Program-made: the position numbers and the translations under genes
The notes under the pieces: model-generated
What the model was told of the DNA's origin: nothing
Database searches by the model: none
Seen by the model: the letters and a program-made list of their open reading frames with translations, nothing else
Assembly (NCBI RefSeq): GCF_900172235.1
Contig: NZ_FWFQ01000006.1
Location: 87,581 to 151,580 of the forward strand
Source of the DNA: Pseudoruegeria aquimaris
GTDB taxonomy: Bacteria; Pseudomonadota; Alphaproteobacteria; Rhodobacterales; Rhodobacteraceae
Direction of reading: 5' to 3'
Length of the DNA stretch: 64,000 bases
Part shown: positions 1 through 64,000 of the stretch, in pieces
Layout of the letters: the number at the start of each line of letters is the position of its first letter
Numbering within the stretch: the stretch's first letter is position 1

Positions 1-1
1 C

Positions 2-853
2 GCCATCGTACGCGACATGTTCGCCCCGCAGGAGGCCGCCAGCAAGCTGGGCTACATCTCCATGATCATGGCGATCGCCCCCATGCTCGGCCCGATCCTG
101 GGCGGCGTGGTGGGCGAAGTCTTCGGCTGGCGCGGCAACTTCTGGATCTTCGCAGGCTTCGGCGCGGCGATGCTCTGGGCCACATGGGCGGATCTGGGCG
201 AGACCAACGCCTACAAGGGCCGCCCGATGCGCGAGCAATTCCGGAGCTACCCCGAACTGCTGCGTTCGCGCCGCTTCTGGGGCTACGCCCTGTGCCTCGG
301 CTTCTCGGTGGGGGCGTTTTACGCCTTCCTCGGCGGCGCGCCGCTGGTGGCGACGGTCGTCTTCGATCTCTCCCCGGCGATGCAGGGGCTGGTGATCGGC
401 TTCACCACGGTGGGCTTCTTCTTCGGCTCCTTCGCCGCCGGGCGGCTGGGCACGCGGGTGCCCCTCACCACGATGATGCTCGCGGGCCGCCTGCTGGCCT
501 TCGGCGGCATGAGCCTTGGCCTTCTGGTGATGCTGGCTGGCTACGTGACCGTGCCGGTGCTGCTGGGCAGCGTCGTCTTCGTGGGGCTGGGCAACGGGCT
601 CACCCTGCCCTCTGCCAGTGCCGGGGTGCTCTCGGTGCGCCCGGAGCTTGCCGGCAGCGCCTCGGGGCTGTCGGGCGCGCTGATGGTGGGCGGCGGCGCG
701 GTGATGACATGGGCCACGGGGCTCGCGGTGGCCGCGCATCCGAGCGCGCCGCTTCTGCTGGCGATGATGCTCGTCTCCGTCGTGATCTCGCTCATCGCCG
801 CGCTCTGGGTGATCGCGGTGGACCGGAAGATGGCAGCGCAGGCCGGTGCCTGA
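2..853 (+). CDS. Bcr/CflA-type multidrug MFS transporter, 5' end outside window
   Basis: This is the C-terminal ~283 residues of a roughly 400-residue inner-membrane proton-coupled drug exporter. The frame is open to the first base of the window (it reads AIVRDMF before the first ATG at 17), so that ATG is internal and the true start lies upstream. Alternating hydrophobic helices cover almost the whole fragment, and the order of loops and helices matches the second two thirds of the Bcr/CflA branch of the major facilitator superfamily. The substrate cannot be inferred. The gene ends 93 bp before pepF, which is on the same strand but has its own ribosome binding site. Confidence 0.85.
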   Translation, partial: AIVRDMFAPQEAASKLGYISMIMAIAPMLGPILGGVVGEVFGWRGNFWIFAGFGAAMLWATWADLGETNAYKGRPMREQFRSYPELLRSRRFWGYALCLGFSVGAFYAFLGGAPLVATVVFDLSPAMQGLVIGFTTVGFFFGSFAAGRLGTRVPLTTMMLAGRLLAFGGMSLGLLVMLAGYVTVPVLLGSVVFVGLGNGLTLPSASAGVLSVRPELAGSASGLSGALMVGGGAVMTWATGLAVAAHPSAPLLLAMMLVSVVISLIAALWVIAVDRKMAAQAGA

Positions 854-946
854 GAGCGCTTTCGGCCGCCAATCCGGCCCATCGCCTTGAACCTTCCCGC
901 CCGCGCGCCCTATGTCTTGCGGTAACGACTGACACATGAGGTTCCC

Positions 947-2773
947 ATGCAGCTTGCTTTCCCCGCCCCCCTGTTCGACGCCAATGCCTCCGCCGGAGGC
1001 GGCGCGCTCGGCGACCTGCCCGAATGGGACCTGAGCGACCTCTACGCCTCCGAGGATGCGCCGGAACTGGCCCGCGACATGGCCTGGCTCGAAAAAGCCT
1101 GCGCCGATTTCGCCGCCACCTACCAGGGCAAGCTCGCGGATCTGGACGCCGAGGGGCTGCTTGACTGCGTGCAGGCCTACGAGAAGATCGACCTGATCGC
1201 CGGGCGCATCATGTCTTTCGCGGGGCTGCGCTACTACCAGGCCACCACGGATTCGGGCCGCGCCAAGTTCATGGCCGACTGCCAGGACCGGATCACCACT
1301 TTCACCACACCGCTCGTCTTCTACACGCTGGAAATCAACCGGATCGAGGATGAGAAGCTTCAGGCGATGTTCACCGAGAATGCCGCCCTCGCCCGCTACA
1401 AGCCGATCTTCGACCGCCTGCGCGCGATGAAGCCGCACCAGCTCTCCGACGAGCTGGAACAGTTCCTGCACGATCAGTCCACCGTGGGCGCCGCCGCCTG
1501 GAACCGCCTGTTCGACGAAACCATCGCCGGGCTGACCTTCGAGATCGACGGCGAAGAGCTGAACCTCGAAGCCACGCTGAACTTTCTCACCGAGCAGGAT
1601 CGCGGCAAGCGCGAGGCCGCGGCGCGCGAACTGGCGCGGGTCTTCGGCGAGAACGTGAAGCTCTTCGCCCGCATCCACAACACGCTGGCGAAGGAGAAGG
1701 AGATCGAGGATCGCTGGCGCAAGATGCCCACGCCGCAGACCGGCCGCCACCTCGCCAACCACGTGGAGCCGGAAGTGGTGGAAGCGCTGCGCGATGCGGT
1801 CGTAGCCGCCTACCCGAAGCTTTCGCACCGCTACTATGCGCTGAAGGCGAAATGGCTGGGGCTGGAGCGCATGGAGGTCTGGGACCGCAACGCGCCGCTG
1901 CCCACCGAGGACACCCGGACCGTGGACTGGGCCACCGCGCGCAAAACGGTGATGGAAGCCTATGCGAGTTTCGATCCGAAAATGGCCGAGATCGCCGAAC
2001 CCTTCTTCGAGAAAGGCTGGATCGACGCCGCCGTGAAGCCCGGAAAGGCGCCGGGCGCCTTCGCGCACCCCACCGTCACCGACGTGCACCCCTACGTGAT
2101 GCTGAACTACCTCGGCAAACCGCGCGACGTGATGACGCTCGCTCATGAGCTGGGCCATGGCGTGCACCAGGTGCTGGCCGCGAAACAGGGCGAGCTGCTG
2201 TCCTCCACGCCGCTGACGCTGGCGGAGACGGCTTCCGTCTTCGGCGAGATGCTCACCTTCCGCAAGCTGCTCGATGCCGCGCAGACGAAGGAAGAGCGCA
2301 AGACGCTGCTTGCGGGCAAGGTCGAGGACATGATCAACACCGTGGTGCGCCAGATCGCCTTCTACGATTTCGAGTGCAAGCTCCATGCCGCGCGCGCCGA
2401 AGGCGAGCTGACGCCCGAGGACATCAACGCGCTCTGGATGAGCGTTCAGGCCGAAAGCCTCGGCCCCGTCTTCGACTTCATGGACGGCTACGAGACCTTC
2501 TGGGCCTATATCCCCCACTTCGTGCACTCGCCCTTCTACGTCTATGCCTACGCCTTCGGCGACGGGCTGGTGAACGCGCTCTACGCCGTCTACGAAGAGG
2601 GCGATCCCGACTTCCAGAAGAAATACTTCGAGATGCTGGAAGCCGGCGGCTCCAAGCACCATTCCGAACTGCTCGCGCCCTTCGGGCTCGATGCCTCCGA
2701 CCCGAAATTCTGGGACAAGGGGCTTTCGATGATCTCTGGCATGATCGACGAGCTGGAAGCGCTGGAAGACTGA
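947..2773 (+). CDS. pepF: M3 family oligoendopeptidase F
   Basis: This is a cytoplasmic zinc metallopeptidase that cleaves short peptides, 608 residues, the usual size for PepF-type M3 enzymes. The zinc motif HELGH is at residues 400-404 (His400, Glu401, His404), followed about 25 residues later by the glutamate-rich stretch LAETASVFGE that supplies the third ligand in the family. The N-terminal half is the helical PepF domain. The ATG at 947 follows the short purine-rich sequence ATGAGG. A terminator-like hairpin lies 40 bp after the stop, so the gene appears to be a single transcription unit. Confidence 0.93.
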   Translation: MQLAFPAPLFDANASAGGGALGDLPEWDLSDLYASEDAPELARDMAWLEKACADFAATYQGKLADLDAEGLLDCVQAYEKIDLIAGRIMSFAGLRYYQATTDSGRAKFMADCQDRITTFTTPLVFYTLEINRIEDEKLQAMFTENAALARYKPIFDRLRAMKPHQLSDELEQFLHDQSTVGAAAWNRLFDETIAGLTFEIDGEELNLEATLNFLTEQDRGKREAAARELARVFGENVKLFARIHNTLAKEKEIEDRWRKMPTPQTGRHLANHVEPEVVEALRDAVVAAYPKLSHRYYALKAKWLGLERMEVWDRNAPLPTEDTRTVDWATARKTVMEAYASFDPKMAEIAEPFFEKGWIDAAVKPGKAPGAFAHPTVTDVHPYVMLNYLGKPRDVMTLAHELGHGVHQVLAAKQGELLSSTPLTLAETASVFGEMLTFRKLLDAAQTKEERKTLLAGKVEDMINTVVRQIAFYDFECKLHAARAEGELTPEDINALWMSVQAESLGPVFDFMDGYETFWAYIPHFVHSPFYVYAYAFGDGLVNALYAVYEEGDPDFQKKYFEMLEAGGSKHHSELLAPFGLDASDPKFWDKGLSMISGMIDELEALED

Positions 2774-2778
2774 CTTTC

Positions 2779-2811
2779 CTGCCTCCGGCGGGGATATTTC
2801 CGGAACAAAGT
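2779..2811 (+). repeat. short intergenic repeat, GGGATATTT...GAACAAAG type
   Basis: Directly after the pepF stop lies a short element built around GGGATATTT, three variable bases and GAACAAAG. The same core occurs inverted at about 31709-31736. It resembles the tail of the longer repeat family found at 16743, 21038, 31640, 44747 and 61319. Function is unknown. Confidence 0.5.
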
Positions 2812-2845
2812 GGGACCCCGCGCACTGAAAGCGGGGCCCCGATTT
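2812..2845 (+). terminator. rho-independent terminator after pepF
   Basis: A GC-rich stem (GGGACCCCGC pairing with GCGGGGCCCC, one mismatch) with a 9-base loop is followed by ATTTCTT. It sits between pepF and the convergent phospholipase D gene. Confidence 0.6.
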
Positions 2846-2903
2846 CTTGACTGCAATCACCCCGATGTGCGGGAAGCCCCCCGCTGGAAGGCGCCGTGAA
2901 GCG

Positions 2904-4457
2904 TCAGAGCATCCAGGCGATGGGCAGCCAGCTCATGAAGGTCACCAGGGCGCGGCTGAAGGCGCTGGTGGCCGGCTCGGTGGTATGGACCACCTCGTTG
3001 CCCTCCTCGGCCGTTTCCCGCCACGTCTTGCGCCCGTCTGGCGTGAGCGAGACGCGGTAGGCGTTGAGGGCGAGGTTTTCGTCGAAGGCCTCGGCCATGC
3101 CGCGGGCCAGCGCGGGGCTGTCGATCAGGAAACCCATCTCGGTGTTGAGGTTGGCGGAGCGGGGATCGAAGTTGAAGGAGCCGACGAAGGTTTCGTCGCG
3201 GTCCAGCACGAAGGTTTTCGCGTGCAGGCTGGTGGTGGAATAGCCCAGCAGGCCGAGCTGTCCGCCGAGGCGGGCCTGTTCGACGTCGGGCTTCAGCTCG
3301 TAGACCTCCACGCCCCCTTCCAGCAGCCTGTCGCGGTAGCGCACGTAGCCGCCGTGCACCGGCAGCACGTCGGTGGCGGCCTGGGAGTTCGTCAGGGTGC
3401 GCACGCGGATGCCTTCGGCGGCGAAGCCGGTGAGCAGATCGGTGAAGCCATCGCCCGGCACGAAATAGGCAGAAACCAGATCGACGCTTTTCGTGGGCCG
3501 GCCCAGGATGGAGAACAGCCGCGTGATCATCAGCTGATCCTCGCGCGCGGGCCCGAGCCCCTTGGCGGGATCGTCGCTGACGAGGCGGGTGGGCACCCAA
3601 TCCAGCAACAGCGAGCCTTCCAGCATGCGGGCGATGATGCGGGTGTTCTCGATCGCGGCGAGATAGGCCTGGGCCGCCGGATCCTCGCGCACCGCATCGG
3701 CGGAGGCTTCTATGGAGGAGGCCTCGGGATCGTCGGCCGGCAGGATGCGCGACACCGGATAGGCCGAGAGGCTGGCCCAGTAGCGGTCGAAATCCTCTTC
3801 CACCTCGCCGGCGGCATTGCCGACCACGAGCACGTCGAGATCGAAGTAGTTCACGTCTTCGGCGGTGGCGAAGTAGATGTCGCCCACGTTGCGGCCGCCG
3901 ACGATGGTGGCGATGCCGTCCACGGTGAAGGACTTGTTGTGCATCCGGCGGTTCAGGCGGCGGAAATCGAACATGTAGGAGAGCACGCGCGGGTTGCGCA
4001 GGATGAAGGGGTTGAACAGCCGCACCTCCGCGTTGGGGTGGCTGTCGAGCTCGGCCAGTTCGGGATCGAGATCGGGGGTGCCGTTGTCATCCACCAGCAG
4101 GCGCACGCGCACGCCGCGATCGGCCGCCGCCTTCAGCTCGTCCAGCAGCAGCAGGCCGGTGATGTCCTTCTGCCAGATGTAATACTGCGCATCGATGCTC
4201 TGCTGCGCGGCGCGGGCCAGCAGCACGCGCGAGGCGAAGGCCACCGCGCCGTTCTGCAGCGGGGTGACGCCGTTCCTGCCGGGGTTGGCGGCCATGTCGT
4301 CGGCCACGTGGCGCGCGATCGGGCTGTCGGGTGGCGCGGGCAGCGCGCGGCTTTCGCTGCGCCCCTCCTGCGAGGGCGGCGCGAAGACGAGCCGGGCCAC
4401 GAAGCCCGCCCCCCAGAGCACGACCACCGTCAGCAGCAACAGTTTCAGGAAACGCAT
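2904..4457 (-). CDS. phospholipase D superfamily protein, cardiolipin synthase C-like
   Basis: This membrane-anchored enzyme has two phospholipase D half-sites and 517 residues. An N-terminal transmembrane helix (MRFLKLLLLTVVVLWGAGF) leads to HxK motif one (MHNK...D, then GGRN) and HxK motif two (LHAKTF...D, then GSFN). The stretch QSIDAQYYIWQKDITG is typical of ClsC/YmdC, which makes cardiolipin from two phospholipids. ClsC is therefore the best analogue, but substrate is inferred. I chose the ATG at 4457 because GGAGGAGAAGG precedes it; a longer TTG start at 4475 would overlap that Shine-Dalgarno sequence. No ymdB-like partner is nearby. Confidence 0.87.
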   Translation of the reverse strand: MRFLKLLLLTVVVLWGAGFVARLVFAPPSQEGRSESRALPAPPDSPIARHVADDMAANPGRNGVTPLQNGAVAFASRVLLARAAQQSIDAQYYIWQKDITGLLLLDELKAAADRGVRVRLLVDDNGTPDLDPELAELDSHPNAEVRLFNPFILRNPRVLSYMFDFRRLNRRMHNKSFTVDGIATIVGGRNVGDIYFATAEDVNYFDLDVLVVGNAAGEVEEDFDRYWASLSAYPVSRILPADDPEASSIEASADAVREDPAAQAYLAAIENTRIIARMLEGSLLLDWVPTRLVSDDPAKGLGPAREDQLMITRLFSILGRPTKSVDLVSAYFVPGDGFTDLLTGFAAEGIRVRTLTNSQAATDVLPVHGGYVRYRDRLLEGGVEVYELKPDVEQARLGGQLGLLGYSTTSLHAKTFVLDRDETFVGSFNFDPRSANLNTEMGFLIDSPALARGMAEAFDENLALNAYRVSLTPDGRKTWRETAEEGNEVVHTTEPATSAFSRALVTFMSWLPIAWML

Positions 4458-4618
4458 CCGCCCTTCTCCTCCCAAATGCGGGCCTGCCCGCCGGCGGGGC
4501 GCCCGTTCTTGCCCGAAACCTTAGGCAAGCGGCTGCCTCCGGGCAACAGCGCCGGAGAAATCCCCTTGTTCGGTGGCGCACGGCCCGCCATTGTGCAGGG
4601 TGGCGCAAGGAGAAGCGG

Positions 4619-5671
4619 ATGCAGAAACCCACCATCGTACTGGATGCCTATTGGCGGCAGGTTTCGGAGTTGTTCTCGGAGGCCGATTTCGCCCGGCTGC
4701 ATACCGCGTTCGACGTGGTCTGGGGCCAGGACGCCCCGATCCCGCAGGAGGTGCTCGACGGCGCCCTGCCGGATGCGGTGGCGCTGATCTCGGCGGATCC
4801 GCGGGTCAGCCGCGACACGCTGGAGGCGGCGCCGGGGCTCAAGGCCGTGGTGGAGGTTTCGGGCGCGTTTCCGGCCTCGATCGACTACGCGGCCTGTGCG
4901 AAACGCGGCGTTGAGGTGCTGAGCTGCTCGCCCGGGTTCCGGGAGTCGGTGGCGGAAATGGCGGTGGCGATGGCGCTGGCCGGGGCGCGCGGGCTGGTGA
5001 CTGAGCACGAGTTGTTCCGCAACGGGCGCGAAAGCTGGCTGGCCGATCACCCCGAGCGGGATTTCTCGCTCTTTGACTGCCCCGTCGGTTTCGTCGGATT
5101 CGGCGCCATCGCGCAGGAAACCCTGCGCCTTCTGCGCCCCTTCCGCCCCGTCGTGCGCGCCTACGACCCCTTCCTTGATGATGACGCCGCCGCCGCGAAG
5201 GGCGTGATCCTCACCAGCCTCGAAGAGGTGCTGAGCCAGAGCCGGTGCATCTTCGTGATGGCCGCGCCCACCGTCGAGAACAAGGGCATGATCGGCGCCC
5301 AGCAGCTTTCGAAAATGCCCAACGGCAGCCTGCTGGTGCTGGCCAGCCGCGCCCATCTCGTGGATTTCGACGCGCTGCTGCGCGACACCACCTTCGGGCG
5401 CATCCGCGCCGCGATCGACGTCTTCCCGCAGGAGCCCGTGGACAGGAAATCGCAGATGCGGTTCAACCCGAACCTGATCCTTTCGCCCCATCGGGCCGCG
5501 GCCGTGAAGGGCGGGCGGCACCTGATCGGCAAGATGATCGTGGACGATCTGCTGGAGATCACCGCCGGGCGCGCGCCGACGCAGCTTCTGCGCGCCGCCG
5601 ACCGGGACGTGGAGCTACTGGCCGGGGTGAGCGATGCCGCCCCAGTGGCCGAGATGGCGGCGAAGCGCTAG
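4619..5671 (+). CDS. D-isomer specific 2-hydroxyacid dehydrogenase family protein
   Basis: This is an NAD(P)-dependent oxidoreductase of 350 residues. The Rossmann motif GFGAIA lies near residues 157-162, in the family's usual position. The catalytic trio is visible: Arg in ASRAHLVD, Glu in DVFPQEP and His in LSPHRAAA. The ATG at 4619 follows AAGGAGAAGCGG. The frame is open for about 290 bases upstream, but with no better start. Substrate is unknown; members act on phosphoglycerate, glyoxylate, lactate and similar compounds. The gene is alone, and 26 bp separate it from the convergent FG-GAP gene. Confidence 0.85.
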   Translation: MQKPTIVLDAYWRQVSELFSEADFARLHTAFDVVWGQDAPIPQEVLDGALPDAVALISADPRVSRDTLEAAPGLKAVVEVSGAFPASIDYAACAKRGVEVLSCSPGFRESVAEMAVAMALAGARGLVTEHELFRNGRESWLADHPERDFSLFDCPVGFVGFGAIAQETLRLLRPFRPVVRAYDPFLDDDAAAAKGVILTSLEEVLSQSRCIFVMAAPTVENKGMIGAQQLSKMPNGSLLVLASRAHLVDFDALLRDTTFGRIRAAIDVFPQEPVDRKSQMRFNPNLILSPHRAAAVKGGRHLIGKMIVDDLLEITAGRAPTQLLRAADRDVELLAGVSDAAPVAEMAAKR

Positions 5672-5697
5672 CGCGGGGCCGAAGCCCGGACGGGCCG

Positions 5698-6476
5698 TCA
5701 GCCCCCGGCGCAGCGCAGGGCGGCCTCGGTGGCCGCCGCGCCCTCGAAAGGCCCGATGTCCGTTTCCAGCAGTTCCCCTTTCGGCGTCAAACGAAGCGAC
5801 AGGAGCCGCTGCCAGTCGGCGCGGGGCACCACCATCTCGGGGGCTCCCGCGCAGCTGCGTATGCCGCCGGTGATGAAATCCTCTCCGATCCGGTGGTTGC
5901 TGATGCCCTGCATCTGCGCCACTTCCGTCAGCCCGCCGGCCTCATAGCGCCAGACGCGCAGGATGCGGGCAAGGTGCGGGCGGTCCACGTAGGCAATTTC
6001 AACCCTGCCGTCACCGTCCAGATCGGCGGCGCCGACGGGCGCCAGCCAGCGGTTGCGGGTGCCGATGTAGGGGGTGGCCGCTATCAGCCCCTCGGGGCCG
6101 TGGACGGCAAGGCGCGCGCCGCGTCGCGCGTCGGATTCCACCACGATCACCTCGGGGGCGCCGTCACCGTCCAGGTCGGCGAGCCGGGGCGCGGTATCCT
6201 CGAACACCCGGCTTTCGGGCAGCACGATGCGGCGGCTGCGCCCGTCGGAGAGCGTCAGCACCAGCGTGCCGTGCTCGATCGCGTCGCCGAGCACGCCGTG
6301 GGCGTAGCGGGTGGTGGGATCGTCGTAGCGGGCGGCGGTGATCGCCGCGCCCGTCTGCGCCAAGGCGCCCCCGGCAGCGAGGCCGCCGGCCAGCAGCGCA
6401 AGGCGCGTGGCCAGAACACTGACCCACGCGTGGATCGGCGCGCGGGCCTGCGAAAACCTCGGCCCGCGCCCGCGCA

Positions 6477-6477
<1 letters not shown>
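5698..6477 (-). CDS. secreted FG-GAP/VCBS repeat protein
   Basis: A 259-residue protein with a hydrophobic N-terminal segment that reads as a signal peptide (RLALLAGGLAAGGALA, then Q). The mature part carries two clear calcium-type beta-propeller loops, ADLDGDGAPEV and ADLDGDGRVEI, so the fold is probably a small FG-GAP propeller in the periplasm or at the cell surface. Its ATG (6477) overlaps the stop codon of the upstream ferredoxin gene as TGATG, implying translational coupling. No enzymatic motif was seen and the function is unknown. The link to a cytoplasmic ferredoxin is unexplained and may be only positional. Confidence 0.75.
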
Positions 6478-6821
<344 letters not shown>

Positions 6822-6968
6822 TCAGATCTGTGCTTGCGGGCTCGCCGCCCCGCCCGCCGGCGCACACGCCGGCCCGGTGGAGCCAGAGCCTGACTTAGCG
6901 GCGCCATGCCTCCCGCGCCAGTCTCCATCGATCATTTTTTCACGCGGGGCTTGCAGCGGCGCATCAAT

Positions 6969-6983
6969 GTTCTATTTTTGTTC
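6969..6983 (+). promoter_or_regulatory. LexA (SOS) box, GTTC-N7-GTTC
   Basis: A perfect direct repeat GTTC-TATTTTT-GTTC, the consensus of the alphaproteobacterial LexA operator, lies two bases before the ATG of the OB-fold gene. The pattern is short, so about one copy is expected by chance in this window (my estimate from base composition). Its position just before a DnaE2-derived ORF is what makes it convincing. Confidence 0.7.
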
Positions 6984-6985
6984 CC

Positions 6986-7399
6986 ATGACGGACGCCCCG
7001 CCCCCCTCTTCCTCTTTCCCGGCCGCCGGCGGGTTTCACGGCCGGCCGGACTGGCCGCGCCCCCCCGCCTGCCTGCCCCATGCCCGGCTCGACGAGCCGC
7101 CCAGCGGCGCGCGCGTCTGCGTGGCGGGGCTGGTGCTGGTGCGCCAGCGGCCGGGCACGGCGAAGGGGGTGATCTTCCTGACGCTGGAGGACGAGACGGG
7201 GGTGAGCAACATCGTCGTCTGGCAGAAGGTCTACGAGCGGTTCCGCCGGGCGGTGATCTCGGGGCGGCTGCTGCGCGTCACCGGCCGCATCCAGCGCGAA
7301 AGCGGCGTGGTCCACGTGGTCGCCGAACATGTGGAGGACATCTCCCCCCTGCTCGACAGGCTCACCGCCCCGGCGGAGCCGCAGGGCGGGGGCGCCTAG
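6986..7399 (+). CDS. orphan OB-fold protein resembling the C-terminal domain of error-prone polymerase DnaE2
   Basis: A 137-residue protein. Residues ~40-115 form an OB-fold nucleic acid-binding domain whose wording ([17 protein letters not shown], then [22 protein letters not shown] and [11 protein letters not shown]) is that of the C-terminal tRNA_anti domain of DnaE2/ImuC. The polymerase core, HhH region and the usual basic C-terminal tail are absent, and no imuA or imuB lies nearby. The ATG at 6986 has no Shine-Dalgarno sequence and follows a LexA box by two bases, so the message may be leaderless. The frame is open upstream through the box, with no better start. It could be a deletion remnant of an imuAB-dnaE2 operon or a domesticated SOS-induced single-strand-binding protein. 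Confidence 0.72.
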
Positions 7400-7424
7400 C
7401 CCTTCCGCCCCCGCCGCGCGCACG

Positions 7425-8336
7425 TCAGATCTTCGTGGCGTTGGCCGGTGGCGTCACCGCGCGCCGCTTCAGCATCGCCTCGCGCCAGGTGATGAAGCTC
7501 ACCGCCCCCAGGATGATGGCCCCGCCCAGCACCACCCAGCCGTCCACCGGCTCGGCGAAGACCAGAGCGCCCAGCGCCGTGGCCCAGATCAGCTGCAGGA
7601 AGGTCACCGGCTGGGTGACGGTGAGCGGCGCGGCCTGGAAGGCCAGCGTCATCGTGTAGTGGCCGGCGGTGGCGAAACAGGCCACGAGAAAGAGCCAGAA
7701 CAGCTCGCTGCCCGAGGGCGGCACCCAGACGGCGAAGGCGAAGGGCGCAAGGCCGATGGTGACGGTGACCGAGAGCATCCCGACGACGACGGCCGGGCTC
7801 ACCTGCCCGGAGACGCGCTTGGCGATCAGGTAGGAGCCGGCGAAGGCCAGTGCCGTGCCGATCATCGCCAGGTGTCCCGCGTTCACCTCCCGCAGCCCCG
7901 GGCGCAGGATCACCAGCGCCCCCAGCAGCGCCGCCAGCACCGCGAGGATGCGGCGCAGGGCGAGGGTTTCCCCAAGGAAGAGCGCCGCGCCGAGAGTGAC
8001 GTAGACCGGCGAGAGGTAGTTCATCGCGGTGACTTCGGCGATCGGGATGCGCGTCATCGCGTAGAACCAGAGGATCACGCCCAGCGTGTGCACCGCCCCG
8101 CGCGCGGCGAAGAGCGTGGCCAGGGGGCGGTCCATGCGCGTGCGCAGCATCGGGCCCAGCATCGGCAGCAGGAAAACGAGCCCCAGCACGTAGCGCAGGA
8201 AGGCCGATTGCGCCGCCGGAAGCCCGGAGCCCACGTGTTTGACGATGGCCGTCACGGCGACGAAATTCAGGCCGGTCACGATCATCCAGAAAATGCCGGC
8301 GGCGGGGGTGGCCTTCGGGCTTTGAGTGGGCTGCAT
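7425..8336 (-). CDS. EamA/DMT family transporter
   Basis: An inner-membrane permease of 303 residues with about ten hydrophobic helices arranged as two EamA repeats, the second starting near residue 160 (HLAMIGTALAFAGSYLIAKR). Drug/metabolite transporters of this shape export amino acids, nucleosides or other small metabolites; the substrate is unknown. It is followed downstream by the convergent OB-fold gene and lies 37 bp downstream of argO on the same strand, so it may share the argO transcript and the export theme. Confidence 0.85.
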   Translation of the reverse strand: MQPTQSPKATPAAGIFWMIVTGLNFVAVTAIVKHVGSGLPAAQSAFLRYVLGLVFLLPMLGPMLRTRMDRPLATLFAARGAVHTLGVILWFYAMTRIPIAEVTAMNYLSPVYVTLGAALFLGETLALRRILAVLAALLGALVILRPGLREVNAGHLAMIGTALAFAGSYLIAKRVSGQVSPAVVVGMLSVTVTIGLAPFAFAVWVPPSGSELFWLFLVACFATAGHYTMTLAFQAAPLTVTQPVTFLQLIWATALGALVFAEPVDGWVVLGGAIILGAVSFITWREAMLKRRAVTPPANATKI

Positions 8337-8373
8337 GGCGCGAGCCAATCCGATCCGGGCCGGATTGGCAAGC

Positions 8374-8973
8374 TCAATTGATGATGAGCGAGGCCGCGAT
8401 CGCCCACATGGTCGCCCCGACCACCACGTCCAGCACCCGCCAGGCCGCCGGCCGCGCGAAGAACCCGCGCAGCAGCCGGGCGCCGAAGCCGAGGCCGAAG
8501 AAGAAGGTGAAGGAGGCCGAGGCCGCCCCCAGCCCGAAGGCCAGCCGCGCGCCTTCATACTGGGTGGAGATCGAGCCCAGCAGCACCACCGTATCGAGGT
8601 AGACATGGGGGTTGAGCCAGGTCAGCGCGAGGCAGGTTGTGAGCGCGGCGGCAAGGCTCTGGCGCGGCTGATCGCCCGCCGAAAGCGCCGCCCCGCCCCG
8701 GTAGGCGGCCCGGAAGGCCAGCGCACCGTAGCCCAGCAGGAAGAGCGCCCCGCCCCAGCGGAAGGCCGGGATCAGCCAGGGCGCGGCCCCGGCGATGGCG
8801 CCGAAGCCGCTCACCCCGAGCGCGATCAGCACCGCGTCCGACAGCGCGCAGGTCAGCACCACCGGCAGCACGTGTTCGTTGCGCAGCCCCTGCCGCAGCA
8901 CGAAGGCGTTCTGCGCACCGATGGCCAGGATCAGGCTGAAGCCGAGGGCGAAGCCGGCGAAATAGGCGCTCAT
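8374..8973 (-). CDS. argO: LysE/ArgO family amino acid exporter
   Basis: A 199-residue exporter with about six membrane helices. The N-terminal signature GFSLILAIGAQNAFVLRQGL is diagnostic for LysE/ArgO, which exports arginine or lysine (and toxic analogues) from the cytoplasm. It diverges from an ArgP/LysG-type LysR regulator across 110 bp, the classical arrangement in which the regulator switches the exporter on when basic amino acids accumulate. Confidence 0.92.
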   Translation of the reverse strand: MSAYFAGFALGFSLILAIGAQNAFVLRQGLRNEHVLPVVLTCALSDAVLIALGVSGFGAIAGAAPWLIPAFRWGGALFLLGYGALAFRAAYRGGAALSAGDQPRQSLAAALTTCLALTWLNPHVYLDTVVLLGSISTQYEGARLAFGLGAASASFTFFFGLGFGARLLRGFFARPAAWRVLDVVVGATMWAIAASLIIN

Positions 8974-9083
8974 GGATGGTGTCCTGCGGTTGGAATGGGT
9001 GGCCTCGGGCGTCTGGTGGCTTGACTACGGCAGGCAGGCGCGCAAGACAAATTAATGTTCCTTGTATTGATTAAGGATTTCTA
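8974..9083. promoter_or_regulatory. argO/argP divergent control region
   Basis: The 110-bp gap between argO and argP becomes AT-rich next to argP. It contains an inverted repeat TTAAT-N13-ATTAA at 9052-9074, a plausible LysR-family (T-N11-A-like) operator. Placement and pairing with ArgP support regulation here; the exact site is inferred. Confidence 0.4.
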
Positions 9084-9965
9084 ATGTTTGCCGATGCCCA
9101 TCTGGAGGCCCTGCGCGCGGTGGTGCGCACGGGCAGCTTCGAGGCCGCCGCCGCCGCGCTCGGGATCACGCCCTCGGCAGTGTCCCAGCGCATCAAGGCA
9201 CTGGAGGAGCGCATCGGGACGGTGCTGGTGCGCCGGGGACACCCCTGCGAGGCCACGGCGGCCGGGGCGCGTCTGTGCCGCCACGGCGAGGCGGTGGCGC
9301 TGCTGGAGCGCGCGCTGGCCGAAGACCTCGGCAAACCCGCCGAAAGGGCGCAGCTGCGCATCGCGGTGAATGCCGACAGCCTCGCCACCTGGTTCCTGCC
9401 GGCGATGGCCGAAGCGGAAGGCCTGCTCTTCGACATCGTGGTGGACGATCAGGATCACTCCGCCGACTGGCTGCGCCGGGGCGAGGTGATGGCCGCCGTC
9501 ACCGCCCACGGCACCGCCGTTCAGGGCTGCGACTCCCGCCCGCTGGGCGCGCTGCGCTACATCGCCACCGCCAGCCCCGGCTTCGCCGCACGCCACTTCC
9601 CCGAGGGCATCACCGCGCAGGCGCTCGCACAGGCACCGGGGATGACCTACACCACGCGCGATGCGCTCCAGAAGCGCTGGGTGCAGCAGGAGCTGGGCCG
9701 CGAGGCCCCCTTCCCCACCCATTTCCTGCCCTCGACGCAGGCCTTCGTGGACGGCGCCCTGCTGGGCCTCGGCTGGGGCATGAACCCGGAGGCGCTGGTG
9801 GCAGAGCACATCCGCACGGGCCGGCTGGTGGCGCTCGGCACGCGGCCGGTGCTCGACGTGGCGCTGCATTGGCAGGTCAACCGGCTGGTGCGGGAGCCGC
9901 TGGCGCCGCTGACGCGCGCCGTGCGCGCCTCCGCCGCGCGCTGGCTTCACGCGGGAAGCGCTTGA
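9084..9965 (+). CDS. argP: ArgP/LysG family LysR-type regulator
   Basis: A 293-residue LysR-type DNA-binding regulator. The winged helix-turn-helix occupies residues ~5-60 (FEAAAAALGITPSAVSQRIKALEERIG), and the rest is the effector-binding domain, close to the usual 295-300 residues. ArgP/IciA/LysG proteins sense arginine and lysine. The divergent neighbour is the cognate exporter argO, which identifies the target. The first ATG after the AT-rich region at 9075-9083 was taken as the start. Confidence 0.92.
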   Translation: MFADAHLEALRAVVRTGSFEAAAAALGITPSAVSQRIKALEERIGTVLVRRGHPCEATAAGARLCRHGEAVALLERALAEDLGKPAERAQLRIAVNADSLATWFLPAMAEAEGLLFDIVVDDQDHSADWLRRGEVMAAVTAHGTAVQGCDSRPLGALRYIATASPGFAARHFPEGITAQALAQAPGMTYTTRDALQKRWVQQELGREAPFPTHFLPSTQAFVDGALLGLGWGMNPEALVAEHIRTGRLVALGTRPVLDVALHWQVNRLVREPLAPLTRAVRASAARWLHAGSA

Positions 9966-10025
9966 CCGCCCCCCTGCCCGCCCGTGCATAGTGAGGCGAA
10001 AGCCCTTTAGACCACGAGGCCCCCG

Positions 10026-10505
10026 ATGGCAGAGCAGAACCGTTTCCTGAAGCTTCTCAAGGATCTGGCGCTTGCGCTTCTGAACGCAACGCTGCTGTTG
10101 GCGCTCGCCTGCCTGCTTGTGGCCTACCTGACAGTGAAGAAGGTGGACGGCATCACCGCCACCTTCGCCAGCAACCTCATCGAAGTGCAGCCGGTGCGCG
10201 ATCAGTTGGCAGCCCTGAACGACAACCTCGCGGGGCTGCGCGGCGATCTTGCCGACATCCGCAGCGCCTCCGGCGAGGCCGGCAGCGAGGCCTTGCAGGC
10301 AGTGCAGGCACGGGTGCAGCGGATCGAGGGCGAAGTGGCGCAGACGCGCGAGAAGGTGCGCGCGCTCATCGATGAGCCGGAAATCCTGATCGATCACGCC
10401 ATCGAAACCACAGCCGAAGAGGTGAAGGGCATCGTGCGCACCACCCTGAACTGCGCCGCCCCGGCGGAAGCGCCGCAGCTCTCCACCCCGGCGGCCGACG
10501 GCTGA
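10026..10505 (+). CDS. membrane-anchored coiled-coil protein of unknown function
   Basis: A 159-residue protein with one strong transmembrane helix near residues 14-37 (LALALLNATLLLALACLLVA). A heptad-rich segment follows (residues ~60-120, VRDQLAALNDNLAGLRGDLADIR and onward) that should form a coiled coil, presumably in the periplasm. A GAGG sequence lies 8 bases before the ATG. I do not recognise a family. It stands between argP and a truncated hemoglobin gene, with separate spacing on both sides. Confidence 0.75.
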   Translation: MAEQNRFLKLLKDLALALLNATLLLALACLLVAYLTVKKVDGITATFASNLIEVQPVRDQLAALNDNLAGLRGDLADIRSASGEAGSEALQAVQARVQRIEGEVAQTREKVRALIDEPEILIDHAIETTAEEVKGIVRTTLNCAAPAEAPQLSTPAADG

Positions 10506-10606
10506 GGCCCCCGCCGACGCCTTCAAGCCCCCCTGCGGCGCCGCGCCCGCTCGCGCGCCGGCACGGCATTCGCTATGGCTGGCGCAGACATTGCAGGACA
10601 GGCCCG

Positions 10607-11014
10607 ATGCTTGCGCGTTTTCCCATCACCCGCCCCCAGATCGAAACCGTCGTCACCCGCTTCTACGCGAAGATCCGGGTGCATCCGGTGCTCGGCCCGG
10701 TGTTCCTGCGCCACGTCGGCACCAGCCGGGACGCCTGGGAAGCGCATGAAGCGAAGATCGCGGCCTTCTGGGCCAATGCGATCCTTCTGGAAGGCGGCTA
10801 TTCGGGCAACCCGATGCGTGCCCACCTCGCGGCCGGGGACGTGAAACCGGACCACTTCGCCCTGTGGCTGGCGCTGTTTGACGAAACCCTCGCCGAGACC
10901 CTGCCCGAGGACACCGCCAACGCTTTTTCGGCGCTGGCCCACCGGATCGGGCGCGGGCTGCGCATGGGGGTAGAGGATCGCGACGCCCCGGCAGGCGCCG
11001 TTCCCCGGCTCTGA
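10607..11014 (+). CDS. group III truncated hemoglobin
   Basis: A 135-residue 2-on-2 globin. Its pattern fits the group III (Campylobacter Ctb-like) class: Tyr20 at B10 (VVTRFYAKIR), the FW pair near residues 54-55, GYSGNP, His73 as likely proximal heme ligand, and the HFALWLALF helix G with Trp. Group III globins bind oxygen and nitric oxide tightly; roles in NO or redox stress are proposed for the family. There is no reductase or NO-regulator gene next to it. Confidence 0.88.
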   Translation: MLARFPITRPQIETVVTRFYAKIRVHPVLGPVFLRHVGTSRDAWEAHEAKIAAFWANAILLEGGYSGNPMRAHLAAGDVKPDHFALWLALFDETLAETLPEDTANAFSALAHRIGRGLRMGVEDRDAPAGAVPRL

Positions 11015-11056
11015 CAGGCACCGGACGGGGGCGCGCGCTGGCGCGCCCGGCCGCCT

Positions 11057-12073
11057 TCAGCTTCCGAACAGCCCGCGCAGGGCGCGCTGCACGATCCCCG
11101 TCACCGAGGGGCGCTTGCGGGCGGAGAAGGCCAGCGGGCGGCAGACCTCCAACGCGGCCACGCCCACGCGCGCTGTGAGAGCTCCGTTGACGATGCCCTC
11201 CCCGAAGCGGCGCGAGATCTTGCTCACCACCCCGCCCCCGGCAACGGAGCCGATCAGATCATCGCCGACGGCCACGGCCCCCGTGGCCACGAGATGGGCC
11301 ACCACGGTGCGCATCAGCCGCCAGCTGCCCAGCGTGCCGGCGCGACCGCCGTAAAGCTCGGCGATCCGGCGCACCATGCGCACGTTGGCGGTGAGCGCGG
11401 CGACGACATCGGCCAGCGCCAGCGGCACGATGGCGGTGACGGTGGCCACCTGCCGCGCGGCGGCCTCCACCTCGCGGATGGCGGCGGCATCGATCGGCGC
11501 GAGGATCTCGGTTTCCACCAGCCCGAGCAGGGCGTCGGCGTCCAGTTGGTCCGCCTCACGCTCGGCAAAGCGCGCCAGCGCCCATTCCAGATCGGCGCGG
11601 CCCGTGTAGAGCTTGCGAACATCGCCCGCCACCTTGCGGGCGGCGCCGAGATCGGCGCGGGTCAGGGCCTCGGTGGCGGCGTGCTGGATCGTGTCGATCC
11701 TGCGCAGACGCGCGAAGGCCAGCCATTCGCGCCCCGCGATGGCCAGCATCACCGCCACGAAGAGCGCCACCAGCGCCAGAGCCGTGTTGCCGAGGATCGG
11801 GTTGCGGGCGAGCAGCCCGGTGACGAAATCCCAGGCCGCGACCGAGAGCACGAAGGTGAAGAGCGCCCCGAAGAGCCCCCAGAACCAGCGGCTCAGCCGC
11901 GAGCGCGGGCGCACGGCGATCTGGGCGATCTGCTGCATCGCCGCACCCGAGGGGGGCAGCGCATCGGGCACCGGCGGCGCGGTGGCGGGTGACGCTGCCC
12001 CGGCCTGCGCCTCGCCCTCCTCGATGTCGATCAGGACAGGCCCGCGGGCGGATGTGGGGCGGGTATCGCTCAT
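11057..12073 (-). CDS. TIGR01620/YcjF family membrane protein (DUF697)
   Basis: A 338-residue protein with a hydrophilic, proline-rich N-terminus and two transmembrane segments near residues 65-110 (FWGLFGALFTFVLSVAAWDF and LGNTALALVALFVAVMLAIA). The C-terminal helical DUF697 region follows. YcjF-type proteins are the constant partner of the ATPase-like YcjX. Here the ATG overlaps the ycjX stop by four bases (ATGA), showing translational coupling. The pair is linked to envelope (phage-shock) stress in enterobacteria, but no pspABC genes are visible here. Confidence 0.85.
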   Translation of the reverse strand: MSDTRPTSARGPVLIDIEEGEAQAGAASPATAPPVPDALPPSGAAMQQIAQIAVRPRSRLSRWFWGLFGALFTFVLSVAAWDFVTGLLARNPILGNTALALVALFVAVMLAIAGREWLAFARLRRIDTIQHAATEALTRADLGAARKVAGDVRKLYTGRADLEWALARFAEREADQLDADALLGLVETEILAPIDAAAIREVEAAARQVATVTAIVPLALADVVAALTANVRMVRRIAELYGGRAGTLGSWRLMRTVVAHLVATGAVAVGDDLIGSVAGGGVVSKISRRFGEGIVNGALTARVGVAALEVCRPLAFSARKRPSVTGIVQRALRGLFGS

Positions 12074-13488
12074 GTCAGCATGTCTCCGATCAGGAACTCC
12101 GCGGCCCTGTCGAGCCGGATGTGGGGCAGCCCCTCGCCGGGTTTCAGCGTGAGCGGCGCCGGGGCGAAGCGCATCGCGGCGAAATCGCCGTCGAGCCAGC
12201 TTTCCGCCCCCTGCCGCGCCGGCGCAAGCAGGCGGGCGGGATCATCGGGAAGCGTGCCGGGGTGGAAGGCGGCGGGCTTGCCCGTCTCCAGCAGCGTGCC
12301 GCGCACGAGATCGAGGCTTTCACCCGCGTGGGTGCGGGTTTCCTCCACCGTCGCGCGCAGCGCGGCGATGGCGAGCGCGCCCGTCTGCGCACCGGCGAAA
12401 TCGGCCCGGTCGCGGGCATCGCGCACCAGCGCCTCGATGATGGCGGTGAGCTGCGGGTGCTGGCGGTGGTGCAGGTGATCGGCCTTGGTGGCGGCGAAGA
12501 GGATCTTCTCCACCCGCTTGCCCAGCAGCAGCCGTTGCAGGAAACCGTTGCGGCCCGGCCGGAAGGCAGAGAGGATCTCACCCATGGATTGGCGCAGGTT
12601 TTCAACGGCTTGCGGGCCGTTGTGGATGGCGCCGAGCGCATCCACCAGCACGATCTGCCGATCGATCCGGGCGAAATGGTTGCGGAAGAAGGGCTTCACC
12701 ACCTGCGCCTTGTAGGCCTCGAAGCGGCGCTCCATCTCGCGCCAGAGCCCGCGGCGGGCGGGCCGCTCGGGGCGCGGCAGGGGCGCGAAGGTGAGCACGG
12801 GAGAGCCCTCCATCTCGCCCGGCAACAGGAAGCGCCCCGGCGAGCAATCGGAAAAGCCCGCCGCCTGCGCCGCCTTCAGATAGGCGGTGAAGGCCTCGGC
12901 CAGCGCCTTGGCCCGCGGCTCCTCGAAGGGGGCATCGGCCTCGGCGGCCGCCGCCATCGCCGCGAAATCGGCGCCCTCGGCGCGCGCCCGCGCCTTGGCC
13001 AGCGCCTGCTCGGCCCAGCCGGCGTAATCCTGATCCAGCAGCGCCAGATCCAGCAGCCATTCGCCCGGGTAGTCCACGATATCAACATGGACGGTGCGCG
13101 GCCCCGAGAGCCCGCCCAGGAGCCCCGTGGGCTGCACCCGGAAGCTCAGGCGCAACTCGGACACCGAGCGTGTGCTTTCGGGCCAGTGCGGCGCGGGGCC
13201 GGTGAGCGCGGCGAGGTGGCTTTCGTAATCGAACCGGGGGATCGTGTCGTCGGGCTGCGGTTGCAGGTAGGCGGCGCGGATCGTCTTGTTGATTTCCGGC
13301 GTGAACTGCGCCATCCGCCCGCGGTCGAGCAGGTTGGCCACCAGCGAGGTGATGAAGACCGTCTTGCCCGAGCGCGCCAGCCCGGTGACTCCGAGCCTCA
13401 CCGTGGGCTCGAGAAAGGTTTCCGAAACGCTGGCCCCGAGGTTTTCCACCTGCCGGGTTACGCCATCTGCCAGATCGCTCAGCCGCAC
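12070..13488 (-). CDS. ycjX: YcjX family P-loop protein
   Basis: A 472-residue GTPase/ATPase-like protein. The P-loop is GLARSGKT near residue 35 (after VRLGVTGLARSGKTVF); DIVDYPGEWLLD further on looks like the Walker B/switch region. The GTG at 13488 was chosen because AAGGAGG precedes it at a spacing of six bases; the open frame extends upstream without a ribosome binding site. Coupled by ATGA to the YcjF-like gene, it forms the conserved ycjX-ycjF unit. The biochemical role of the family is not settled. Confidence 0.87.
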   Translation of the reverse strand: MRLSDLADGVTRQVENLGASVSETFLEPTVRLGVTGLARSGKTVFITSLVANLLDRGRMAQFTPEINKTIRAAYLQPQPDDTIPRFDYESHLAALTGPAPHWPESTRSVSELRLSFRVQPTGLLGGLSGPRTVHVDIVDYPGEWLLDLALLDQDYAGWAEQALAKARARAEGADFAAMAAAAEADAPFEEPRAKALAEAFTAYLKAAQAAGFSDCSPGRFLLPGEMEGSPVLTFAPLPRPERPARRGLWREMERRFEAYKAQVVKPFFRNHFARIDRQIVLVDALGAIHNGPQAVENLRQSMGEILSAFRPGRNGFLQRLLLGKRVEKILFAATKADHLHHRQHPQLTAIIEALVRDARDRADFAGAQTGALAIAALRATVEETRTHAGESLDLVRGTLLETGKPAAFHPGTLPDDPARLLAPARQGAESWLDGDFAAMRFAPAPLTLKPGEGLPHIRLDRAAEFLIGDMLT

Positions 13489-13561
13489 GGGGCCCTCCTT
13501 GCTGCGGTCACGGTCGTGTGAACATAGGCACGCCGCCGCCCCCTGCCTAGGGCGGCGCGCA

Positions 13562-14563
13562 TCAGCGGCAGTAGCTGCCGGAGCGGTAGCGGGCGGTATC
13601 GAGGTGGAAGTGATCGCGGTGGAACCTGTCGGCATTGGGGCCGAGCACGGTGCCGAAAGGCTTGCAGGCCTGCTTGTGGACGCTGCGCAGCAGCTTGCCC
13701 TCGACCTTGCGGTTCCAGCCCTGCAGCACGGTGATCGTCTGGCCGTTCTTCAGGGTGAAGGCGGAGATGTCGATGGCGCGGCCCTTGCCGTGCTCGCTGA
13801 TCTTGGCGCCCGGCTGGTTGTTGCGCGTGCGGCAGGCGTAGCCCGCGGCCACGCGGTATTCGCGGATGCCGCCGCCGAGCCGGCCGAAGGTGGGTTTCAC
13901 GGCGGATTTCGTCCAGTCGTTCAGGGCCTTGGCGGTGACGCAATCCATCCGCGCCGGGTTGGACAGGCGCACGCCGCTCACTTCGTAGACCTGCACCGGA
14001 TCGGCGATGCCGCAGCCGTTGATGCGGCCCGGGATCGGGGCGAGCTTGCGGCCGATGATCTCCTTGCTGCCGCAGACCTTGCCGAGCTTGCTGTTGATCG
14101 CGACGGTCGGCACCGGCGTGCGCACGGCCGTTGAGGCCGGCAGCACGGCGGCCTTGGCCGGCCGGTTCGAAGGCGCCGGCGCGCGCAGCCCGCGCGGCCG
14201 CAGCGACGGCCGCAGGGAGGCGGCCACGGCCAGAGCGGAGGCCGGGCCGTCCGCCAGCGCCGCACGGGGCGCGACGAGCGCCTTGGCCCGCTGGCTCCCG
14301 GCGCCCCCCGGTCGCGGCGTCGGGCGCACCTCGGCCTTGTAGAAGACCGGCACGTAGACCGGCCGCGGCGCCGGTTGCGCTTCGGCGGCCGCGCCGCTGC
14401 CGGCGGGCGCGGATGGCGCCGCTTCGGAGGCGCGGGGCAGCGGGCGCAGGGAGGTTTCGGGCGCCAGCGCGGCGGAGGCCACGGAGGCGGCCAACGCGAG
14501 CCCTGCCGCCAGCGCCGATGCGCGGGCCGCGATGGCCCGCCCGGCCTGCGCCCTGCGCCTCAT
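13562..14563 (-). CDS. extensin-like C-terminal domain protein (D-Ala-D-Ala peptidase fold)
   Basis: A 333-residue secreted protein. A signal-like hydrophobic segment sits at residues 15-33 (ASALAAGLALAASVASAALA), followed by a long Pro/Arg/Ala-rich low-complexity linker (~35-155). Residues ~160-333 form the extensin-like domain with six or more cysteines. Peptidase M15-like elements are visible: SEHGKGRAIDISAF (H and D) and FHRDHFHLD (H-x-H). It is probably a periplasmic cell-wall hydrolase. The ATG overlaps the tyrC stop (ATGA), and its ribosome-binding region lies in the tyrC KTEAG repeat. Confidence 0.83.
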   Translation of the reverse strand: MRRRAQAGRAIAARASALAAGLALAASVASAALAPETSLRPLPRASEAAPSAPAGSGAAAEAQPAPRPVYVPVFYKAEVRPTPRPGGAGSQRAKALVAPRAALADGPASALAVAASLRPSLRPRGLRAPAPSNRPAKAAVLPASTAVRTPVPTVAINSKLGKVCGSKEIIGRKLAPIPGRINGCGIADPVQVYEVSGVRLSNPARMDCVTAKALNDWTKSAVKPTFGRLGGGIREYRVAAGYACRTRNNQPGAKISEHGKGRAIDISAFTLKNGQTITVLQGWNRKVEGKLLRSVHKQACKPFGTVLGPNADRFHRDHFHLDTARYRSGSYCR

Positions 14564-15537
14564 CCGCCCGCCTCGGTCTTGCCCGCCTCGGTCTTGCCCG
14601 CCTCGGTCTTGCCTGCCGGGCGCGGGAGGACGCGGCCGAAATCCGGCGCGTCGGTGTCCTGCCCCGCCTCGATGATGCCGCGCCGGATGGCACGAGTGCG
14701 GGTGAAGTAGTCGAAGAGCTGGTCGCCGTCACCGGTGCGGATGGCACGCTGGAGCGCGAAGAGCTCCTCGGTGAAGCGGCCCAGGATTTCCAGGGTGGCG
14801 GCTTTGTTGTTGAGGAACACGTCGCGCCACATGGTGGGGTCGGAGGCCGCGATCCGGGTGAAATCCCGGAAACCGGCGGCGGAGTAGCGGATCACCTCGC
14901 TGTCGGTCACGCGGCGCAGATCGTCGGCGACGCCCACCATCGTGTAGGCGATGAGGTGCGGCGCGTGGGAGGTGACGGCGAGCACCAGATCGTGGTGTTC
15001 GGCGTCCATCTCCTCGACGTTGGCGCCCATGCCTTCCCAGAGCGCGCGCAGGCGGGCGGTCGCTTCCGGGTCGGTGCCCTCCACGGGCACGAGCAGGGTG
15101 AAGCGGTTGTCGAAGAGCGTGGCGAAGCCCGATCGCGGGCCGGAGTGCTCGGTGCCCGCCAGCGGGTGGCTGGGCACGAAATGCACGGTCTCGGGCAGAT
15201 GCGGGCCGACGGCATCGATCACCGCCTGTTTCACCGATCCCACGTCGCTCACGGTGGAACCCGGTTTCAGGTGCGGCGCGATCTGCTCGGCCACGGCCCC
15301 CATGGCGCCCACGGGCACGCAGAGCACCACGAGATCGGCCCCCTCGACGGCCTCGGCCGCCGTTTCGCAGACACGATCGCACAGGCCGATTTCGCGCGCG
15401 GTGGCGCGGGTCTCGGCGGAGCGGGCATAGCCGGTGACTTCGCCCGCGAGGCCGGCGCGTTTCATCGCCCAGAACATCGAGGAGGCGATCAGGCCCAGCC
15501 CGATCAGCGCGACGCGATCGTAGACGGGTGCGCTCAT
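14560..15537 (-). CDS. tyrC: prephenate/arogenate dehydrogenase
   Basis: A 325-residue NAD(P)-dependent enzyme of tyrosine synthesis in the cytoplasm. The Rossmann motif GLGLIASS lies near residues 13-20. [12 protein letters not shown] (near residues 127-138) is the substrate-binding signature of prephenate/arogenate dehydrogenases. Coupled on both sides by ATGA overlaps: hisC upstream, the extensin gene downstream. In alphaproteobacteria the HisC partner can transaminate aromatic precursors, which fits a shared role. The last 15 residues are three copies of KTEAG from a 15-bp tandem repeat, an unusual C-terminal extension. Confidence 0.93.
14566..14610 (-). repeat. three perfect 15-bp tandem repeats in the tyrC C-terminus
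   Basis: Three identical 15-bp units (GCCCGCCTCGGTCTT on the plus strand) encode AGKTE-phase pentapeptides at the end of TyrC. The unit length keeps frame, so copy number can change without a frameshift. The array also covers the ribosome-binding region of the extensin gene. Confidence 0.9.
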
Positions 15538-16622
15538 GCGGGCTGCTCCTTGAAGGCCCGGACCGCCGCCACCACGCGGCGGCAGGCGCTTTCGTCGCCC
15601 ACGGTGATGCGCAGGCAGTGGGGCAGCTTGTAGCCGCCCGTCTTGCGCACGATCAGCCCCTGCCGCTTCAGGTAGGCATCGCAGGCCTCGGCCTCGTCGG
15701 CATCGTGGAAACGCGCGAGGATGAAGTTGCCGCAGGAGGTATCCGAGGGCACCCCCAGTTCGGCCAGCGCCTCGGCCATCCAGGCGCGCATCCGGGTGTT
15801 CTCGGCGCGGCATTTCTCGGTGTAGGCGGTGTCGCGCACGGCGGCCTCGGCGGCGGCCAGCGCGATGTTGGACAGGTTGAAGGGGCCGCGGATGCGGTTG
15901 AGCACGTCGATGATCGGTTTGGGCGCATAGCCCCAGCCCACGCGCAGGCCGCCGAGCCCGTAGATCTTGGAGAAGGTGCGCGTCATCACCACGTTGTCGC
16001 GCGCTTCCACCAGCGCCGCGCCGCCGTCGTAGCCTTCGACGTATTCGGCGTAGGCGCCGTCGAGCACGAGGATCGCGCCCTCGGGGATGCCGTCGGCGAG
16101 GCGGGCGATCTCGTTGCCGCCGATCATCGTGCCCGTCGGGTTGTTGGGGTTGGCGACGAAAACCAGCTTGGTGCGCTCGGTGCAGGCCGCGAGCAGCGCG
16201 TCCACGTCCACCGTGCGTTCGCGTTCTTTCGCCTCGACCGGCGTCGCCCCCACGGCGTGGGCGGAGATCCTGTACATCAGGAAGCCGTGTTCGGTGTAGA
16301 GCACCTCGTCGCCCGGCCCGGCATAGGCCTGGCACAGGAAGGTGATGATCTCGTCGGAGCCGACGCCGCATATGATGCGTTCGGCGTCCAGCCCGTGCAC
16401 CTCGGCGATGGCGGCGCGCAGTTCGGCGTGATCGGTGGAGGGGTAGCGATGAACCGACAACGCCGCCCGGCGGATCACCTCCTGAACGGTTTCGCTGGCG
16501 CCGAACGGGTTCTCGTTGGAGGAGAGCTTCACGACGTCGCTCATCCCTTCGATCTTCGACTGCCCACCCTCGTAGAGGGCGATTTCCATGATCCCCGGCT
16601 GGGGCTCGATGCCTGCACGCAT
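15534..16622 (-). CDS. hisC: histidinol-phosphate / aromatic aminotransferase
   Basis: A 362-residue PLP-dependent class I/II aminotransferase. The PLP lysine is in [23 protein letters not shown] near the N-terminus and NPNNPTGT are family signatures. The start ATG at 16622 follows AAAGGAG. Its stop overlaps tyrC (ATGA). This hisC-tyrC pairing suggests the enzyme serves both histidine synthesis (imidazole-acetol phosphate) and tyrosine/phenylalanine transamination, as known for broad-range HisC enzymes. No other his genes are in the window. Confidence 0.93.
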
Positions 16623-16742
16623 GCTCACACTCCTTTGTGCGCCCGTTCTACAGGCAAGGCGCTGAGAACTGCAACGGAATGTGCGCCCCTGCGCGCGCCA
16701 AAGCGCCGCGCCGGGAGGCGGGCACGGATGGCCGGGCAAGAT

Positions 16743-16804
16743 GGGGGCGCTGCCCCCGCCGCCCGCGGCGGCTCCCCCGAGGTATTTCGGGCGAGAGGAA
16801 GGCG
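16743..16804 (+). repeat. dispersed ~65-bp intergenic repeat, copy 1
   Basis: The element starts with the hairpin GGGGGC-GCT-GCCCCC, continues through a second GC-rich inverted segment and ends in CTCCCCCGAGGTATTT followed by GCGAGAGGAA. It lies between the hisC start and the class V aminotransferase stop. Four more copies are at 21038, 31640, 44747 and 61319. Confidence 0.85.
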
Positions 16805-16852
16805 CGGGTGCCCTTTTATTCGCCCCCAGGGCGGCGGGGCACCGCCGCAGCC

Positions 16853-18280
16853 TCAGGCGGCGTGGGCGGGGCGGAAGCGCGCGGTGGCCGGATCGGCGGC
16901 ATAGAGCGGCGCCAGTTCGGCGGCGCGCAGGGTGAGCGCATTCACCGAGTCGATCACGTAGCGCACCGTGTCCGGCGCCATGAGATAGCTGAAGTTCAGC
17001 CGCACCCAGCCGGGTTTGCGCAGCTCGCGCCCGGCCTGAAGATCGCTGAAGAGCGCCTCGGAAGCAGCCCTGTCGATCCCCAGCAGCCGGTGGGCGTAGG
17101 GGCCGGCGCAGGCGCAGCCGCCGCGGGCCTGGATGCCGCAGACGTCCGACAGCATCCGCGTGAAGAGCTGCTGGTGCACCGGCGCGCCCTGCGCGTCGCG
17201 CACGAGGAAGGAGAAGATCGGCAGCCGGTGGGGCTTGTCTACGCCAAGCAGGGTGAGGCGCGGGTTGTCCTTCCAGCCTTCGAGCGCCATCGCGTTGTAG
17301 GCGCATTCGCGCTCGGCGATCACGTCTTCCCCCACGGCTTCCTTGACGAGGAAGGCCAGCGCGGCGCGGATGTCGCCGATCACGTTGGGGGTGCCGGCCT
17401 CTTCGCGGGTGGCCAGGTCCTCGGAATAGGCGTGATCCCAGGGCGAGACGAAGGAGACGGTGCCGCCGCCCGGCCAGCTGGGCGCGCGCCGGCGCACGGC
17501 CGACTTGCGCAGGATCAGCACGCCGGAGGCACCGGGGCCGCCGGGAAACTTGTGCGGCGAGACGACGACGGCATCCTTGGCGGTGGCGGCATCGGCGCCC
17601 ATGGTGATGGGCAGGTAGGGCCCGGCGCCGGCATAATCCCAGACGGCAAGCGCGCCGTGGGCCTTCAGCAGCCGGGTGACGGGATCGGGATCGGTGATGA
17701 TGCCGGTGACGTTGGAGGCGGCGGAGAAGGCACCGATCCTGAGGTCGGCCTCGGCGTGGGCGCGCAGGGCCTCGGCCAGCGCGGCGAGATCCGGCCCGCC
17801 TTCGGGCGCCTCCGGGATCTCGACCACCTCGGCGCCGCTTTCGCGCCATGGCAGGATGTTGGAGTGATGCTCGTAGGGGCCGATGAAGACGACCGCCTTG
17901 CGCGCCTGCGCCACGCCGAAGAGCGAGACGAGGCGGTTCAGCCCGGCAGTGGCGCCGGAGCCGGTGAAGATCACCGCGCAATCCGGCCCGGCGCCGGTGA
18001 TGCGGGCGATCTCGGCGCGGGCTTCGCGGCGCATCCGGGTCATGTAGCCACCGCAGTAGGAGGCCTCGGTGTGGCTGTTGGCATAGAAGGGCAAGACGGT
18101 GGACGCGATGAATTCCTCGACCTGCCGCAGGGCCCTGCCAGACGCAACATAGTCGGCATAGACCAGCGGCACATCCCCGTTCAGGCCGGGAATCATCGCG
18201 CCCTCCCCGATCAAGCCTGCCCTCAGCTCTCCCAGCAGGCCCGGGGTTTCGAGTGAGTGATGGAACTGGGAGAGGGTCAT
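16853..18280 (-). CDS. class V aminotransferase-fold PLP enzyme (cysteine desulfurase/selenocysteine lyase-like)
   Basis: A 475-residue PLP enzyme. [13 protein letters not shown] binds the cofactor phosphate, and the PLP lysine sits in [15 protein letters not shown]. The C-terminal [20 protein letters not shown] is characteristic of a group of class V enzymes annotated as aminotransferases or desulfurases. It is longer than IscS/SufS (about 400 residues). Reaction and substrate are unknown. It diverges from an Lrp/AsnC regulator with two inverted repeats between them, so it is probably an Lrp-controlled amino-acid degrading enzyme; that is inference. Confidence 0.82.
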
Positions 18281-18360
18281 GTGATCGGTATCCTGTGCTT
18301 GCAGGGGGAATCTGCCCACCGACGCATGCAAAATCCTTCCCATTTGGAACGGAATATTCG

Positions 18361-18413
18361 CAATTTCCATTTCATTTGTCGGGAAATTGATCTATGTGCG
18401 TGTCATTTGACAC
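18361..18413. promoter_or_regulatory. paired inverted repeats in the aminotransferase/lrp divergent region
   Basis: Two strong dyads sit in the AT-rich middle of the 192-bp gap. The first is CAATTTCC at 18361-18368 pairing with GGAAATTG at 18382-18389. The second is GTGTCA-TT-TGACAC at 18400-18413. Lrp/AsnC proteins bind such dyads as multimers, and the adjacent gene encodes one. Confidence 0.55.
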
Positions 18414-18472
18414 ATTGCCGCCACCCCTGCCGTTCATGCGGGGCGCGGCGCCGGAAAACCCGGAGACCATGC

Positions 18473-18937
18473 ATGACCGAAAAGCCGCTGGACCAGATCG
18501 ATTTCCGCATCCTCGCGGAGCTTCAGAAGGACGCCACCCTCTCGCAGCGGGATCTGGCCGAGCGGGTGGGGATGTCGCAGAATGCCTGCTGGCGGCGGCT
18601 GAACGCGCTGAACGCGCGCGGGGTGCTGAAGGGCGCGCGGGCGCGCATCGACCGGCGGCAGACCGGGCTGGGGCTCGTCGTCTTCGTGATGATCCGCACG
18701 CGGCACCACTCGGCGGACTGGCTGAAGACCTTCCGCCGCCACGTGCTGACGATCCCCGAAGTCATCGATTTCCACCGCATCAGCGGCGACTACGATTACC
18801 TGCTGAAGGTCGTGACCGAGAGCATGGACAGCTACGACGGCGTCTACCAGAGGCTGATCGACGGGGTGGAACTGGACAGCGTGACCTCCTTCTTCGCGAT
18901 GGAGGCCATCGCCGAGGAACGCCCGCTGCCGCTCTGA
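18473..18937 (+). CDS. Lrp/AsnC family transcriptional regulator
   Basis: A 154-residue regulator. Residues ~5-60 are the winged helix-turn-helix (LDQIDFRILAELQKDATLSQ, then RVGMSQNACWRRL), and residues ~70-145 form the RAM/AsnC ligand-binding domain (SGDYDYLLKVV). The ATG at 18473 matches the family length. It is divergent from the class V aminotransferase, its most likely target. The ligand is probably an amino acid. Confidence 0.92.
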   Translation: MTEKPLDQIDFRILAELQKDATLSQRDLAERVGMSQNACWRRLNALNARGVLKGARARIDRRQTGLGLVVFVMIRTRHHSADWLKTFRRHVLTIPEVIDFHRISGDYDYLLKVVTESMDSYDGVYQRLIDGVELDSVTSFFAMEAIAEERPLPL

Positions 18938-18974
18938 CCCTTGCCGCCCCGCGCCAAAGGCACCGGAAAACGGA

Positions 18975-19000
18975 AAACGCCGCCCCGAGGGGCGGCGTTT
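18975..19000. terminator. bidirectional terminator between lrp and the repeat-rich RNA-binding gene
   Basis: A perfect stem AAACGCCGCCCC / GGGGCGGCGTTT with a very short loop, flanked by A-runs and T-runs, lies between two convergent genes and can serve both. Confidence 0.8.
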
Positions 19001-19020
19001 GCATCTGGATCAAGCCAGGC

Positions 19021-20106
19021 TCATCCACGCTTGCTGGCGGTATGTGGGCGCCCGCCGCCCTTCTTGCGCAGCGACACGCTGGCATCAGACAGGTTCGGGC
19101 GGGCGGCCGGTTTCGGGGCAGGTTTGCCGAAAGGCTTGCCGCCCGGCTTGGCAAAGCCCTTGCCCTTGGGCTTGTCGCCGTAGGCCTTGGGCTTGCCGCC
19201 AATAGACTTGGGCTTGCCGCCATAGGGCTTGCCGGCCCCACGCTCGTCGCCGTCGCGCTTGCCTTTGTAGCCACCCTTGTAGCCACCGCGATCATCGTCG
19301 CGACTGCCCTTGTAGCCCCCCTTGTAGCCGCCGCGATCATCGTCGCGACTGCCCTTGTAACCACCCTTGTAGCCACCGCGATCATCGTCACGATTGCCCT
19401 TGTAACCGCCCTTGTGGCCGCCGCGATCGTCGTCGCGCTTGCCCTTGTAGCCGCCCTTGTAGCCGCCGCGATCATCGTCACGATTGCCCTTGTAACCGCC
19501 CTTGTAGCCGCCGCGATCGTCGTCGCGCTTGCCTTTGTAGCCACCCTTGTAGCCGCCGCGGTCCCCACCTCGGTGGTCGGAGCGGCCGCCGGGGCGCGGA
19601 CCGCGGGAAGGCAGGTTCGGCTCACCCTCAAGCCGCGTCACCTTGATGTTGTCCTCCAGCATCATGCTCTCGCCGATGGCGGCGAAGAAGGCCTCTTCGC
19701 AGGTGAGATCGAGTTGGACGAAGGTTTCCTCGTCGCGCACGCGGATCGCGCCCACGGCGGATTTCTCGATGTTGCCGTTCGTGAGCAGCATGGGCAGCAG
19801 CCAGCGGGCCTCGGCCTTGCGGTCATGGCCCAGCGACAGGCGGATCCAGAAGCAGTCGGCGAAATCGTCGCGGGCCACGGACGGGCCCTTGGCCTCCTTG
19901 CCGCGGGCGGGTTTCTCGGCCTTTGCCTCGGCTTCGCGCGCCAGGAACAGGGTGACGAAGGCGGCGGCGATCCTGTCGGCGCCGTGGCGGGCGAGCAGGA
20001 TTTCGGCCAGCGCCACGGCTTCGGGCGAAGCCTCCTTGGCGAGCAGCGGATCGGCGGCGATCTGATCGGCGATTTCGGCCGTCTTGCGATCTTGGGGGTC
20101 GGTCAT
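19021..20106 (-). CDS. DbpA-type RNA-binding domain protein with glycine-rich tandem repeats, no helicase core
   Basis: A 361-residue protein. Residues ~25-60 match the helical segment that follows the helicase core in CsdA/DeaD-like proteins (ALAEILLARHGADRIAAAF). Residues ~80-160 match the DbpA RNA-binding domain (FWIRLSLGHDRKAEARWLLP, then VGAIRVRDEETFV). Residues ~180-285 are seven 15-residue units of the type DDDRGGYKGGYKGKR with K/N/S variation; the tail is Lys/Gly/Pro-rich. All DEAD-box motifs are missing. A GAC-rich leader of 45 bp separates the start from the rpsD terminator. It probably acts as an RNA chaperone-like basic protein, or may be a helicase remnant. Confidence 0.78.
   Translation of the reverse strand: MTDPQDRKTAEIADQIAADPLLAKEASPEAVALAEILLARHGADRIAAAFVTLFLAREAEAKAEKPARGKEAKGPSVARDDFADCFWIRLSLGHDRKAEARWLLPMLLTNGNIEKSAVGAIRVRDEETFVQLDLTCEEAFFAAIGESMMLEDNIKVTRLEGEPNLPSRGPRPGGRSDHRGGDRGGYKGGYKGKRDDDRGGYKGGYKGNRDDDRGGYKGGYKGKRDDDRGGHKGGYKGNRDDDRGGYKGGYKGSRDDDRGGYKGGYKGSRDDDRGGYKGGYKGKRDGDERGAGKPYGGKPKSIGGKPKAYGDKPKGKGFAKPGGKPFGKPAPKPAARPNLSDASVSLRKKGGGRPHTASKRG
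19261..19565 (-). repeat. 45-bp minisatellite, about seven units
   Basis: Units begin at 19261, 19306, 19351, 19396, 19441, 19486 and 19531. Each 45-bp unit encodes 15 residues of the DRGGYKGGYKG type and differs from its neighbours mainly at silent positions and at one K/N/S codon. There are no spacers, so it is not a CRISPR array. Confidence 0.93.
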
Positions 20107-20151
20107 GGGAGCGTGTCCTTTGCGCCTCGGGGGCGCTGCGGATTGGGGAGC

Positions 20152-20189
20152 AAAAAGAAAGGAGGGCCGCGCCGGATGCGCAGCCCTCC
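20152..20189 (-). terminator. rho-independent terminator after rpsD
   Basis: On the minus strand the stem GGAGGGC / GCCCTCC encloses a GC-rich loop and is followed by TTTCTTTTTG. It stands between rpsD and the downstream RNA-binding gene. Confidence 0.82.
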
Positions 20190-20214
20190 CTTGTCGCGGG
20201 ATCGCGGCAGAGGC

Positions 20215-20835
20215 TTAGTTCTGCGCGTAGTATTCGATGACGAGGTTGGGCTCCATCACCACCGGGTAGGGCACGTCGGCGAGGCCGGGGGTGCGCACGA
20301 AGGTGGCGGTCATCTTGGAGTGATCGACCTCGATGTAGTCCGGAACGTCACGCTCGGCGAGCGCCACGGCTTCCAGCACGACGGCCAGCTGCTTGGATTT
20401 CTCGCGGACCTCGATCACGTCGCCTTCCTTCACGCGGTAGGAGGGGATGTTGACGCGCTTGCCGTTCACGAGCACGTGGCCGTGGTTGACGAACTGGCGG
20501 GCGGCGAAGACGGTCGGCACGAATTTCGCGCGGTAGACGACGGCGTCCAGGCGGCGCTCCAGCAGGCCGATCAGGTTCTCGCCGGTATCGCCCTTCACGC
20601 GCTCGGCTTCACCGTAGATGCGGCGGAATTGTTTCTCGGTCAGATCGCCGTAGTAGCCTTTCAGCTTCTGCTTGGCGCGCAGCTGGATGCCGAAGTCGCT
20701 CAGCTTGCCCTTGCGGCGCTGGCCGTGCTGGCCGGGGCCGTATTCGCGGCGGTTGAACGGGGACTTCGGGCGGCCCCAGATGTTTTCGCCCATGCGGCGG
20801 TCGATCTTGTACTTGGCAGACGTGCGTTTGGTCAC
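20215..20835 (-). CDS. rpsD: 30S ribosomal protein S4
   Basis: A 206-residue ribosomal protein that nucleates 30S assembly by binding 16S rRNA. The sequence is unmistakable: [20 protein letters not shown] at the N-terminus, [12 protein letters not shown], and the S4 RNA-binding domain ([36 protein letters not shown]). The GTG at 20835 is the start: AAGGAG lies eight bases upstream and length and N-terminus then match the family. As in other alphaproteobacteria it stands alone, away from the alpha operon. Confidence 0.97.
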
Positions 20836-20950
20836 GGCTGATCTCCTTCGATATGTCCGCGCCCCGGAAGGGCGCTGTTGAAGGGCGTTGTCCTTGGCCT
20901 TGCGGCTGACAGGCATCCCCTTGCGGGGGCCACCAACACCAAATGAATAG

Positions 20951-21005
20951 CCCGGCTGCGAGAGCCGGGATGGCAGGCTTATACAGGGCCGCGCGGGGGT
21001 GTCAA
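20951..21005 (-). promoter_or_regulatory. rpsD promoter and leader hairpin
   Basis: On the minus strand TTGACA (21005-21000) and TATAAG (20983-20978) are 16 bp apart, a good housekeeping promoter. Shortly downstream the leader holds a hairpin CCCGGCT-N5-AGCCGGG at 20951-20969. About 115 nt of untranslated leader remain before the GTG start. Confidence 0.65.
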
Positions 21006-21037
21006 CGTGAAAACGGCCTCGGGCGGAGCGCACGGCA

Positions 21038-21104
21038 GGGGGCGCTGCCCCCCCGCCGCCTGCGGCGGCTCCCCCCGAGGTATATGGCGCGAGAGGAAGC
21101 GCCC
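21038..21104 (+). repeat. dispersed ~65-bp intergenic repeat, copy 2
   Basis: Same architecture as the copy at 16743, with GAGGTATAT in place of GAGGTATTT. It abuts the stop codon of the DegT-family gene. Confidence 0.85.
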
Positions 21105-21105
21105 G

Positions 21106-22311
21106 TCAGCCCGCCGGGGCGGCGCGGGAGATCTCGTCGCGCAGGATGCGGGCGATGAGGGCGCAGTCATCGAGGCTGAAGGTCAGCGGCAGGCGCATGT
21201 CGAGTATGGCGCGCAGGATGCGGTCCGTCTTTGGCATCGGCGCGCACGGGGCGTAGCGCCAGCTGTCGTAGCGGGAGGTGAAGGCCACGGGTTCGGCGCC
21301 GCCGAACCACTTCAGATCCACACCGCGCGCGGCACAGCCTTCGAGCACGGACGCGATGGCCTCGGGCGGCCAGTCCAGCAGCAGGAACTGGAAGGAGGAG
21401 CCGACGTAGGCCTCGGCCTGCGGGCGTTCGATCAGGGTCAGACCGGGGGTGCCGCGCAGGCCCTGCTCCACCACCTGGTAGCGGGCGTTCCAGGCGGCGC
21501 ATTGGGCATCGAGCCGGGCCAGCTGCGGGCGCAGGATCGCGGCGCGCAGGTTGTCCATCCGGCCCGAGATGTTGGGTGTGTCGTAGCGCAGGCTTTCATA
21601 GGTGCTTTCGGGCGGGCCGGCGGGGTGGCGGCCATAGAGCATGTAGCTGCCCGAGAGCATGGTGGCGCGGGCCATAGCCTCGGCGTCGTCGCTGACGAGG
21701 AGCCCGCCCTCGCCGGAATTCACGTGCTTGTAGGTCTGGCAGGAGTAGCAGCCGAAGATCCCGTCGCGGCCCGAGAGCCGGCCGGCCCAGCGCGCGCCCA
21801 TCGTGTGGGCGCAATCCTCGATCACCTGCACCCCGGCGCGGGTGCAGAGCGCCATGAGGGCGTCCATGTCGCAGAGGTGGCCGCGCATGTGCGACAGCAG
21901 CAGCACCCGGGCGCCGCTGGAGCCGATCTTCACGGTGAGATCGGCGAGATCGATGGTGAGCGCCTCGGTGACCTCGACGAAGACAGGCACGCCGCCCACC
22001 GCGGCGATGGCGCCGGGCACCGGTGCGAGGGTGAAGGCATTGGTGAGCACGGGCTCGCCGGGCTTCACGCCCAGCGCGCGCAGGGCCGTGGCCAGCGCGT
22101 AGCCGCCCGAGGCCACGGCAAGCGCGTATTTCGCGCCCATCTGCGCGGCGAACTCCAGTTCGAGCTGCGCGGTTTCGGAGCGTTCGCCCGGGGCCTCGTT
22201 GTAGCGGTGCAGGCGTCCGTGGCGCATCACGGCGACGGCCGCGGCGATCCCCTCTTCGGGGATGGGCTCCTGCTGGGTGAAGCTGCCGGTGAAGATTTCC
22301 TGCTCGGGCAT
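21106..22311 (-). CDS. DegT/DnrJ/EryC1/StrS family aminotransferase
   Basis: A 401-residue PLP enzyme of the sugar-aminotransferase family. The PLP lysine is in SCQTYKHVNSGEGG, and VIEDCAHTMGA holds the ring-binding Asp. These enzymes transfer an amino group to keto-sugars for polysaccharides or antibiotics, but no sugar or polysaccharide genes flank it, so the substrate is unknown. The start ATG (22311) is preceded by AAAGGGAGCGCC. It diverges from the MmgE/PrpD gene. Confidence 0.87.
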   Translation of the reverse strand: MPEQEIFTGSFTQQEPIPEEGIAAAVAVMRHGRLHRYNEAPGERSETAQLELEFAAQMGAKYALAVASGGYALATALRALGVKPGEPVLTNAFTLAPVPGAIAAVGGVPVFVEVTEALTIDLADLTVKIGSSGARVLLLSHMRGHLCDMDALMALCTRAGVQVIEDCAHTMGARWAGRLSGRDGIFGCYSCQTYKHVNSGEGGLLVSDDAEAMARATMLSGSYMLYGRHPAGPPESTYESLRYDTPNISGRMDNLRAAILRPQLARLDAQCAAWNARYQVVEQGLRGTPGLTLIERPQAEAYVGSSFQFLLLDWPPEAIASVLEGCAARGVDLKWFGGAEPVAFTSRYDSWRYAPCAPMPKTDRILRAILDMRLPLTFSLDDCALIARILRDEISRAAPAG

Positions 22312-22489
22312 GGCGCTCCCTTTCCGATCCGCCTGTCTGGACCGCGCGAGAGTGGACGCAGGCGGAGGCGGCGTCAACGGCGGGCGTGCCCTCGGGAGCG
22401 GCGCGACGCGGGGCGGCATGTCGCAGGCGGGGGGCGGGAATGTCGACTTCGGTCAGGCAGGGCCGCGGGCGCCGTGGCAGGATGGCGGC

Positions 22490-23824
22490 ATGGACATCGA
22501 CACGCTCCTGCGCTCGCTCGCCTGTGAAGATCTGCCGCCCGAGGTGCAGGCGCGGGCCGGGATGTGCCTGCTGGATCTCACCGCCATCGCCGTGGGCGGG
22601 GCGCAGCTGCCGATGGCGCGGCTCATCGCCGATCACGCGCATGGGCAGTTCGGCGGCCCCTGCCCGCTTCTGCTGGACGGCCGCGGCGCCTCGCCCGCCG
22701 GGGTTGCGCTGGCGGCGGGCATGACGGTGGACGCGCTGGACGGGCACGACGGCTACAACCCCGCCAAGGGCCACGCGGGCTGCGGGGTTTTCGCGGCCCT
22801 TCTGGCCTACGCGCAGGCCACGGGCCGGATGGATGGCCCGGCCTTCCTTGCAGCGCTGGTAGCGGGCTACGAGGCGGCCTGCCGCATCGCGGTGGTGCAG
22901 CACGCAAGCGTGCCCGACTACCATACCTCCGGCAGTTGGGTGGCGGTGGCCTGCGCCGGCCTTGGCGCGCGCTACCTCGGGCTGGGTGGCACCGCGCTGC
23001 GCCACGCCATGGGGATCGCGGAATACCACGGGCCGCGCAGCCAGATGATGCGGGTGATCGACCACCCCACGATGCTGAAGGACGGCTCCGGCTGGGGCGC
23101 GATGGCGGGTGTGTCGGCGGCCTATCTCGCGCAGGCGGGCTTCACCGGCGCCCCGGCGCTGACGGTGGAAGCGGCCGCAGGCGCGTTCGACGATCTCGGG
23201 CAGCGCTGGCTGATCCTCGAGCAGTATTTCAAGCCCTACCCCGTGTGCCGCTGGGCCCATGCGCCGGTGGAGGCCGGGCTGGCGCTGCGCCGCGCCCACG
23301 GGCTTTCGCCCGCGCAGATCCGCGCCGTGCAGGTGGAGACCTTCCATGAATCGGTGCGGCTGGCAAAAGCGGAGCCGGCCACCACGGAGGAAGCGCAGTA
23401 TTCCACCTCATATCCGCTGGCGGTGGCGCTCGTGCGTGGGCGGATCACCCCGCAGGACGTGGATGGTCCCGCCCTGCTGGACCCGGAGATCCGGCGCCTC
23501 GCGCAGGCCACCACGCTCCTGGAGCATGAGAAGGCCAACGCAGCCTTCCCCGGCACGCGACTGGCGCGGGTGACGCTCACACTTGCGGACGGCCGGCATC
23601 TGCGCAGCGATTGGCACCGCCCCCGCTGGGACGGCGACAGCCCGCCGTCAGAGGCCGAGATCCGGGGCAAGTATCGCGAGATCGCGGAGCCTGCCCTGGG
23701 CCGGGCGCGCGCCGGGGCCCTGGAGGCCACGGTGCGCAACCTGCCGCGGGACGGGCTTGCGCCCTACCTTGCACTGATGTCTCAGCCGATCAGCCGGCGC
23801 ACCAAGCCCGCAAGCCCCGAGTAA
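22490..23824 (+). CDS. MmgE/PrpD family protein
   Basis: A 444-residue protein of the 2-methylcitrate dehydratase/cis-aconitate decarboxylase fold. The sequence LDGHDGYNPAKGHAGCGVFAA and FKPYPVCRWAHAPVEA match the family's conserved histidine- and lysine-containing regions. Its reaction cannot be assigned: no prpBC genes are nearby, and many MmgE/PrpD proteins act on other acids. The 3' end overlaps gph, on the opposite strand, by 43 bp. Confidence 0.85.
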   Translation: MDIDTLLRSLACEDLPPEVQARAGMCLLDLTAIAVGGAQLPMARLIADHAHGQFGGPCPLLLDGRGASPAGVALAAGMTVDALDGHDGYNPAKGHAGCGVFAALLAYAQATGRMDGPAFLAALVAGYEAACRIAVVQHASVPDYHTSGSWVAVACAGLGARYLGLGGTALRHAMGIAEYHGPRSQMMRVIDHPTMLKDGSGWGAMAGVSAAYLAQAGFTGAPALTVEAAAGAFDDLGQRWLILEQYFKPYPVCRWAHAPVEAGLALRRAHGLSPAQIRAVQVETFHESVRLAKAEPATTEEAQYSTSYPLAVALVRGRITPQDVDGPALLDPEIRRLAQATTLLEHEKANAAFPGTRLARVTLTLADGRHLRSDWHRPRWDGDSPPSEAEIRGKYREIAEPALGRARAGALEATVRNLPRDGLAPYLALMSQPISRRTKPASPE

Positions 23825-24447
23825 TCCTCCAGCAGCCCCTCCGGCGCCATGGCCTCCACCGCACGCCCCTCGGGGCCGAAGGTGACCAGCACGCAGGGCA
23901 CGCCGGCTGCGCGGGCGGTCTCGCGGTCCGTCACCGTGTCGCCCACCAGAAGCGACTGCGCCACGGCCCCGCCCACGCGAGCGACGGTTTCAAGGTAGGG
24001 CTGCGGGTTGGGCTTGCGCACCGGCAAGGTGTCGGCCCCGACGAGGGCGGCGAAGAGATCGCGCACGCCGAGCCGCGTCAGCAACTCTTCCGCGAGCCCT
24101 TCCGGCTTGTTGGTGCAGACGCCCACGCGGTAGCCTGCGTCCAGCAGCGCACGAACCGCCTCCGCGGCGCCGGGATACATCTCCGTGTGGGTATCGATGT
24201 TCTCGCCGTAGCTTTGCAGCAGGCGCGGGTATTGCGCTTCGATGGCGGCCGTCGCATCACCGGGCGCCACGCGGGAGAAGCCCAGCGTGAGCATGGCGCG
24301 GCCGCCCCGGAAGGCGGTGGCGGCATCGGCGATCGGATCCAGAACGTCGCCATGGCCGAGATCCCGGAAACAGGCGTTGGCGGCGGCGATGAGATCGCGG
24401 CTGGTGTCCGCAAGCGTGCCGTCCAGATCGAAGATCACCGTTTTCAT
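23782..24447 (-). CDS. gph: HAD-family phosphoglycolate phosphatase
   Basis: A 221-residue cytoplasmic phosphatase. HAD motif I is FDLDGTLADT (residues 5-14), motif III KPNPQPY and motif IV GDTVTDRETA. Length and the cap domain fit Gph, which removes phosphate from 2-phosphoglycolate made during DNA repair or oxygenase side reactions and yields glycolate; the window also holds glcB and glcG from glyoxylate metabolism. The ATG at 24447 gives the family's N-terminus (MKTVIFDLDG). The tail overlaps MmgE/PrpD. Confidence 0.87.
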   Translation of the reverse strand: MKTVIFDLDGTLADTSRDLIAAANACFRDLGHGDVLDPIADAATAFRGGRAMLTLGFSRVAPGDATAAIEAQYPRLLQSYGENIDTHTEMYPGAAEAVRALLDAGYRVGVCTNKPEGLAEELLTRLGVRDLFAALVGADTLPVRKPNPQPYLETVARVGGAVAQSLLVGDTVTDRETARAAGVPCVLVTFGPEGRAVEAMAPEGLLEDYSGLAGLVRRLIG

Positions 24448-24590
24448 GTGGCCCTGCCCTTTCCCGCCTGCGTCGGCATGTTTCCGCCGCGCCTTGCAAC
24501 AGGCGGTAAACTCTTTTGACCCCCTGCGCCCTTGCGGCTTTCGCACAGACGGATAGAACGGGCGGCAACCGAAAGAAAGAGTGCAGTTTC

Positions 24591-25946
24591 ATGCCCATTG
24601 CCCTGATCATTCTCGCCGCCGGCCAGGGGAGCCGGATGAACTCGGACCTGCCCAAGGTCCTGCACCCGCTCGGGGGCGCACCGCTGCTGGCCCATGCGAT
24701 GGACGCCGGCGCGGCGCTGATGCCCGAGAAAACGGTGGTGGTGGCGGGCCACGGGTTCGAGGACGTGGCGAAGGCGGCGCGGGCGCACGATCCAGAGGCG
24801 ATCGTCGTGCGGCAGGAGTCGCAGCTGGGCACCGCCCATGCGGTGGCGCAGGCGCGCCAGGCGCTGGAGGGCTTCGAAGGCGATGCCGTTGTGCTCTATG
24901 GCGACACCCCTTTCATCCGCCCCGAGACGCTTGAGGCGATGCTCGCGGCCAAGGCCGGCCATCCGCTCGTCTTCCTCGGCTTTGAGGCCGCCGAGCCCAA
25001 GCGCTACGGGCGCTTCATCACCGAGGGCGACAGCCTGCAGCGCATCGTCGAATACAAGGACGCCACCGAGGCCGAGCGCGCCATCACCCTTTGCAACTCC
25101 GGCGTTCTGGCGGCGGATGCGCAGGTGATGTTCCGGCTGATCGAAAAGGTCGGCAATGACAATGCCGCCGAGGAATACTACCTGACCGATCTCGTGGCCC
25201 TCGCCCGCGCCGAGGGGCTGGGCTGCGGCTACGTGACCTGCGACGAGGCCGAGACGCTGGGCATCAACACCCGCGCCGAACTGGCCGCGGCCGAGGCGCT
25301 GCTGCAGGCGGCCAAGCGCACCGAAGCGCAGGAGAACGGCGTCACGCTGGTGGCGCCGGAAACGGTTTTCTTCGCCCATGACACCTACCTCGGCCGCGAT
25401 ACGGTGGTGGAACCCAACGTGGTCTTCGGCCCCGGCGTAACGGTGGAGAGCGGCGCACAGATCCGGGCCTTCAGCCATCTTGAGGGCTGCCATGTTTCTC
25501 GCGGAAGCGTCGTCGGGCCCTACGCCCGCCTGCGCCCGGGCGCGGAACTGGCCGAGGACGTGCGCATCGGCAATTTCGTGGAGGTCAAGAACGCCCGGCT
25601 CGACGAGGGGGCGAAGGTCAACCACCTCTCCTACATCGGCGATGCCGCCATCGGCGCCCATACCAACGTGGGCGCGGGCACGATCACCTGCAACTACGAC
25701 GGCGTGTTCAAGCACCGCACCGAGATCGGCGCGCGCGCCTTCATCGGCTCCAACACCATGCTGGTGGCCCCGGTCAAAGTGGGCGACGAGGCGATGACGG
25801 CCTCGGGCTCGGTCATCACCTCCGACGTGGAAGCCGGCGCGCTGGCCGTGGCCCGCGCCAAGCAGGCCGTGAAACCGGGGCTTGCCCGGCGGATGTTCGA
25901 AAAACTCAAGGCCGCCAAGGCCCGCAAGGCGAAAGAGCAGGAATAA
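24591..25946 (+). CDS. glmU: bifunctional UDP-N-acetylglucosamine pyrophosphorylase / GlcN-1-P acetyltransferase
   Basis: A 451-residue two-domain enzyme making UDP-GlcNAc for peptidoglycan and lipopolysaccharide. The uridylyltransferase signature LAAGQGSRMNSDLPKVLHPL is near the N-terminus. The C-terminal left-handed beta-helix (hexapeptide repeats from residue ~255, GAGTITCNYDGVFKHRTEIG) performs acetylation. The stop overlaps the glmS start as TAATG, so the two steps of amino-sugar synthesis are coupled. Confidence 0.97.
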   Translation: MPIALIILAAGQGSRMNSDLPKVLHPLGGAPLLAHAMDAGAALMPEKTVVVAGHGFEDVAKAARAHDPEAIVVRQESQLGTAHAVAQARQALEGFEGDAVVLYGDTPFIRPETLEAMLAAKAGHPLVFLGFEAAEPKRYGRFITEGDSLQRIVEYKDATEAERAITLCNSGVLAADAQVMFRLIEKVGNDNAAEEYYLTDLVALARAEGLGCGYVTCDEAETLGINTRAELAAAEALLQAAKRTEAQENGVTLVAPETVFFAHDTYLGRDTVVEPNVVFGPGVTVESGAQIRAFSHLEGCHVSRGSVVGPYARLRPGAELAEDVRIGNFVEVKNARLDEGAKVNHLSYIGDAAIGAHTNVGAGTITCNYDGVFKHRTEIGARAFIGSNTMLVAPVKVGDEAMTASGSVITSDVEAGALAVARAKQAVKPGLARRMFEKLKAAKARKAKEQE

Positions 25947-27769
25947 TGTGTGGAATTGTAGGGGTCCTCGGGGATCACGAGGCCGCGCCGATCGTCGTGG
26001 AAGCGCTCAAGCGGCTGGAATACCGGGGCTACGACAGCGCCGGCATCGCCACGGTGAACAACGGCAGGCTGGATCGCCGCCGCGCGGTGGGCAAGCTCGT
26101 CAACCTCTCCGATCTGCTTGTGCATGAGCCGCTGGCCGGCAAGGCCGCCATCGGCCACACCCGCTGGGCCACCCACGGCGCCCCCTCCGTCACCAACGCG
26201 CACCCGCACCAGGCCGGGCCCGTCGCCGTCGTCCACAACGGAATCATCGAGAATTTCAGGGAGTTGCGTGCCGAACTGAAGGCGGCCGGCCTGAGTTTCG
26301 TCACCGAGACCGACACCGAGACCGTCGCCCTGCTCACCCAGCACCACATGGCGCAGGGGCTCAGTGCCCGCGAGGCCGCCGAAAGGACGCTGGGCCGGCT
26401 GGAAGGGGCGTTCGCGCTCTGCTTCCTGTTCGAGGGCGAGGACGATCTCCTGATCGCCGCGCGCAAGGGCTCGCCGCTGGCGATCGGCCACGGCGAGGGC
26501 GAGATGTTCGTCGGCTCCGACGCCATCGCGCTCGCGCCGATGACGAGCGAGATCACCTATCTCGAAGAGGGCGACTGGGCGATCATCACCCGCACGAGCC
26601 TCGAGATCCGCGATGCCGCCGGGCAGTTGGCCAACCGCGCGAAGAAAACCATCCAGATCGATGCCAGCCGCGTCGAGAAAAGCGGCTACAAGCATTTCAT
26701 GGCCAAGGAGATCGCCGAGCAGCCCACGGTGTTGGGCGAGGCGGTGGACCATTACATCTCCAAGGACGGCAAAGGCGTGAGCTTCGCGGCCGAAGGGCTT
26801 GATTTCACGCAGTTCGACCGGATCACAATGGTGGCCTGCGGCACCGCCTTCTACGCCTGCCTGACGGCGAAATACTGGTTCGAGCAACTGGCCCGCCTGC
26901 CGGTGGAAGTGGATATCGCCTCGGAGTTCCGTTACCGCGAGCCGCCGGTGGCTCCGCGCACGCTGGCGATCTTCGTATCGCAGTCCGGCGAGACGGCCGA
27001 CACGCTCGCCGCGCTGCGCTACATGGAGGGCAAGGCCGCGAAGATCCTTTCCGTGGTCAACGTGCCGGAAAGCTCCATCGCGCGGGAAAGCGACGTGGCC
27101 CTGCCGATCCTCGCCGGGATCGAGGTCGGCGTGGCCTCCACCAAGGCTTTCACCTGCCAGCTCAACGTGCTGGCCCTGCTTGCGCTGAACGCCGCCCACG
27201 CGCGCGGCGAAATCAGTGACGCCGCGCTCGGCGATCACCTTGCTGCCTTGCGCAACCTGCCGGGGCTGATGAACCACGCGCTGGGGGCGAGCGACACCAT
27301 CGAAGCGCTCTCGCGCGAGTTGGCCAAGGCGCAGGACATCCTGTTCCTCGGGCGCGGCGCGATGTATCCGATCGCGCTGGAGGGCGCGTTGAAGCTCAAG
27401 GAAATCAGCTACATCCACGCCGAAGGTTATGCGTCGGGCGAGCTCAAGCACGGCCCGATCGCGCTGATCGACGAGAACGTCCCGGTGATCGTCATGGCCC
27501 CGCGCGACGCGCTGTTCGACAAGACGGTCTCCAACATGCAGGAGGTCATGGCGCGCGGCGGCAAGGTGCTGCTCATCACCGATGCCGAGGGGGCGAAACA
27601 GGCCGGCGATGACGTCTGGCGCAGCGTGATCCTGCCGGAAATCCCCGATCTTCTGGCGCCGATCCTCTACGCGATCCCGGCGCAGCTGCTGGCCTATCAC
27701 ACCGCCGTCGCCAAGGGCACCGACGTGGACCAGCCGCGCAACCTCGCCAAATCGGTGACGGTGGAATGA
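25946..27769 (+). CDS. glmS: glutamine--fructose-6-phosphate aminotransferase (isomerizing)
   Basis: A 607-residue enzyme for the first step of UDP-GlcNAc synthesis. Residue 2 is the catalytic Cys (MCGIVGVLGD), and the N-terminal domain is the class II glutaminase (LEYRGYDSAGI, RWATHGAPS). Two SIS sugar-isomerase domains follow (SQSGETADTLAALR near residue 350; EGYASGELKHGP near 490). It ends DQPRNLAKSVTVE as in the family. It is the middle gene of glmU-glmS-alkD-like, with TAATG and ATGA junctions. Confidence 0.97.
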   Translation: MCGIVGVLGDHEAAPIVVEALKRLEYRGYDSAGIATVNNGRLDRRRAVGKLVNLSDLLVHEPLAGKAAIGHTRWATHGAPSVTNAHPHQAGPVAVVHNGIIENFRELRAELKAAGLSFVTETDTETVALLTQHHMAQGLSAREAAERTLGRLEGAFALCFLFEGEDDLLIAARKGSPLAIGHGEGEMFVGSDAIALAPMTSEITYLEEGDWAIITRTSLEIRDAAGQLANRAKKTIQIDASRVEKSGYKHFMAKEIAEQPTVLGEAVDHYISKDGKGVSFAAEGLDFTQFDRITMVACGTAFYACLTAKYWFEQLARLPVEVDIASEFRYREPPVAPRTLAIFVSQSGETADTLAALRYMEGKAAKILSVVNVPESSIARESDVALPILAGIEVGVASTKAFTCQLNVLALLALNAAHARGEISDAALGDHLAALRNLPGLMNHALGASDTIEALSRELAKAQDILFLGRGAMYPIALEGALKLKEISYIHAEGYASGELKHGPIALIDENVPVIVMAPRDALFDKTVSNMQEVMARGGKVLLITDAEGAKQAGDDVWRSVILPEIPDLLAPILYAIPAQLLAYHTAVAKGTDVDQPRNLAKSVTVE

Positions 27770-28443
27770 GCCCGCAGGCCGCATTGGCCGAGCTGGAAGC
27801 GCAGGGCAACGCGCAGAAGGCCGGTGAGATGGCGGCCTATCACAAGGCCGCGCGGCGTTACCTAGGGGTGTCCAACCCGCAGATCGACGCCGCCGTGAAG
27901 GGCTGGCGCGCCGCCCTCTCCGTGGAGGCCCGCGTGGCGCTGGCCGATGGGCTCTGGGCCACCGACGTGCACGAGGCGCGCGTGGCAGCGGCCAAGCTGC
28001 TCACGCAGGCCCGGCTGCGCCCCGATGCGGGCGCATGGGGCGTGATCCGCGGCTGGGTGCCGGATTTCGACGCCTGGGCCGTGGCCGATCACGCCAGCAT
28101 CGCCGGCCAGAAGCGGCTGGTGGCAGACCCCGCCCGGCTGGACGATGTGGAAGCCTGGGTGACATCGGAGCACATGTGGAGCCGCCGCGCCGCTCTGGTG
28201 ATGACGTTGCCCTGGGCCAAGATGAACAATCCGAAACCCCATGAACTGGAGGCGCGCGAGCGCATCCTCGGCTGGGCCGCCGGCTACGTGACGGATCCGG
28301 ACTGGTTCATCCAGAAGGCGGTGGCCTGGTGGCTGCGCGATCTTTCCAAGCGCGCGCCCGAGCGGGTGGCAGCCTTTCTCGAAGCCCACGGCGCGGCGAT
28401 GAAGCCCTTCGCCCGCAGGGAAGCGGCGAAATACCTGCCCTGA
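27766..28443 (+). CDS. DNA alkylation repair (AlkD-like) HEAT-repeat protein
   Basis: A 225-residue alpha-helical protein of the AlkD/DNA-alkylation-repair fold. The conserved helix-loop pieces YLGVSNPQIDAAVKGWRA, MWSRRAALVMTLPWAK and DWFIQKAVAWWLRDLSKR are typical and hold the aromatic and basic surface that engages damaged DNA. AlkD removes bulky or positively charged alkylated bases. The ATG overlaps the glmS stop (ATGA), an unusual partnership for a repair enzyme. Convergent 13 bp from the acyl-CoA synthetase gene. Confidence 0.87.
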   Translation: MSPQAALAELEAQGNAQKAGEMAAYHKAARRYLGVSNPQIDAAVKGWRAALSVEARVALADGLWATDVHEARVAAAKLLTQARLRPDAGAWGVIRGWVPDFDAWAVADHASIAGQKRLVADPARLDDVEAWVTSEHMWSRRAALVMTLPWAKMNNPKPHELEARERILGWAAGYVTDPDWFIQKAVAWWLRDLSKRAPERVAAFLEAHGAAMKPFARREAAKYLP

Positions 28444-28455
28444 GGCCCCGGCACT

Positions 28456-30084
28456 CTAACCGCGCGCGCGCAAATCCCGGCGCATGATCTTTCCGGTCGC
28501 CGTCATCGGCATCTCGGCAATGCGCTCCACGCTGCGCGGCGCCACATGGGCGCTGACCTGCCGGCGCACCCGCGCGATCAGCTCCGCCTCAAGCCCGGCC
28601 CATTCGGCGCCTTCGCGCAGCACGACGTAGGCCTTCACCGCTTCGGTGCGGATCGGATCGGGCACCCCCACCACCGCGGCGGCCAGCACGTCGGGGTGGC
28701 CGGCGAGGCAGTTCTCGATCTCGGTGGGGCCGATGCGGTAGCCCGCCGAGGTGATCACGTCATCGTCGCGGCTGCCGTAGGTGATGTAGCCCTCGTCATC
28801 CATCCGCCCCAGATCGCCCGTCTTCAGCCAGCCGTCCACGAACTTGCGCGCCGTCGCCTCGGGCTGGTTCCAGTAGCCGAGGAACATCACCGGGTCAGGC
28901 GCCTTCACCGCGATCTCGCCCTCCTGCCCCGCGGGCAGCGGCCTGCCTTCGGCATCGATGATGGCCACCTCGTGGCCCGGCAGCGCACGGCCCATGGTAC
29001 CGGGCTTGATCCGCATCATCTCGGGATTGGCGGAGACGACGAGGTTGCATTCGGTCTGGCCGTAAAGCTCGTTGATCGGCGCGGAGAGCTTCGCCCTGCC
29101 CCATTCCAGCAGGTCCGCGCCGAGGCTTTCGCCGCCGGAACTGACGGAGCGCACCCGCAAGCCGGGCGGCACGCTCGCCTGCCGCATCAGCCTCAGCGCG
29201 GTGGGCGGCAGGAAAAGCGTGGTAAGGGATTCGTCGCGGATCAGGCGGAAGGCGGCATCGGGATCGAACTTGCGCATCCGCCCCGATACCTGCGGCACAC
29301 CATAGTAGAGGCAGGGCATGGCCATGTCCATGAGCCCGCCGATCCAGGCCCAGTCCGCCGGCGTCCAGCCCACGGCGCCCGGTTGCGGGAAATGCATGTG
29401 CCCGATCTCCATGCAGGGCAGATGCCCCAGCAGGAAGCGGTGGGCGTGCAGCGCGCCCTTGGGCGGGCCGGTGGTGCCGGAGGTGTAGATCAGCACGGCA
29501 GGATCGTCTGAACGGGTGTTCACCGGCGCCCTCAGCGGCTGCGCCCGCGTGATCGCCTCCGAAAAACTGCGCACCGGTGCAGCCGCCTTCTCCGGCCCGG
29601 TGCAGTAGATCGCCGAGAGCGGCGCATCGAGCGCGGTGGCCTTCTCGAGGTTGGCCGGATCGGTGACGAGGATCTTCGCGCCGCTGTCGGCGAGGCGATA
29701 CTCCAGCGCATCGCGGCCGAAGAGCGTGAAGAGCGGCAACACGATGGCGCCAAGCTTCATCGCAGCGAAATGGGTGATCAGCACCTCGGGCCCCTGCGGC
29801 AGCAGCACCGCGACCCGGTCCCCGCTGGAAATACCGTCCGCGGCCAAGGCGCTGGCGAGCCGGTCCGACGCCGCCTTCAGCGCGCCGTAAGTCCAGCGTT
29901 CGCGGGCGCCGGCCTCGGTGACATGGGTCAGCGCGAGCTTTTCCGGCTCCATGCGCGCCCAGCGGTCGCAGCAGGCCTCCGCGATGTTGAAATGCGCCGG
30001 CACCTGCCAGCGAAACCGCGCCTGCGCTTCGCTCCAGTCCCAGCTCGGATCGATCAGGCGCCAGGGCTCAGCCGCCGTAGACAT
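28456..30084 (-). CDS. AMP-forming acyl-CoA synthetase
   Basis: A 542-residue adenylate-forming ligase. The signatures are present in order: YTSGTTGPPKG (ATP binding), YGQTECN, GWLKTGDLGRMDDEG and TATGKIMRRDLR with the catalytic Lys near the C-terminus. Its family resemblance is to the medium-chain (ACSM)/acetyl-CoA synthetase-like group; the acid substrate is unknown. Its start (30084) overlaps the end of the lipoprotein gene by 17 bp, indicating a two-gene transcript. Confidence 0.87.
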   Translation of the reverse strand: MSTAAEPWRLIDPSWDWSEAQARFRWQVPAHFNIAEACCDRWARMEPEKLALTHVTEAGARERWTYGALKAASDRLASALAADGISSGDRVAVLLPQGPEVLITHFAAMKLGAIVLPLFTLFGRDALEYRLADSGAKILVTDPANLEKATALDAPLSAIYCTGPEKAAAPVRSFSEAITRAQPLRAPVNTRSDDPAVLIYTSGTTGPPKGALHAHRFLLGHLPCMEIGHMHFPQPGAVGWTPADWAWIGGLMDMAMPCLYYGVPQVSGRMRKFDPDAAFRLIRDESLTTLFLPPTALRLMRQASVPPGLRVRSVSSGGESLGADLLEWGRAKLSAPINELYGQTECNLVVSANPEMMRIKPGTMGRALPGHEVAIIDAEGRPLPAGQEGEIAVKAPDPVMFLGYWNQPEATARKFVDGWLKTGDLGRMDDEGYITYGSRDDDVITSAGYRIGPTEIENCLAGHPDVLAAAVVGVPDPIRTEAVKAYVVLREGAEWAGLEAELIARVRRQVSAHVAPRSVERIAEMPMTATGKIMRRDLRARG

Positions 30085-30541
30085 CGAGTTCCGGCAAATC
30101 GGTGAGCGGCACTTCGAGAAGCCGCATCGCGGCGAGCGAAAGGCGGCTGCCCGCCGAGCGCGCGGCGTCCAGCGGGCGCAATTCCACGGCAACGCTCTTG
30201 CCCGTGGCAACGCTGGTGATGCGCCCCGGCCCGGGCTTGGCGGCGAGCGGCGTTTCCAGCCAGAAGCCGCCGAGCGTGGGATCGCCGAGCGAGGCCACGG
30301 TGCGGCCCAGCAGCGCCTCGCCCGCCGGCGCCGCGACCACCTCGGCCTCGGCGCGTTCGGCGGCGGTGGTGGTGTCGAAGTCCTCGACGGTGACGGCATT
30401 CTGCGGCGCCACGCGGGCCTCGGGATCCGCCGCGACGACCTCGGGCGGCGGCGCGGAGGCCGTCGTCGGCGCTTCGATCGCCGCGCAACCCGCGACCAGC
30501 GTCAGCGCGAGGGCGGGGAAAATCGGGAGTCTCTTCAACAT
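30068..30541 (-). CDS. small lipoprotein of unknown function
   Basis: A 157-residue protein. The N-terminal signal peptide ends in a lipobox (LVAGC with Cys19), so the mature protein should be lipid-anchored in the periplasm. An Ala/Pro/Glu-rich linker (20-70) follows, then a compact domain without known motifs (VASLGDPTLGGFWLETPL). Homologues in Rhodobacteraceae are sometimes labelled D-galactarate dehydratase, which the sequence here does not support. First gene of a unit with the acyl-CoA synthetase; diverges from moaA. Confidence 0.75.
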   Translation of the reverse strand: MLKRLPIFPALALTLVAGCAAIEAPTTASAPPPEVVAADPEARVAPQNAVTVEDFDTTTAAERAEAEVVAAPAGEALLGRTVASLGDPTLGGFWLETPLAAKPGPGRITSVATGKSVAVELRPLDAARSAGSRLSLAAMRLLEVPLTDLPELDVYGG

Positions 30542-30620
30542 GCGCCAAGCCTAGGCCCCGGAAAAAGCGGGATCAATCCCGTGCTTGCCCTTGGGCGATT
30601 TGCCTCCTACCTTTTCGCCC

Positions 30621-31625
30621 ATGAGCCAATTGATAGACCCCTTCCAGCGCGCCATCACCTACCTGCGCGTCTCGGTGACGGACCGCTGCGATTTCCGATG
30701 TGTCTACTGCATGTCGGAAAACATGACCTTCCTGCCCAAGAAGGAGCTTCTGACGCTGGAGGAGTTGGACCGGCTCTGCTCGGCCTTCATCGGCATGGGG
30801 GTGAAGAAGCTGCGCATCACCGGCGGCGAGCCGCTGGTGCGCAAGGGGATCATGACCTTCTTCGAGGGCATGTCGCGTCATCTCGACTCCGGCGCGCTCT
30901 CCGAACTGACGCTCACGACCAACGGCAGCCAGCTGGCGAAATTCGCCCGGCCGCTCGCCGACGCCGGGGTGCGCCGGATAAACATCTCGCTGGACACGCT
31001 GGACGAGGCCAAATTCGCCGAGATCACCCGCTGGGGTCGGCTGGCGCAGGTGCTCGACGGCATCGAGGCCGCCCAGGCCGCCGGGCTTCGCGTGAAGATC
31101 AACACCGTGGCGCTGAAGGGGTTCAACGAAGACGAGCTGTTCACCCTTGCGGATTGGTGCGCCAGGAAAGACATGGATCTCACCTTCATCGAGGTCATGC
31201 CGATGGGCGACATCGGCAACGAGAACCGGCTCGGGCAATACTGGTCGCTGAAGGATCTGCGCGCGCGGCTGGCCGAACGCTTCACCGTGACCGATCTCGC
31301 CGAGCGCACCGGTGGCCCGGCACGCTACGTGCGGCTTGAGGAGACCGGGCAGAAGATCGGCTTCATCACGCCGCTCACCCACAATTTCTGCGAAAGCTGC
31401 AACCGCGTGCGCATCACCTGCACCGGCGAGATCTACACCTGCCTCGGGCAGGAAGGCAAAAGCGATCTGCGCGCGCCGCTGCGCAGGCACCCCGAGGATG
31501 ACGCCCCGCTGCAGGACGCGATCCGCGCCGCCATCGGGCTCAAGCCCAGGGGGCATGATTTCGATTATTCCCGGCAGGAACTCGGCGGCCAGATGAGCCG
31601 CCACATGAGCCACACGGGCGGCTGA
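30621..31625 (+). CDS. moaA: GTP 3',8-cyclase, molybdenum cofactor synthesis protein A
   Basis: A 334-residue radical SAM enzyme that starts molybdopterin synthesis from GTP. The first [4Fe-4S] cluster binds in CDFRCVYC near residues 24-31. The second, C-terminal cluster uses CESCNRVR plus a further Cys in TGEIYTC. The protein ends in Gly-Gly, as in MoaA, where the tail is required for activity. No other moa/moe genes are adjacent. The ATG at 30621 gives [10 protein letters not shown], the family's N-terminus. Confidence 0.95.
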
Positions 31626-31639
31626 CCCCATTCAAACAA

Positions 31640-31708
31640 GGGGGCGCTGCCCCCGCCGCCCTTGCGGGCGCCTCCCCCGAGGTATTTGGGGCGAGAGGAA
31701 ACGCCCGA
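31640..31708 (+). repeat. dispersed ~65-bp intergenic repeat, copy 3
   Basis: Closest to consensus: GGGGGCGCTGCCCCC, a second stem, CTCCCCCGAGGTATTT, GGGGCGAGAGGAA. It follows the moaA stop by 14 bp. Confidence 0.87.
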
Positions 31709-31755
31709 CTTTGTTCTTCAAATATCCCGGGGTGCGGGGCAGAGCCCCGCGAGAG
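31709..31755 (-). repeat. second intergenic element, inverted relative to the one at 2779
   Basis: CTTTGTTC-TTCAAATATCCCGGGG matches, inverted, the GGGATATTT...GAACAAAG core at 2779. It is followed by the GC hairpin GCGGGGC-AGA-GCCCCGC. The repeat at 31640 and this element form a head-to-head composite between moaA and the M20 gene. Confidence 0.6.
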
Positions 31756-31764
31756 ACGGCCCCG

Positions 31765-32928
31765 TCAGGCCGCCGGCATCCGGGTTTCCACGATCTCGGC
31801 CCACCAGGAGCAGCCGGCCGGGATGGCTTCATCGTTGAAGTTGTATTCCGGGTGGTGCACGGCGGCGGTGTCGCCGTTGCCGACGAGGATGTAGGCCCCG
31901 GGGCGCTCTTCGAGCATGTAGGCGAAATCCTCGCCGCCCATCACGAGGGGCGCGTCATCGCAGGCGCCGGAGACCTTGCGGGCCACTTCGGCGGCGAAGG
32001 CGGTTTCGGCTTCGCTGTTCACCATCACCGGGTAGCCGCGCATGTAGTTTACCTCGGCCGCGCCGCCCAGTGCGCCGGCGGTGCCTTCGCAGATCGCCTT
32101 GATGCGGGTTTCCGCCAGGTCGCGGATCTCGGCGTCCAGGGTGCGCACGGTTCCGCGCAGGGTGACCTTCTGCGGGATCACGTTGAAGGCCTTGCTGTCG
32201 CTTTCGATGCTGGTGACCGAGACGACCACCTGCTTCACCGGATCGGTGTTGCGGCTGGCGATCGTCTGCAGCGCGGTGACGATCTGGCTCGCCATCACCA
32301 CCGGATCCACCGTTTCCTGCGGCTTGGCCGCGTGGCCGCCCCGGCCCTGCACCTCGATCTCGAAGGTATCGGTGGCGGCGAAGAAGGCGCCCGGGCGGAT
32401 GGCGAAGCTGCCCACCGGGCGGCCCGGCCAGTTGTGCATGCCGTAGACCTCCTGGATGCCGAAGCGCTCCATCATGCCGTCTTCGCACATCTCGCGGCCG
32501 CCGCCGCCGCCTTCTTCGGCGGGCTGGAAGATCACCACGGCGGTGCCGTCGAAGTTGCGGGTTTCGGCGAGGTATTTCGCGGCGCCCAGCAGCATGGCGG
32601 TGTGGCCGTCATGGCCGCAGGCATGCATCGCGCCCGGCGTCTTGGAGGCGTAGTCCAGCCCCGTGGCTTCCTGGATCGGCAGGGCATCCATGTCGGCGCG
32701 CAGGCCCACGACCTTGCCTGAGGTGTTGCTCCTGCCCCGGATCACCCCGACGACGCCGGTGCGCCCGAGCCCGGTGACGACCTCGTCGCAGCCGAACTCC
32801 TTCAGCTTCTCGGCCACCACGGCAGCGGTGCGGTGGGTTTCGAACAGGATTTCGGGGTTTTCGTGCAGATCGCGGCGCCAGGCGGTGATTTCGTCCTGAA
32901 GCTCTGCAAAGCGGTTCTTGATGGGCAT
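31765..32928 (-). CDS. M20 family amidohydrolase (hippurate hydrolase-like)
   Basis: A 387-residue zinc amidohydrolase. The metal-binding motifs are visible: MHACGHDGHTAMLLGAA and PAEEGGGGGREM, and the dimerisation domain begins with GRGGHAAKPQETVDP. The pattern is that of M20D enzymes that cleave N-acyl amino acids (hippurate, IAA-amino acid, N-acetyl-amino acid). It sits 10 bp downstream of an argE-like gene and in the same direction as the peptide ABC ATPase, so it may process imported acyl-amino acids; that is inference. Confidence 0.87.
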   Translation of the reverse strand: MPIKNRFAELQDEITAWRRDLHENPEILFETHRTAAVVAEKLKEFGCDEVVTGLGRTGVVGVIRGRSNTSGKVVGLRADMDALPIQEATGLDYASKTPGAMHACGHDGHTAMLLGAAKYLAETRNFDGTAVVIFQPAEEGGGGGREMCEDGMMERFGIQEVYGMHNWPGRPVGSFAIRPGAFFAATDTFEIEVQGRGGHAAKPQETVDPVVMASQIVTALQTIASRNTDPVKQVVVSVTSIESDSKAFNVIPQKVTLRGTVRTLDAEIRDLAETRIKAICEGTAGALGGAAEVNYMRGYPVMVNSEAETAFAAEVARKVSGACDDAPLVMGGEDFAYMLEERPGAYILVGNGDTAAVHHPEYNFNDEAIPAGCSWWAEIVETRMPAA

Positions 32929-32938
32929 CGGGCTGCTC

Positions 32939-34102
32939 CTATTCTGCCAGGTGATCGACCAGCCGCCGCAGGAAGGCGGCGCCGGCGTCGAATTCGGTGA
33001 GGGTGATGTATTCGTCGGGCTGGTGGGCCTGGGCGATGTTGCCGGGGCCGCAGACGACGGCGGAGTAGCCGCCGGCCTGGAAATGCCCGGCCTCGGTGCC
33101 GTAGCTCACCACGTGGGTGCCGTTGTCGCCGGTGAGGCGGCGCACCAGAGCTTCCGCCGCGCCATCCTCTTCCGGGCGCAGGGCGGGCATGATGAAATCT
33201 TCCCGAACCTCGACGCCGGCCTCGGGGTGCCGGGCCCGCAGTTCGGCATCCAGCGCGGCGGCCTCGGCGCGGAAACGATCGGCCCATTCGGCGGCGGATT
33301 CGCCGGGCACGCTGCGGAAGGTGACGTCGAACCGGCAGGATTTCGCGGTGATGTTGTGGGCGGTGCCGCCGCTGATCTGCCCGACGTGAGCGGTGGTGAA
33401 GGGCGGATCGAACACCGCGGCGAGCGGCGTGGGGTCGGCGGCCTGGAGCGCGGCGTTCTGCCGGCGCACCCAGTCCACGAGGCGCGTGCCTTCGAGGATG
33501 GCGGACACCCCTTCGTGCAGCAGCGAGGAATGCACCTCGAAGCCGCGCACCTCCACCTGAAGGCCGGCCATGCCCTTGTGACCGGTCACCGCCTTCATCT
33601 CTGTCGGCTCGCCGATGATGGCGGCGGCGGCGCGGGGCAGTTTTTCGGCCATGGCCGCCACGAGGGGCGGCGCGCCGGTGCAGCCGATCTCCTCGTCGTA
33701 GGAGAGCGCGATCTGAAGCGGGCGTTTCACCCCGGCGCGCAGGGCCTGCGGCACGGCGGCGAGTGCAAGCGCGCAGAAGCCCTTCATGTCGCAGGCGCCG
33801 CGCCCGTAGAGCCGGCCGTCGCGCTCGGTGAGCGTGAAGGGATCGGCGGACCACGCCTGCCCCTCGACGGGCACCACGTCCGTGTGCCCCGACAGAACGA
33901 CTCCGCCCGCCACTTCGGGGCCGACGTTGGCGAAAAGCGCGGCCTTCGTGCCGTCAGAGTTGTAGACCCGGTGCGCGGGGATGCCGAAGCCCGCGAGATA
34001 GCCCTCCACCCAGTCGATCAGCGCGAGGTTGCTTTCGCTGCTGACGGTGGGAAAGGCCACCAGCCTTTCCAGGATCTCGCGCGCGGTCAGTTCCTTGTGC
34101 AC
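32939..34102 (-). CDS. argE: acetylornithine deacetylase-like M20 peptidase
   Basis: A 387-residue metallo-hydrolase. GHTDVVPVEGQAW holds the first zinc His and Asp, DEEIGCTGAPPL the catalytic Glu pair. The overall pattern fits ArgE/M20 deacetylases that release ornithine or related amino acids from their N-acetyl forms. I chose the GTG at 34102 because GGAGG lies five bases upstream; a longer reading without ribosome binding site is possible. It lies 43 bp downstream of the ABC ATPase and 10 bp upstream of the second M20 enzyme. An exporter-adjacent arginine role is not shown. Confidence 0.83.
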   Translation of the reverse strand: MHKELTAREILERLVAFPTVSSESNLALIDWVEGYLAGFGIPAHRVYNSDGTKAALFANVGPEVAGGVVLSGHTDVVPVEGQAWSADPFTLTERDGRLYGRGACDMKGFCALALAAVPQALRAGVKRPLQIALSYDEEIGCTGAPPLVAAMAEKLPRAAAAIIGEPTEMKAVTGHKGMAGLQVEVRGFEVHSSLLHEGVSAILEGTRLVDWVRRQNAALQAADPTPLAAVFDPPFTTAHVGQISGGTAHNITAKSCRFDVTFRSVPGESAAEWADRFRAEAAALDAELRARHPEAGVEVREDFIMPALRPEEDGAAEALVRRLTGDNGTHVVSYGTEAGHFQAGGYSAVVCGPGNIAQAHQPDEYITLTEFDAGAAFLRRLVDHLAE

Positions 34103-34145
34103 GGCTGCCTCCTGCCCGTCCGCCGGTTCCGCTGCCGTTTTCGCA

Positions 34146-35963
<1,818 letters not shown>

Positions 35964-36385
35964 GTGTTGTCACCCTGTTGATCTGGCCCGAACGCTAGCG
36001 AGGGCGGCGGGAAATTGTCAAACGGATGCACGCACCCGCCGGGGCCGGTTCCCGCCTGCTCGCCTCGTGGAGCCGGGCGATTCGCCACCCTTTCGCGCAG
36101 AGTTGCACATATAGTTGGCAATGTTAACTAACGCACACAAGGGGATGTCGGCCGCTCGGGCGCAGCCCCTTTACAAAAGTCGCGAAGTGGTCAGACTACG
36201 GGCATTCGCTTGCTCGATGAGCAGTGATCGGTGTCAACTCCACCGCACGTATCGCGGGCATTGTCAGGGAGCTTCGAAACAGTGTCAGAACTGCCGGGCG
36301 CACCATGAGGCCGTCCGCGACGAACGTGAAAAACGATTTTCGGGAGCAACCCGAAAACGGGGAAATCCAACAAGGAGAGTCTTGA
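35964..36385. promoter_or_regulatory. 422-bp divergent control region of the peptide ABC transporter
   Basis: No gene is seen here. The region holds an AT-rich stretch around 36105-36135 with the dyad TAGTT-N9-AACTA (36112-36130), a candidate operator. Near the substrate-binding gene is a hairpin TTTTCGGG-AGCAA-CCCGAAAA (36337-36357), which ends 14 bp before the ribosome binding site AAGGAG. The hairpin could be an mRNA stabiliser or regulator. Confidence 0.45.
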
Positions 36386-38083
36386 ATGAACCTCAAAGCA
36401 ACCCTTCTGGGCGCTGCCGCCGCCTTTGCCATGGCGCCGATGGCCATGGCCGAGCGTGGCGCGGACGGCCATGTGAACATCATCTACTGGCAGGCGCCCT
36501 CGATCCTGAACCCGTTCCTGTCGGGCGGCACGAAGGACATCGAATCCGCCTCGCTCATCATCGAACCGCTGGCCCGCTACGATGAAACCGGCACGCTGGT
36601 GCCCTGGCTGGCCGAAGAAGTCCCGACGGTGGAAAACGGCGGCGTCTCCGAGGATCTGACCTCCATCACCTGGAAGCTGAAGCCGGGCATCCTGTGGTCC
36701 GACGGCACCCCCTTCACCTCCGCCGACGTGAAGTTCACCGCCGACTACTGCATGCACCCCGAAGGCGGCTGCGCGCAGCTGACCAAGTTCGAAGGCGTGA
36801 CCAGCGTGGAAACGCCGGACGAGCTGACCGTGGTGGTGACCTTCGACAAGCCGACGCCCTTCCCCTACGGCCCCTTCGTGGGCGGTGAGAGCCCGATCCT
36901 GCAGGCCGCGCAGTTCGCCAACTGCATGGGAGCCAAGGCGCCCGAGTGCACCGAGCAGAACTTCAACCCGATCGGCACCGGCCCCTTCGTCGTCACGGAT
37001 TTCCGCCCGAACGACGTGATCTCGATGGAAGCCAACCCCAACTACCGTGACCCGAACAAACCGGCCTTCGCGACCCTGACCTTCAAGGGCGGCGGCGATG
37101 CGACGGCCGCGGGCCGCGCGGTGATGGAAACCGGCGAATTCGACTACGCCTGGAACCTGCAGCTCGCGCCCGACGTGATCGCCGGCATGGAAGCCGCCGG
37201 CAAGGGCACCGCCGTGGCCGGCTTCGGCCCGCTGCTCGAGCGCATCATGCTCAACAACACCAACCCCGATCCGGCCCTCGGCCCGGACGAGCGCTCCGTG
37301 GTGCGTCCGCACCCGTTCCTCTCCGACCCGGCCGTCTACAAGGCCATGTCCATGGCGATCGACCGCCCGCTGCTGGTGGAAGTCGGCTACGGCAAGGCCG
37401 GCCGCGTCTCCTGCTCCTGGGTTCCGGCCCCGGCGGCCTACGCCATCGAGGTGGAAGGCTGTGACGTGCAGGACATCGCCGGCGCCAACGCGCTGCTGGA
37501 CGAAGCCGGCATCGTGGACACCGACGGCGACGGCATCCGCGAGAAGGACGGCGTGCCGCTGAAGGTCCTCTACCAGACCTCCACCAACGCCGTGCGCCAG
37601 GACTTCCAGGCCCTCATCAAGCAGTGGTGGAGCGAGATCGGCATCGACACCGAGCTGCGCAACATCAACGCCTCCGTCTTCTTCGGCGGTGACCCGGGCT
37701 CCCCGGACACCTTCCAGAAGTTCTACGCGGACGTGGAAATGTATGCCAACACCTTCAACGGCACCGATCCGCAGACCTATCTCGGCAACGCGCTGTGCGA
37801 CAAGGCGCCCTCTCCGGCCAACCAGTGGCAGGGCGAGAACATCTCCCGCTTCTGCTCCGAAGAGTATGACGCGCTGCACGCCAAGCTCGCCACCACGGCG
37901 AACGCCGAAGAGCGCGCGGAGATCGCCAAGAAGCTCAACCGCATGGTCGTGGAAGGCGGCGGCATGATCCCGCTCGTGCACCGCGGCCGCCTGTCGGCCC
38001 ACGCCAACAGCCTCGGCGGCGTGAAGCTGAACGTCTGGGACTCCGAACTCTGGAACGTTGCCGACTGGTACCGTATCAAGTAA
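36386..38083 (+). CDS. peptide-type ABC transporter substrate-binding protein
   Basis: A 565-residue periplasmic binding protein (SBP_bac_5 family). A signal peptide (MNLKATLLGAAAAFAMAPMAMA) is followed by the mature start ERGADGHV. The family's conserved pieces are visible: TWKLKPGILWSDGTPFTSADV and NPIGTGPFVVTDFRPND. It should capture peptides, amino-acid conjugates or similar ligands for the two permeases downstream. The ATG follows AAGGAG. Ligand unknown; the nearby M20 hydrolases suggest acylated amino acids or short peptides. Confidence 0.92.
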   Translation: MNLKATLLGAAAAFAMAPMAMAERGADGHVNIIYWQAPSILNPFLSGGTKDIESASLIIEPLARYDETGTLVPWLAEEVPTVENGGVSEDLTSITWKLKPGILWSDGTPFTSADVKFTADYCMHPEGGCAQLTKFEGVTSVETPDELTVVVTFDKPTPFPYGPFVGGESPILQAAQFANCMGAKAPECTEQNFNPIGTGPFVVTDFRPNDVISMEANPNYRDPNKPAFATLTFKGGGDATAAGRAVMETGEFDYAWNLQLAPDVIAGMEAAGKGTAVAGFGPLLERIMLNNTNPDPALGPDERSVVRPHPFLSDPAVYKAMSMAIDRPLLVEVGYGKAGRVSCSWVPAPAAYAIEVEGCDVQDIAGANALLDEAGIVDTDGDGIREKDGVPLKVLYQTSTNAVRQDFQALIKQWWSEIGIDTELRNINASVFFGGDPGSPDTFQKFYADVEMYANTFNGTDPQTYLGNALCDKAPSPANQWQGENISRFCSEEYDALHAKLATTANAEERAEIAKKLNRMVVEGGGMIPLVHRGRLSAHANSLGGVKLNVWDSELWNVADWYRIK

Positions 38084-38153
38084 ACCAACCGCCGTCGCGC
38101 CCCCGCCCCTCGCGGGCGGTGCGGCGGCACCCTAGCCGCGGGTCTTTCCCCTC

Positions 38154-39161
38154 ATGCTCACCTTCACAATCCGTCGGTTGATCCTCGCGATCCCGACGCT
38201 GCTTTTCATCTCGCTGGTGATCTTCCTGCTTCTCCAGCTCGCGCCGGGCGATCCGATGGCCCAGGTGCCCCTGACCGTGCCCCCCGAAGTGAAAGAGAAG
38301 ATGCGCCAGGCGCTCGGCCTCGGCCAGCCCGTCTATGTCCAGTACTGGAAGTGGATCGTGCAGTTCTTCTGGATCGAACCGCAGGTTCTGATCGACAACA
38401 TCTTCGGCACCAGCCTCACAGAGGGCAAGCTGCGCGTGATCAGCTGGCAGACCCGCTCGCCGGTGATGGACATCGTCTACCAGCGCCTGCCGCAGACGCT
38501 CTGGGTGGTGGGCGTGGCCTACCTCGTGGGCATCCTGATCGCCCTGCCCATCGGCATCTACTCGGCCTACCGGCAGTATTCCGTCTTCGACAACGCCGGC
38601 ACCTTCGTCACGATGGTCGGCTTCTCCGTGCCGCCGTTCTTCTCCGGCGTGCTGGTGATCGTGATCTTCGCGGTGAACCTCGGCTGGTTCCCCTCGATCT
38701 ACGACACCACGCACAAGGTGACGGACTGGGCGAGCTTCAAGGTGCAGCTGAACCAGATGTTCCTGCCCGTCATGGTGCTGGCCCTGCAGATCACCAGCCA
38801 GATCAGCCGTTTCATGCGCGCCTCCATGCTCGACAACCTCAACCAGGACTACGTGCGCACCGCGCGCGCCAAGGGCCTTAGCGAATGGACCGTGGTCATG
38901 ACCCACGTGCTGCGCAACTCGATGATCCCGGTGGTGACCGTGATCGCCCTCGGCATCCCCTCGATCTTCGGCGGCGCCATCATCACCGAGCAGGTGTTCA
39001 AGGTGAACGGGATCGGCCAGCTGCTGATCACGTCGATCCAGGCCAACGACCTGCCGATGGTACAGACGCTGACCTTCATCTTCGCGGTGCTGATCGTGCT
39101 CTTCAACCTTGTCGCCGACGTGCTCTACGGCATTCTTGACCCGAGGATCCGCTATGACTGA
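38154..39161 (+). CDS. peptide ABC transporter permease, DppB type
   Basis: A 335-residue inner-membrane permease with about six helices. The N-terminus MLTFTIRRLILAIPTLLFIS is typical of DppB/OppB permeases, and the EAA loop (DYVRTARAKGLSEWTVVM) is present for ATPase contact. It is 70 bp downstream of the binding-protein gene and overlaps the second permease by 8 bp, so the three genes form an operon. Confidence 0.93.
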   Translation: MLTFTIRRLILAIPTLLFISLVIFLLLQLAPGDPMAQVPLTVPPEVKEKMRQALGLGQPVYVQYWKWIVQFFWIEPQVLIDNIFGTSLTEGKLRVISWQTRSPVMDIVYQRLPQTLWVVGVAYLVGILIALPIGIYSAYRQYSVFDNAGTFVTMVGFSVPPFFSGVLVIVIFAVNLGWFPSIYDTTHKVTDWASFKVQLNQMFLPVMVLALQITSQISRFMRASMLDNLNQDYVRTARAKGLSEWTVVMTHVLRNSMIPVVTVIALGIPSIFGGAIITEQVFKVNGIGQLLITSIQANDLPMVQTLTFIFAVLIVLFNLVADVLYGILDPRIRYD

Positions 39162-40119
39162 TACCGTGCAACACGTGGAGCAGACCGAGGCGTCCCGCAG
39201 CCAGTGGTGGGATGTCTGGGATCAGTTCAAGAGCCACCGCGGCGCGCTCGTGGGGCTGGTGATCTTCGCCATCATCGTCTTCGGCGTCACGCTGGGGCCC
39301 TTCATCTGGCGTGCCGATCCGCAGGCGATCCCGCCGGTGGTGGAGATGATCAAGCAGCGTGACTACCGCCCGATCTACACCGCGCTGTGGGACAGCGGCG
39401 CCAAGGTCAGCTGGGCCAACCCGCTGGGCACCGACAACCTCGCCCGCGACAACCTCGCCCGCCTGATGTATGGCGGCCGGGTCTCCATCGCGGTCGGGCT
39501 GACGGCGATGGTGCTTTCGATCGTGCTGGGCACGGCGATCGGCGTGGTGGCCGGGTATTTCCGCAAGTTCGACGGCCCGCTGATGCGCACCACGGACCTG
39601 TTCCTGGCGCTGCCGCTGCTGCCGCTGATCCTCGTGGCCTCGCTGCTGTTCCGCGAACCGCTGTCGGCCATGTTCGGCGTGGAGGGCGGCACCTTCGCCC
39701 TGATCGTGGCGCTGATCGGCATCACCAGCTGGATGCAGACGGCGCGGATCGTGCGCGGCGATGTTCTGGCCCTGAAGGAGCGCGAGTTCGTGCTCGCGGC
39801 GCGCTCCATCGGCACGCCTGCGCGGCGGATCATCACCAACCACATCCTGCCCAACATCATGAGCCCGATCATGGTCTCCGCCACGCTGGGCATCGCCTCT
39901 TCGATCATCACCGAAAGCGCGCTCAGCTTCCTCGGCTTCGGCTTCCCGCCGGATTTCCCCACCTGGGGCCGGCTGCTGAACGACAGCGTGGACCGCATGG
40001 TCTCCTACCCCGAGCGGGTGATCTGGCCGGGGCTGGCGATCTCGCTCACGGTGCTGAGCGTGAACTACATCGGCGACGGCCTGCGCGACGCGCTGGACCC
40101 GCGCATCCGCGGCCGCTGA
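39154..40119 (+). CDS. peptide ABC transporter permease, DppC type
   Basis: A 321-residue permease. After a hydrophilic N-terminus come the DppC-type helices and the EAA motif in EFVLAARSIGTPARRIIT. The C-terminus SVNYIGDGLRDALDPRIR is the DppC signature. The ATG at 39154 overlaps the upstream permease's stop by 8 bp. It closes the operon; the ATPase lies in the divergent unit. Confidence 0.93.
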   Translation: MTDTVQHVEQTEASRSQWWDVWDQFKSHRGALVGLVIFAIIVFGVTLGPFIWRADPQAIPPVVEMIKQRDYRPIYTALWDSGAKVSWANPLGTDNLARDNLARLMYGGRVSIAVGLTAMVLSIVLGTAIGVVAGYFRKFDGPLMRTTDLFLALPLLPLILVASLLFREPLSAMFGVEGGTFALIVALIGITSWMQTARIVRGDVLALKEREFVLAARSIGTPARRIITNHILPNIMSPIMVSATLGIASSIITESALSFLGFGFPPDFPTWGRLLNDSVDRMVSYPERVIWPGLAISLTVLSVNYIGDGLRDALDPRIRGR

Positions 40120-40144
40120 GGCGCCCGCTTTCTTCGCAAACGTC

Positions 40145-40182
40145 AAGGCCGCGCCCCGTCAGGACAGGGCGCGGCCTTTTCC
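40145..40182 (+). terminator. rho-independent terminator of the ABC operon
   Basis: The stem AAGGCCGCGCCC / GGGCGCGGCCTT with a 10-base loop runs into TTTTCC, 25 bp after the last permease gene. Confidence 0.82.
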
Positions 40183-40229
40183 TTTCCGGCTTCCGTTCCG
40201 GCCGCCCGGCTTGCACCGGGCAGCGGCGA

Positions 40230-41753
40230 TCACTCGCTGATCAACTCGATCTCGCCGGGGCGCCAGGTGCCGTCGAACCACGGCTCAAGCGGCCCGTAGA
40301 GCCGCATGATCGTGTTCCACCCCTTGCCGGGCACCGTCTGCAGCCAGTTGCTCTCCTTGCCCTCGGGCGCCACCGGCCCGAAGTAGACATCCGTGGAGCC
40401 GTCCGCGTTCTGCACCACGCCTTCGGTGTTGGAGCCGATGGCCGGGAACTGCGCATCCGTCTGCAACATGGAGCGGGTCTGGTTGTCATAGAGCGTGAAG
40501 GACCAGAAATCCTTGGCCGGCGGATTGGCCGGGACGGTCAGCTTGTAGGTCTTGCCGCCATCCAGCGCGTTGCCGTCAGAATCGCGGTAGGTGAAGGCAT
40601 ATTGCGAGCCCTTGCCCACGGCCTTCACCGCCATCGCGGGCGTGATGCCCGTGGCGTAGAAGTGGAAGGCCGCGCGGAAATCCTGCAGCGTCACCCCGTC
40701 CAGCACCCAGGTGTAGGCCCCGCCGGGGAAGGCGTTCTGCCAGTAGCTTTCACCCGGATACCAGTAGGCGCGCTCATCGCGCGGCTTGGAGATCAGCGTC
40801 TTCACCGTCACCGCGCCCGCCGAGGCCGCCTTCTTCAGGATGCCCTGCATCCGCTCGTCCGGCTCGAAGGGCTGGCCCTTCACGATCCCGATGGCGGCCA
40901 GATGGCCCAGAAGCTCCGGCTCCTCACCGAACAGCGGCTCGTTCTGGATCACGGTGTTGATCTCCTCGAACATCCGCTCATCCATCACGTGGATGGTGTT
41001 GAACTCCTTGCCCGAGACGTTCACGAAATTCAGCTCCGGCGGGTTGTCCGCCTGCGAGAGCGGGTAGAGCTTGAATGTCTCCTGCGTGGCCTTCACCGCT
41101 TCCTCTGTGGAGCCGTCCACCGTGTAGCCGCGCCACATCACCCAGTGGCCGTAGGTGTTGGTGGGCACGACGGCCGTGTAGCCGCTCTCGTCCACCTCGC
41201 CGTCGTAGCCCGGCGGCAGGATCAGGAACTTGCCACCCTGCCCTTCGTCGGGGCCGAGGTTGCCGAAATCCGTGACGTATTTGAACCAGCCGTCGTTGAG
41301 GAAACCGAGCACGTTGGGCGGAGTTTCCATCACCATCGGTTCATCGCCGAGCTGCAGCCACATCGTCTGGTAGACGCTGGTGGTGTTGGGGGTGAGGAAA
41401 AGCGCCTTGGAATCCATCAGGTCCGCAAATTGCAGAACCGTGGTGTTGGCCGGGCCGAAAGCCTCGATCCCACGCCGCATGGCGTCCATCGAAGCGATCT
41501 TCACCCCGTCCATGTAGGCTTGGTAGGCGTGGTGGAAATCCAGCAGGGTGTAGATCTTGTCGGTGGTCTCCGCATCCGGCACCCCGTCGAAGAAAGTCAG
41601 ATTGCCCAGCTGGGTTTCGATGTTGTCGGGCGTAGTGATGCCGTCCGGGATCTCCGTGGTCATCGCCATTTTCGGCGGATCCTGCGCGAGCGCGCCGCCC
41701 GCAAGCCCGATCGCGAGGGCAAACCCGCCCGCGGCGGAATAAAGATGATTCAT
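40230..41753 (-). CDS. secreted DUF1254/DUF1214 domain protein
   Basis: A 507-residue protein. A signal peptide covers residues 1-23 (LYSAAGGFALAIGLAGGALA). The N-terminal half matches DUF1254 (LTPNTTSVYQTMWLQLGDEP, PPGYDGEV) and the C-terminal half DUF1214 (KDFWSFTLYDNQTRSMLQT). No catalytic role is established for the family. I selected the ATG at 41753 because GGAGGAAAC precedes it. It shares direction with a TetR gene 35 bp upstream, which probably represses it. Confidence 0.85.
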   Translation of the reverse strand: MNHLYSAAGGFALAIGLAGGALAQDPPKMAMTTEIPDGITTPDNIETQLGNLTFFDGVPDAETTDKIYTLLDFHHAYQAYMDGVKIASMDAMRRGIEAFGPANTTVLQFADLMDSKALFLTPNTTSVYQTMWLQLGDEPMVMETPPNVLGFLNDGWFKYVTDFGNLGPDEGQGGKFLILPPGYDGEVDESGYTAVVPTNTYGHWVMWRGYTVDGSTEEAVKATQETFKLYPLSQADNPPELNFVNVSGKEFNTIHVMDERMFEEINTVIQNEPLFGEEPELLGHLAAIGIVKGQPFEPDERMQGILKKAASAGAVTVKTLISKPRDERAYWYPGESYWQNAFPGGAYTWVLDGVTLQDFRAAFHFYATGITPAMAVKAVGKGSQYAFTYRDSDGNALDGGKTYKLTVPANPPAKDFWSFTLYDNQTRSMLQTDAQFPAIGSNTEGVVQNADGSTDVYFGPVAPEGKESNWLQTVPGKGWNTIMRLYGPLEPWFDGTWRPGEIELISE

Positions 41754-41787
41754 GTTTCCTCCCATCTGATTTCTCTGCGTTTCCTTC

Positions 41788-42456
41788 TCATCGGCCCTGC
41801 ACGTTGCCGGAAAGCGGCGTGTCCGGATAAAGCGTGCTGAGCCAGATGCGTTCCAGAGCCGCAAGAACGGCGCCACGGTCCGCCATCGGCGGCCGCCCGA
41901 AAGCCTGGATCAGTGTTGCTGCATCCATCCGGTTGAGCGCCCGCGCAACCGCAGACGGCTCGAAGGGCGCGATCAGCCCCAAGGCTTGATCCCGCGCGAT
42001 TCTCTCCGCCACCAACTCGTCGAATGCACCGATGAACCCTTCCCAGACATCTTCCAGCCGCGCGTCCTGCGTCGCCGCATCCGAAACCGCCCTCAGGATG
42101 AACCCTTTCTCCGCCCCGACCGCAACCAGTGCCGCGAGGCTGTGCCGAAGGCCCTGGGCCGGGTCTCCGACCTCTGAAAACCACGGCTGCGCGCCGGTGA
42201 CGATCCCCTCCTTCACCTCGTCCAGCAAGGTGGCCATGAGCCCATGGAGATCGTTGAAATACTGGTAGAACGTCGCACGGCTGGCGCCGGCGCTCTTCAT
42301 CAGCTCCGCCACAGTGAGCTCGCGAAACGGGCGCAGCCGCAGGAATTCACGCGCGGCATCCAGAATGGCGGCCCGTGTCCTCTCGGACTTGCTCAAGCGC
42401 GGCGAAAGGCCTGTGACCGCAAGATGCGTCCGCCTTGGGGAGCCTATATCTGACAT
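41788..42456 (-). CDS. TetR family transcriptional regulator
   Basis: A 222-residue regulator. The helix-turn-helix is at residues ~28-70 (TRAAILDAAREFLRLRPFRE, then LMKSAGASRATFYQYF), followed by a ligand-binding helical domain. It precedes the DUF1254 gene on the same strand, and a dyad overlaps its own start codon, so both autorepression and control of the DUF1254 gene are likely. The ligand is unknown. Confidence 0.88.
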   Translation of the reverse strand: MSDIGSPRRTHLAVTGLSPRLSKSERTRAAILDAAREFLRLRPFRELTVAELMKSAGASRATFYQYFNDLHGLMATLLDEVKEGIVTGAQPWFSEVGDPAQGLRHSLAALVAVGAEKGFILRAVSDAATQDARLEDVWEGFIGAFDELVAERIARDQALGLIAPFEPSAVARALNRMDAATLIQAFGRPPMADRGAVLAALERIWLSTLYPDTPLSGNVQGR

Positions 42457-42466
42457 TGTGTTAGAT
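42448..42466. promoter_or_regulatory. candidate TetR operator
   Basis: The dyad ATCTGACA-TTG-TGTTAGAT (one mismatch between arms) covers the TetR start codon. The 19-bp size and symmetry fit a TetR dimer site. Confidence 0.5.
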
Positions 42467-42522
42467 TTATTGACCCAGCGTCAGAAATCAAACGAATTTG
42501 GTTCAGACGCCATATGCGGCGG

Positions 42523-43815
42523 TCAATGCATCGCCTTGCGGATCCGCCGAACCACCCACCAGACCGCGATCACCACGAAGGGCACGAGCCCGGCGGTGAG
42601 CAGGCTCTTCTCCACCCCCGCCCCCTTGGCCAGCGGCGCCAGCGCATAGGCCAGCAGGTTCACCGCGTAGTAGCTGATCGCCACCACCGACAGCCCCTCC
42701 ACCGTCTGCTGCAGACGCAGGGCAAGATCGGACCGGCGATCCATGCTCGCCAGCAGCGCCTGGTTCTGGGCGGCGCGGGCCACGTCCACCTGGGTGCGCA
42801 GCAGTTCGGAGGCCCGCTGCGCCCGCGTCGCGAGGCTTTCCAGCTGGCTGCGCGTGCTCTTCACGGTGCGCATGGCCGGATCGAACCGGCGCATCATGAA
42901 CTCGCCGAAGGTCTGCCAGCCCTCGTAGCGTTGCTCACGCAGCACCTCGATGCGCTGGTTCACGATGGCCTCGTAGGCCCCCGTCGCCCCGAAGCGGAAG
43001 CTGCTGCGCGCCGAGAGCCGCTCGCCTTCCGCCGAGATCTCCATGAGCCTGTGCAGCGAGGTCTCGGGCATCGCCTCGCCTGCGTCGAGCCCCGTCACCA
43101 GCTCCGAAAGGCGCCGATCCAGCGCGCCCAGGTCCGGCTGCATCTCCCGCACCCGGCGGAAACCCAGCATCGCCATGCTCTTGTAGGTCTCGATCTCGCA
43201 GAGCCGCTGAACGACGCGTCCCGCGCGCTGGCTGCCCGTGCCCGGCGCGAGGAACACGGCAAAGCGCATGTGGCCGGCCGGATCGATGCGGAAATCGCCC
43301 GCGATCACCGCCGCCGCATCCAAGACCTGCGAAACCGCGAGGCTTTCGTCCACGAACCATTGGCCCAGCTGCGCCCGGATCGCGGCGGGATCGGCCTCCT
43401 CGACCACATGCAGCAACGCCGATGTCATCCGCACGCCCGGCGCCGCCGCCAGCCAGTCCGGCGGGAATACCTCGAAGAGCGCCGGATCGAACGCCCGCCC
43501 CGTCGGCCCCTCCATGAAGACGGTATAGGTGACGAACTCGGTGTGGCTTTCCCACTTCAGCCGATGCGCGCCGATGGCGCCCGAATAATGCGTCGCCCCC
43601 GGCTGCGGGTGCGGCGCCCCGTAGCGGTCCAGAAGCGCCAGCAGATGGGCCACGTCGGCCCCCCTGTCCCGCCCGGCGGCATTGTGCTCGCGCTTGATCG
43701 CCAGGAACACCGCCTGCCCCGGCGCCTTCAGCGTGGGAAAGGGGCGCGCGTGCAGTTCGTTGGCCAGCGCGTAGCGGTCCGGATGGTCCGCGATCTGGGG
43801 CATGAATTGCGCCAT
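42523..43815 (-). CDS. DUF3422 family membrane protein
   Basis: A 430-residue protein characteristic of alphaproteobacteria. The N-terminus LANELHARPFPTLKAPGQAVFLAI is the family hallmark. A helical region follows (~220-350), and two transmembrane helices close the protein (ISYYAVNLLAYALAP and LLTAGLVPFVVIAVWWVV, ~365-420). The ATG at 43815 has AGGAGG upstream. The function is unknown; the topology resembles CorA-like proteins, but no transport motif is seen. Confidence 0.85.
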   Translation of the reverse strand: MAQFMPQIADHPDRYALANELHARPFPTLKAPGQAVFLAIKREHNAAGRDRGADVAHLLALLDRYGAPHPQPGATHYSGAIGAHRLKWESHTEFVTYTVFMEGPTGRAFDPALFEVFPPDWLAAAPGVRMTSALLHVVEEADPAAIRAQLGQWFVDESLAVSQVLDAAAVIAGDFRIDPAGHMRFAVFLAPGTGSQRAGRVVQRLCEIETYKSMAMLGFRRVREMQPDLGALDRRLSELVTGLDAGEAMPETSLHRLMEISAEGERLSARSSFRFGATGAYEAIVNQRIEVLREQRYEGWQTFGEFMMRRFDPAMRTVKSTRSQLESLATRAQRASELLRTQVDVARAAQNQALLASMDRRSDLALRLQQTVEGLSVVAISYYAVNLLAYALAPLAKGAGVEKSLLTAGLVPFVVIAVWWVVRRIRKAMH

Positions 43816-43967
43816 GAGGCCTCCTGTGGTTAATGCCGCAGGGTAAAGCAATTGCGGAATTTGTAAATAATTCCTCTATTTCATGGCTTTATGTGAATAC
43901 ATTCGTATACCGGCCGCTTCCGGGGCGCGCCGGTGCCCTGGATCCCGCCCCCGGCAAGGAGACACCC

Positions 43968-44744
43968 ATGCTCGCCGGCCTCGCCCTTGGCCTCCTCGTG
44001 CTGATCCTCGCCCTCGCCGCCTGCTGGCTCCTGGCCCGCCCCGCGTGGATGGGGTTCGAAGGCAAGACCTTGTGGGACTGGCTCGCCGCGCTGATGAATG
44101 CCACCGTGCTGGGCATCGGCACGCTCATGGTCGGGCTGCTGCTGAAGCAGGCCGAGGAAAACCGGATCCAGGAGGCCGGCCTCCAGGCCTATTTCGACCG
44201 CATGGCGGCGCTCCACGTCCAGCAGGCGCTGCCCGCGCCCCAGCGCGATGCCGTGGCCCGCGCCCAGACGAGCGCCATCCTCGCGGTGGTGGACGGCCCC
44301 CGCGCCGGCCGCGCGCTGCGCTTCCTCGACGAACTCGGCACGCTGGAGCGCCACGTCGCCACGCTCGAAGGCGCCCGGCTCTCGGGCGCGGAACTCAAGG
44401 GCATGCGCTTTCGCCGCCTCGATTTCGAAGAGGCCGATCTCTCGGGCGCCGACATGGAATACGGTCGCTTCGACTTTGCCGACTTCGAAGACGCGGACCT
44501 GCGCGGCGCCGATCTGAAACGCAGCACGCTGGCGGGCGCCCGCTTCGACGGCGCACACCTCTCCCGCGCCGACCTCGAAGACGCCGACCTGCGCGGCGCC
44601 GAACTCTCCGCCGCCAGGGGCCTGAAGCGCGGCCAGCTCGCCGCCGCCTGTTTTGACGCCACGACGACCCTGCCCGAAAGCCTCGCTGGACTCGCCCCCG
44701 ATCCGGCCCGCTGCGCGGCGATCGACGGCCCCTCGGGCAACTGA
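43968..44744 (+). CDS. membrane protein with pentapeptide repeats
   Basis: A 258-residue protein. Two N-terminal hydrophobic helices (residues ~3-23 and ~40-60) lead to a helical section. Residues ~140-220 carry A(D/E)L-x-x pentapeptide repeats (ADLSGADME, ADLRGADLKRSTLAGARF, ADLEDADLRGAELS) that should form a right-handed quadrilateral beta-helix. The ATG follows AAGGAGACACCC. The role is unknown; some pentapeptide proteins protect gyrase, but the membrane anchor makes that unlikely here. Confidence 0.82.
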   Translation: MLAGLALGLLVLILALAACWLLARPAWMGFEGKTLWDWLAALMNATVLGIGTLMVGLLLKQAEENRIQEAGLQAYFDRMAALHVQQALPAPQRDAVARAQTSAILAVVDGPRAGRALRFLDELGTLERHVATLEGARLSGAELKGMRFRRLDFEEADLSGADMEYGRFDFADFEDADLRGADLKRSTLAGARFDGAHLSRADLEDADLRGAELSAARGLKRGQLAAACFDATTTLPESLAGLAPDPARCAAIDGPSGN

Positions 44745-44746
44745 AG

Positions 44747-44807
44747 CTTCCTCTCGCTCCAAATACCTCGGGGGGAGTCCCGCAAGGGACGGGGGGCAGC
44801 GCCCCCC
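44747..44807 (-). repeat. dispersed ~65-bp intergenic repeat, copy 4 (inverted)
   Basis: Reverse orientation: CTTCCTCTCGC, CCAAATACCTCGGGGGGAG, second stem, GGGGGGCAGCGCCCCCC. It begins two bases after the stop of the pentapeptide gene. Confidence 0.85.
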
Positions 44808-44835
44808 CTGCCTCGCCATCGGACCCGCCAACAAG

Positions 44836-44859
44836 AAAGGGCGCCCGAAGGCGCCCTTT
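44836..44859. terminator. terminator after pntB
   Basis: The stem AAAGGGCGCC / GGCGCCCTTT has a CGAA loop, read as the stable TTCG tetraloop on the minus strand, where TTTCTTG follows. It stands 22 bp after the pntB stop. Confidence 0.82.
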
Positions 44860-44881
44860 CGCGTCCGGCAAAGCCGTCCGT

Positions 44882-46315
44882 CTAATGGATCAGCGTCAGC
44901 AGCTGGTCGAGAGACTGCTTCGCGTCGCCGTAGAACATCCGGGTGTTCTCCTTGTAGAACAGCGGGTTCTCGATGCCGGAGTAGCCCGTGCCCTGCCCCC
45001 GCTTGGAGACGAAGACCTGCTTGGCCTTCCAGCATTCCAGCACCGGCATCCCGGCGATGGGGGAGTTCGGATCCTCCTGCGCAGCCGGGTTCACGATGTC
45101 GTTGGAGCCGATCACGATGGCGACGTCCGTCTCCGGGAAGTCCTCGTTGATCTCGTCCATCTCCAGCACGATGTCGTAGGGCACCTTGGCCTCGGCCAGC
45201 AGCACGTTCATGTGCCCCGGCAGGCGGCCGGCCACGGGGTGGATGGCGAAGCGCACGTTCTTGCCCTTGGCCCGCAGGCGGCGGGTCAGTTCCGCCACGT
45301 TCTGCTGCGCCTGCGCCACCGCCATGCCGTAGCCCGGAATGATGATCACGCTGTCGGCCTCTTCCAGCGCCGCGGCCACGCCCTCGGCGTCGATCGCGAT
45401 CTGCTCGCCCTCGACTTCCATCGCCGGGCCGGAGGCGCCGCCGAAGCCGCCGAGGATGACCGAGACAAACGAGCGGTTCATCGCCTTGCACATGATGTAG
45501 CTCAGGATCGCCCCGGAGGAGCCCACCAGGGCACCGACCACGATCAGCAGATCGTTGCCGAGCGAGAAGCCGATCGCGGCGGCGGCCCAGCCCGAGTAGC
45601 TGTTGAGCATGGAGACGACCACCGGCATGTCGGCGCCGCCGATGCCCATGATCAGGTGGTAGCCGATGAACAGCGCGGCCAGCGTCATCAGGAACAGCGG
45701 GAAGAAGCCCCCGGTGTTGAAGTACCAGATCAGGCACAGCAGCGAGACGCCCGCGGCGGAGGCATTCAGCAGGTGGCCGCCGGGCAGCTTCGTCGCCGCC
45801 GAGGTCACCCGGCCCGACAGCTTGCCGTAGGCGATCACGGAGCCGGTGAAGGTGATCGCGCCGATGAAGATCCCGAGGAACAGCTCGACGCGCAGGATGT
45901 TCTGCTCAACGACGTCCTTCTTGGCCAGAAGCGCGCCGAAACCTTCCAGCGCCTTCTGCGCCTCCGCGTCCATCGCCAGCACGCGGCCCAGCTCGAAATG
46001 GGCGTTGAAGCCCACGAAGACGGCCGCGAGGCCGACGAGCGCGTGCATCCCGGCCACGAGCTCGGGCATCTGGGTCATCTCGACCCGGCTGGCCAGCATG
46101 TAGCCGATCACGCCGCCGGCCGCGATCAGCACGATCGACAGCCACCAGAGCCCCGCACCGGGGCCGATCAGCGTGGCGACGACCGCCAGCGCCATGCCGA
46201 CGATCCCGTACCAGACGGCGCGTTTCGCGCTCTCCTGGCCGGAAAGCCCCCCGAGCGAGAGGATGAACAGAACAGCCGCAACAACGTAGGCGGCGGTGGT
46301 GAAACCGAAGTCCAT
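44882..46315 (-). CDS. pntB: NAD(P) transhydrogenase subunit beta
   Basis: A 477-residue membrane protein. About nine helices occupy residues 1-260, followed by the NADP(H)-binding domain ([14 protein letters not shown] near residue 315, [33 protein letters not shown]). With PntA it uses the proton gradient to reduce NADP+ with NADH. It starts 13 bp after pntA and both are transcribed from the pntA promoter region. Confidence 0.96.
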
Positions 46316-46328
46316 TGCCCTCTACTCC

Positions 46329-47900
46329 TTAGGATTTCTGGAACATGGCGAGCATGCGCCGGGTGACGAGGAAGCCGCCGAAGATGTTGATCCCGGCCAT
46401 GAAGACCGAAAGCGCGGCCAGCAGGATCACGAGGAAACTGCCCGAGCCGATCTGCATCAGCGCCCCGAGGATGATGATCGAGGAGATCGCGTTGGTCACC
46501 GCCATCAGCGGCGTGTGCAGGGCGTGGCTCACGTTCCAGATCACCTGGAAGCCCACGAAGACCGCCAGCACGAAGACGATGAAATGCTGCATGAAGCTCG
46601 CGGGGGCCACGAGCCCCACGCCGAGGATCAGCGCCGCGCCCACGCCCAGCAGGGTCACCTGCTGCTTCGTCTGCGCCTTGAAGGCGGCGATTTCCTGCGC
46701 CTTCTTCTCCTCCGGCGTCAGTTCCTTGGGCTTCTCCTTGCTCTTGGCCGCGATGGCCTGGACCTTCGGCGGCGGCGGCGGGAAGGTGATCTCGCCCTCG
46801 TAGGTCACGGTGGCGCCGCGGATGACGTCATCTTCCATGTTGTGGACGATCTTGCCGTCCTTCCCGGGCGTCAGATCCGTCAGCATGTGGCGGATGTTCG
46901 TGGCGTAGAGCGTGGAGGCCTGTGCGCCCATGCGGGCGGGGAAATCGGTGTAGCCGATGATGGTGACGCCGTTGTCGGTCACCACTTTTTCGTCCTTAAC
47001 CGTGCCTTCCACGTTGCCGCCGCGCTCCGCGGCCAGATCGACGATCACCGAGCCCGGCTTCATGGCCTTCACCATGTCTTCCAGCCACAGCTTGGGCGCC
47101 TCGCGGTTGGGGATCAGCGCGGTGGTGATCACGATGTCCATCTCCGGCGCCAGCTCGCGGAACTTCGCCAGCTGGGCCTCGCGGAACTCGGGCGAGGAGA
47201 CGGAGGCATAGCCGCCGGTGGCGGCGCCGTCCTGCTGCTCTTCCTCGAAATCGAGATAGACGAACTCCGCGCCCATGGATTCGACCTGCTCGGCCACTTC
47301 GGGCCGCACGTCGAAGGCGTAGGTGATCGCGCCCAGCGAGGTGGAGGTGCCGATGGCGGCGAGGCCGGCCACGCCCGCGCCCACCACGAGCACTTTGGCC
47401 GGGGGCACCTTGCCCGCGGCGGTGATCTGGCCGGTGAAGAAGCGGCCGAAGTTGTTGCCCGCCTCGATCACGGCGCGGTAGCCCGCGATGTTGGCCATGG
47501 AGGAGAGCGCGTCCATCTTCTGGGCGCGGCTGATGCGCGGCACCATCTCCATGGCGATGACGTTGGCCCCCGAAGCCTTCGCCTTCTCCATGCCCTCTTC
47601 GTTTCCGGCCGGGTTGAAGAAGCTGATCAGCGTCTTGCCCTTGGCCAGGTAGCCCAGCTCCGTGGCGTCGGGCTGACGCACCTTGGCGATGATGTCGGCC
47701 TCTTTCCAGAGCGTGGCCGCATCGGGCACGACCTTCACGTCCGCGGCCTCGTAGGCGTCATCGGAGAATCCCGACGCCTGCCCGGCCCCCGACTCGATCA
47801 GGCATTCATAGCCCAGTTTCTGCAGCTGCCTGGCACTCTCCGGCGTCAACGCGACCCGCGTTTCGCCGGGAAAGACCTCTCTCGGAACACCGATTTTCAC
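46329..47900 (-). CDS. pntA: NAD(P) transhydrogenase subunit alpha (fused form)
   Basis: A 523-residue protein that joins the soluble NAD(H)-binding domain I (residues 1-380; [18 protein letters not shown] near residue 172, [16 protein letters not shown]) to the short transmembrane part (three or four helices, 410-523). Many alphaproteobacteria split this gene into pntAA and pntAB; here it is one chain, as in E. coli. The start [20 protein letters not shown] is the family N-terminus. First gene of pntA-pntB. Confidence 0.96.
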
Positions 47901-48027
47901 TGTTTTCTTCCCTCTCTCCCGAACTGCCCAACACTAGCAGGACACAATCAGACGCAGGCTTGTTAACCCGCGCAATAAAATTTCTCAACGACTGTCGAGC
48001 GTGAATTTTCTGCGACGCAGCGACATT

Positions 48028-48483
48028 TCAGATCCATCTGCGCACCTTGTTGCAATAAGCGGCGTATTGCTTGCGGAATTTGCGGCGCAGGCGATCTTCC
48101 TCCGGCAGCACGAAGCGGCGCTCGATGACCCAGAGGAAAAGCGGCACCAGCGGCAGCGCCAGAACGGCGTCCCACCACAGGATGAGGCCGGCCAGCAGCA
48201 GCATGTCGCCCAGGTAGATCGGATTGCGGCTGCGCTTGAACACGCCCGACTGCACCAGCGCCGCGCTTTCGCCATGGGGGTGCACGGTCGTCTTGTGGCG
48301 GCGCATCTGCTGCACGGCCAGCACCATCAGCAGCAGCCCTCCGCCCACGAGGAAGCCGGCCAGCAAATCCGGGATCGGGCCGGGAAACCCCAGCCCCGGC
48401 GCGAGAAAGGAGAGCCGCCACGCCAGAAACAGGAACACGGCCAGCCAGAACGGCGGCACATCCAGCGATTTCAGAAGGGGCAT
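48028..48483 (-). CDS. isoprenylcysteine carboxyl methyltransferase-like membrane protein
   Basis: A 151-residue membrane protein with three to four helices. The C-terminal region has the ICMT/PEMT-type signature SRNPIYLGDMLLLAGL (the HPxY/RNPxY element), followed by EERRFVLPEEDRLRRKFRKQY-like acidic-basic residues. Enzymes of this kind methylate lipids or small molecules at the membrane; the substrate is unknown. The ATG at 48483 has no strong ribosome binding site, but the next Met is too far inside. Confidence 0.8.
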   Translation of the reverse strand: MPLLKSLDVPPFWLAVFLFLAWRLSFLAPGLGFPGPIPDLLAGFLVGGGLLLMVLAVQQMRRHKTTVHPHGESAALVQSGVFKRSRNPIYLGDMLLLAGLILWWDAVLALPLVPLFLWVIERRFVLPEEDRLRRKFRKQYAAYCNKVRRWI

Positions 48484-48565
48484 TTCCCGTTTCCTCTTCG
48501 CGCGCACGCAAACAGCCCCGAGACGGGGCATTCCGAAACTAACATATCAGATTTGGAAAGGGAAA

Positions 48566-48597
48566 GGTGAATAATGCTGACCTAGCGTCAATTCACC
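48566..48597. promoter_or_regulatory. dyad upstream of the methyltransferase gene
   Basis: GGTGAAT (48566-48572) and ATTCACC (48591-48597) form perfect arms, with TGAC/GTCA as inner arms. The site lies 83 bp before the methyltransferase start and 29 bp after the stop of the PuuD-like gene upstream. Regulator unknown. Confidence 0.35.
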
Positions 48598-48625
48598 ACA
48601 GCCCGCGCGAAAAAATCCAATGCCC

Positions 48626-49402
48626 TCAAGCGCTTTTCAGCGCCTTCGGACGCAGCCCCGCGGCCCAGTCCTTCACTGCGGCGCCGAAGGCGGTGAACAG
48701 CGGGCGGGAGACGGGATCCATCGCCGCGTTCCATTCCGGATGCCATTGCACGCTCATGGTGAAGCCCGGCGCATCCTTGATGTAGATCGCTTCTGGCGTG
48801 CCGTCGGGCGCATGGCCGTCGATCACCACCCGCGCGCCGGGGCGCGCGATGCCCTGCCCGTGCAGCGTGTTCGTCATCACTTCGGTGGCCCCGAAAAGCC
48901 GGGCGAAGGGGCCGTCGGGGGTGAGGCTGACGATGTGGCGCAGCTCGAACTTCTCTTCCAGCGTGCCGTCGGGCGGCATCCGGTGGTTCATCCGCCCGGG
49001 CAGATCGCGGATCTCGGGATGCAGCGTGCCGCCCATCGCCACGTTGACCTCCTGGAAGCCCCGGCAGATCCCGAGGAAGGGCTGGCCGCGTTCCACGCAG
49101 GCGCGCACCAAAGGCAGGGTGATCGCATCACGCGCGCGGTCGAACTCTCCGTGGGCCTCGGTCACCGCCTCGCCGTATTCGTCGGGGTGGACATTGGGCC
49201 GGCCGCCCGTCAGCAGAAAGCCGTCGCACAGCTCCAGAAGCTCGGGAACGGAGACGAAACGGGGGTCGGCCGGGATCAGCATCGGCATGCAGCCGGCGAC
49301 ATCGGCCACCGCTTCCGAGTTCATCGTGCCGCCGGCGTGGGCGGGATACTGATCGTTGATGAGATAACTGTTGCCGATGATACCGACGATTGGCCGTGCC
49401 AT
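48626..49402 (-). CDS. class I glutamine amidotransferase-like hydrolase (PuuD family)
   Basis: A 258-residue hydrolase. The nucleophile Cys is in FLGICRGFQEVNVAMGG, and the His/Glu pair in SVQWHPEW. This is the gamma-glutamyl-GABA hydrolase pattern of putrescine breakdown. No puuABC genes are adjacent, so the exact glutamyl substrate is unproven. The ATG at 49402 gives the expected N-terminus (MARPIVGIIGNSY). Confidence 0.86.
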   Translation of the reverse strand: MARPIVGIIGNSYLINDQYPAHAGGTMNSEAVADVAGCMPMLIPADPRFVSVPELLELCDGFLLTGGRPNVHPDEYGEAVTEAHGEFDRARDAITLPLVRACVERGQPFLGICRGFQEVNVAMGGTLHPEIRDLPGRMNHRMPPDGTLEEKFELRHIVSLTPDGPFARLFGATEVMTNTLHGQGIARPGARVVIDGHAPDGTPEAIYIKDAPGFTMSVQWHPEWNAAMDPVSRPLFTAFGAAVKDWAAGLRPKALKSA

Positions 49403-49498
49403 TTGTGCCCCTGCGCGTTTTCCACGGCAGACTATAAGCCGATGGCCTGGCCGCGAAAAGCACACAAAACCGTGCAGCTTCTGCAAAAATCTGCAACA

Positions 49499-49524
49499 GG
49501 CGCGGGCCGTTTGCCGCCCGCGCC
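49499..49524 (-). terminator. terminator after glcG
   Basis: On the minus strand the stem GGCGCGGGC / GCCCGCGCC is followed within ten bases by ATTTTTGC. It stands 30 bp after the glcG stop. Confidence 0.6.
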
Positions 49525-49553
49525 CGATCAGATGATCGCTTTTGGCCCCGCGT

Positions 49554-49982
49554 TCAGGCCTCGGCCTCAAGCCCGGCCGCGGTGATTCCGGCCACGGCGG
49601 CCTCGGCATCGTTGTCGGAGGTATCCCCGGTGACGCCCACCGCGCCGACGATGTTGCCGCGCTTGTCCTTCACGAGGACGCCACCGGGCACCGGGATCAC
49701 CTGCCCGCCGTAGGCGCCGTTCACCGCGGCCATGAAATAGGCCTGCTGCTCCGCGCGCGCCATCTGCGCCTTGCCGGCCATGCCCAGCATCACCGAGCCG
49801 TAGGCCTTTCCCTGCGCGATGGCGAACCGGCCCGGCGCGGCGCCGTCCTCGCGCTCGAAGGCTTTCACGTGGCCGCCGGTGTCGAGCACCACCACCGAGA
49901 GCGGTTTGAGCTCCATTTCCCGGCCCTTGGCCAGAATGCCGCGAATGATCATCCGGGCCTTGCGAAGGCTGATTTCCGCCAT
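49554..49982 (-). CDS. glcG: GlcG/HbpS family heme-binding-like protein
   Basis: A 142-residue protein. The conserved GlcG/DUF336 pieces are VVVLDTGGHVKAFEREDGA, ARAEQQAYF and GAVGVTGDTSDNDAEAAVAG. The family lies in glycolate-utilisation operons and includes the extracellular heme sensor HbpS; here it has no signal peptide. It sits 65 bp downstream of glcB, with a terminator between them, so it may have its own message. The ATG has AAGGAGAGG upstream. Confidence 0.87.
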   Translation of the reverse strand: MAEISLRKARMIIRGILAKGREMELKPLSVVVLDTGGHVKAFEREDGAAPGRFAIAQGKAYGSVMLGMAGKAQMARAEQQAYFMAAVNGAYGGQVIPVPGGVLVKDKRGNIVGAVGVTGDTSDNDAEAAVAGITAAGLEAEA

Positions 49983-50013
49983 TGTCCTCTCCTTGCAACG
50001 GTCTTTGAACGTG

Positions 50014-50038
50014 AAAACGCCCGGCACGGGGCCGGGCG
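50014..50038 (-). terminator. terminator after glcB
   Basis: The stem CGCCCGGC / GCCGGGCG with an ACGGG loop (plus-strand wording) is followed on the minus strand by TTTTC. It separates glcB from glcG. Confidence 0.72.
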
Positions 50039-50046
50039 CGTGAATG

Positions 50047-52173
50047 TCAGGAGGCCTTGAGTTCCAGCCTGCGGGCGTGCAGCACCGGCTCGGTGTAGCC
50101 GGAGGGCTGTTCGCGCCCCTTGAACACCAGGTCGCAGGCGGCCTTGAAGGCGATGCCGTCGAAACCGGGCGCCATCGGGCGGTAGGCCGGATCGCCGGCG
50201 TTCTGGCCGTCCACCACGGCGGCCATCTTCTTCATCGCCGACATCACCTGCGCCTCGCTCACCACCCCGTGATGCAGCCAGTTCGCCAGCGCCTGCGAGG
50301 AGATCCGGCAGGTGGCGCGATCCTCCATCAGGCCGACGTTGTTGATGTCGGGCACCTTGGAACAGCCCACGCCCTGATCGACCCAGCGCACGACGTAGCC
50401 GAGGATGCCTTGCGCGTTGTTCTCCACTTCCGCGGTGATTTCTTCGTCCGACCAGTTCTGCCCCGTGGCCACCGGGATCGTCAGCAGATCGGCCAGCGTG
50501 CCCCGGCGGCCCTGCGCCTTGATCTCGTTCTGGCGGGCGAAGACGTCCACCTCGTGGTAGTGCGTGGCGTGCAGCGTGGCGGCGGTGGGCGACGGCACCC
50601 AGGCGCAGTTTGCCCCGGCCATCGGGTGGCCGATCTTCGCGGCGAGCATGTCGGCCATCAGGTCCGGCATGGCCCACATCCCCTTGCCGATCTGCGCCTT
50701 GCCCTGAAGCCCGCATTGCAGCCCGATATCGACGTTGCGATCCTCGTAGGAGGCGATCCAGGGCGTGGATTTCATGTCGCCCTTCTTCAGGAAGGGGCCG
50801 GCCTCCATGCTGGTGTGGATCTCGTCGCCGGTGCGGTCGAGGAAGCCCGTGTTGATGAAGGCGACGCGGTGCTTCGCGGCGCGGATGCATTCCTTGAGGT
50901 TCACCGAGGTGCGGCGCTCCTCGTCCATGATGCCGAGCTTCACTGTATGGCGCGGCAGGCCGAGGATCTCTTCCACGCGGGTGAAGATCTCGTCGGCGAA
51001 GGCGACCTCCTCCGGCCCGTGCATCTTCGGTTTCACCACGTAGACGGAGCCCTTCAGCGAGTTGCCGCCGTCCCGCTTCAGATCGTGCATGGCGATCAGC
51101 GTGGTGAAGAGCGCATCCATCAGCCCCTCGCCCGCTTCCCGCCCCTCACGGTCCAGCACCGCCGGGTTCGTCATCAGGTGGCCCACGTTGCGCACCAGCA
51201 TCAGCGAGCGGCCTTTGAGCGTGGCCGCCGCGCCGCCGGCGGTGGTGTAGGCGATGTCGGGGTTCATCGACCGGGTGACGGTTTTGCCGCCCTTCTCGAA
51301 GCTCTCTTCCAGATCGCCCTTCATCAGGCCCAGCCAGTTGCGGTAGGCCAGCGCCTTGTCCTCGGCATCCACGGCGGCGACGGAATCCTCGCAGTCCATG
51401 ATGGTGGAGATCGCGGCCTCCAGCGTCACGTCGGAGACGCCGGCCGGATCGTCCTTGCCGATCGGGTGGCCGCGGTCGATGCGGATGATGATGTGCAGAT
51501 GGTTGTGCCTGAGCACGATTCCTTCCGGAGCCTCGGCCTTGCCGATGTAGCCTACGAATGCCGCCGGATCGGCCAGCGCCGGCACCAGCGCGCCGTTCTC
51601 GACGGCATAGCCGGTGCAGGCGGCATGGCTGCCCTCGGCCAGCGGCACGGCCTTGTCGAGGAAGGCCTTCGCCCAGGCCACCACGCGCGCGCCGCGCGCC
51701 GCGTCATAGCCCTTGCCCGCGGGCAGATCGCCCAGCGCATCGGTGCCGTAGAGCGCATCGTAAAGGCTGCCCCAGCGGGCGTTGGCCGCGTTCAGCGCGA
51801 ACCGGGCGTTCATGATCGGCACCACCAGCTGCGGACCGGGAATCGCGGCGATCTCGTCGTCCACGTTGGCGGTCTCGATCTCGAAATCCTCGCCCTCCTC
51901 CAGCAGGTAGCCGATATCCTTCAGGAAGGCCTCGTAGGCGGCGGCGTCATGGGGCTGCCCCCGGCGCGCCACGTGCCAGGCATCGATCTGCGCCTGGATC
52001 GCCTCGCGCTTCTCCAGCAGGGCGCGGTTCTTCGGGCCGAGCTCGTGCACGAGGGCGGAGAGCCCCGCCCAGAAGGCATCGGCGCTGACGCCCGTGCCCG
52101 GGAGCGCCTCACCTTCGAGAAAATCCACGAGGCGGCTGTCCACCTGCAAACCGTGCTTTTCCTGACGTTCCAT
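50047..52173 (-). CDS. glcB: malate synthase G
   Basis: A 708-residue TIM-barrel enzyme that condenses glyoxylate with acetyl-CoA to malate. Residue length and the G-isoform regions fit ([57 protein letters not shown]). It serves glyoxylate from glycolate and purine or other degradation. It lies next to glcG, the other glc gene found, without glcDEF. The upstream region has a strong dyad, likely the operator of a GntR- or similar-type regulator. Confidence 0.96.
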
Positions 52174-52257
52174 CCCCGAGATCCTCCTGTGAACGTTTTG
52201 CCGGCGCGCGGGGCGCCGGTTTCCTGTTACGCAAAAAGTTTCCGATAGTAAACAGCT

Positions 52258-52278
52258 TTGGTAAATTTACTTTACCAA
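52258..52278. promoter_or_regulatory. operator-like dyad upstream of glcB
   Basis: TTGGTAAA-TTTAC-TTTACCAA is a perfect 8-bp inverted repeat in AT-rich DNA, 85 bp upstream of the glcB start and before the DUF2256 stop. The TGGT...ACCA shape is common for FadR/GlcC-type GntR regulators. Confidence 0.6.
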
Positions 52279-52303
52279 TTTGCAAGACGGAGGCGAAACA
52301 CCT

Positions 52304-52471
52304 TCAATCCGAATTTGAAATCCGCCGCGCCCTGCGGCAGCGCTCGGAGCAATGGCGCACGTGCTCCCAATCCTTCGCCCACTTGCGCCGCCAGGTGAAG
52401 GGGCGACCGCAGGTGGCACATGTTTTGCTGGGCAGATCGCGCTTTTCCACCCGCTTGCCGCCGCGCCGCAT
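52304..52471 (-). CDS. DUF2256 zinc-knuckle protein
   Basis: A 55-residue protein. It starts MRRGGKRVEKRDLPSKTCAT and has four cysteines at 18, 21, 41 and 45 (C-x2-C ... C-x3-C), typical of DUF2256 and probably zinc-binding. The middle FTWRRKWAKDWE is the family signature. Its ATG overlaps the phrB stop as TGATG, so it is translated with the photolyase. DUF2256 genes recur beside photolyase/cryptochrome genes; the function is unknown. Confidence 0.88.
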   Translation of the reverse strand: MRRGGKRVEKRDLPSKTCATCGRPFTWRRKWAKDWEHVRHCSERCRRARRISNSD

Positions 52472-53979
52472 CAGAGCCCCAGATCCAGCTGCCGGGCATC
52501 AAAGCGCGCCGGTTTGCGGCGGCGGCTGCGGGGCGGTTTGCGGCTGGCGTGCGCCCTGACCACCTGCACCGCCTCCTGCCTGAAGCCGGCGCTCTTGCGC
52601 ACCGCGTGGACGGCTTCCCGCGCCGCGCGGGCGCTTTCGGCCGGGTCCACCAGGGGATGCGGGTAGCGGCGGCCCAGAAGCGTGCCCGCCCTTTCCCAGG
52701 CCCAGGGCGTCTGCAGGAAAACGTCGGGCACCTCGGCCAGCTCGGGCAGCCAGCGGCGGGTGAAGATGCCGTCCGGATCCTGCTCGTGCCCCTGTTTCAC
52801 CGGGTTGTAGATGCGTACCGTGTTCATCCCTGTCACCCCGCTCTGCATCTGGCACTGGCTCAGGTGGATGCCCGGCTCGTAATCGGTGAAGCGCTGCGCC
52901 AGCAGCGGCGCGGTGGCGCGCCAGTCGAGCCACAGGTTGTAGCTTGCGAAGGACATCACCATCGCCCGCATCCGGAAGTTCAGCCATCCGGTGTGCGCCA
53001 GCATCCGCATGCAGGCATCCACGAAGGGCACCCCGGTTTCACCGGCGAAGAAGGCCTCCAGCCGCGCGGCGTCGGGCGTGGCGGGGCGCAGGGTCTCGTA
53101 GGCCGAATGCAGGCAGCGCCGCTCGAGGTCCGGGGCGTCTTCGAGCTTCTGCATGAAGTGGTCGCGCCAGGCGAGCCGGGCCTGGAAACTGGCGAGGCTG
53201 CCGCGCCAGCCATCCCGCGCGCCCTTCACCTCGGCCTGCCGCGCGGCACCGGCATGGGCCGCCTCGCGCGGGGAGAGCGTGCCGAAGGCCAGGTGCGGCG
53301 ACAGCCGGGAACAGGCCGCCTCCCCCGCCAGCGGCGATGACATCGCCTTGCGGTAATGCCGGCCCCGCTCGGTGAGGAAGCCGCCGAGGCAGGCAAGCCC
53401 CTGCGTGCGCCCCCCTATCTGCCGCGCCGGACAGGTATCCGGCGGCGCGAGATCGGCCGGGATGGCGCCACCGCCCAGCGGGTCCGACAAGGCGGCCACA
53501 GAGATCAACGCCACGGGCTCCAGCAGCGGCCCACGGAAGCGGGCGGTGCGGCGCGCAGCCCAGCCGTCGCGCCCCGGCGAACGCCGTTCCACCCCGGGCT
53601 GGGGCACCTCCTGCCACGCCACGCCCGCCCGGCGCGCCCAGTCGGCCACGCGCCTGTCGCGCCGGAAGGTCCAGAGGTTGCCGGTCTCCTCGTGGCTCAC
53701 CAGCCGACGCACCCCATGCGCCGCGCGCAGCGCGTCGAGCACCTCCACCGCCTCGCCGGTGCGGATCTGCAGCGGCGCGCCCAGCGCCGCGAGATCGCGC
53801 GCCAGTTCCGCGAGGCACTCGGCCAGGAAGGCCCACTGGCGGCCGGAGCTGTCGGGCAGCGCCCAGAGCGCCGGCTCGCAGATGTAGAGCGGGATCACGG
53901 GCCCCTGCCCGGCCGCCAGCCGGAGGGCGGCGTTGTCCTGCACCCGCAGATCGCGCTTGAACCAGAGAATCGTCACCAT
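52471..53979 (-). CDS. phrB: cryptochrome/DNA photolyase family protein
   Basis: A 502-residue flavoprotein. Residues 1-130 are the photolyase alpha/beta domain (WFKRDLRVQDNAAL at the start). Residues ~200-480 are the FAD-binding helical domain (RLSPHLAFGTLSPREA, WRDHFMQKLEDAP, TGVPFVDACMRMLAHTGWLNFRMRAM). It should repair cyclobutane pyrimidine dimers or sense blue light; the DUF2256 partner is typical of a distinct photolyase/cryptochrome subgroup. The C-terminal tail is Arg/Lys-rich (SRKPPRSRRRKPARF). It diverges from pepN. Confidence 0.88.
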   Translation of the reverse strand: MVTILWFKRDLRVQDNAALRLAAGQGPVIPLYICEPALWALPDSSGRQWAFLAECLAELARDLAALGAPLQIRTGEAVEVLDALRAAHGVRRLVSHEETGNLWTFRRDRRVADWARRAGVAWQEVPQPGVERRSPGRDGWAARRTARFRGPLLEPVALISVAALSDPLGGGAIPADLAPPDTCPARQIGGRTQGLACLGGFLTERGRHYRKAMSSPLAGEAACSRLSPHLAFGTLSPREAAHAGAARQAEVKGARDGWRGSLASFQARLAWRDHFMQKLEDAPDLERRCLHSAYETLRPATPDAARLEAFFAGETGVPFVDACMRMLAHTGWLNFRMRAMVMSFASYNLWLDWRATAPLLAQRFTDYEPGIHLSQCQMQSGVTGMNTVRIYNPVKQGHEQDPDGIFTRRWLPELAEVPDVFLQTPWAWERAGTLLGRRYPHPLVDPAESARAAREAVHAVRKSAGFRQEAVQVVRAHASRKPPRSRRRKPARFDARQLDLGL

Positions 53980-54098
53980 GGCGGGGCAGATAGAACGCCG
54001 CGCGCGGCCGGAAAGCCCATCGCACGCCCCCTGCCACCGCCTTGCACCCGCCCGCCAAACCGCTACACCTTACCGCCAACAGCATATGGAGAGCCGCG

Positions 54099-56651
54099 AT
54101 GAAAGATGCCGCGCCGCAAAAGATCTACCTGTCGGATTACACCCCCTTCGGCTACCGCGTGGAGGAGGTGCATCTGACCTTCCGCCTCGCGCCAGAGGCC
54201 ACGCGGGTGCTGTCCCGCATCCGCTTCGCCCCCAACCCCGAGGCCACCGACCGCCGGTTCTTCCTGCACGGCGAGCAGCTGAAGCTGCTGAGCGCGCGGA
54301 TCGACGGCGCCCCGATCACCCCCCGCTTCGTGGACGGCGGGCTGGAGGCCGACGTGCCCGACGGCCCCTTCCTCTGGGAAGCGGAAGTGGAGATCGCCCC
54401 GGCGAAGAACACCGCGCTCGAAGGGCTCTACATGTCGGGCGGGATGTATTGCACCCAATGCGAGGCCGAAGGCTTCCGCAAGATCACCTATTACCCCGAC
54501 CGCCCCGACGTGATGGCCACCTTCACCGTGCGCATCGAAAGCGACATGCCGGTGCTGCTCTCCAACGGCAACCCGCTGGGCAAGGGGGCGGGCTGGGCCG
54601 AATGGCACGATCCCTGGCCCAAGCCCTCCTACCTCTTCGCGCTGGTGGCCGGGGATCTGGTCAACCACGCCGACCGCTTCACCACGATGGAAGGGCGCGA
54701 CGTGGAACTCAACATCTGGGTGCGGCCGGGCGACGAGGGCAAATGCGCCTTCGGGATGGACGCGCTGAAACGCTCCATGAAGTGGGATGAAGAGGTCTAC
54801 GGCCGCGCCTACGACCTGGACATTTTCAACATCGTGGCCGTGGACGATTTCAACATGGGCGCGATGGAGAACAAGGGGTTGAACATTTTCAACTCTTCCT
54901 GCGTTCTCGCCAGCCCGGAAACCTCCACCGACGCCAACTTCGAGCGCATCGAGGCGATCATCGCCCACGAGTATTTCCACAACTGGACGGGCAACCGCAT
55001 CACCTGCCGCGACTGGTTCCAGCTCTGCCTGAAGGAAGGGCTCACCGTCTTCCGGGATCAGCAGTTCACCGGCGATCAGCGCAGCCATGCGGTGAAGCGC
55101 ATCGACGACGTGCTCACCCTGCGCGGCCGCCAGTTCCGCGAGGACAACGGCCCGCTCGCCCACCCGGTGCGCCCGGAAAGCTTCGTGGAGATCAACAACT
55201 TCTACACCGCCACCGTCTACGAGAAGGGCGCCGAGCTGATCGGGATGCTGAAGACGCTCGTGGGCGATGCCGCCTACAAGGAGGCGCTGGATCTCTATTT
55301 CCGCCGCCACGACGGCCAGGCGGCCACGATCGAGGATTGGCTGAAGGTCTTCGAGGATGTCACCGGGCGCGATCTTTCGCAGTTCAAACTCTGGTACAGC
55401 CAGGCCGGCACGCCCCGCCTGAAGGTGGAAGAGGCATTCGAGAACGGCACTTACACCCTGACGTTCACGCAAAGCACGCCCCCCACGCCGGGCCAGCCCG
55501 TGAAGGATCCGAAGGTCATCCCGATCCTCGTCGGGCTGCTTGACGACACCGGTGCGGAGATCCAGCCCACGACGTTGCTGGAGATGACGCAGGAAAGGCA
55601 ATCCTTCTGCTTCGAGGGGCTCTCCGCGCGCCCGATCCCTTCGATCCTGCGCAATTTCTCGGCCCCCGTGATCCTGCAGCGCGAAAGCAGCAACGCCGAG
55701 CGTGCCTTCCTGCTGGCCCATGACACCGATCCGTTCAACAAGTGGGAGGCCGGGCGCGCGCTGGCCAAGGACGTGCTGACCCGCATGATCTGCGACGGCG
55801 CCCCGGCCGATCCGGCCTACCTCGATGCCCTGCAGCGCGTGGCCCGTGACGACAGCCTCGATCCGGCCTTCCGGGCACTGGCCCTGCGCCAGCCGAGCGA
55901 GGAGGACATCGCCCAGACCCTGTTCGACGCCGGCCGCACCCCGGATCCGGCGCGAATCCACGATGCCGCCGAAACACTGGCGCAGGCACGCGCCGAGGCT
56001 CTCCAGGATCTGCTGCCGCGCCTCTACGCCGAGATGCACGTGCCCGGCCCCTACAGCCCCGACGCCAAGGCCGCCGGCAAGCGCGCGCTTCAGAACACGG
56101 TGCTCGGGCTGCTGTCGCGGCTGGATTCCGGTGAGGCCGCGCGCCGGCAGTATGCCGCCGCCGACAACATGACGATGCAGCTCGGCGCGCTGGCGAGCCT
56201 GCTCACCATCGAGCGCGGCCGCGCCGAAACCGCCGCCTTCTACGACCAGTGGAAGGCCGACCGCCTCGTGATGGACAAATGGTTCGGGCTCCAGGTGGCC
56301 TGCGCCGCGCCGGAAGCGGCGGCCGAAACCGCCCGCGCCCTGACCGAACACGCCGATTTCGACTGGAAGAACCCCAACCGCTTCCGCGCCGTCTTCGGCA
56401 GCCTCGCCACAAACCCGGCCGGCTTCCATCATGAAAGCGGCGCCGGCTACGCGCTGCTCGCCGACTGGCTGATCCGGCTCGATCCGGTCAACCCGCAGAC
56501 CACTGCGCGCATGTGCTCGGCCTTCGAGACATGGCGCCGCTACGATGCCGACAGGCAGGGGCTGATCCGCGCCCAGCTCGAACGGATCCTGAACCAGCCC
56601 GGCCTCAGCCGGGACACCACGGAAATGATCACGCGCATCCTGGAGGGATAG
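54099..56651 (+). CDS. pepN: aminopeptidase N (M1 family)
   Basis: An 850-residue zinc aminopeptidase. The exopeptidase signature GAMEN precedes the zinc site HEYFHNW, with His290, Glu291, His294 and the third ligand Glu313 in QLCLKEGL. Size and C-terminal helical repeats fit the E. coli PepN type. It degrades peptides in the cytoplasm. The ATG at 54099 was chosen since the protein then begins like homologues and GGAGAG lies ten bases upstream. An SDR gene follows after 4 bp. Confidence 0.95.
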   Translation: MKDAAPQKIYLSDYTPFGYRVEEVHLTFRLAPEATRVLSRIRFAPNPEATDRRFFLHGEQLKLLSARIDGAPITPRFVDGGLEADVPDGPFLWEAEVEIAPAKNTALEGLYMSGGMYCTQCEAEGFRKITYYPDRPDVMATFTVRIESDMPVLLSNGNPLGKGAGWAEWHDPWPKPSYLFALVAGDLVNHADRFTTMEGRDVELNIWVRPGDEGKCAFGMDALKRSMKWDEEVYGRAYDLDIFNIVAVDDFNMGAMENKGLNIFNSSCVLASPETSTDANFERIEAIIAHEYFHNWTGNRITCRDWFQLCLKEGLTVFRDQQFTGDQRSHAVKRIDDVLTLRGRQFREDNGPLAHPVRPESFVEINNFYTATVYEKGAELIGMLKTLVGDAAYKEALDLYFRRHDGQAATIEDWLKVFEDVTGRDLSQFKLWYSQAGTPRLKVEEAFENGTYTLTFTQSTPPTPGQPVKDPKVIPILVGLLDDTGAEIQPTTLLEMTQERQSFCFEGLSARPIPSILRNFSAPVILQRESSNAERAFLLAHDTDPFNKWEAGRALAKDVLTRMICDGAPADPAYLDALQRVARDDSLDPAFRALALRQPSEEDIAQTLFDAGRTPDPARIHDAAETLAQARAEALQDLLPRLYAEMHVPGPYSPDAKAAGKRALQNTVLGLLSRLDSGEAARRQYAAADNMTMQLGALASLLTIERGRAETAAFYDQWKADRLVMDKWFGLQVACAAPEAAAETARALTEHADFDWKNPNRFRAVFGSLATNPAGFHHESGAGYALLADWLIRLDPVNPQTTARMCSAFETWRRYDADRQGLIRAQLERILNQPGLSRDTTEMITRILEG

Positions 56652-56655
56652 GCCG

Positions 56656-57405
56656 ATGGACCGCAAGAACATGCTCATCACGGGGGCCTCCTCGGGGATC
56701 GGCGCCGCGCTGGCGGAACTCGCCGCGCAGGAAGGCTGGGACATCGGCCTGAACTACCGCAAGGACGAAGCCGCCGCCCGCGCCGTCGCCGCCCGCGCCG
56801 AGGCCGCGGGCGCCCGCGTCGTTCTGTTGCCGGGCGACGTCTCCGACATCGCCGACGTGGAACGCATGTTCAGCACTTTCGACGACACCCTCGGCCGGCT
56901 CGATGCGCTCATCAACAACGCCGGCATCGTCGGCGCGGCCAGCCGGGTGGAGGATCTGCCCCCCGAGCGGCTGGAACGCATGTTCGCCGTGAACGTGCTG
57001 GGCAGCATCTACTGCGCGCAGGAAGCCGTGCGCCGCATGGCCCATCGCTACGGCGGCAAGGGCGGCAGCATCGTCAATGTCTCTTCCGTCGCCGCGCGGC
57101 TGGGCTCGGCCGGGGAATACGTGGACTACGCCGCCTCCAAGGGCGCGATCGACACCTTCTCCAAGGGGCTTGCCGACGAGAACGCCCGCGAGGGCATCCG
57201 CGTCAACGTGCTGCGGCCGGGAATCACCGCCACGCCACTGCACGCCAAGGGCGGCGAGCCGGGCCGGGAAGAGCGCCTGAAAGACAGGATCCCGATGGGC
57301 CGCCCCGGCGAAGCGCGGGAAATCGCCGAGGCCATTCTCTGGCTCGCAAGCGATCGCGCCTCCTACGTGACGGGGGCGTTCCTGGACGCCAGCGGCGGGC
57401 GCTAG
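56656..57405 (+). CDS. short-chain dehydrogenase/reductase (glucose/ribitol dehydrogenase-like)
   Basis: A 249-residue NAD(P)-dependent oxidoreductase. The cofactor motif TGASSGIGAALAE begins near residue 9; NNAG lies near residue 90; the catalytic pair Y-x3-K is in YVDYAASKGAID (residues ~155-160), with the Ser in VSSVAARLGS. The C-terminus YVTGAFLDASGGR is typical. It is 4 bp after pepN and 5 bp before the next small gene, so the three are probably cotranscribed. Substrate unknown. Confidence 0.9.
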   Translation: MDRKNMLITGASSGIGAALAELAAQEGWDIGLNYRKDEAAARAVAARAEAAGARVVLLPGDVSDIADVERMFSTFDDTLGRLDALINNAGIVGAASRVEDLPPERLERMFAVNVLGSIYCAQEAVRRMAHRYGGKGGSIVNVSSVAARLGSAGEYVDYAASKGAIDTFSKGLADENAREGIRVNVLRPGITATPLHAKGGEPGREERLKDRIPMGRPGEAREIAEAILWLASDRASYVTGAFLDASGGR

Positions 57406-57410
57406 GCGCG

Positions 57411-57836
57411 GTGCTGCCCTACCGCTTCGAGACCCGCGGCAAGAACGCGAAGAACTACGCCGCGCTCGCGGGGCTCGCTCTGGCCTTCGCCGGGCTGATC
57501 GCGCTGGGGGCCTCCATCTGGTTTCTCCTGATCGTTCAAGGGCTTGCCGCCCTGATCCTCTGGGACGTGCTGACCGATCGGCGCGCGAGCCTCAGCCTTG
57601 ACGCCTCGGGGCTGCGCTGGCGGTCCGGCCGCCGTGAAGAGGCCTTCACGCTGGGCGAAATCGGCCGGCTGCGGCTGTCCCGGCGGCTGGATTTCTCCCA
57701 TGCCGCCACCCTGTATGCCACCAACGGCCAGCGCCATCCGATCCCCTGGGAGTGCCTGCCGCCCGTGCCCGCCTTCAAGGCCGCGGCCGAGGAAGCTGGC
57801 ATTGAAGTGGAAACGGTATTATTTTCATTGGTCTAG
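57411..57836 (+). CDS. small membrane protein of unknown function
   Basis: A 141-residue protein. Two neighbouring hydrophobic segments lie at residues ~17-52 (ALAGLALAFAGLIALGASIW, FLLIVQGLAALILWDVL). A beta-rich C-terminal half follows that may be PH-like (LSLDASGLRWRSGRREEAFTL, IGRLRLSRRLDF). The start is GTG at 57411; no ATG is available near. No family recognised. It follows the SDR gene by 5 bp. Confidence 0.65.
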   Translation: MLPYRFETRGKNAKNYAALAGLALAFAGLIALGASIWFLLIVQGLAALILWDVLTDRRASLSLDASGLRWRSGRREEAFTLGEIGRLRLSRRLDFSHAATLYATNGQRHPIPWECLPPVPAFKAAAEEAGIEVETVLFSLV

Positions 57837-57881
57837 ACTGCATGTCATAGAAGCTTAGCTGATGTCTGTTTGTGTAGGCCC

Positions 57882-58763
57882 ATGAAAGATAGAATCGATC
57901 CTTTGATTGAAGAACGGGCCGAGTGGCTGTTTTCTTCCAATCCGGTCGCCCGCGCCTGCCGTGCCGGGCTGAACCGGCTGCTGGGCTATCAGCGCACGCT
58001 CGACCTCGGCGAAACCCTGCGCGACGAACCGGCGCCCGAGATCATGGACAGGGTGGCCGCGATGCTCGCCAACCACCTGACCGTGACCGGGCTCGAACAC
58101 ATCCCCGCCAAGGGCCCCGCCCTGATCGTGGCCAACCACCCCACCGGGATCGCCGACGGGGTGATGCTCTGGCAGGCGCTGTCGGCCCGGCGGCCCGACA
58201 TCTTCTACTTCGCCAACCACGACATCCTGCGCGTGCTGCCCCAGATGGAGGCGATCATCGCCCCCGTCGAATGGCGCGAGGAAAAGCGCACGCGCGCGAA
58301 GACCCGCGCCACGATGGACTACATGCGCACCGCCGTGGCCGAGGAACGGATCGGGGTGATCTTCCCCTCCGGCCGGCTGGCCAAGCGTCGCGGACTGCGG
58401 CTGCATGAACGGCCGTGGATGGCCTCCGCGGCGATGATGGCGCGCAAGTTCGACCTTCCGGTCATCCCGCTCAACATCCGCGCGCGCAACTCGGCGCTCT
58501 TCTACCTCTTCGATCTCGTCCACCCCTCGCTGCGCGACATCACGCTCTTCCACGAGACCCTGAACAAGGATCGCCAGCCCTACCGCATCACCATCGGCGC
58601 ACCGATCCCGCCCGGCGATCTGCCGGCGCAGGCCGCCGAGGGCATCGAGGTGCTGAGGGCCGCCACGCTGGCCCTCGGCGGGCGCCACGCGCCGACGGTT
58701 TCTCTGGTGGACAGCACCCGCCGCCCGAGCTGGGCCAAAGGCGCCGCGCCCGCCACGGGCTGA
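57882..58763 (+). CDS. lysophospholipid acyltransferase-like protein (PlsC superfamily)
   Basis: A 293-residue protein of the acyltransferase superfamily. The active-site block is NHPTGIADG, in which His and Asp are five residues apart, not four as in classical HX4D motifs. A second block, FPSGRLAKRRG, resembles the FPEGTRS block. Such NHPxG variants occur in the hemolysin-related acyltransferases. The substrate is unknown; it probably transfers an acyl group to a lipid. I used the ATG at 57882 (MKDRIDPLIEE); a TTG 12 bases earlier is possible. The gene is preceded by an AT-rich promoter-like stretch. Confidence 0.8.
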   Translation: MKDRIDPLIEERAEWLFSSNPVARACRAGLNRLLGYQRTLDLGETLRDEPAPEIMDRVAAMLANHLTVTGLEHIPAKGPALIVANHPTGIADGVMLWQALSARRPDIFYFANHDILRVLPQMEAIIAPVEWREEKRTRAKTRATMDYMRTAVAEERIGVIFPSGRLAKRRGLRLHERPWMASAAMMARKFDLPVIPLNIRARNSALFYLFDLVHPSLRDITLFHETLNKDRQPYRITIGAPIPPGDLPAQAAEGIEVLRAATLALGGRHAPTVSLVDSTRRPSWAKGAAPATG

Positions 58764-58847
58764 CCCGAAGGCCGCCCGCGAACCGCCCCCGCGCACTGGC
58801 ACGGCGAACTGGCCCGGCGAACCGGCCCGACGCACGAGCGCGGCGCG

Positions 58848-59453
58848 TCACTCCTTGCGGCAGTAATCCTGCTGGCGCACCCAGGCGGCCATGTCGGCCC
58901 GCTTGGAGGCGGAGCGGAACGGCGCCCAGTCGCGCGCCATGCCCGGCCAGGGCGATTTCGTGCCCGAGACGACGCCGCCCTTGGGCACCTGCCGCTCCAT
59001 GATCTTCACGGCGCATTCGAGGTTCTTGGTGCCCACGAACAGTTCGCTTCGGTTCAATCCGCAGCCGTAGTAGTTGGCGCTCTTGGGCGCGATCTGCACG
59101 AGTCCCAGCCACCGCCCGCCGCCGCCGGCAGCTTTCGGGTTCCAGGTGCTTTCATGCTTGGCCAGCGCCGAGAGCACCCCCGCCCAGAAGGCGGCGCGCT
59201 CCTCGGGCCCGTTCTCGGGATAGGCCGGGCACCAGGTGTCGGTGTCGGCGGGCACCATCGCCAGCAGCGTCGGGGCATCTTCCAGCAGCGCGGCGATCGC
59301 GGCCTGGGTCCAGGCCTCGCTCTCGGGGCGGAAATCCCAGCGCATCACGGGCAGCGCATCGACCTCGGCCTCGCCGTCTCTCAAGGCCGCATCGCCGCAG
59401 CTCGACAGGAAAGCCGCACAGAGGAAAGAGATCAGAAAGCCGGCCTTGCGCAT
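58848..59453 (-). CDS. lytic transglycosylase-like lipoprotein (SLT fold)
   Basis: A 201-residue protein. The signal peptide carries a lipobox LSSC with Cys19. [21 protein letters not shown] is the start of the transglycosylase SLT domain with its catalytic Glu in KHEST, and [14 protein letters not shown] plus [14 protein letters not shown] continue the fold. It should cleave peptidoglycan glycan strands in the periplasm, though it is shorter than typical MltE/Slt enzymes. It is convergent with the acyltransferase gene and diverges from gatB. Confidence 0.83.
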
Positions 59454-59653
59454 CGCGGGCTCCATCCGTTGTTGACCCATCCGCAACGCTAGCCGCAACC
59501 GGCGCGCCCCGTCCATCCGCGCCGCCGTGCATGGACGGATTTCCGCCGATCGCGCGCTGCCCCGAACGGCCACCATTTCGCGCCGGCGAGGCTTGCCCCT
59601 GCCCGCGCCCTGCCCTAGAAGGCAAGGCGATCAACGCGAAGGACGCCGAAACA

Positions 59654-61168
59654 ATGCTCGACCTGACCTACACCGCCCCCGCGCCGAAAGTCATCGCCGG
59701 TGCGAAAGAGGATTGGGAACTCGTGATCGGCATGGAGGTCCATGCCCAGGTCTCTTCCAACGCCAAGCTGTTCTCCGGGGCCTCCACCCGCTTCGGTGCC
59801 GAACCCAACTCCAACGTGGCCTTCGTGGACGCCGCCATGCCCGGCATGCTGCCCGTCATCAACGAATTCTGCGTCGAACAGGCGGTGCGCACGGGCCTCG
59901 GCCTGAAGGCGCAGATCAACCTCTTCTCGGCGTTTGACCGCAAGAACTACTTCTACCCGGATCTGCCGCAGGGCTACCAGATCAGCCAGCTCTACCACCC
60001 GATCGTGGGCGAGGGCGAAATCCTCGTGGACATGGGCCCCGGCGTGGGCCGCAAGGTGCGCATCGAGCGCATCCACCTCGAACAGGACGCCGGCAAGAGC
60101 GTGCACGACATGGACCCGAACATGTCCTTCGTGGATCTCAACCGCACCGGCGTCGCGCTGATGGAGATCGTCTCCCGCCCCGACATCCGCGGCCCCGAGG
60201 AGGCCGCCGCCTACATCGTGAAGCTGCGCCAGATCCTGCGCTACCTCGGCACCTGCGACGGCAACATGCAGAACGGCAACCTGCGCGCCGACGTGAACGT
60301 CTCGGTCTGCCGCCCGGGAGACTACGAGAAATACCAGGAAACGCAGGATTTCAGCCATCTCGGCACGCGCTGCGAGATCAAGAACATGAACTCCATGCGC
60401 TTCATCCAGCAAGCCATCGACTACGAGGCGCGCCGCCAGATCGCCATCCTCGAAGACGGCGGCACGGTGGATCAGGAAACCCGCCTCTACGATCCGGACA
60501 AGGGCGAAACCCGCTCCATGCGCTCCAAGGAAGAAGCGCATGACTACCGCTACTTCCCCTGCCCCGATCTTCTGCCGCTGGAAATCGAACAGGCCTGGGT
60601 CGATGACATCGCCGCCTCCCTGCCCGAGCTGCCGGATGCCAAGAAGGCCCGCTTCGTGGGCGATTACGGCCTGAGCGAATACGACGCTTCCGTGCTGACG
60701 GCCGAGGTGGAAAGCGCCGACTACTTCGAGAAAGTCGCCGCTGTGGGCGAAGACGGCAAGCTCGCCGCCAACTGGGTCATCAACGAGCTGTTCGGCCGCC
60801 TCAAGAAGGACGATCGCGAGATCACCGAAAGCCCGGTCAGCCCCGAGCAGCTCGGCGGCATCATCAAGCTGATCAAGGCCGGCGACATCTCCGGCAAGAT
60901 CGCCAAGGAGCTGTTCGAGATCGTCTACACCGAAGGCGGCGATCCGGCCCAGATCGTCGAAGCCCGTGGCATGAAGCAGGTCACCGACACCGGCGCCATC
61001 GAGGCCGCCGTGGACGAGGTGATCGCCGCCAACCCGGCCCAGGTCGAGAAGGCCAAGCAGAATCCCAAGCTGGCCGGCTGGTTCGTCGGGCAGGTGATGA
61101 AGGCCACCGGCGGCAAGGCCAACCCGAAGGCCGTGAACGAACTGGTGGCGAAGAAACTCGCCCAGTAA
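59654..61168 (+). CDS. gatB: Asp-tRNA(Asn)/Glu-tRNA(Gln) amidotransferase subunit B
   Basis: A 504-residue subunit that phosphorylates mischarged Glu-tRNA(Gln) or Asp-tRNA(Asn) for the GatCAB complex. [20 protein letters not shown] at the start, [11 protein letters not shown], and [16 protein letters not shown] are diagnostic. The C-terminal YqeY-like tail ([31 protein letters not shown]) binds tRNA. The ATG at 59654 follows AAGGA. gatA and gatC are not adjacent, as often in alphaproteobacteria. Confidence 0.97.
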
Positions 61169-61496
61169 CGTCCAGCCCCGCAAGGCGCCGCACTTTTTTC
61201 TCGCCCCCGGTGCCCCGAGCGCCGGGGGCGAGCGCGTTTCGGGCCAGCCTCGCGGCCTGAACTCGCCCATCCGCACCGCGCCTCTTTCCGCACGCGCGAA
61301 GCACGCGCCGCCGCACAGGCTTTCCTCTCGCACCAAATACCTCGGGGGGAGGCCCGCGAGGGCCGGGGGGCAGCGCCCCCGCCCCGCGCGCCATCCGCGC
61401 TTGACTTGCCCGCCGCCCGGCGCCAAACAGGCGCCACACACATAAACCCGCAACCGGGCGTTCCGTGGGCGCCAAACCGACGAGGAGAGCCAGCAG
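61169..61496. other. 328-bp gap between gatB and thrS
   Basis: No gene is seen. It contains a strong GC hairpin (61200-61232, CTCGCCCCCGG pairing with CCGGGGGCGAG) and a copy of the dispersed repeat (61319-61380). The thrS ribosome binding site GAGGAGAG lies just before the start. A short TTGACT at about 61402 could be a -35 box, but no clear -10 box was found. Confidence 0.6.
61319..61380 (-). repeat. dispersed ~65-bp intergenic repeat, copy 5 (inverted)
   Basis: Reverse orientation as in copy 4: GCTTTCCTCTCGC, CCAAATACCTCGGGGGGAG, a second stem, then GGGGGGCAGCGCCCCC. Confidence 0.85.
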
Positions 61497-63443
61497 ATGG
61501 CCCAGATTTCCCTCACCTTCCCCGATGGCAATGCGCGTGAATACGACGCCGGCGTGACCCCTGCCGAGGTCGCCGCCTCCATCTCCACCTCGCTTGGCAA
61601 GAAAGCGATTTCCGCGCAGGTCAACGGCCGGCACTGGGATCTGCAGTGGCCGATCGAAACCGATGCCACCATCGCCATCAACACCATGAAGGACGCCGAG
61701 CCCGCGCTCGAGCTGATCCGCCACGACCTGGCCCATATCATGGCCCGCGCCGTGCAGGAGATCTGGCCCGACGTGAAGGTCACCATCGGCCCGGTCATCA
61801 AGGACGGCTGGTATTACGATTTCGACCGCGCCGAGCCCTTCACCCCGGAAGATCTCGCCGTCATCGAGAAGAAGATGAAGGAGATCATCAACAAGCGCGA
61901 GCCCGTGCGGACCGAGGTCTGGGATCGCGCCCGCGCGATCAAGCACTACGAAGACAACGGCGAGCCCTACAAGGTCGAGCTGATCGAGGCCATCCCCGGC
62001 GATGAGCCGCTGCGCATGTATTGGCACGGTGACTGGCAGGATCTCTGCCGCGGTCCGCACCTGCAGCACACCGGGCAGGTGCCCGCCGACGGCTTCAAGC
62101 TGATGAGCATCGCCGGCGCCTATTGGCGCGGCGATTCCAACCGCGCCATGCTGCAGCGGATCTACGGCGTGGCCTTCCAGAACAAGGAAGATCTGCGCAA
62201 GCACCTCAACATGCTCGAAGAGGCCGCCAAACGCGATCACCGCCGTCTGGGCCGTGAGATGGATCTGTTCCACATGCAGGAAGAGGCACCGGGCCAGGTC
62301 TTCTGGCACCCCAACGGCTGGAAGATCTACACCACGCTCCAGGATTACATGCGCCGCCAGCAGGAGCGCGGCGGCTACGTCGAGGTGAACACCCCGCAAG
62401 TCGTGGACCGCAAGCTCTGGGAGGCCTCCGGCCACTGGGACAAGTACCAGGAGAACATGTTCATCGTCGAAGTGGACGAGGATCACGCCCGCGAGAAGGC
62501 GGTGAACGCGCTCAAGCCGATGAACTGCCCCTGCCACGTGCAGGTCTTCAACCAGGGCCTGAAATCCTACCGCGACCTGCCCCTGCGCATGGCCGAATTC
62601 GGCTCCTGCGCGCGCTACGAGCCCTCCGGCGCGCTGCACGGGATCATGCGCGTGCGCGGCTTCACGCAGGACGATGGCCACATCTTCTGCACCGAGGACC
62701 AGATCGAGAGCGAAACCGCCCGCTTCATCGATTTCCTGTCGAAGATCTACAGCGATCTCGGCTTCGATGACTGGACGATCAAGCTCTCGACCCGCCCCGA
62801 GCAGCGCATCGGCTCCGATGAGACCTGGGACGAGATGGAGCGCGCCCTCGGCGATGCCTGCAAGGCCGCCGGGCATGAGTTCGAGATCCTCGAAGGCGAA
62901 GGCGCCTTCTACGGGCCGAAGCTCGAATTCACCCTTACGGACGCGATCGGGCGCCAGTGGCAATGCGGCACGCTTCAGGTGGACGCCAACCTGCCCGAGC
63001 GGCTGGACGCCACCTTCATCGGCCAGGACGGCGCCAAGCATCGCCCCGTCATGCTGCACCGCGCCACGCTGGGCTCTTTCGAGCGCTTCATCGGCATCCT
63101 GATCGAGGAACACGCCGGCAAGCTGCCCTTCTGGCTCGCGCCGCGGCAGGTCGTCGTGGCCGCCATCGTCTCGGATGCCGACGACTACGTGCATGAAGTC
63201 GTGGCCGCGCTGAAGGCCGCCGGCGTGCGCGCCGAGGCCGACGTGCGCAACGAGAAGATCAACTACAAGGTCCGCGAGCACAGCCTCGGCAAGGTGCCCG
63301 TGATCCTCGCGGTGGGCATGAAGGAAGTCGAGGAGCGCACGGTCTCGGTGCGCCGGCTTGGCGAAAAACAGACCTCGGTTCAACCGCTTGCGGCCATCGT
63401 CGAGGAGCTCTCCGCCGAAGCGACCCCGCCGGACCTGCGCTGA
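61497..63443 (+). CDS. thrS: threonyl-tRNA synthetase
   Basis: A 648-residue class II aminoacyl-tRNA synthetase. Residues 1-65 are the TGS domain. The editing domain follows ([20 protein letters not shown] around residue 78, then DGWYYDFDR). The catalytic core shows motif 2 [15 protein letters not shown] and motif 3 near [20 protein letters not shown]. The C-terminal anticodon-binding domain starts near residue 545. The ATG at 61497 follows GAGGAGAG. It ends 142 bp before a strong terminator. Confidence 0.97.
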
Positions 63444-63859
63444 CGCTTCACAAGGTGATGAGGGCGCCCCCGGCCGCGGGTGTGGGGCTGAAAGCCCCCG
63501 CCCGTGGAGGCGGCCGGGGACTTCCCGGCGTGCCGCCGGGCGGCACATCCTCCCGTTGTGCGCTGACAAACTCCTGACGATTCCGAAAGCGGCGCCGTGA
63601 TCGGGCGCCGCTTTTGCTTTGCCGCCCCTTGCCGCCGGTGCGGGAATGTTTCAGCGCAAGGCTTTCTTTACGGTTTGCCTGCAACATCCGGGCACCAAGC
63701 GGCCGGGAACATCCAATTTTGCGCCGGCGCGCCATCACGGCACATAACGCGCTCGTGATGCACGCCCATGTGAGTGGAACGTGTGTGTTTGCCTCGGCTA
63801 CCTCTGTCCGTGTCGCAACAAGCCGACACGAAAACAAGTCTTTTTAGAGGAACATACCG
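63444..63859 (+). other. gap after thrS with structured GC region, terminator and promoter-like tract
   Basis: 63444-63585 is unusually rich in short hairpins (GGGCTGAAAGCCC, GCCGCCGGGCGGC). It holds a possible 40-codon plus-strand ORF (63455-63577), which I could not support as a gene. 63586-63616 is a terminator. 63617-63859 is lower in GC and leads to the ribosome binding site of a gene that begins at 63860. It has a dyad CGTGTCG-N8-CGACACG at 63807-63828. Confidence 0.55.
63586..63616 (+). terminator. rho-independent terminator downstream of thrS
   Basis: The stem AAAGCGGCGCC / GGCGCCGCTTT with a 7-base loop is followed by TTTGC. Confidence 0.85.
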
Positions 63860-63910
63860 ATGTCCAACCAAGTTGACCTGCCCCCCGCAAAATCCCTCAC
63901 CATGATGTAG
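63860..63910 (+). pseudogene. 5' fragment of an unidentified gene cut by an IS element
   Basis: An ATG preceded by AGAGGAAC (a good ribosome binding site) opens a frame MSNQV. It runs from codon five into the end of the IS element and meets TAG at 63908-63910, for 16 codons in all. The AT-richer promoter-like leader and the good start suggest that a real gene began here and was split by the insertion at about 63874. The gene's identity cannot be told from five codons. Confidence 0.55.
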
Positions 63911-64000
63911 AGTCTGCTCAACCCTGAAGGAGCAGACGACATGAGGAAAAGCCGTTTCACCGAGGCGCAGATCATCGGGATGATCAAGGAGCAGGAGGCA
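63874..64000 (+). mobile_element. IS3-family insertion sequence, left end
   Basis: The element appears to start at TGACCTGCCCCCCG, a terminal sequence of the TG-starting type used by IS3 elements. It runs through TGTAGAGTCTGCTCAACCC to an orfA ribosome binding site (AAGGAG) and start. The right end lies beyond the window. Confidence 0.75.
63941..64000 (+). CDS. IS3-family transposase OrfA, 3' end outside window
   Basis: The first 20 codons read MRKSRFTEAQIIGMIKEQEA, the helix-turn-helix start of IS3/IS407-type OrfA transposase subunits. The ATG has AAGGAG seven bases upstream. OrfB and the programmed frameshift, if present, lie outside the window. Confidence 0.85.
   Translation, partial: MRKSRFTEAQIIGMIKEQEA

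Follow-up and report, generated by a model that had tools for sequence, protein, structure and literature searches.

A DnaE2 OB domain encoded apart from the polymerase body, behind a predicted LexA operator, in Rhodobacteraceae

DnaE2 is the driver of mutagenesis after DNA damage in many bacteria. In DnaE polymerases generally, the OB domain is the template-side nucleic-acid-binding domain. A C-family polymerase encoded in two genes is known from cyanobacteria, where the halves of the replicative DnaE are rejoined by a split intein. DnaE2 (ImuC, profile family NF004225) has been described as one polypeptide, and its gene as part of a LexA-regulated imuA-imuB-dnaE2 cassette, which may be "contiguous or split" according to the relevant passages of PMC3919608, where "split" refers to whole genes. 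Passages of the same paper, by Timinskas et al. (PMC3919608), report several DnaE2 sequences without an OB domain; the organisms are not named there and the domain is not sought elsewhere. In searches of openly licensed PMC papers, we found no earlier report of a stand-alone DnaE2 OB; the main text of a 2026 polymerase survey does not use the terms "OB domain" or "OB-fold", and OB terms looked for in PMC10421592 were not found.

The locus analysed here differs from these descriptions in that the division extends into the polymerase itself: its OB domain is found as a separate SOS-type gene, and DnaE2 as two genes at distant loci. We put at roughly 75% the probability that the ORF under study is the OB domain of the genome's own DnaE2, carried on its own behind a predicted LexA operator and likely serving the DnaE2 mutasome as a trans-acting subunit. 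The parts and their LexA-type boxes are those of the imuA-imuB-dnaE2 cassette but, in contrast to the contiguous cassette, imuA, imuB, dnaE2 and the OB gene lie apart in most of the split genomes examined here. The arrangement resembles the cyanobacterial DnaE in being a two-gene C-family polymerase; here, however, no intein match was seen in the ORF in Pfam and NF004225 profile searches, and the pieces would be separate subunits. The features of the locus are collected in Table 1, in coordinates of the window, i.e. the whole 64-kb stretch of DNA analysed (G000:C29:87581-151580).

Table 1. Coordinates of the stand-alone OB gene, its predicted control elements and its conserved neighbour
Feature	Position	Strand	Basis
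Divergent 2Fe-2S ferredoxin gene, conserved neighbour	6477..6800	-	PF00111
-35-like hexamer TTGCAG, predicted	6951..6956	+	16 bases ahead of the -10-like hexamer; aligned loci
LexA-type operator GTTC-TATTTTT-GTTC, predicted	6969..6983	+	Exact match; box in 101/105 stand-alone loci
-10-like hexamer TATTTT within the operator, predicted	6973..6978	+	Spacer consensus; ends 7 bases ahead of ATG
DnaE2-OB ORF (137 aa; intact, 137 codons, ATG at 6986, stop at 7399), detached C-terminal OB domain of DnaE2	6986..7399	+	NF004225, PF01336, purifying selection
WPRPP motif directly ahead of the OB fold	7052..7066	+	WPxPP conservation among stand-alone proteins
OB-fold core (residues 44-119)	7115..7342	+	PF01336; AlphaFold2 five-stranded barrel, mean pLDDT 79

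A preliminary description of the window had read the ORF as the OB-fold end of DnaE2, and profile searches agree with it. Against NF004225 (error-prone DNA polymerase), the ORF matches only positions 942-1041 of 1047, the last 100 positions of the family alignment (E 2.5e-33). It scores 47.8 bits with Pfam PF01336 (OB-fold), over the cut-off of 27, and its AlphaFold2 model shows the OB barrel. The PHP, palm/finger and HhH parts of the polymerase core were not found in it by Pfam and NF004225 searches; on this evidence, the ORF alone is a piece of DnaE2 and not a DnaE2. A fold search with the ORF model returned many generic OB folds as the closest, with no DnaE-specific signal among the top matches, and a sequence profile of the OB reached E. 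coli Pol III alpha in the PDB only at E 0.47. A homologous-protein search with the ORF yielded 6670 proteins of similar size, some of them possibly fragments, and relatives are annotated as "OB-fold nucleic acid binding domain-containing protein", "DNA polymerase III alpha subunit" or "single-strand DNA-binding protein". An Rfam scan of window positions 6400-7600 gave no match.

The intact frame and fold had been taken to favour retention of the ORF, and its absence or a broken frame in close relatives to speak against it. The ORF is intact in both other same-genus genomes examined. Comparison with the same-genus L246 gives a dN of 0.030 for a dS of 0.564, that with L247 0.139 for 0.979, and dN/dS within the genus lies near 0.05 to 0.14. 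pN was smaller than pS in 5050 of 5050 pairs among 101 OB sequences, a set that, like the OB tree, lacks 6 of the original 107 because the motif applied did not pick them up (L133, L141, L146, L152, L154 and L155). These ratios indicate that the OB ORF is under purifying selection.

The perfect GTTC-N7-GTTC noted earlier two bases ahead of the start codon is indeed there: the box GTTCTATTTTTGTTC is followed by CC and then by ATG. As judged by statistics alone, this single box is not significant (1.25 are expected in a shuffled 64-kb window and 2 were found), and conservation across orthologues was therefore used instead. The other exact GTTC-N7-GTTC of the window (56580-56594) lies within a long aminopeptidase-like frame (54042-56651) and is probably due to chance. 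We fetched 110 OB loci and dropped 5 as contig-broken fused DnaE2 (L149, L151, L153, L156, L157), leaving 105. An exact box is found up to 400 nt upstream of the OB core at 101 of these stand-alone loci, which answers the proposed search of Rhodobacteraceae for the same boxed short ORF, against a background of 7 boxes per 232,445 bases elsewhere in the same loci, or 0.012 per 400 bp. By these counts, conservation of the box upstream of stand-alone OBs is significant, and in 81 of the 101 box-bearing loci the start codon follows 1-3 nt past the box end. Among the four loci without an exact box in this range, G014 has one with a single mismatch and G083 an exact one farther upstream, ahead of a long N-terminal extension; upstream of the OB at L085 and L109 no box was found. 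A second set, made up of the 80 best matches with names in GTDB genomes, partly overlaps the main one and includes one fused DnaE2 (Albimonas); in it, 77 have the box and 78 the ferredoxin neighbour.

Alignment of 81 loci brings out further conserved positions around the box. T stands at -18 of the box in 94% and G at -16 in 83%, a CTTGC/TGGAC element holds a constant position at -18/-19, and TTG, TGGAC or TGAC begins at -20 to -16 in 77 of the 81; the spacer consensus of the box is TATnTTT. A generic sigma-70 consensus scan of window positions 6780-7480 gave no promoter at its threshold. From the alignment, we infer a promoter of the -35/-10 type whose -10 element lies within the operator and whose transcript begins at the ATG. 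Since the operator would cover the -10 element and abuts the ATG, a tightly LexA-gated leaderless mRNA is predicted. LexA-type boxes, the sequence mark of the regulon, are present at the promoters of the SOS-type parts, and LexA would be expected to bind the one in front of the OB gene.

The preliminary description stated that the polymerase body, imuA and imuB are absent. This is true of the window and untrue of the genome (99.98% complete, 60 contigs). Contig C14 carries imuB, recognised by PF00817, and a dnaE2 body, and contig C37 carries an ImuA-like frame (E 3.6e-17, an assignment based on a four-sequence profile) with the exact box GAACATAAAGTGAAC upstream. On C14, in the coordinates of L238, the LexA-type box GAACATAACAGGAAC at 3826-3840 is followed by the imuB ATG at 3859 and by dnaE2 from a GTG at 5652 to a stop at 8570, with a DCC1-like oxidoreductase downstream. 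Thus, the full imuAB-dnaE2 set that it was proposed to look for elsewhere is present as regards its three genes, the imuA-like one assigned by profile; it is not contiguous, imuB and dnaE2 being adjacent and the imuA-like gene on another contig, and its dnaE2 is OB-less.

This DnaE2 is the only one of the genome. With 972 aa and 1229 bits against an NF004225 cut-off of 939, it is a DnaE2 by score, and it contains the NTPase/palm, finger and HhH domains as well as the catalytic aspartate motifs PDIDVD and KVDIL. It matches the profile only at 7-938/942 of 1047 and so ends where the match of the window ORF begins (942). PF01336 is absent from the body, while the same scan places it at 989-1060 of the fused G237 DnaE2. 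The C-terminus of the body (...VEDYVAMRLTLRAHPLALLRHILTPEAAPS) comes just after a conserved ...RAHPxALLRxxLTP segment, at the point where fused relatives continue via a short linker into the OB. The ORF had been called an orphan, as if beside a complete DnaE2. Instead, the only DnaE2 of its own genome lacks exactly the OB domain, and the most fitting interpretation of the ORF is therefore that it supplies the other half of a polymerase divided between two genes.

To survey the family, 248 genomes were searched with the window ORF, with 80 rechecked, and 240 with NF004225 at E 1e-210, DnaE2 being classed by profile end point; eight low-completeness genomes (G033, G068, G096, G122, G147, G166, G196, G212) were left out of this DnaE2 table. 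The 240 genomes comprise 102 with an OB-less DnaE2, 99 with full-length DnaE2 only (in G233 the match runs across a stop), 34 in which none was found and 5 with contig-edge fragments. A stand-alone OB is present in 98 of the 102 genomes with OB-less DnaE2 (the own genome and 97 of 239 relatives), in 1 of the 99 with full-length DnaE2 only (G237; a third OB match, in G002, could make this 2), and in 3 of the 34 without DnaE2 found (G051, G061, G118). The Fisher p for this co-occurrence is 2.5e-51; it ignores kinship and only describes the table, and the 98:4 versus 1:98 distribution reflects shared ancestry, with probably few events. In four genomes with OB-less DnaE2, all drafts of about 100 to 490 contigs (G044, G064, G162, G180), no OB was found even by profile. 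G142, in which a contig boundary truncates the N-terminus, may be another such case.

Among stand-alone proteins, 92 of 104 have WPxPP ahead of the OB, versus 0 of 16 fused DnaE2 linkers. PDIDxD and KVD[IV]Lx-LG are kept in 29 of 29 split bodies each, no OB relic was found downstream of any of the 29, and the C-terminal HPR tail is kept in only 4. Together, gene distribution and domain boundaries show, at the sequence level, the splitting of DnaE2 and the co-inheritance of its halves. Beyond the LTP segment, the C-termini of split bodies vary (for example L036, L042, L054, L061 and L062), and an end resembling R-[TD]-x-[LIMW]-W-[DG] recurs in several of them. In a class-wide survey of 289 genomes, 129 had a match at E 1e-15, and at most 14 candidates per genome were scored. 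Among these candidates the two top matches, and the sole clear stand-alone ones, were G000 and G210, both of Rhodobacteraceae; the others included short frames in G293, G319, G431, G476 and G493 and medium ones in G308, G407, G443 and G347.

Some genomes depart from the common pattern. G035 has a complete split set on G035:C1 (3.79 Mb) and a fused imu cassette on G035:C4 (126 kb); an imuA-imuB-dnaE2 cassette on a 126-kb plasmid is described for Dinoroseobacter shibae in a passage of PMC9426580. In G237, a boxed stand-alone OB without WPxPP (G237:C33:517865-518194) is retained, although no DnaE2 or imuB was found there other than those of a distant fused type (C26). G051, in about 7 contigs, keeps OB (G051:C4), imuB and an imuA-like gene, each with a LexA-type box, and no DnaE2 was found in it at E 1e-210. 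The 2.1- and 2.5-Mb genomes G172 and G090 (L154, L155) have diverged boxed stand-alone OBs without WPxPP.

The OB gene has a conserved neighbourhood and its partner genes are mostly dispersed. The ferredoxin gene lies upstream and divergent at 101 of the 105 stand-alone loci; it presumably does not belong to the enzyme, and its family-wide presence argues for one ancestral OB locus. When up to about 1.5 kb upstream of the bodies was inspected, imuB was found there for 2 of 29 split ones (the own genome and G057) versus 13 of 16 fused ones, four flanks being short or absent. Searches of 80 genomes found imuB in every one and an ImuA-like gene in 78; all 50 of the split-type genomes among them (G051 included) gave both. 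On G045:C1, for example, body, imuB, imuA-like gene and OB are at about 0.03, 0.51, 2.37 and 2.92 Mb. Exact LexA-type boxes stand upstream of imuB in 29 of 30 and of the imuA-like gene in 19 of 20 cases in split genomes. Upstream of 29 split dnaE2 bodies, 5 boxes are exact and 23 have one mismatch, mostly as GAAC-N7-GAAT; the sole body without a box is that of the own genome, located behind imuB.

A working order for a polymerase so divided can be proposed. DNA damage would inactivate LexA and thereby free the imuA-like, imuB, dnaE2-body and OB genes at their different loci. ImuB would then bring the body to the clamp through contacts with PHP and (HhH)2, which in the AlphaFold models presented in part of PMC12926913 are the domains of DnaE2, and not the OB, that contact ImuB. 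Both are kept in the body, which could therefore still be recruited. The OB would dock on the body, perhaps by its WPRPP segment, and hold the single-stranded template, so that DnaE2 might copy past lesions. In the fused DnaE2 of Albimonas, WPRPP stands next to the body, which suggests that an old body contact was kept after the split. Return of the OB in trans is the simplest account, and with it physical association of OB and body and an effect on lesion bypass would be expected. Several findings count against a subunit: G051 and G237 keep an OB without a detected cognate body (that of G237 having also lost WPxPP), the four drafts named above have an OB-less DnaE2 with no OB found, the co-occurrence table reflects shared ancestry, the closest fold matches of the OB are generic, and most split dnaE2 bodies have a box that deviates from the consensus at a single base.

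We also consider, tentatively and as less probable than not by some way, a mutasome built on demand, in which the OB is detachable, has its own LexA-gated leaderless promoter, and by its supply relative to the body switches the enzyme between a low-activity and a lesion-copying, mutagenic state. If so, the SOS response would gain a separate dial for mutagenesis. In any case, the domain separation is a natural one in a large clade, in which the OB could be deleted, titrated or swapped with the polymerase gene intact, and surveys that count DnaE2 domains would score these split enzymes as having lost the OB.

The preliminary description had offered a stand-alone binder of single-stranded DNA or a competitor of DnaE2. 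That the OB is retained as a separate gene stands; both proposed roles are weakened, the own DnaE2 being without an OB. An independent SOS-induced single-stranded-DNA-binding protein, for which DnaE2 is no longer needed, is unlikely. It would fit the OBs without a detected cognate body in G051 and G237, and the last of the annotation names above, given by some annotators. The ORF also shares the OB-fold and small size of SSB and other stand-alone OB proteins, with a weak similarity to SSB (PF00436) of 16.7 bits, which however does not reach the Pfam cut-off of 26, and its sequence is DnaE2-specific. Moreover, the OB is almost confined to genomes with OB-less DnaE2 (98/102 versus 1/99), whose bodies lack just this domain and carry no replacement. 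More doubtful still is a regulatory role, in which the OB would vie for DNA or partners with a polymerase that has its own OB (fused DnaE2 or DnaE1): a stand-alone OB does occur beside full-length DnaE2 in G035 and G237, but most carriers have no fused DnaE2 to compete with, a full-length DnaE2 match being absent from 97 of the 98 genomes that combine OB and split body.

Both remaining alternatives were rejected. According to the first, also raised in the preliminary description, a deletion fused the imu operator to the tail of dnaE2 and the ORF is being lost; the ORF does correspond to only part of a larger gene family and has the operator directly in front, yet the 105 orthologous loci in one conserved neighbourhood, the low dN/dS and the matching gap in the body contradict this, and we regard it as very improbable. 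The second is an artefact of assembly or annotation, one dnaE2 broken across contigs or by a frameshift. A few cases were of this kind and were removed (G009, G021, G078, G155, G178); in G009, an apparent exception, a contig cut falls within a fused dnaE2, the body ending 16 bases from the contig end and the OB starting at base 9. As a general explanation an artefact is hardly credible: same-genus relatives show the same arrangement, and the halves lie megabases apart on single contigs of finished size, as in G045:C1, where the body occupies 25-28 kb of 3.29 Mb and the OB lies at 2.92 Mb.

As to the history of the split polymerase, a tree separates 29 split bodies from 16 fused ones by a branch with 100/100 support. 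In the OB tree (85 columns), stand-alone and fused forms are not resolved as one split, and 2 changes are needed. The fused DnaE2 of Albimonas sp. CAU 1670 (L225) has an OB 74% identical to the window ORF and a C-terminal SRDFH tail, and holds a split-body ending beside the WPRPP segment of the OB in one polypeptide; from its sequence, it is a Rosetta-stone fusion of both halves. A tree of 13 split and 16 fused rows that also included it and the G083 body put the two basally in the split group (100/99); the position of Albimonas just inside G083 is weakly supported (86/76). Because this placement is weak, one split followed by re-fusion and two splits are both possible, and L225 may be a pre-split form or a re-fusion. 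The stand-alone OB on G083:C42 (L368/L152) has a roughly 210-aa repetitive N-terminal extension, no WPxPP and no ferredoxin neighbour, and its tail HPRDQSKLLF resembles that of fused DnaE2; it is possibly an independent or intermediate split.
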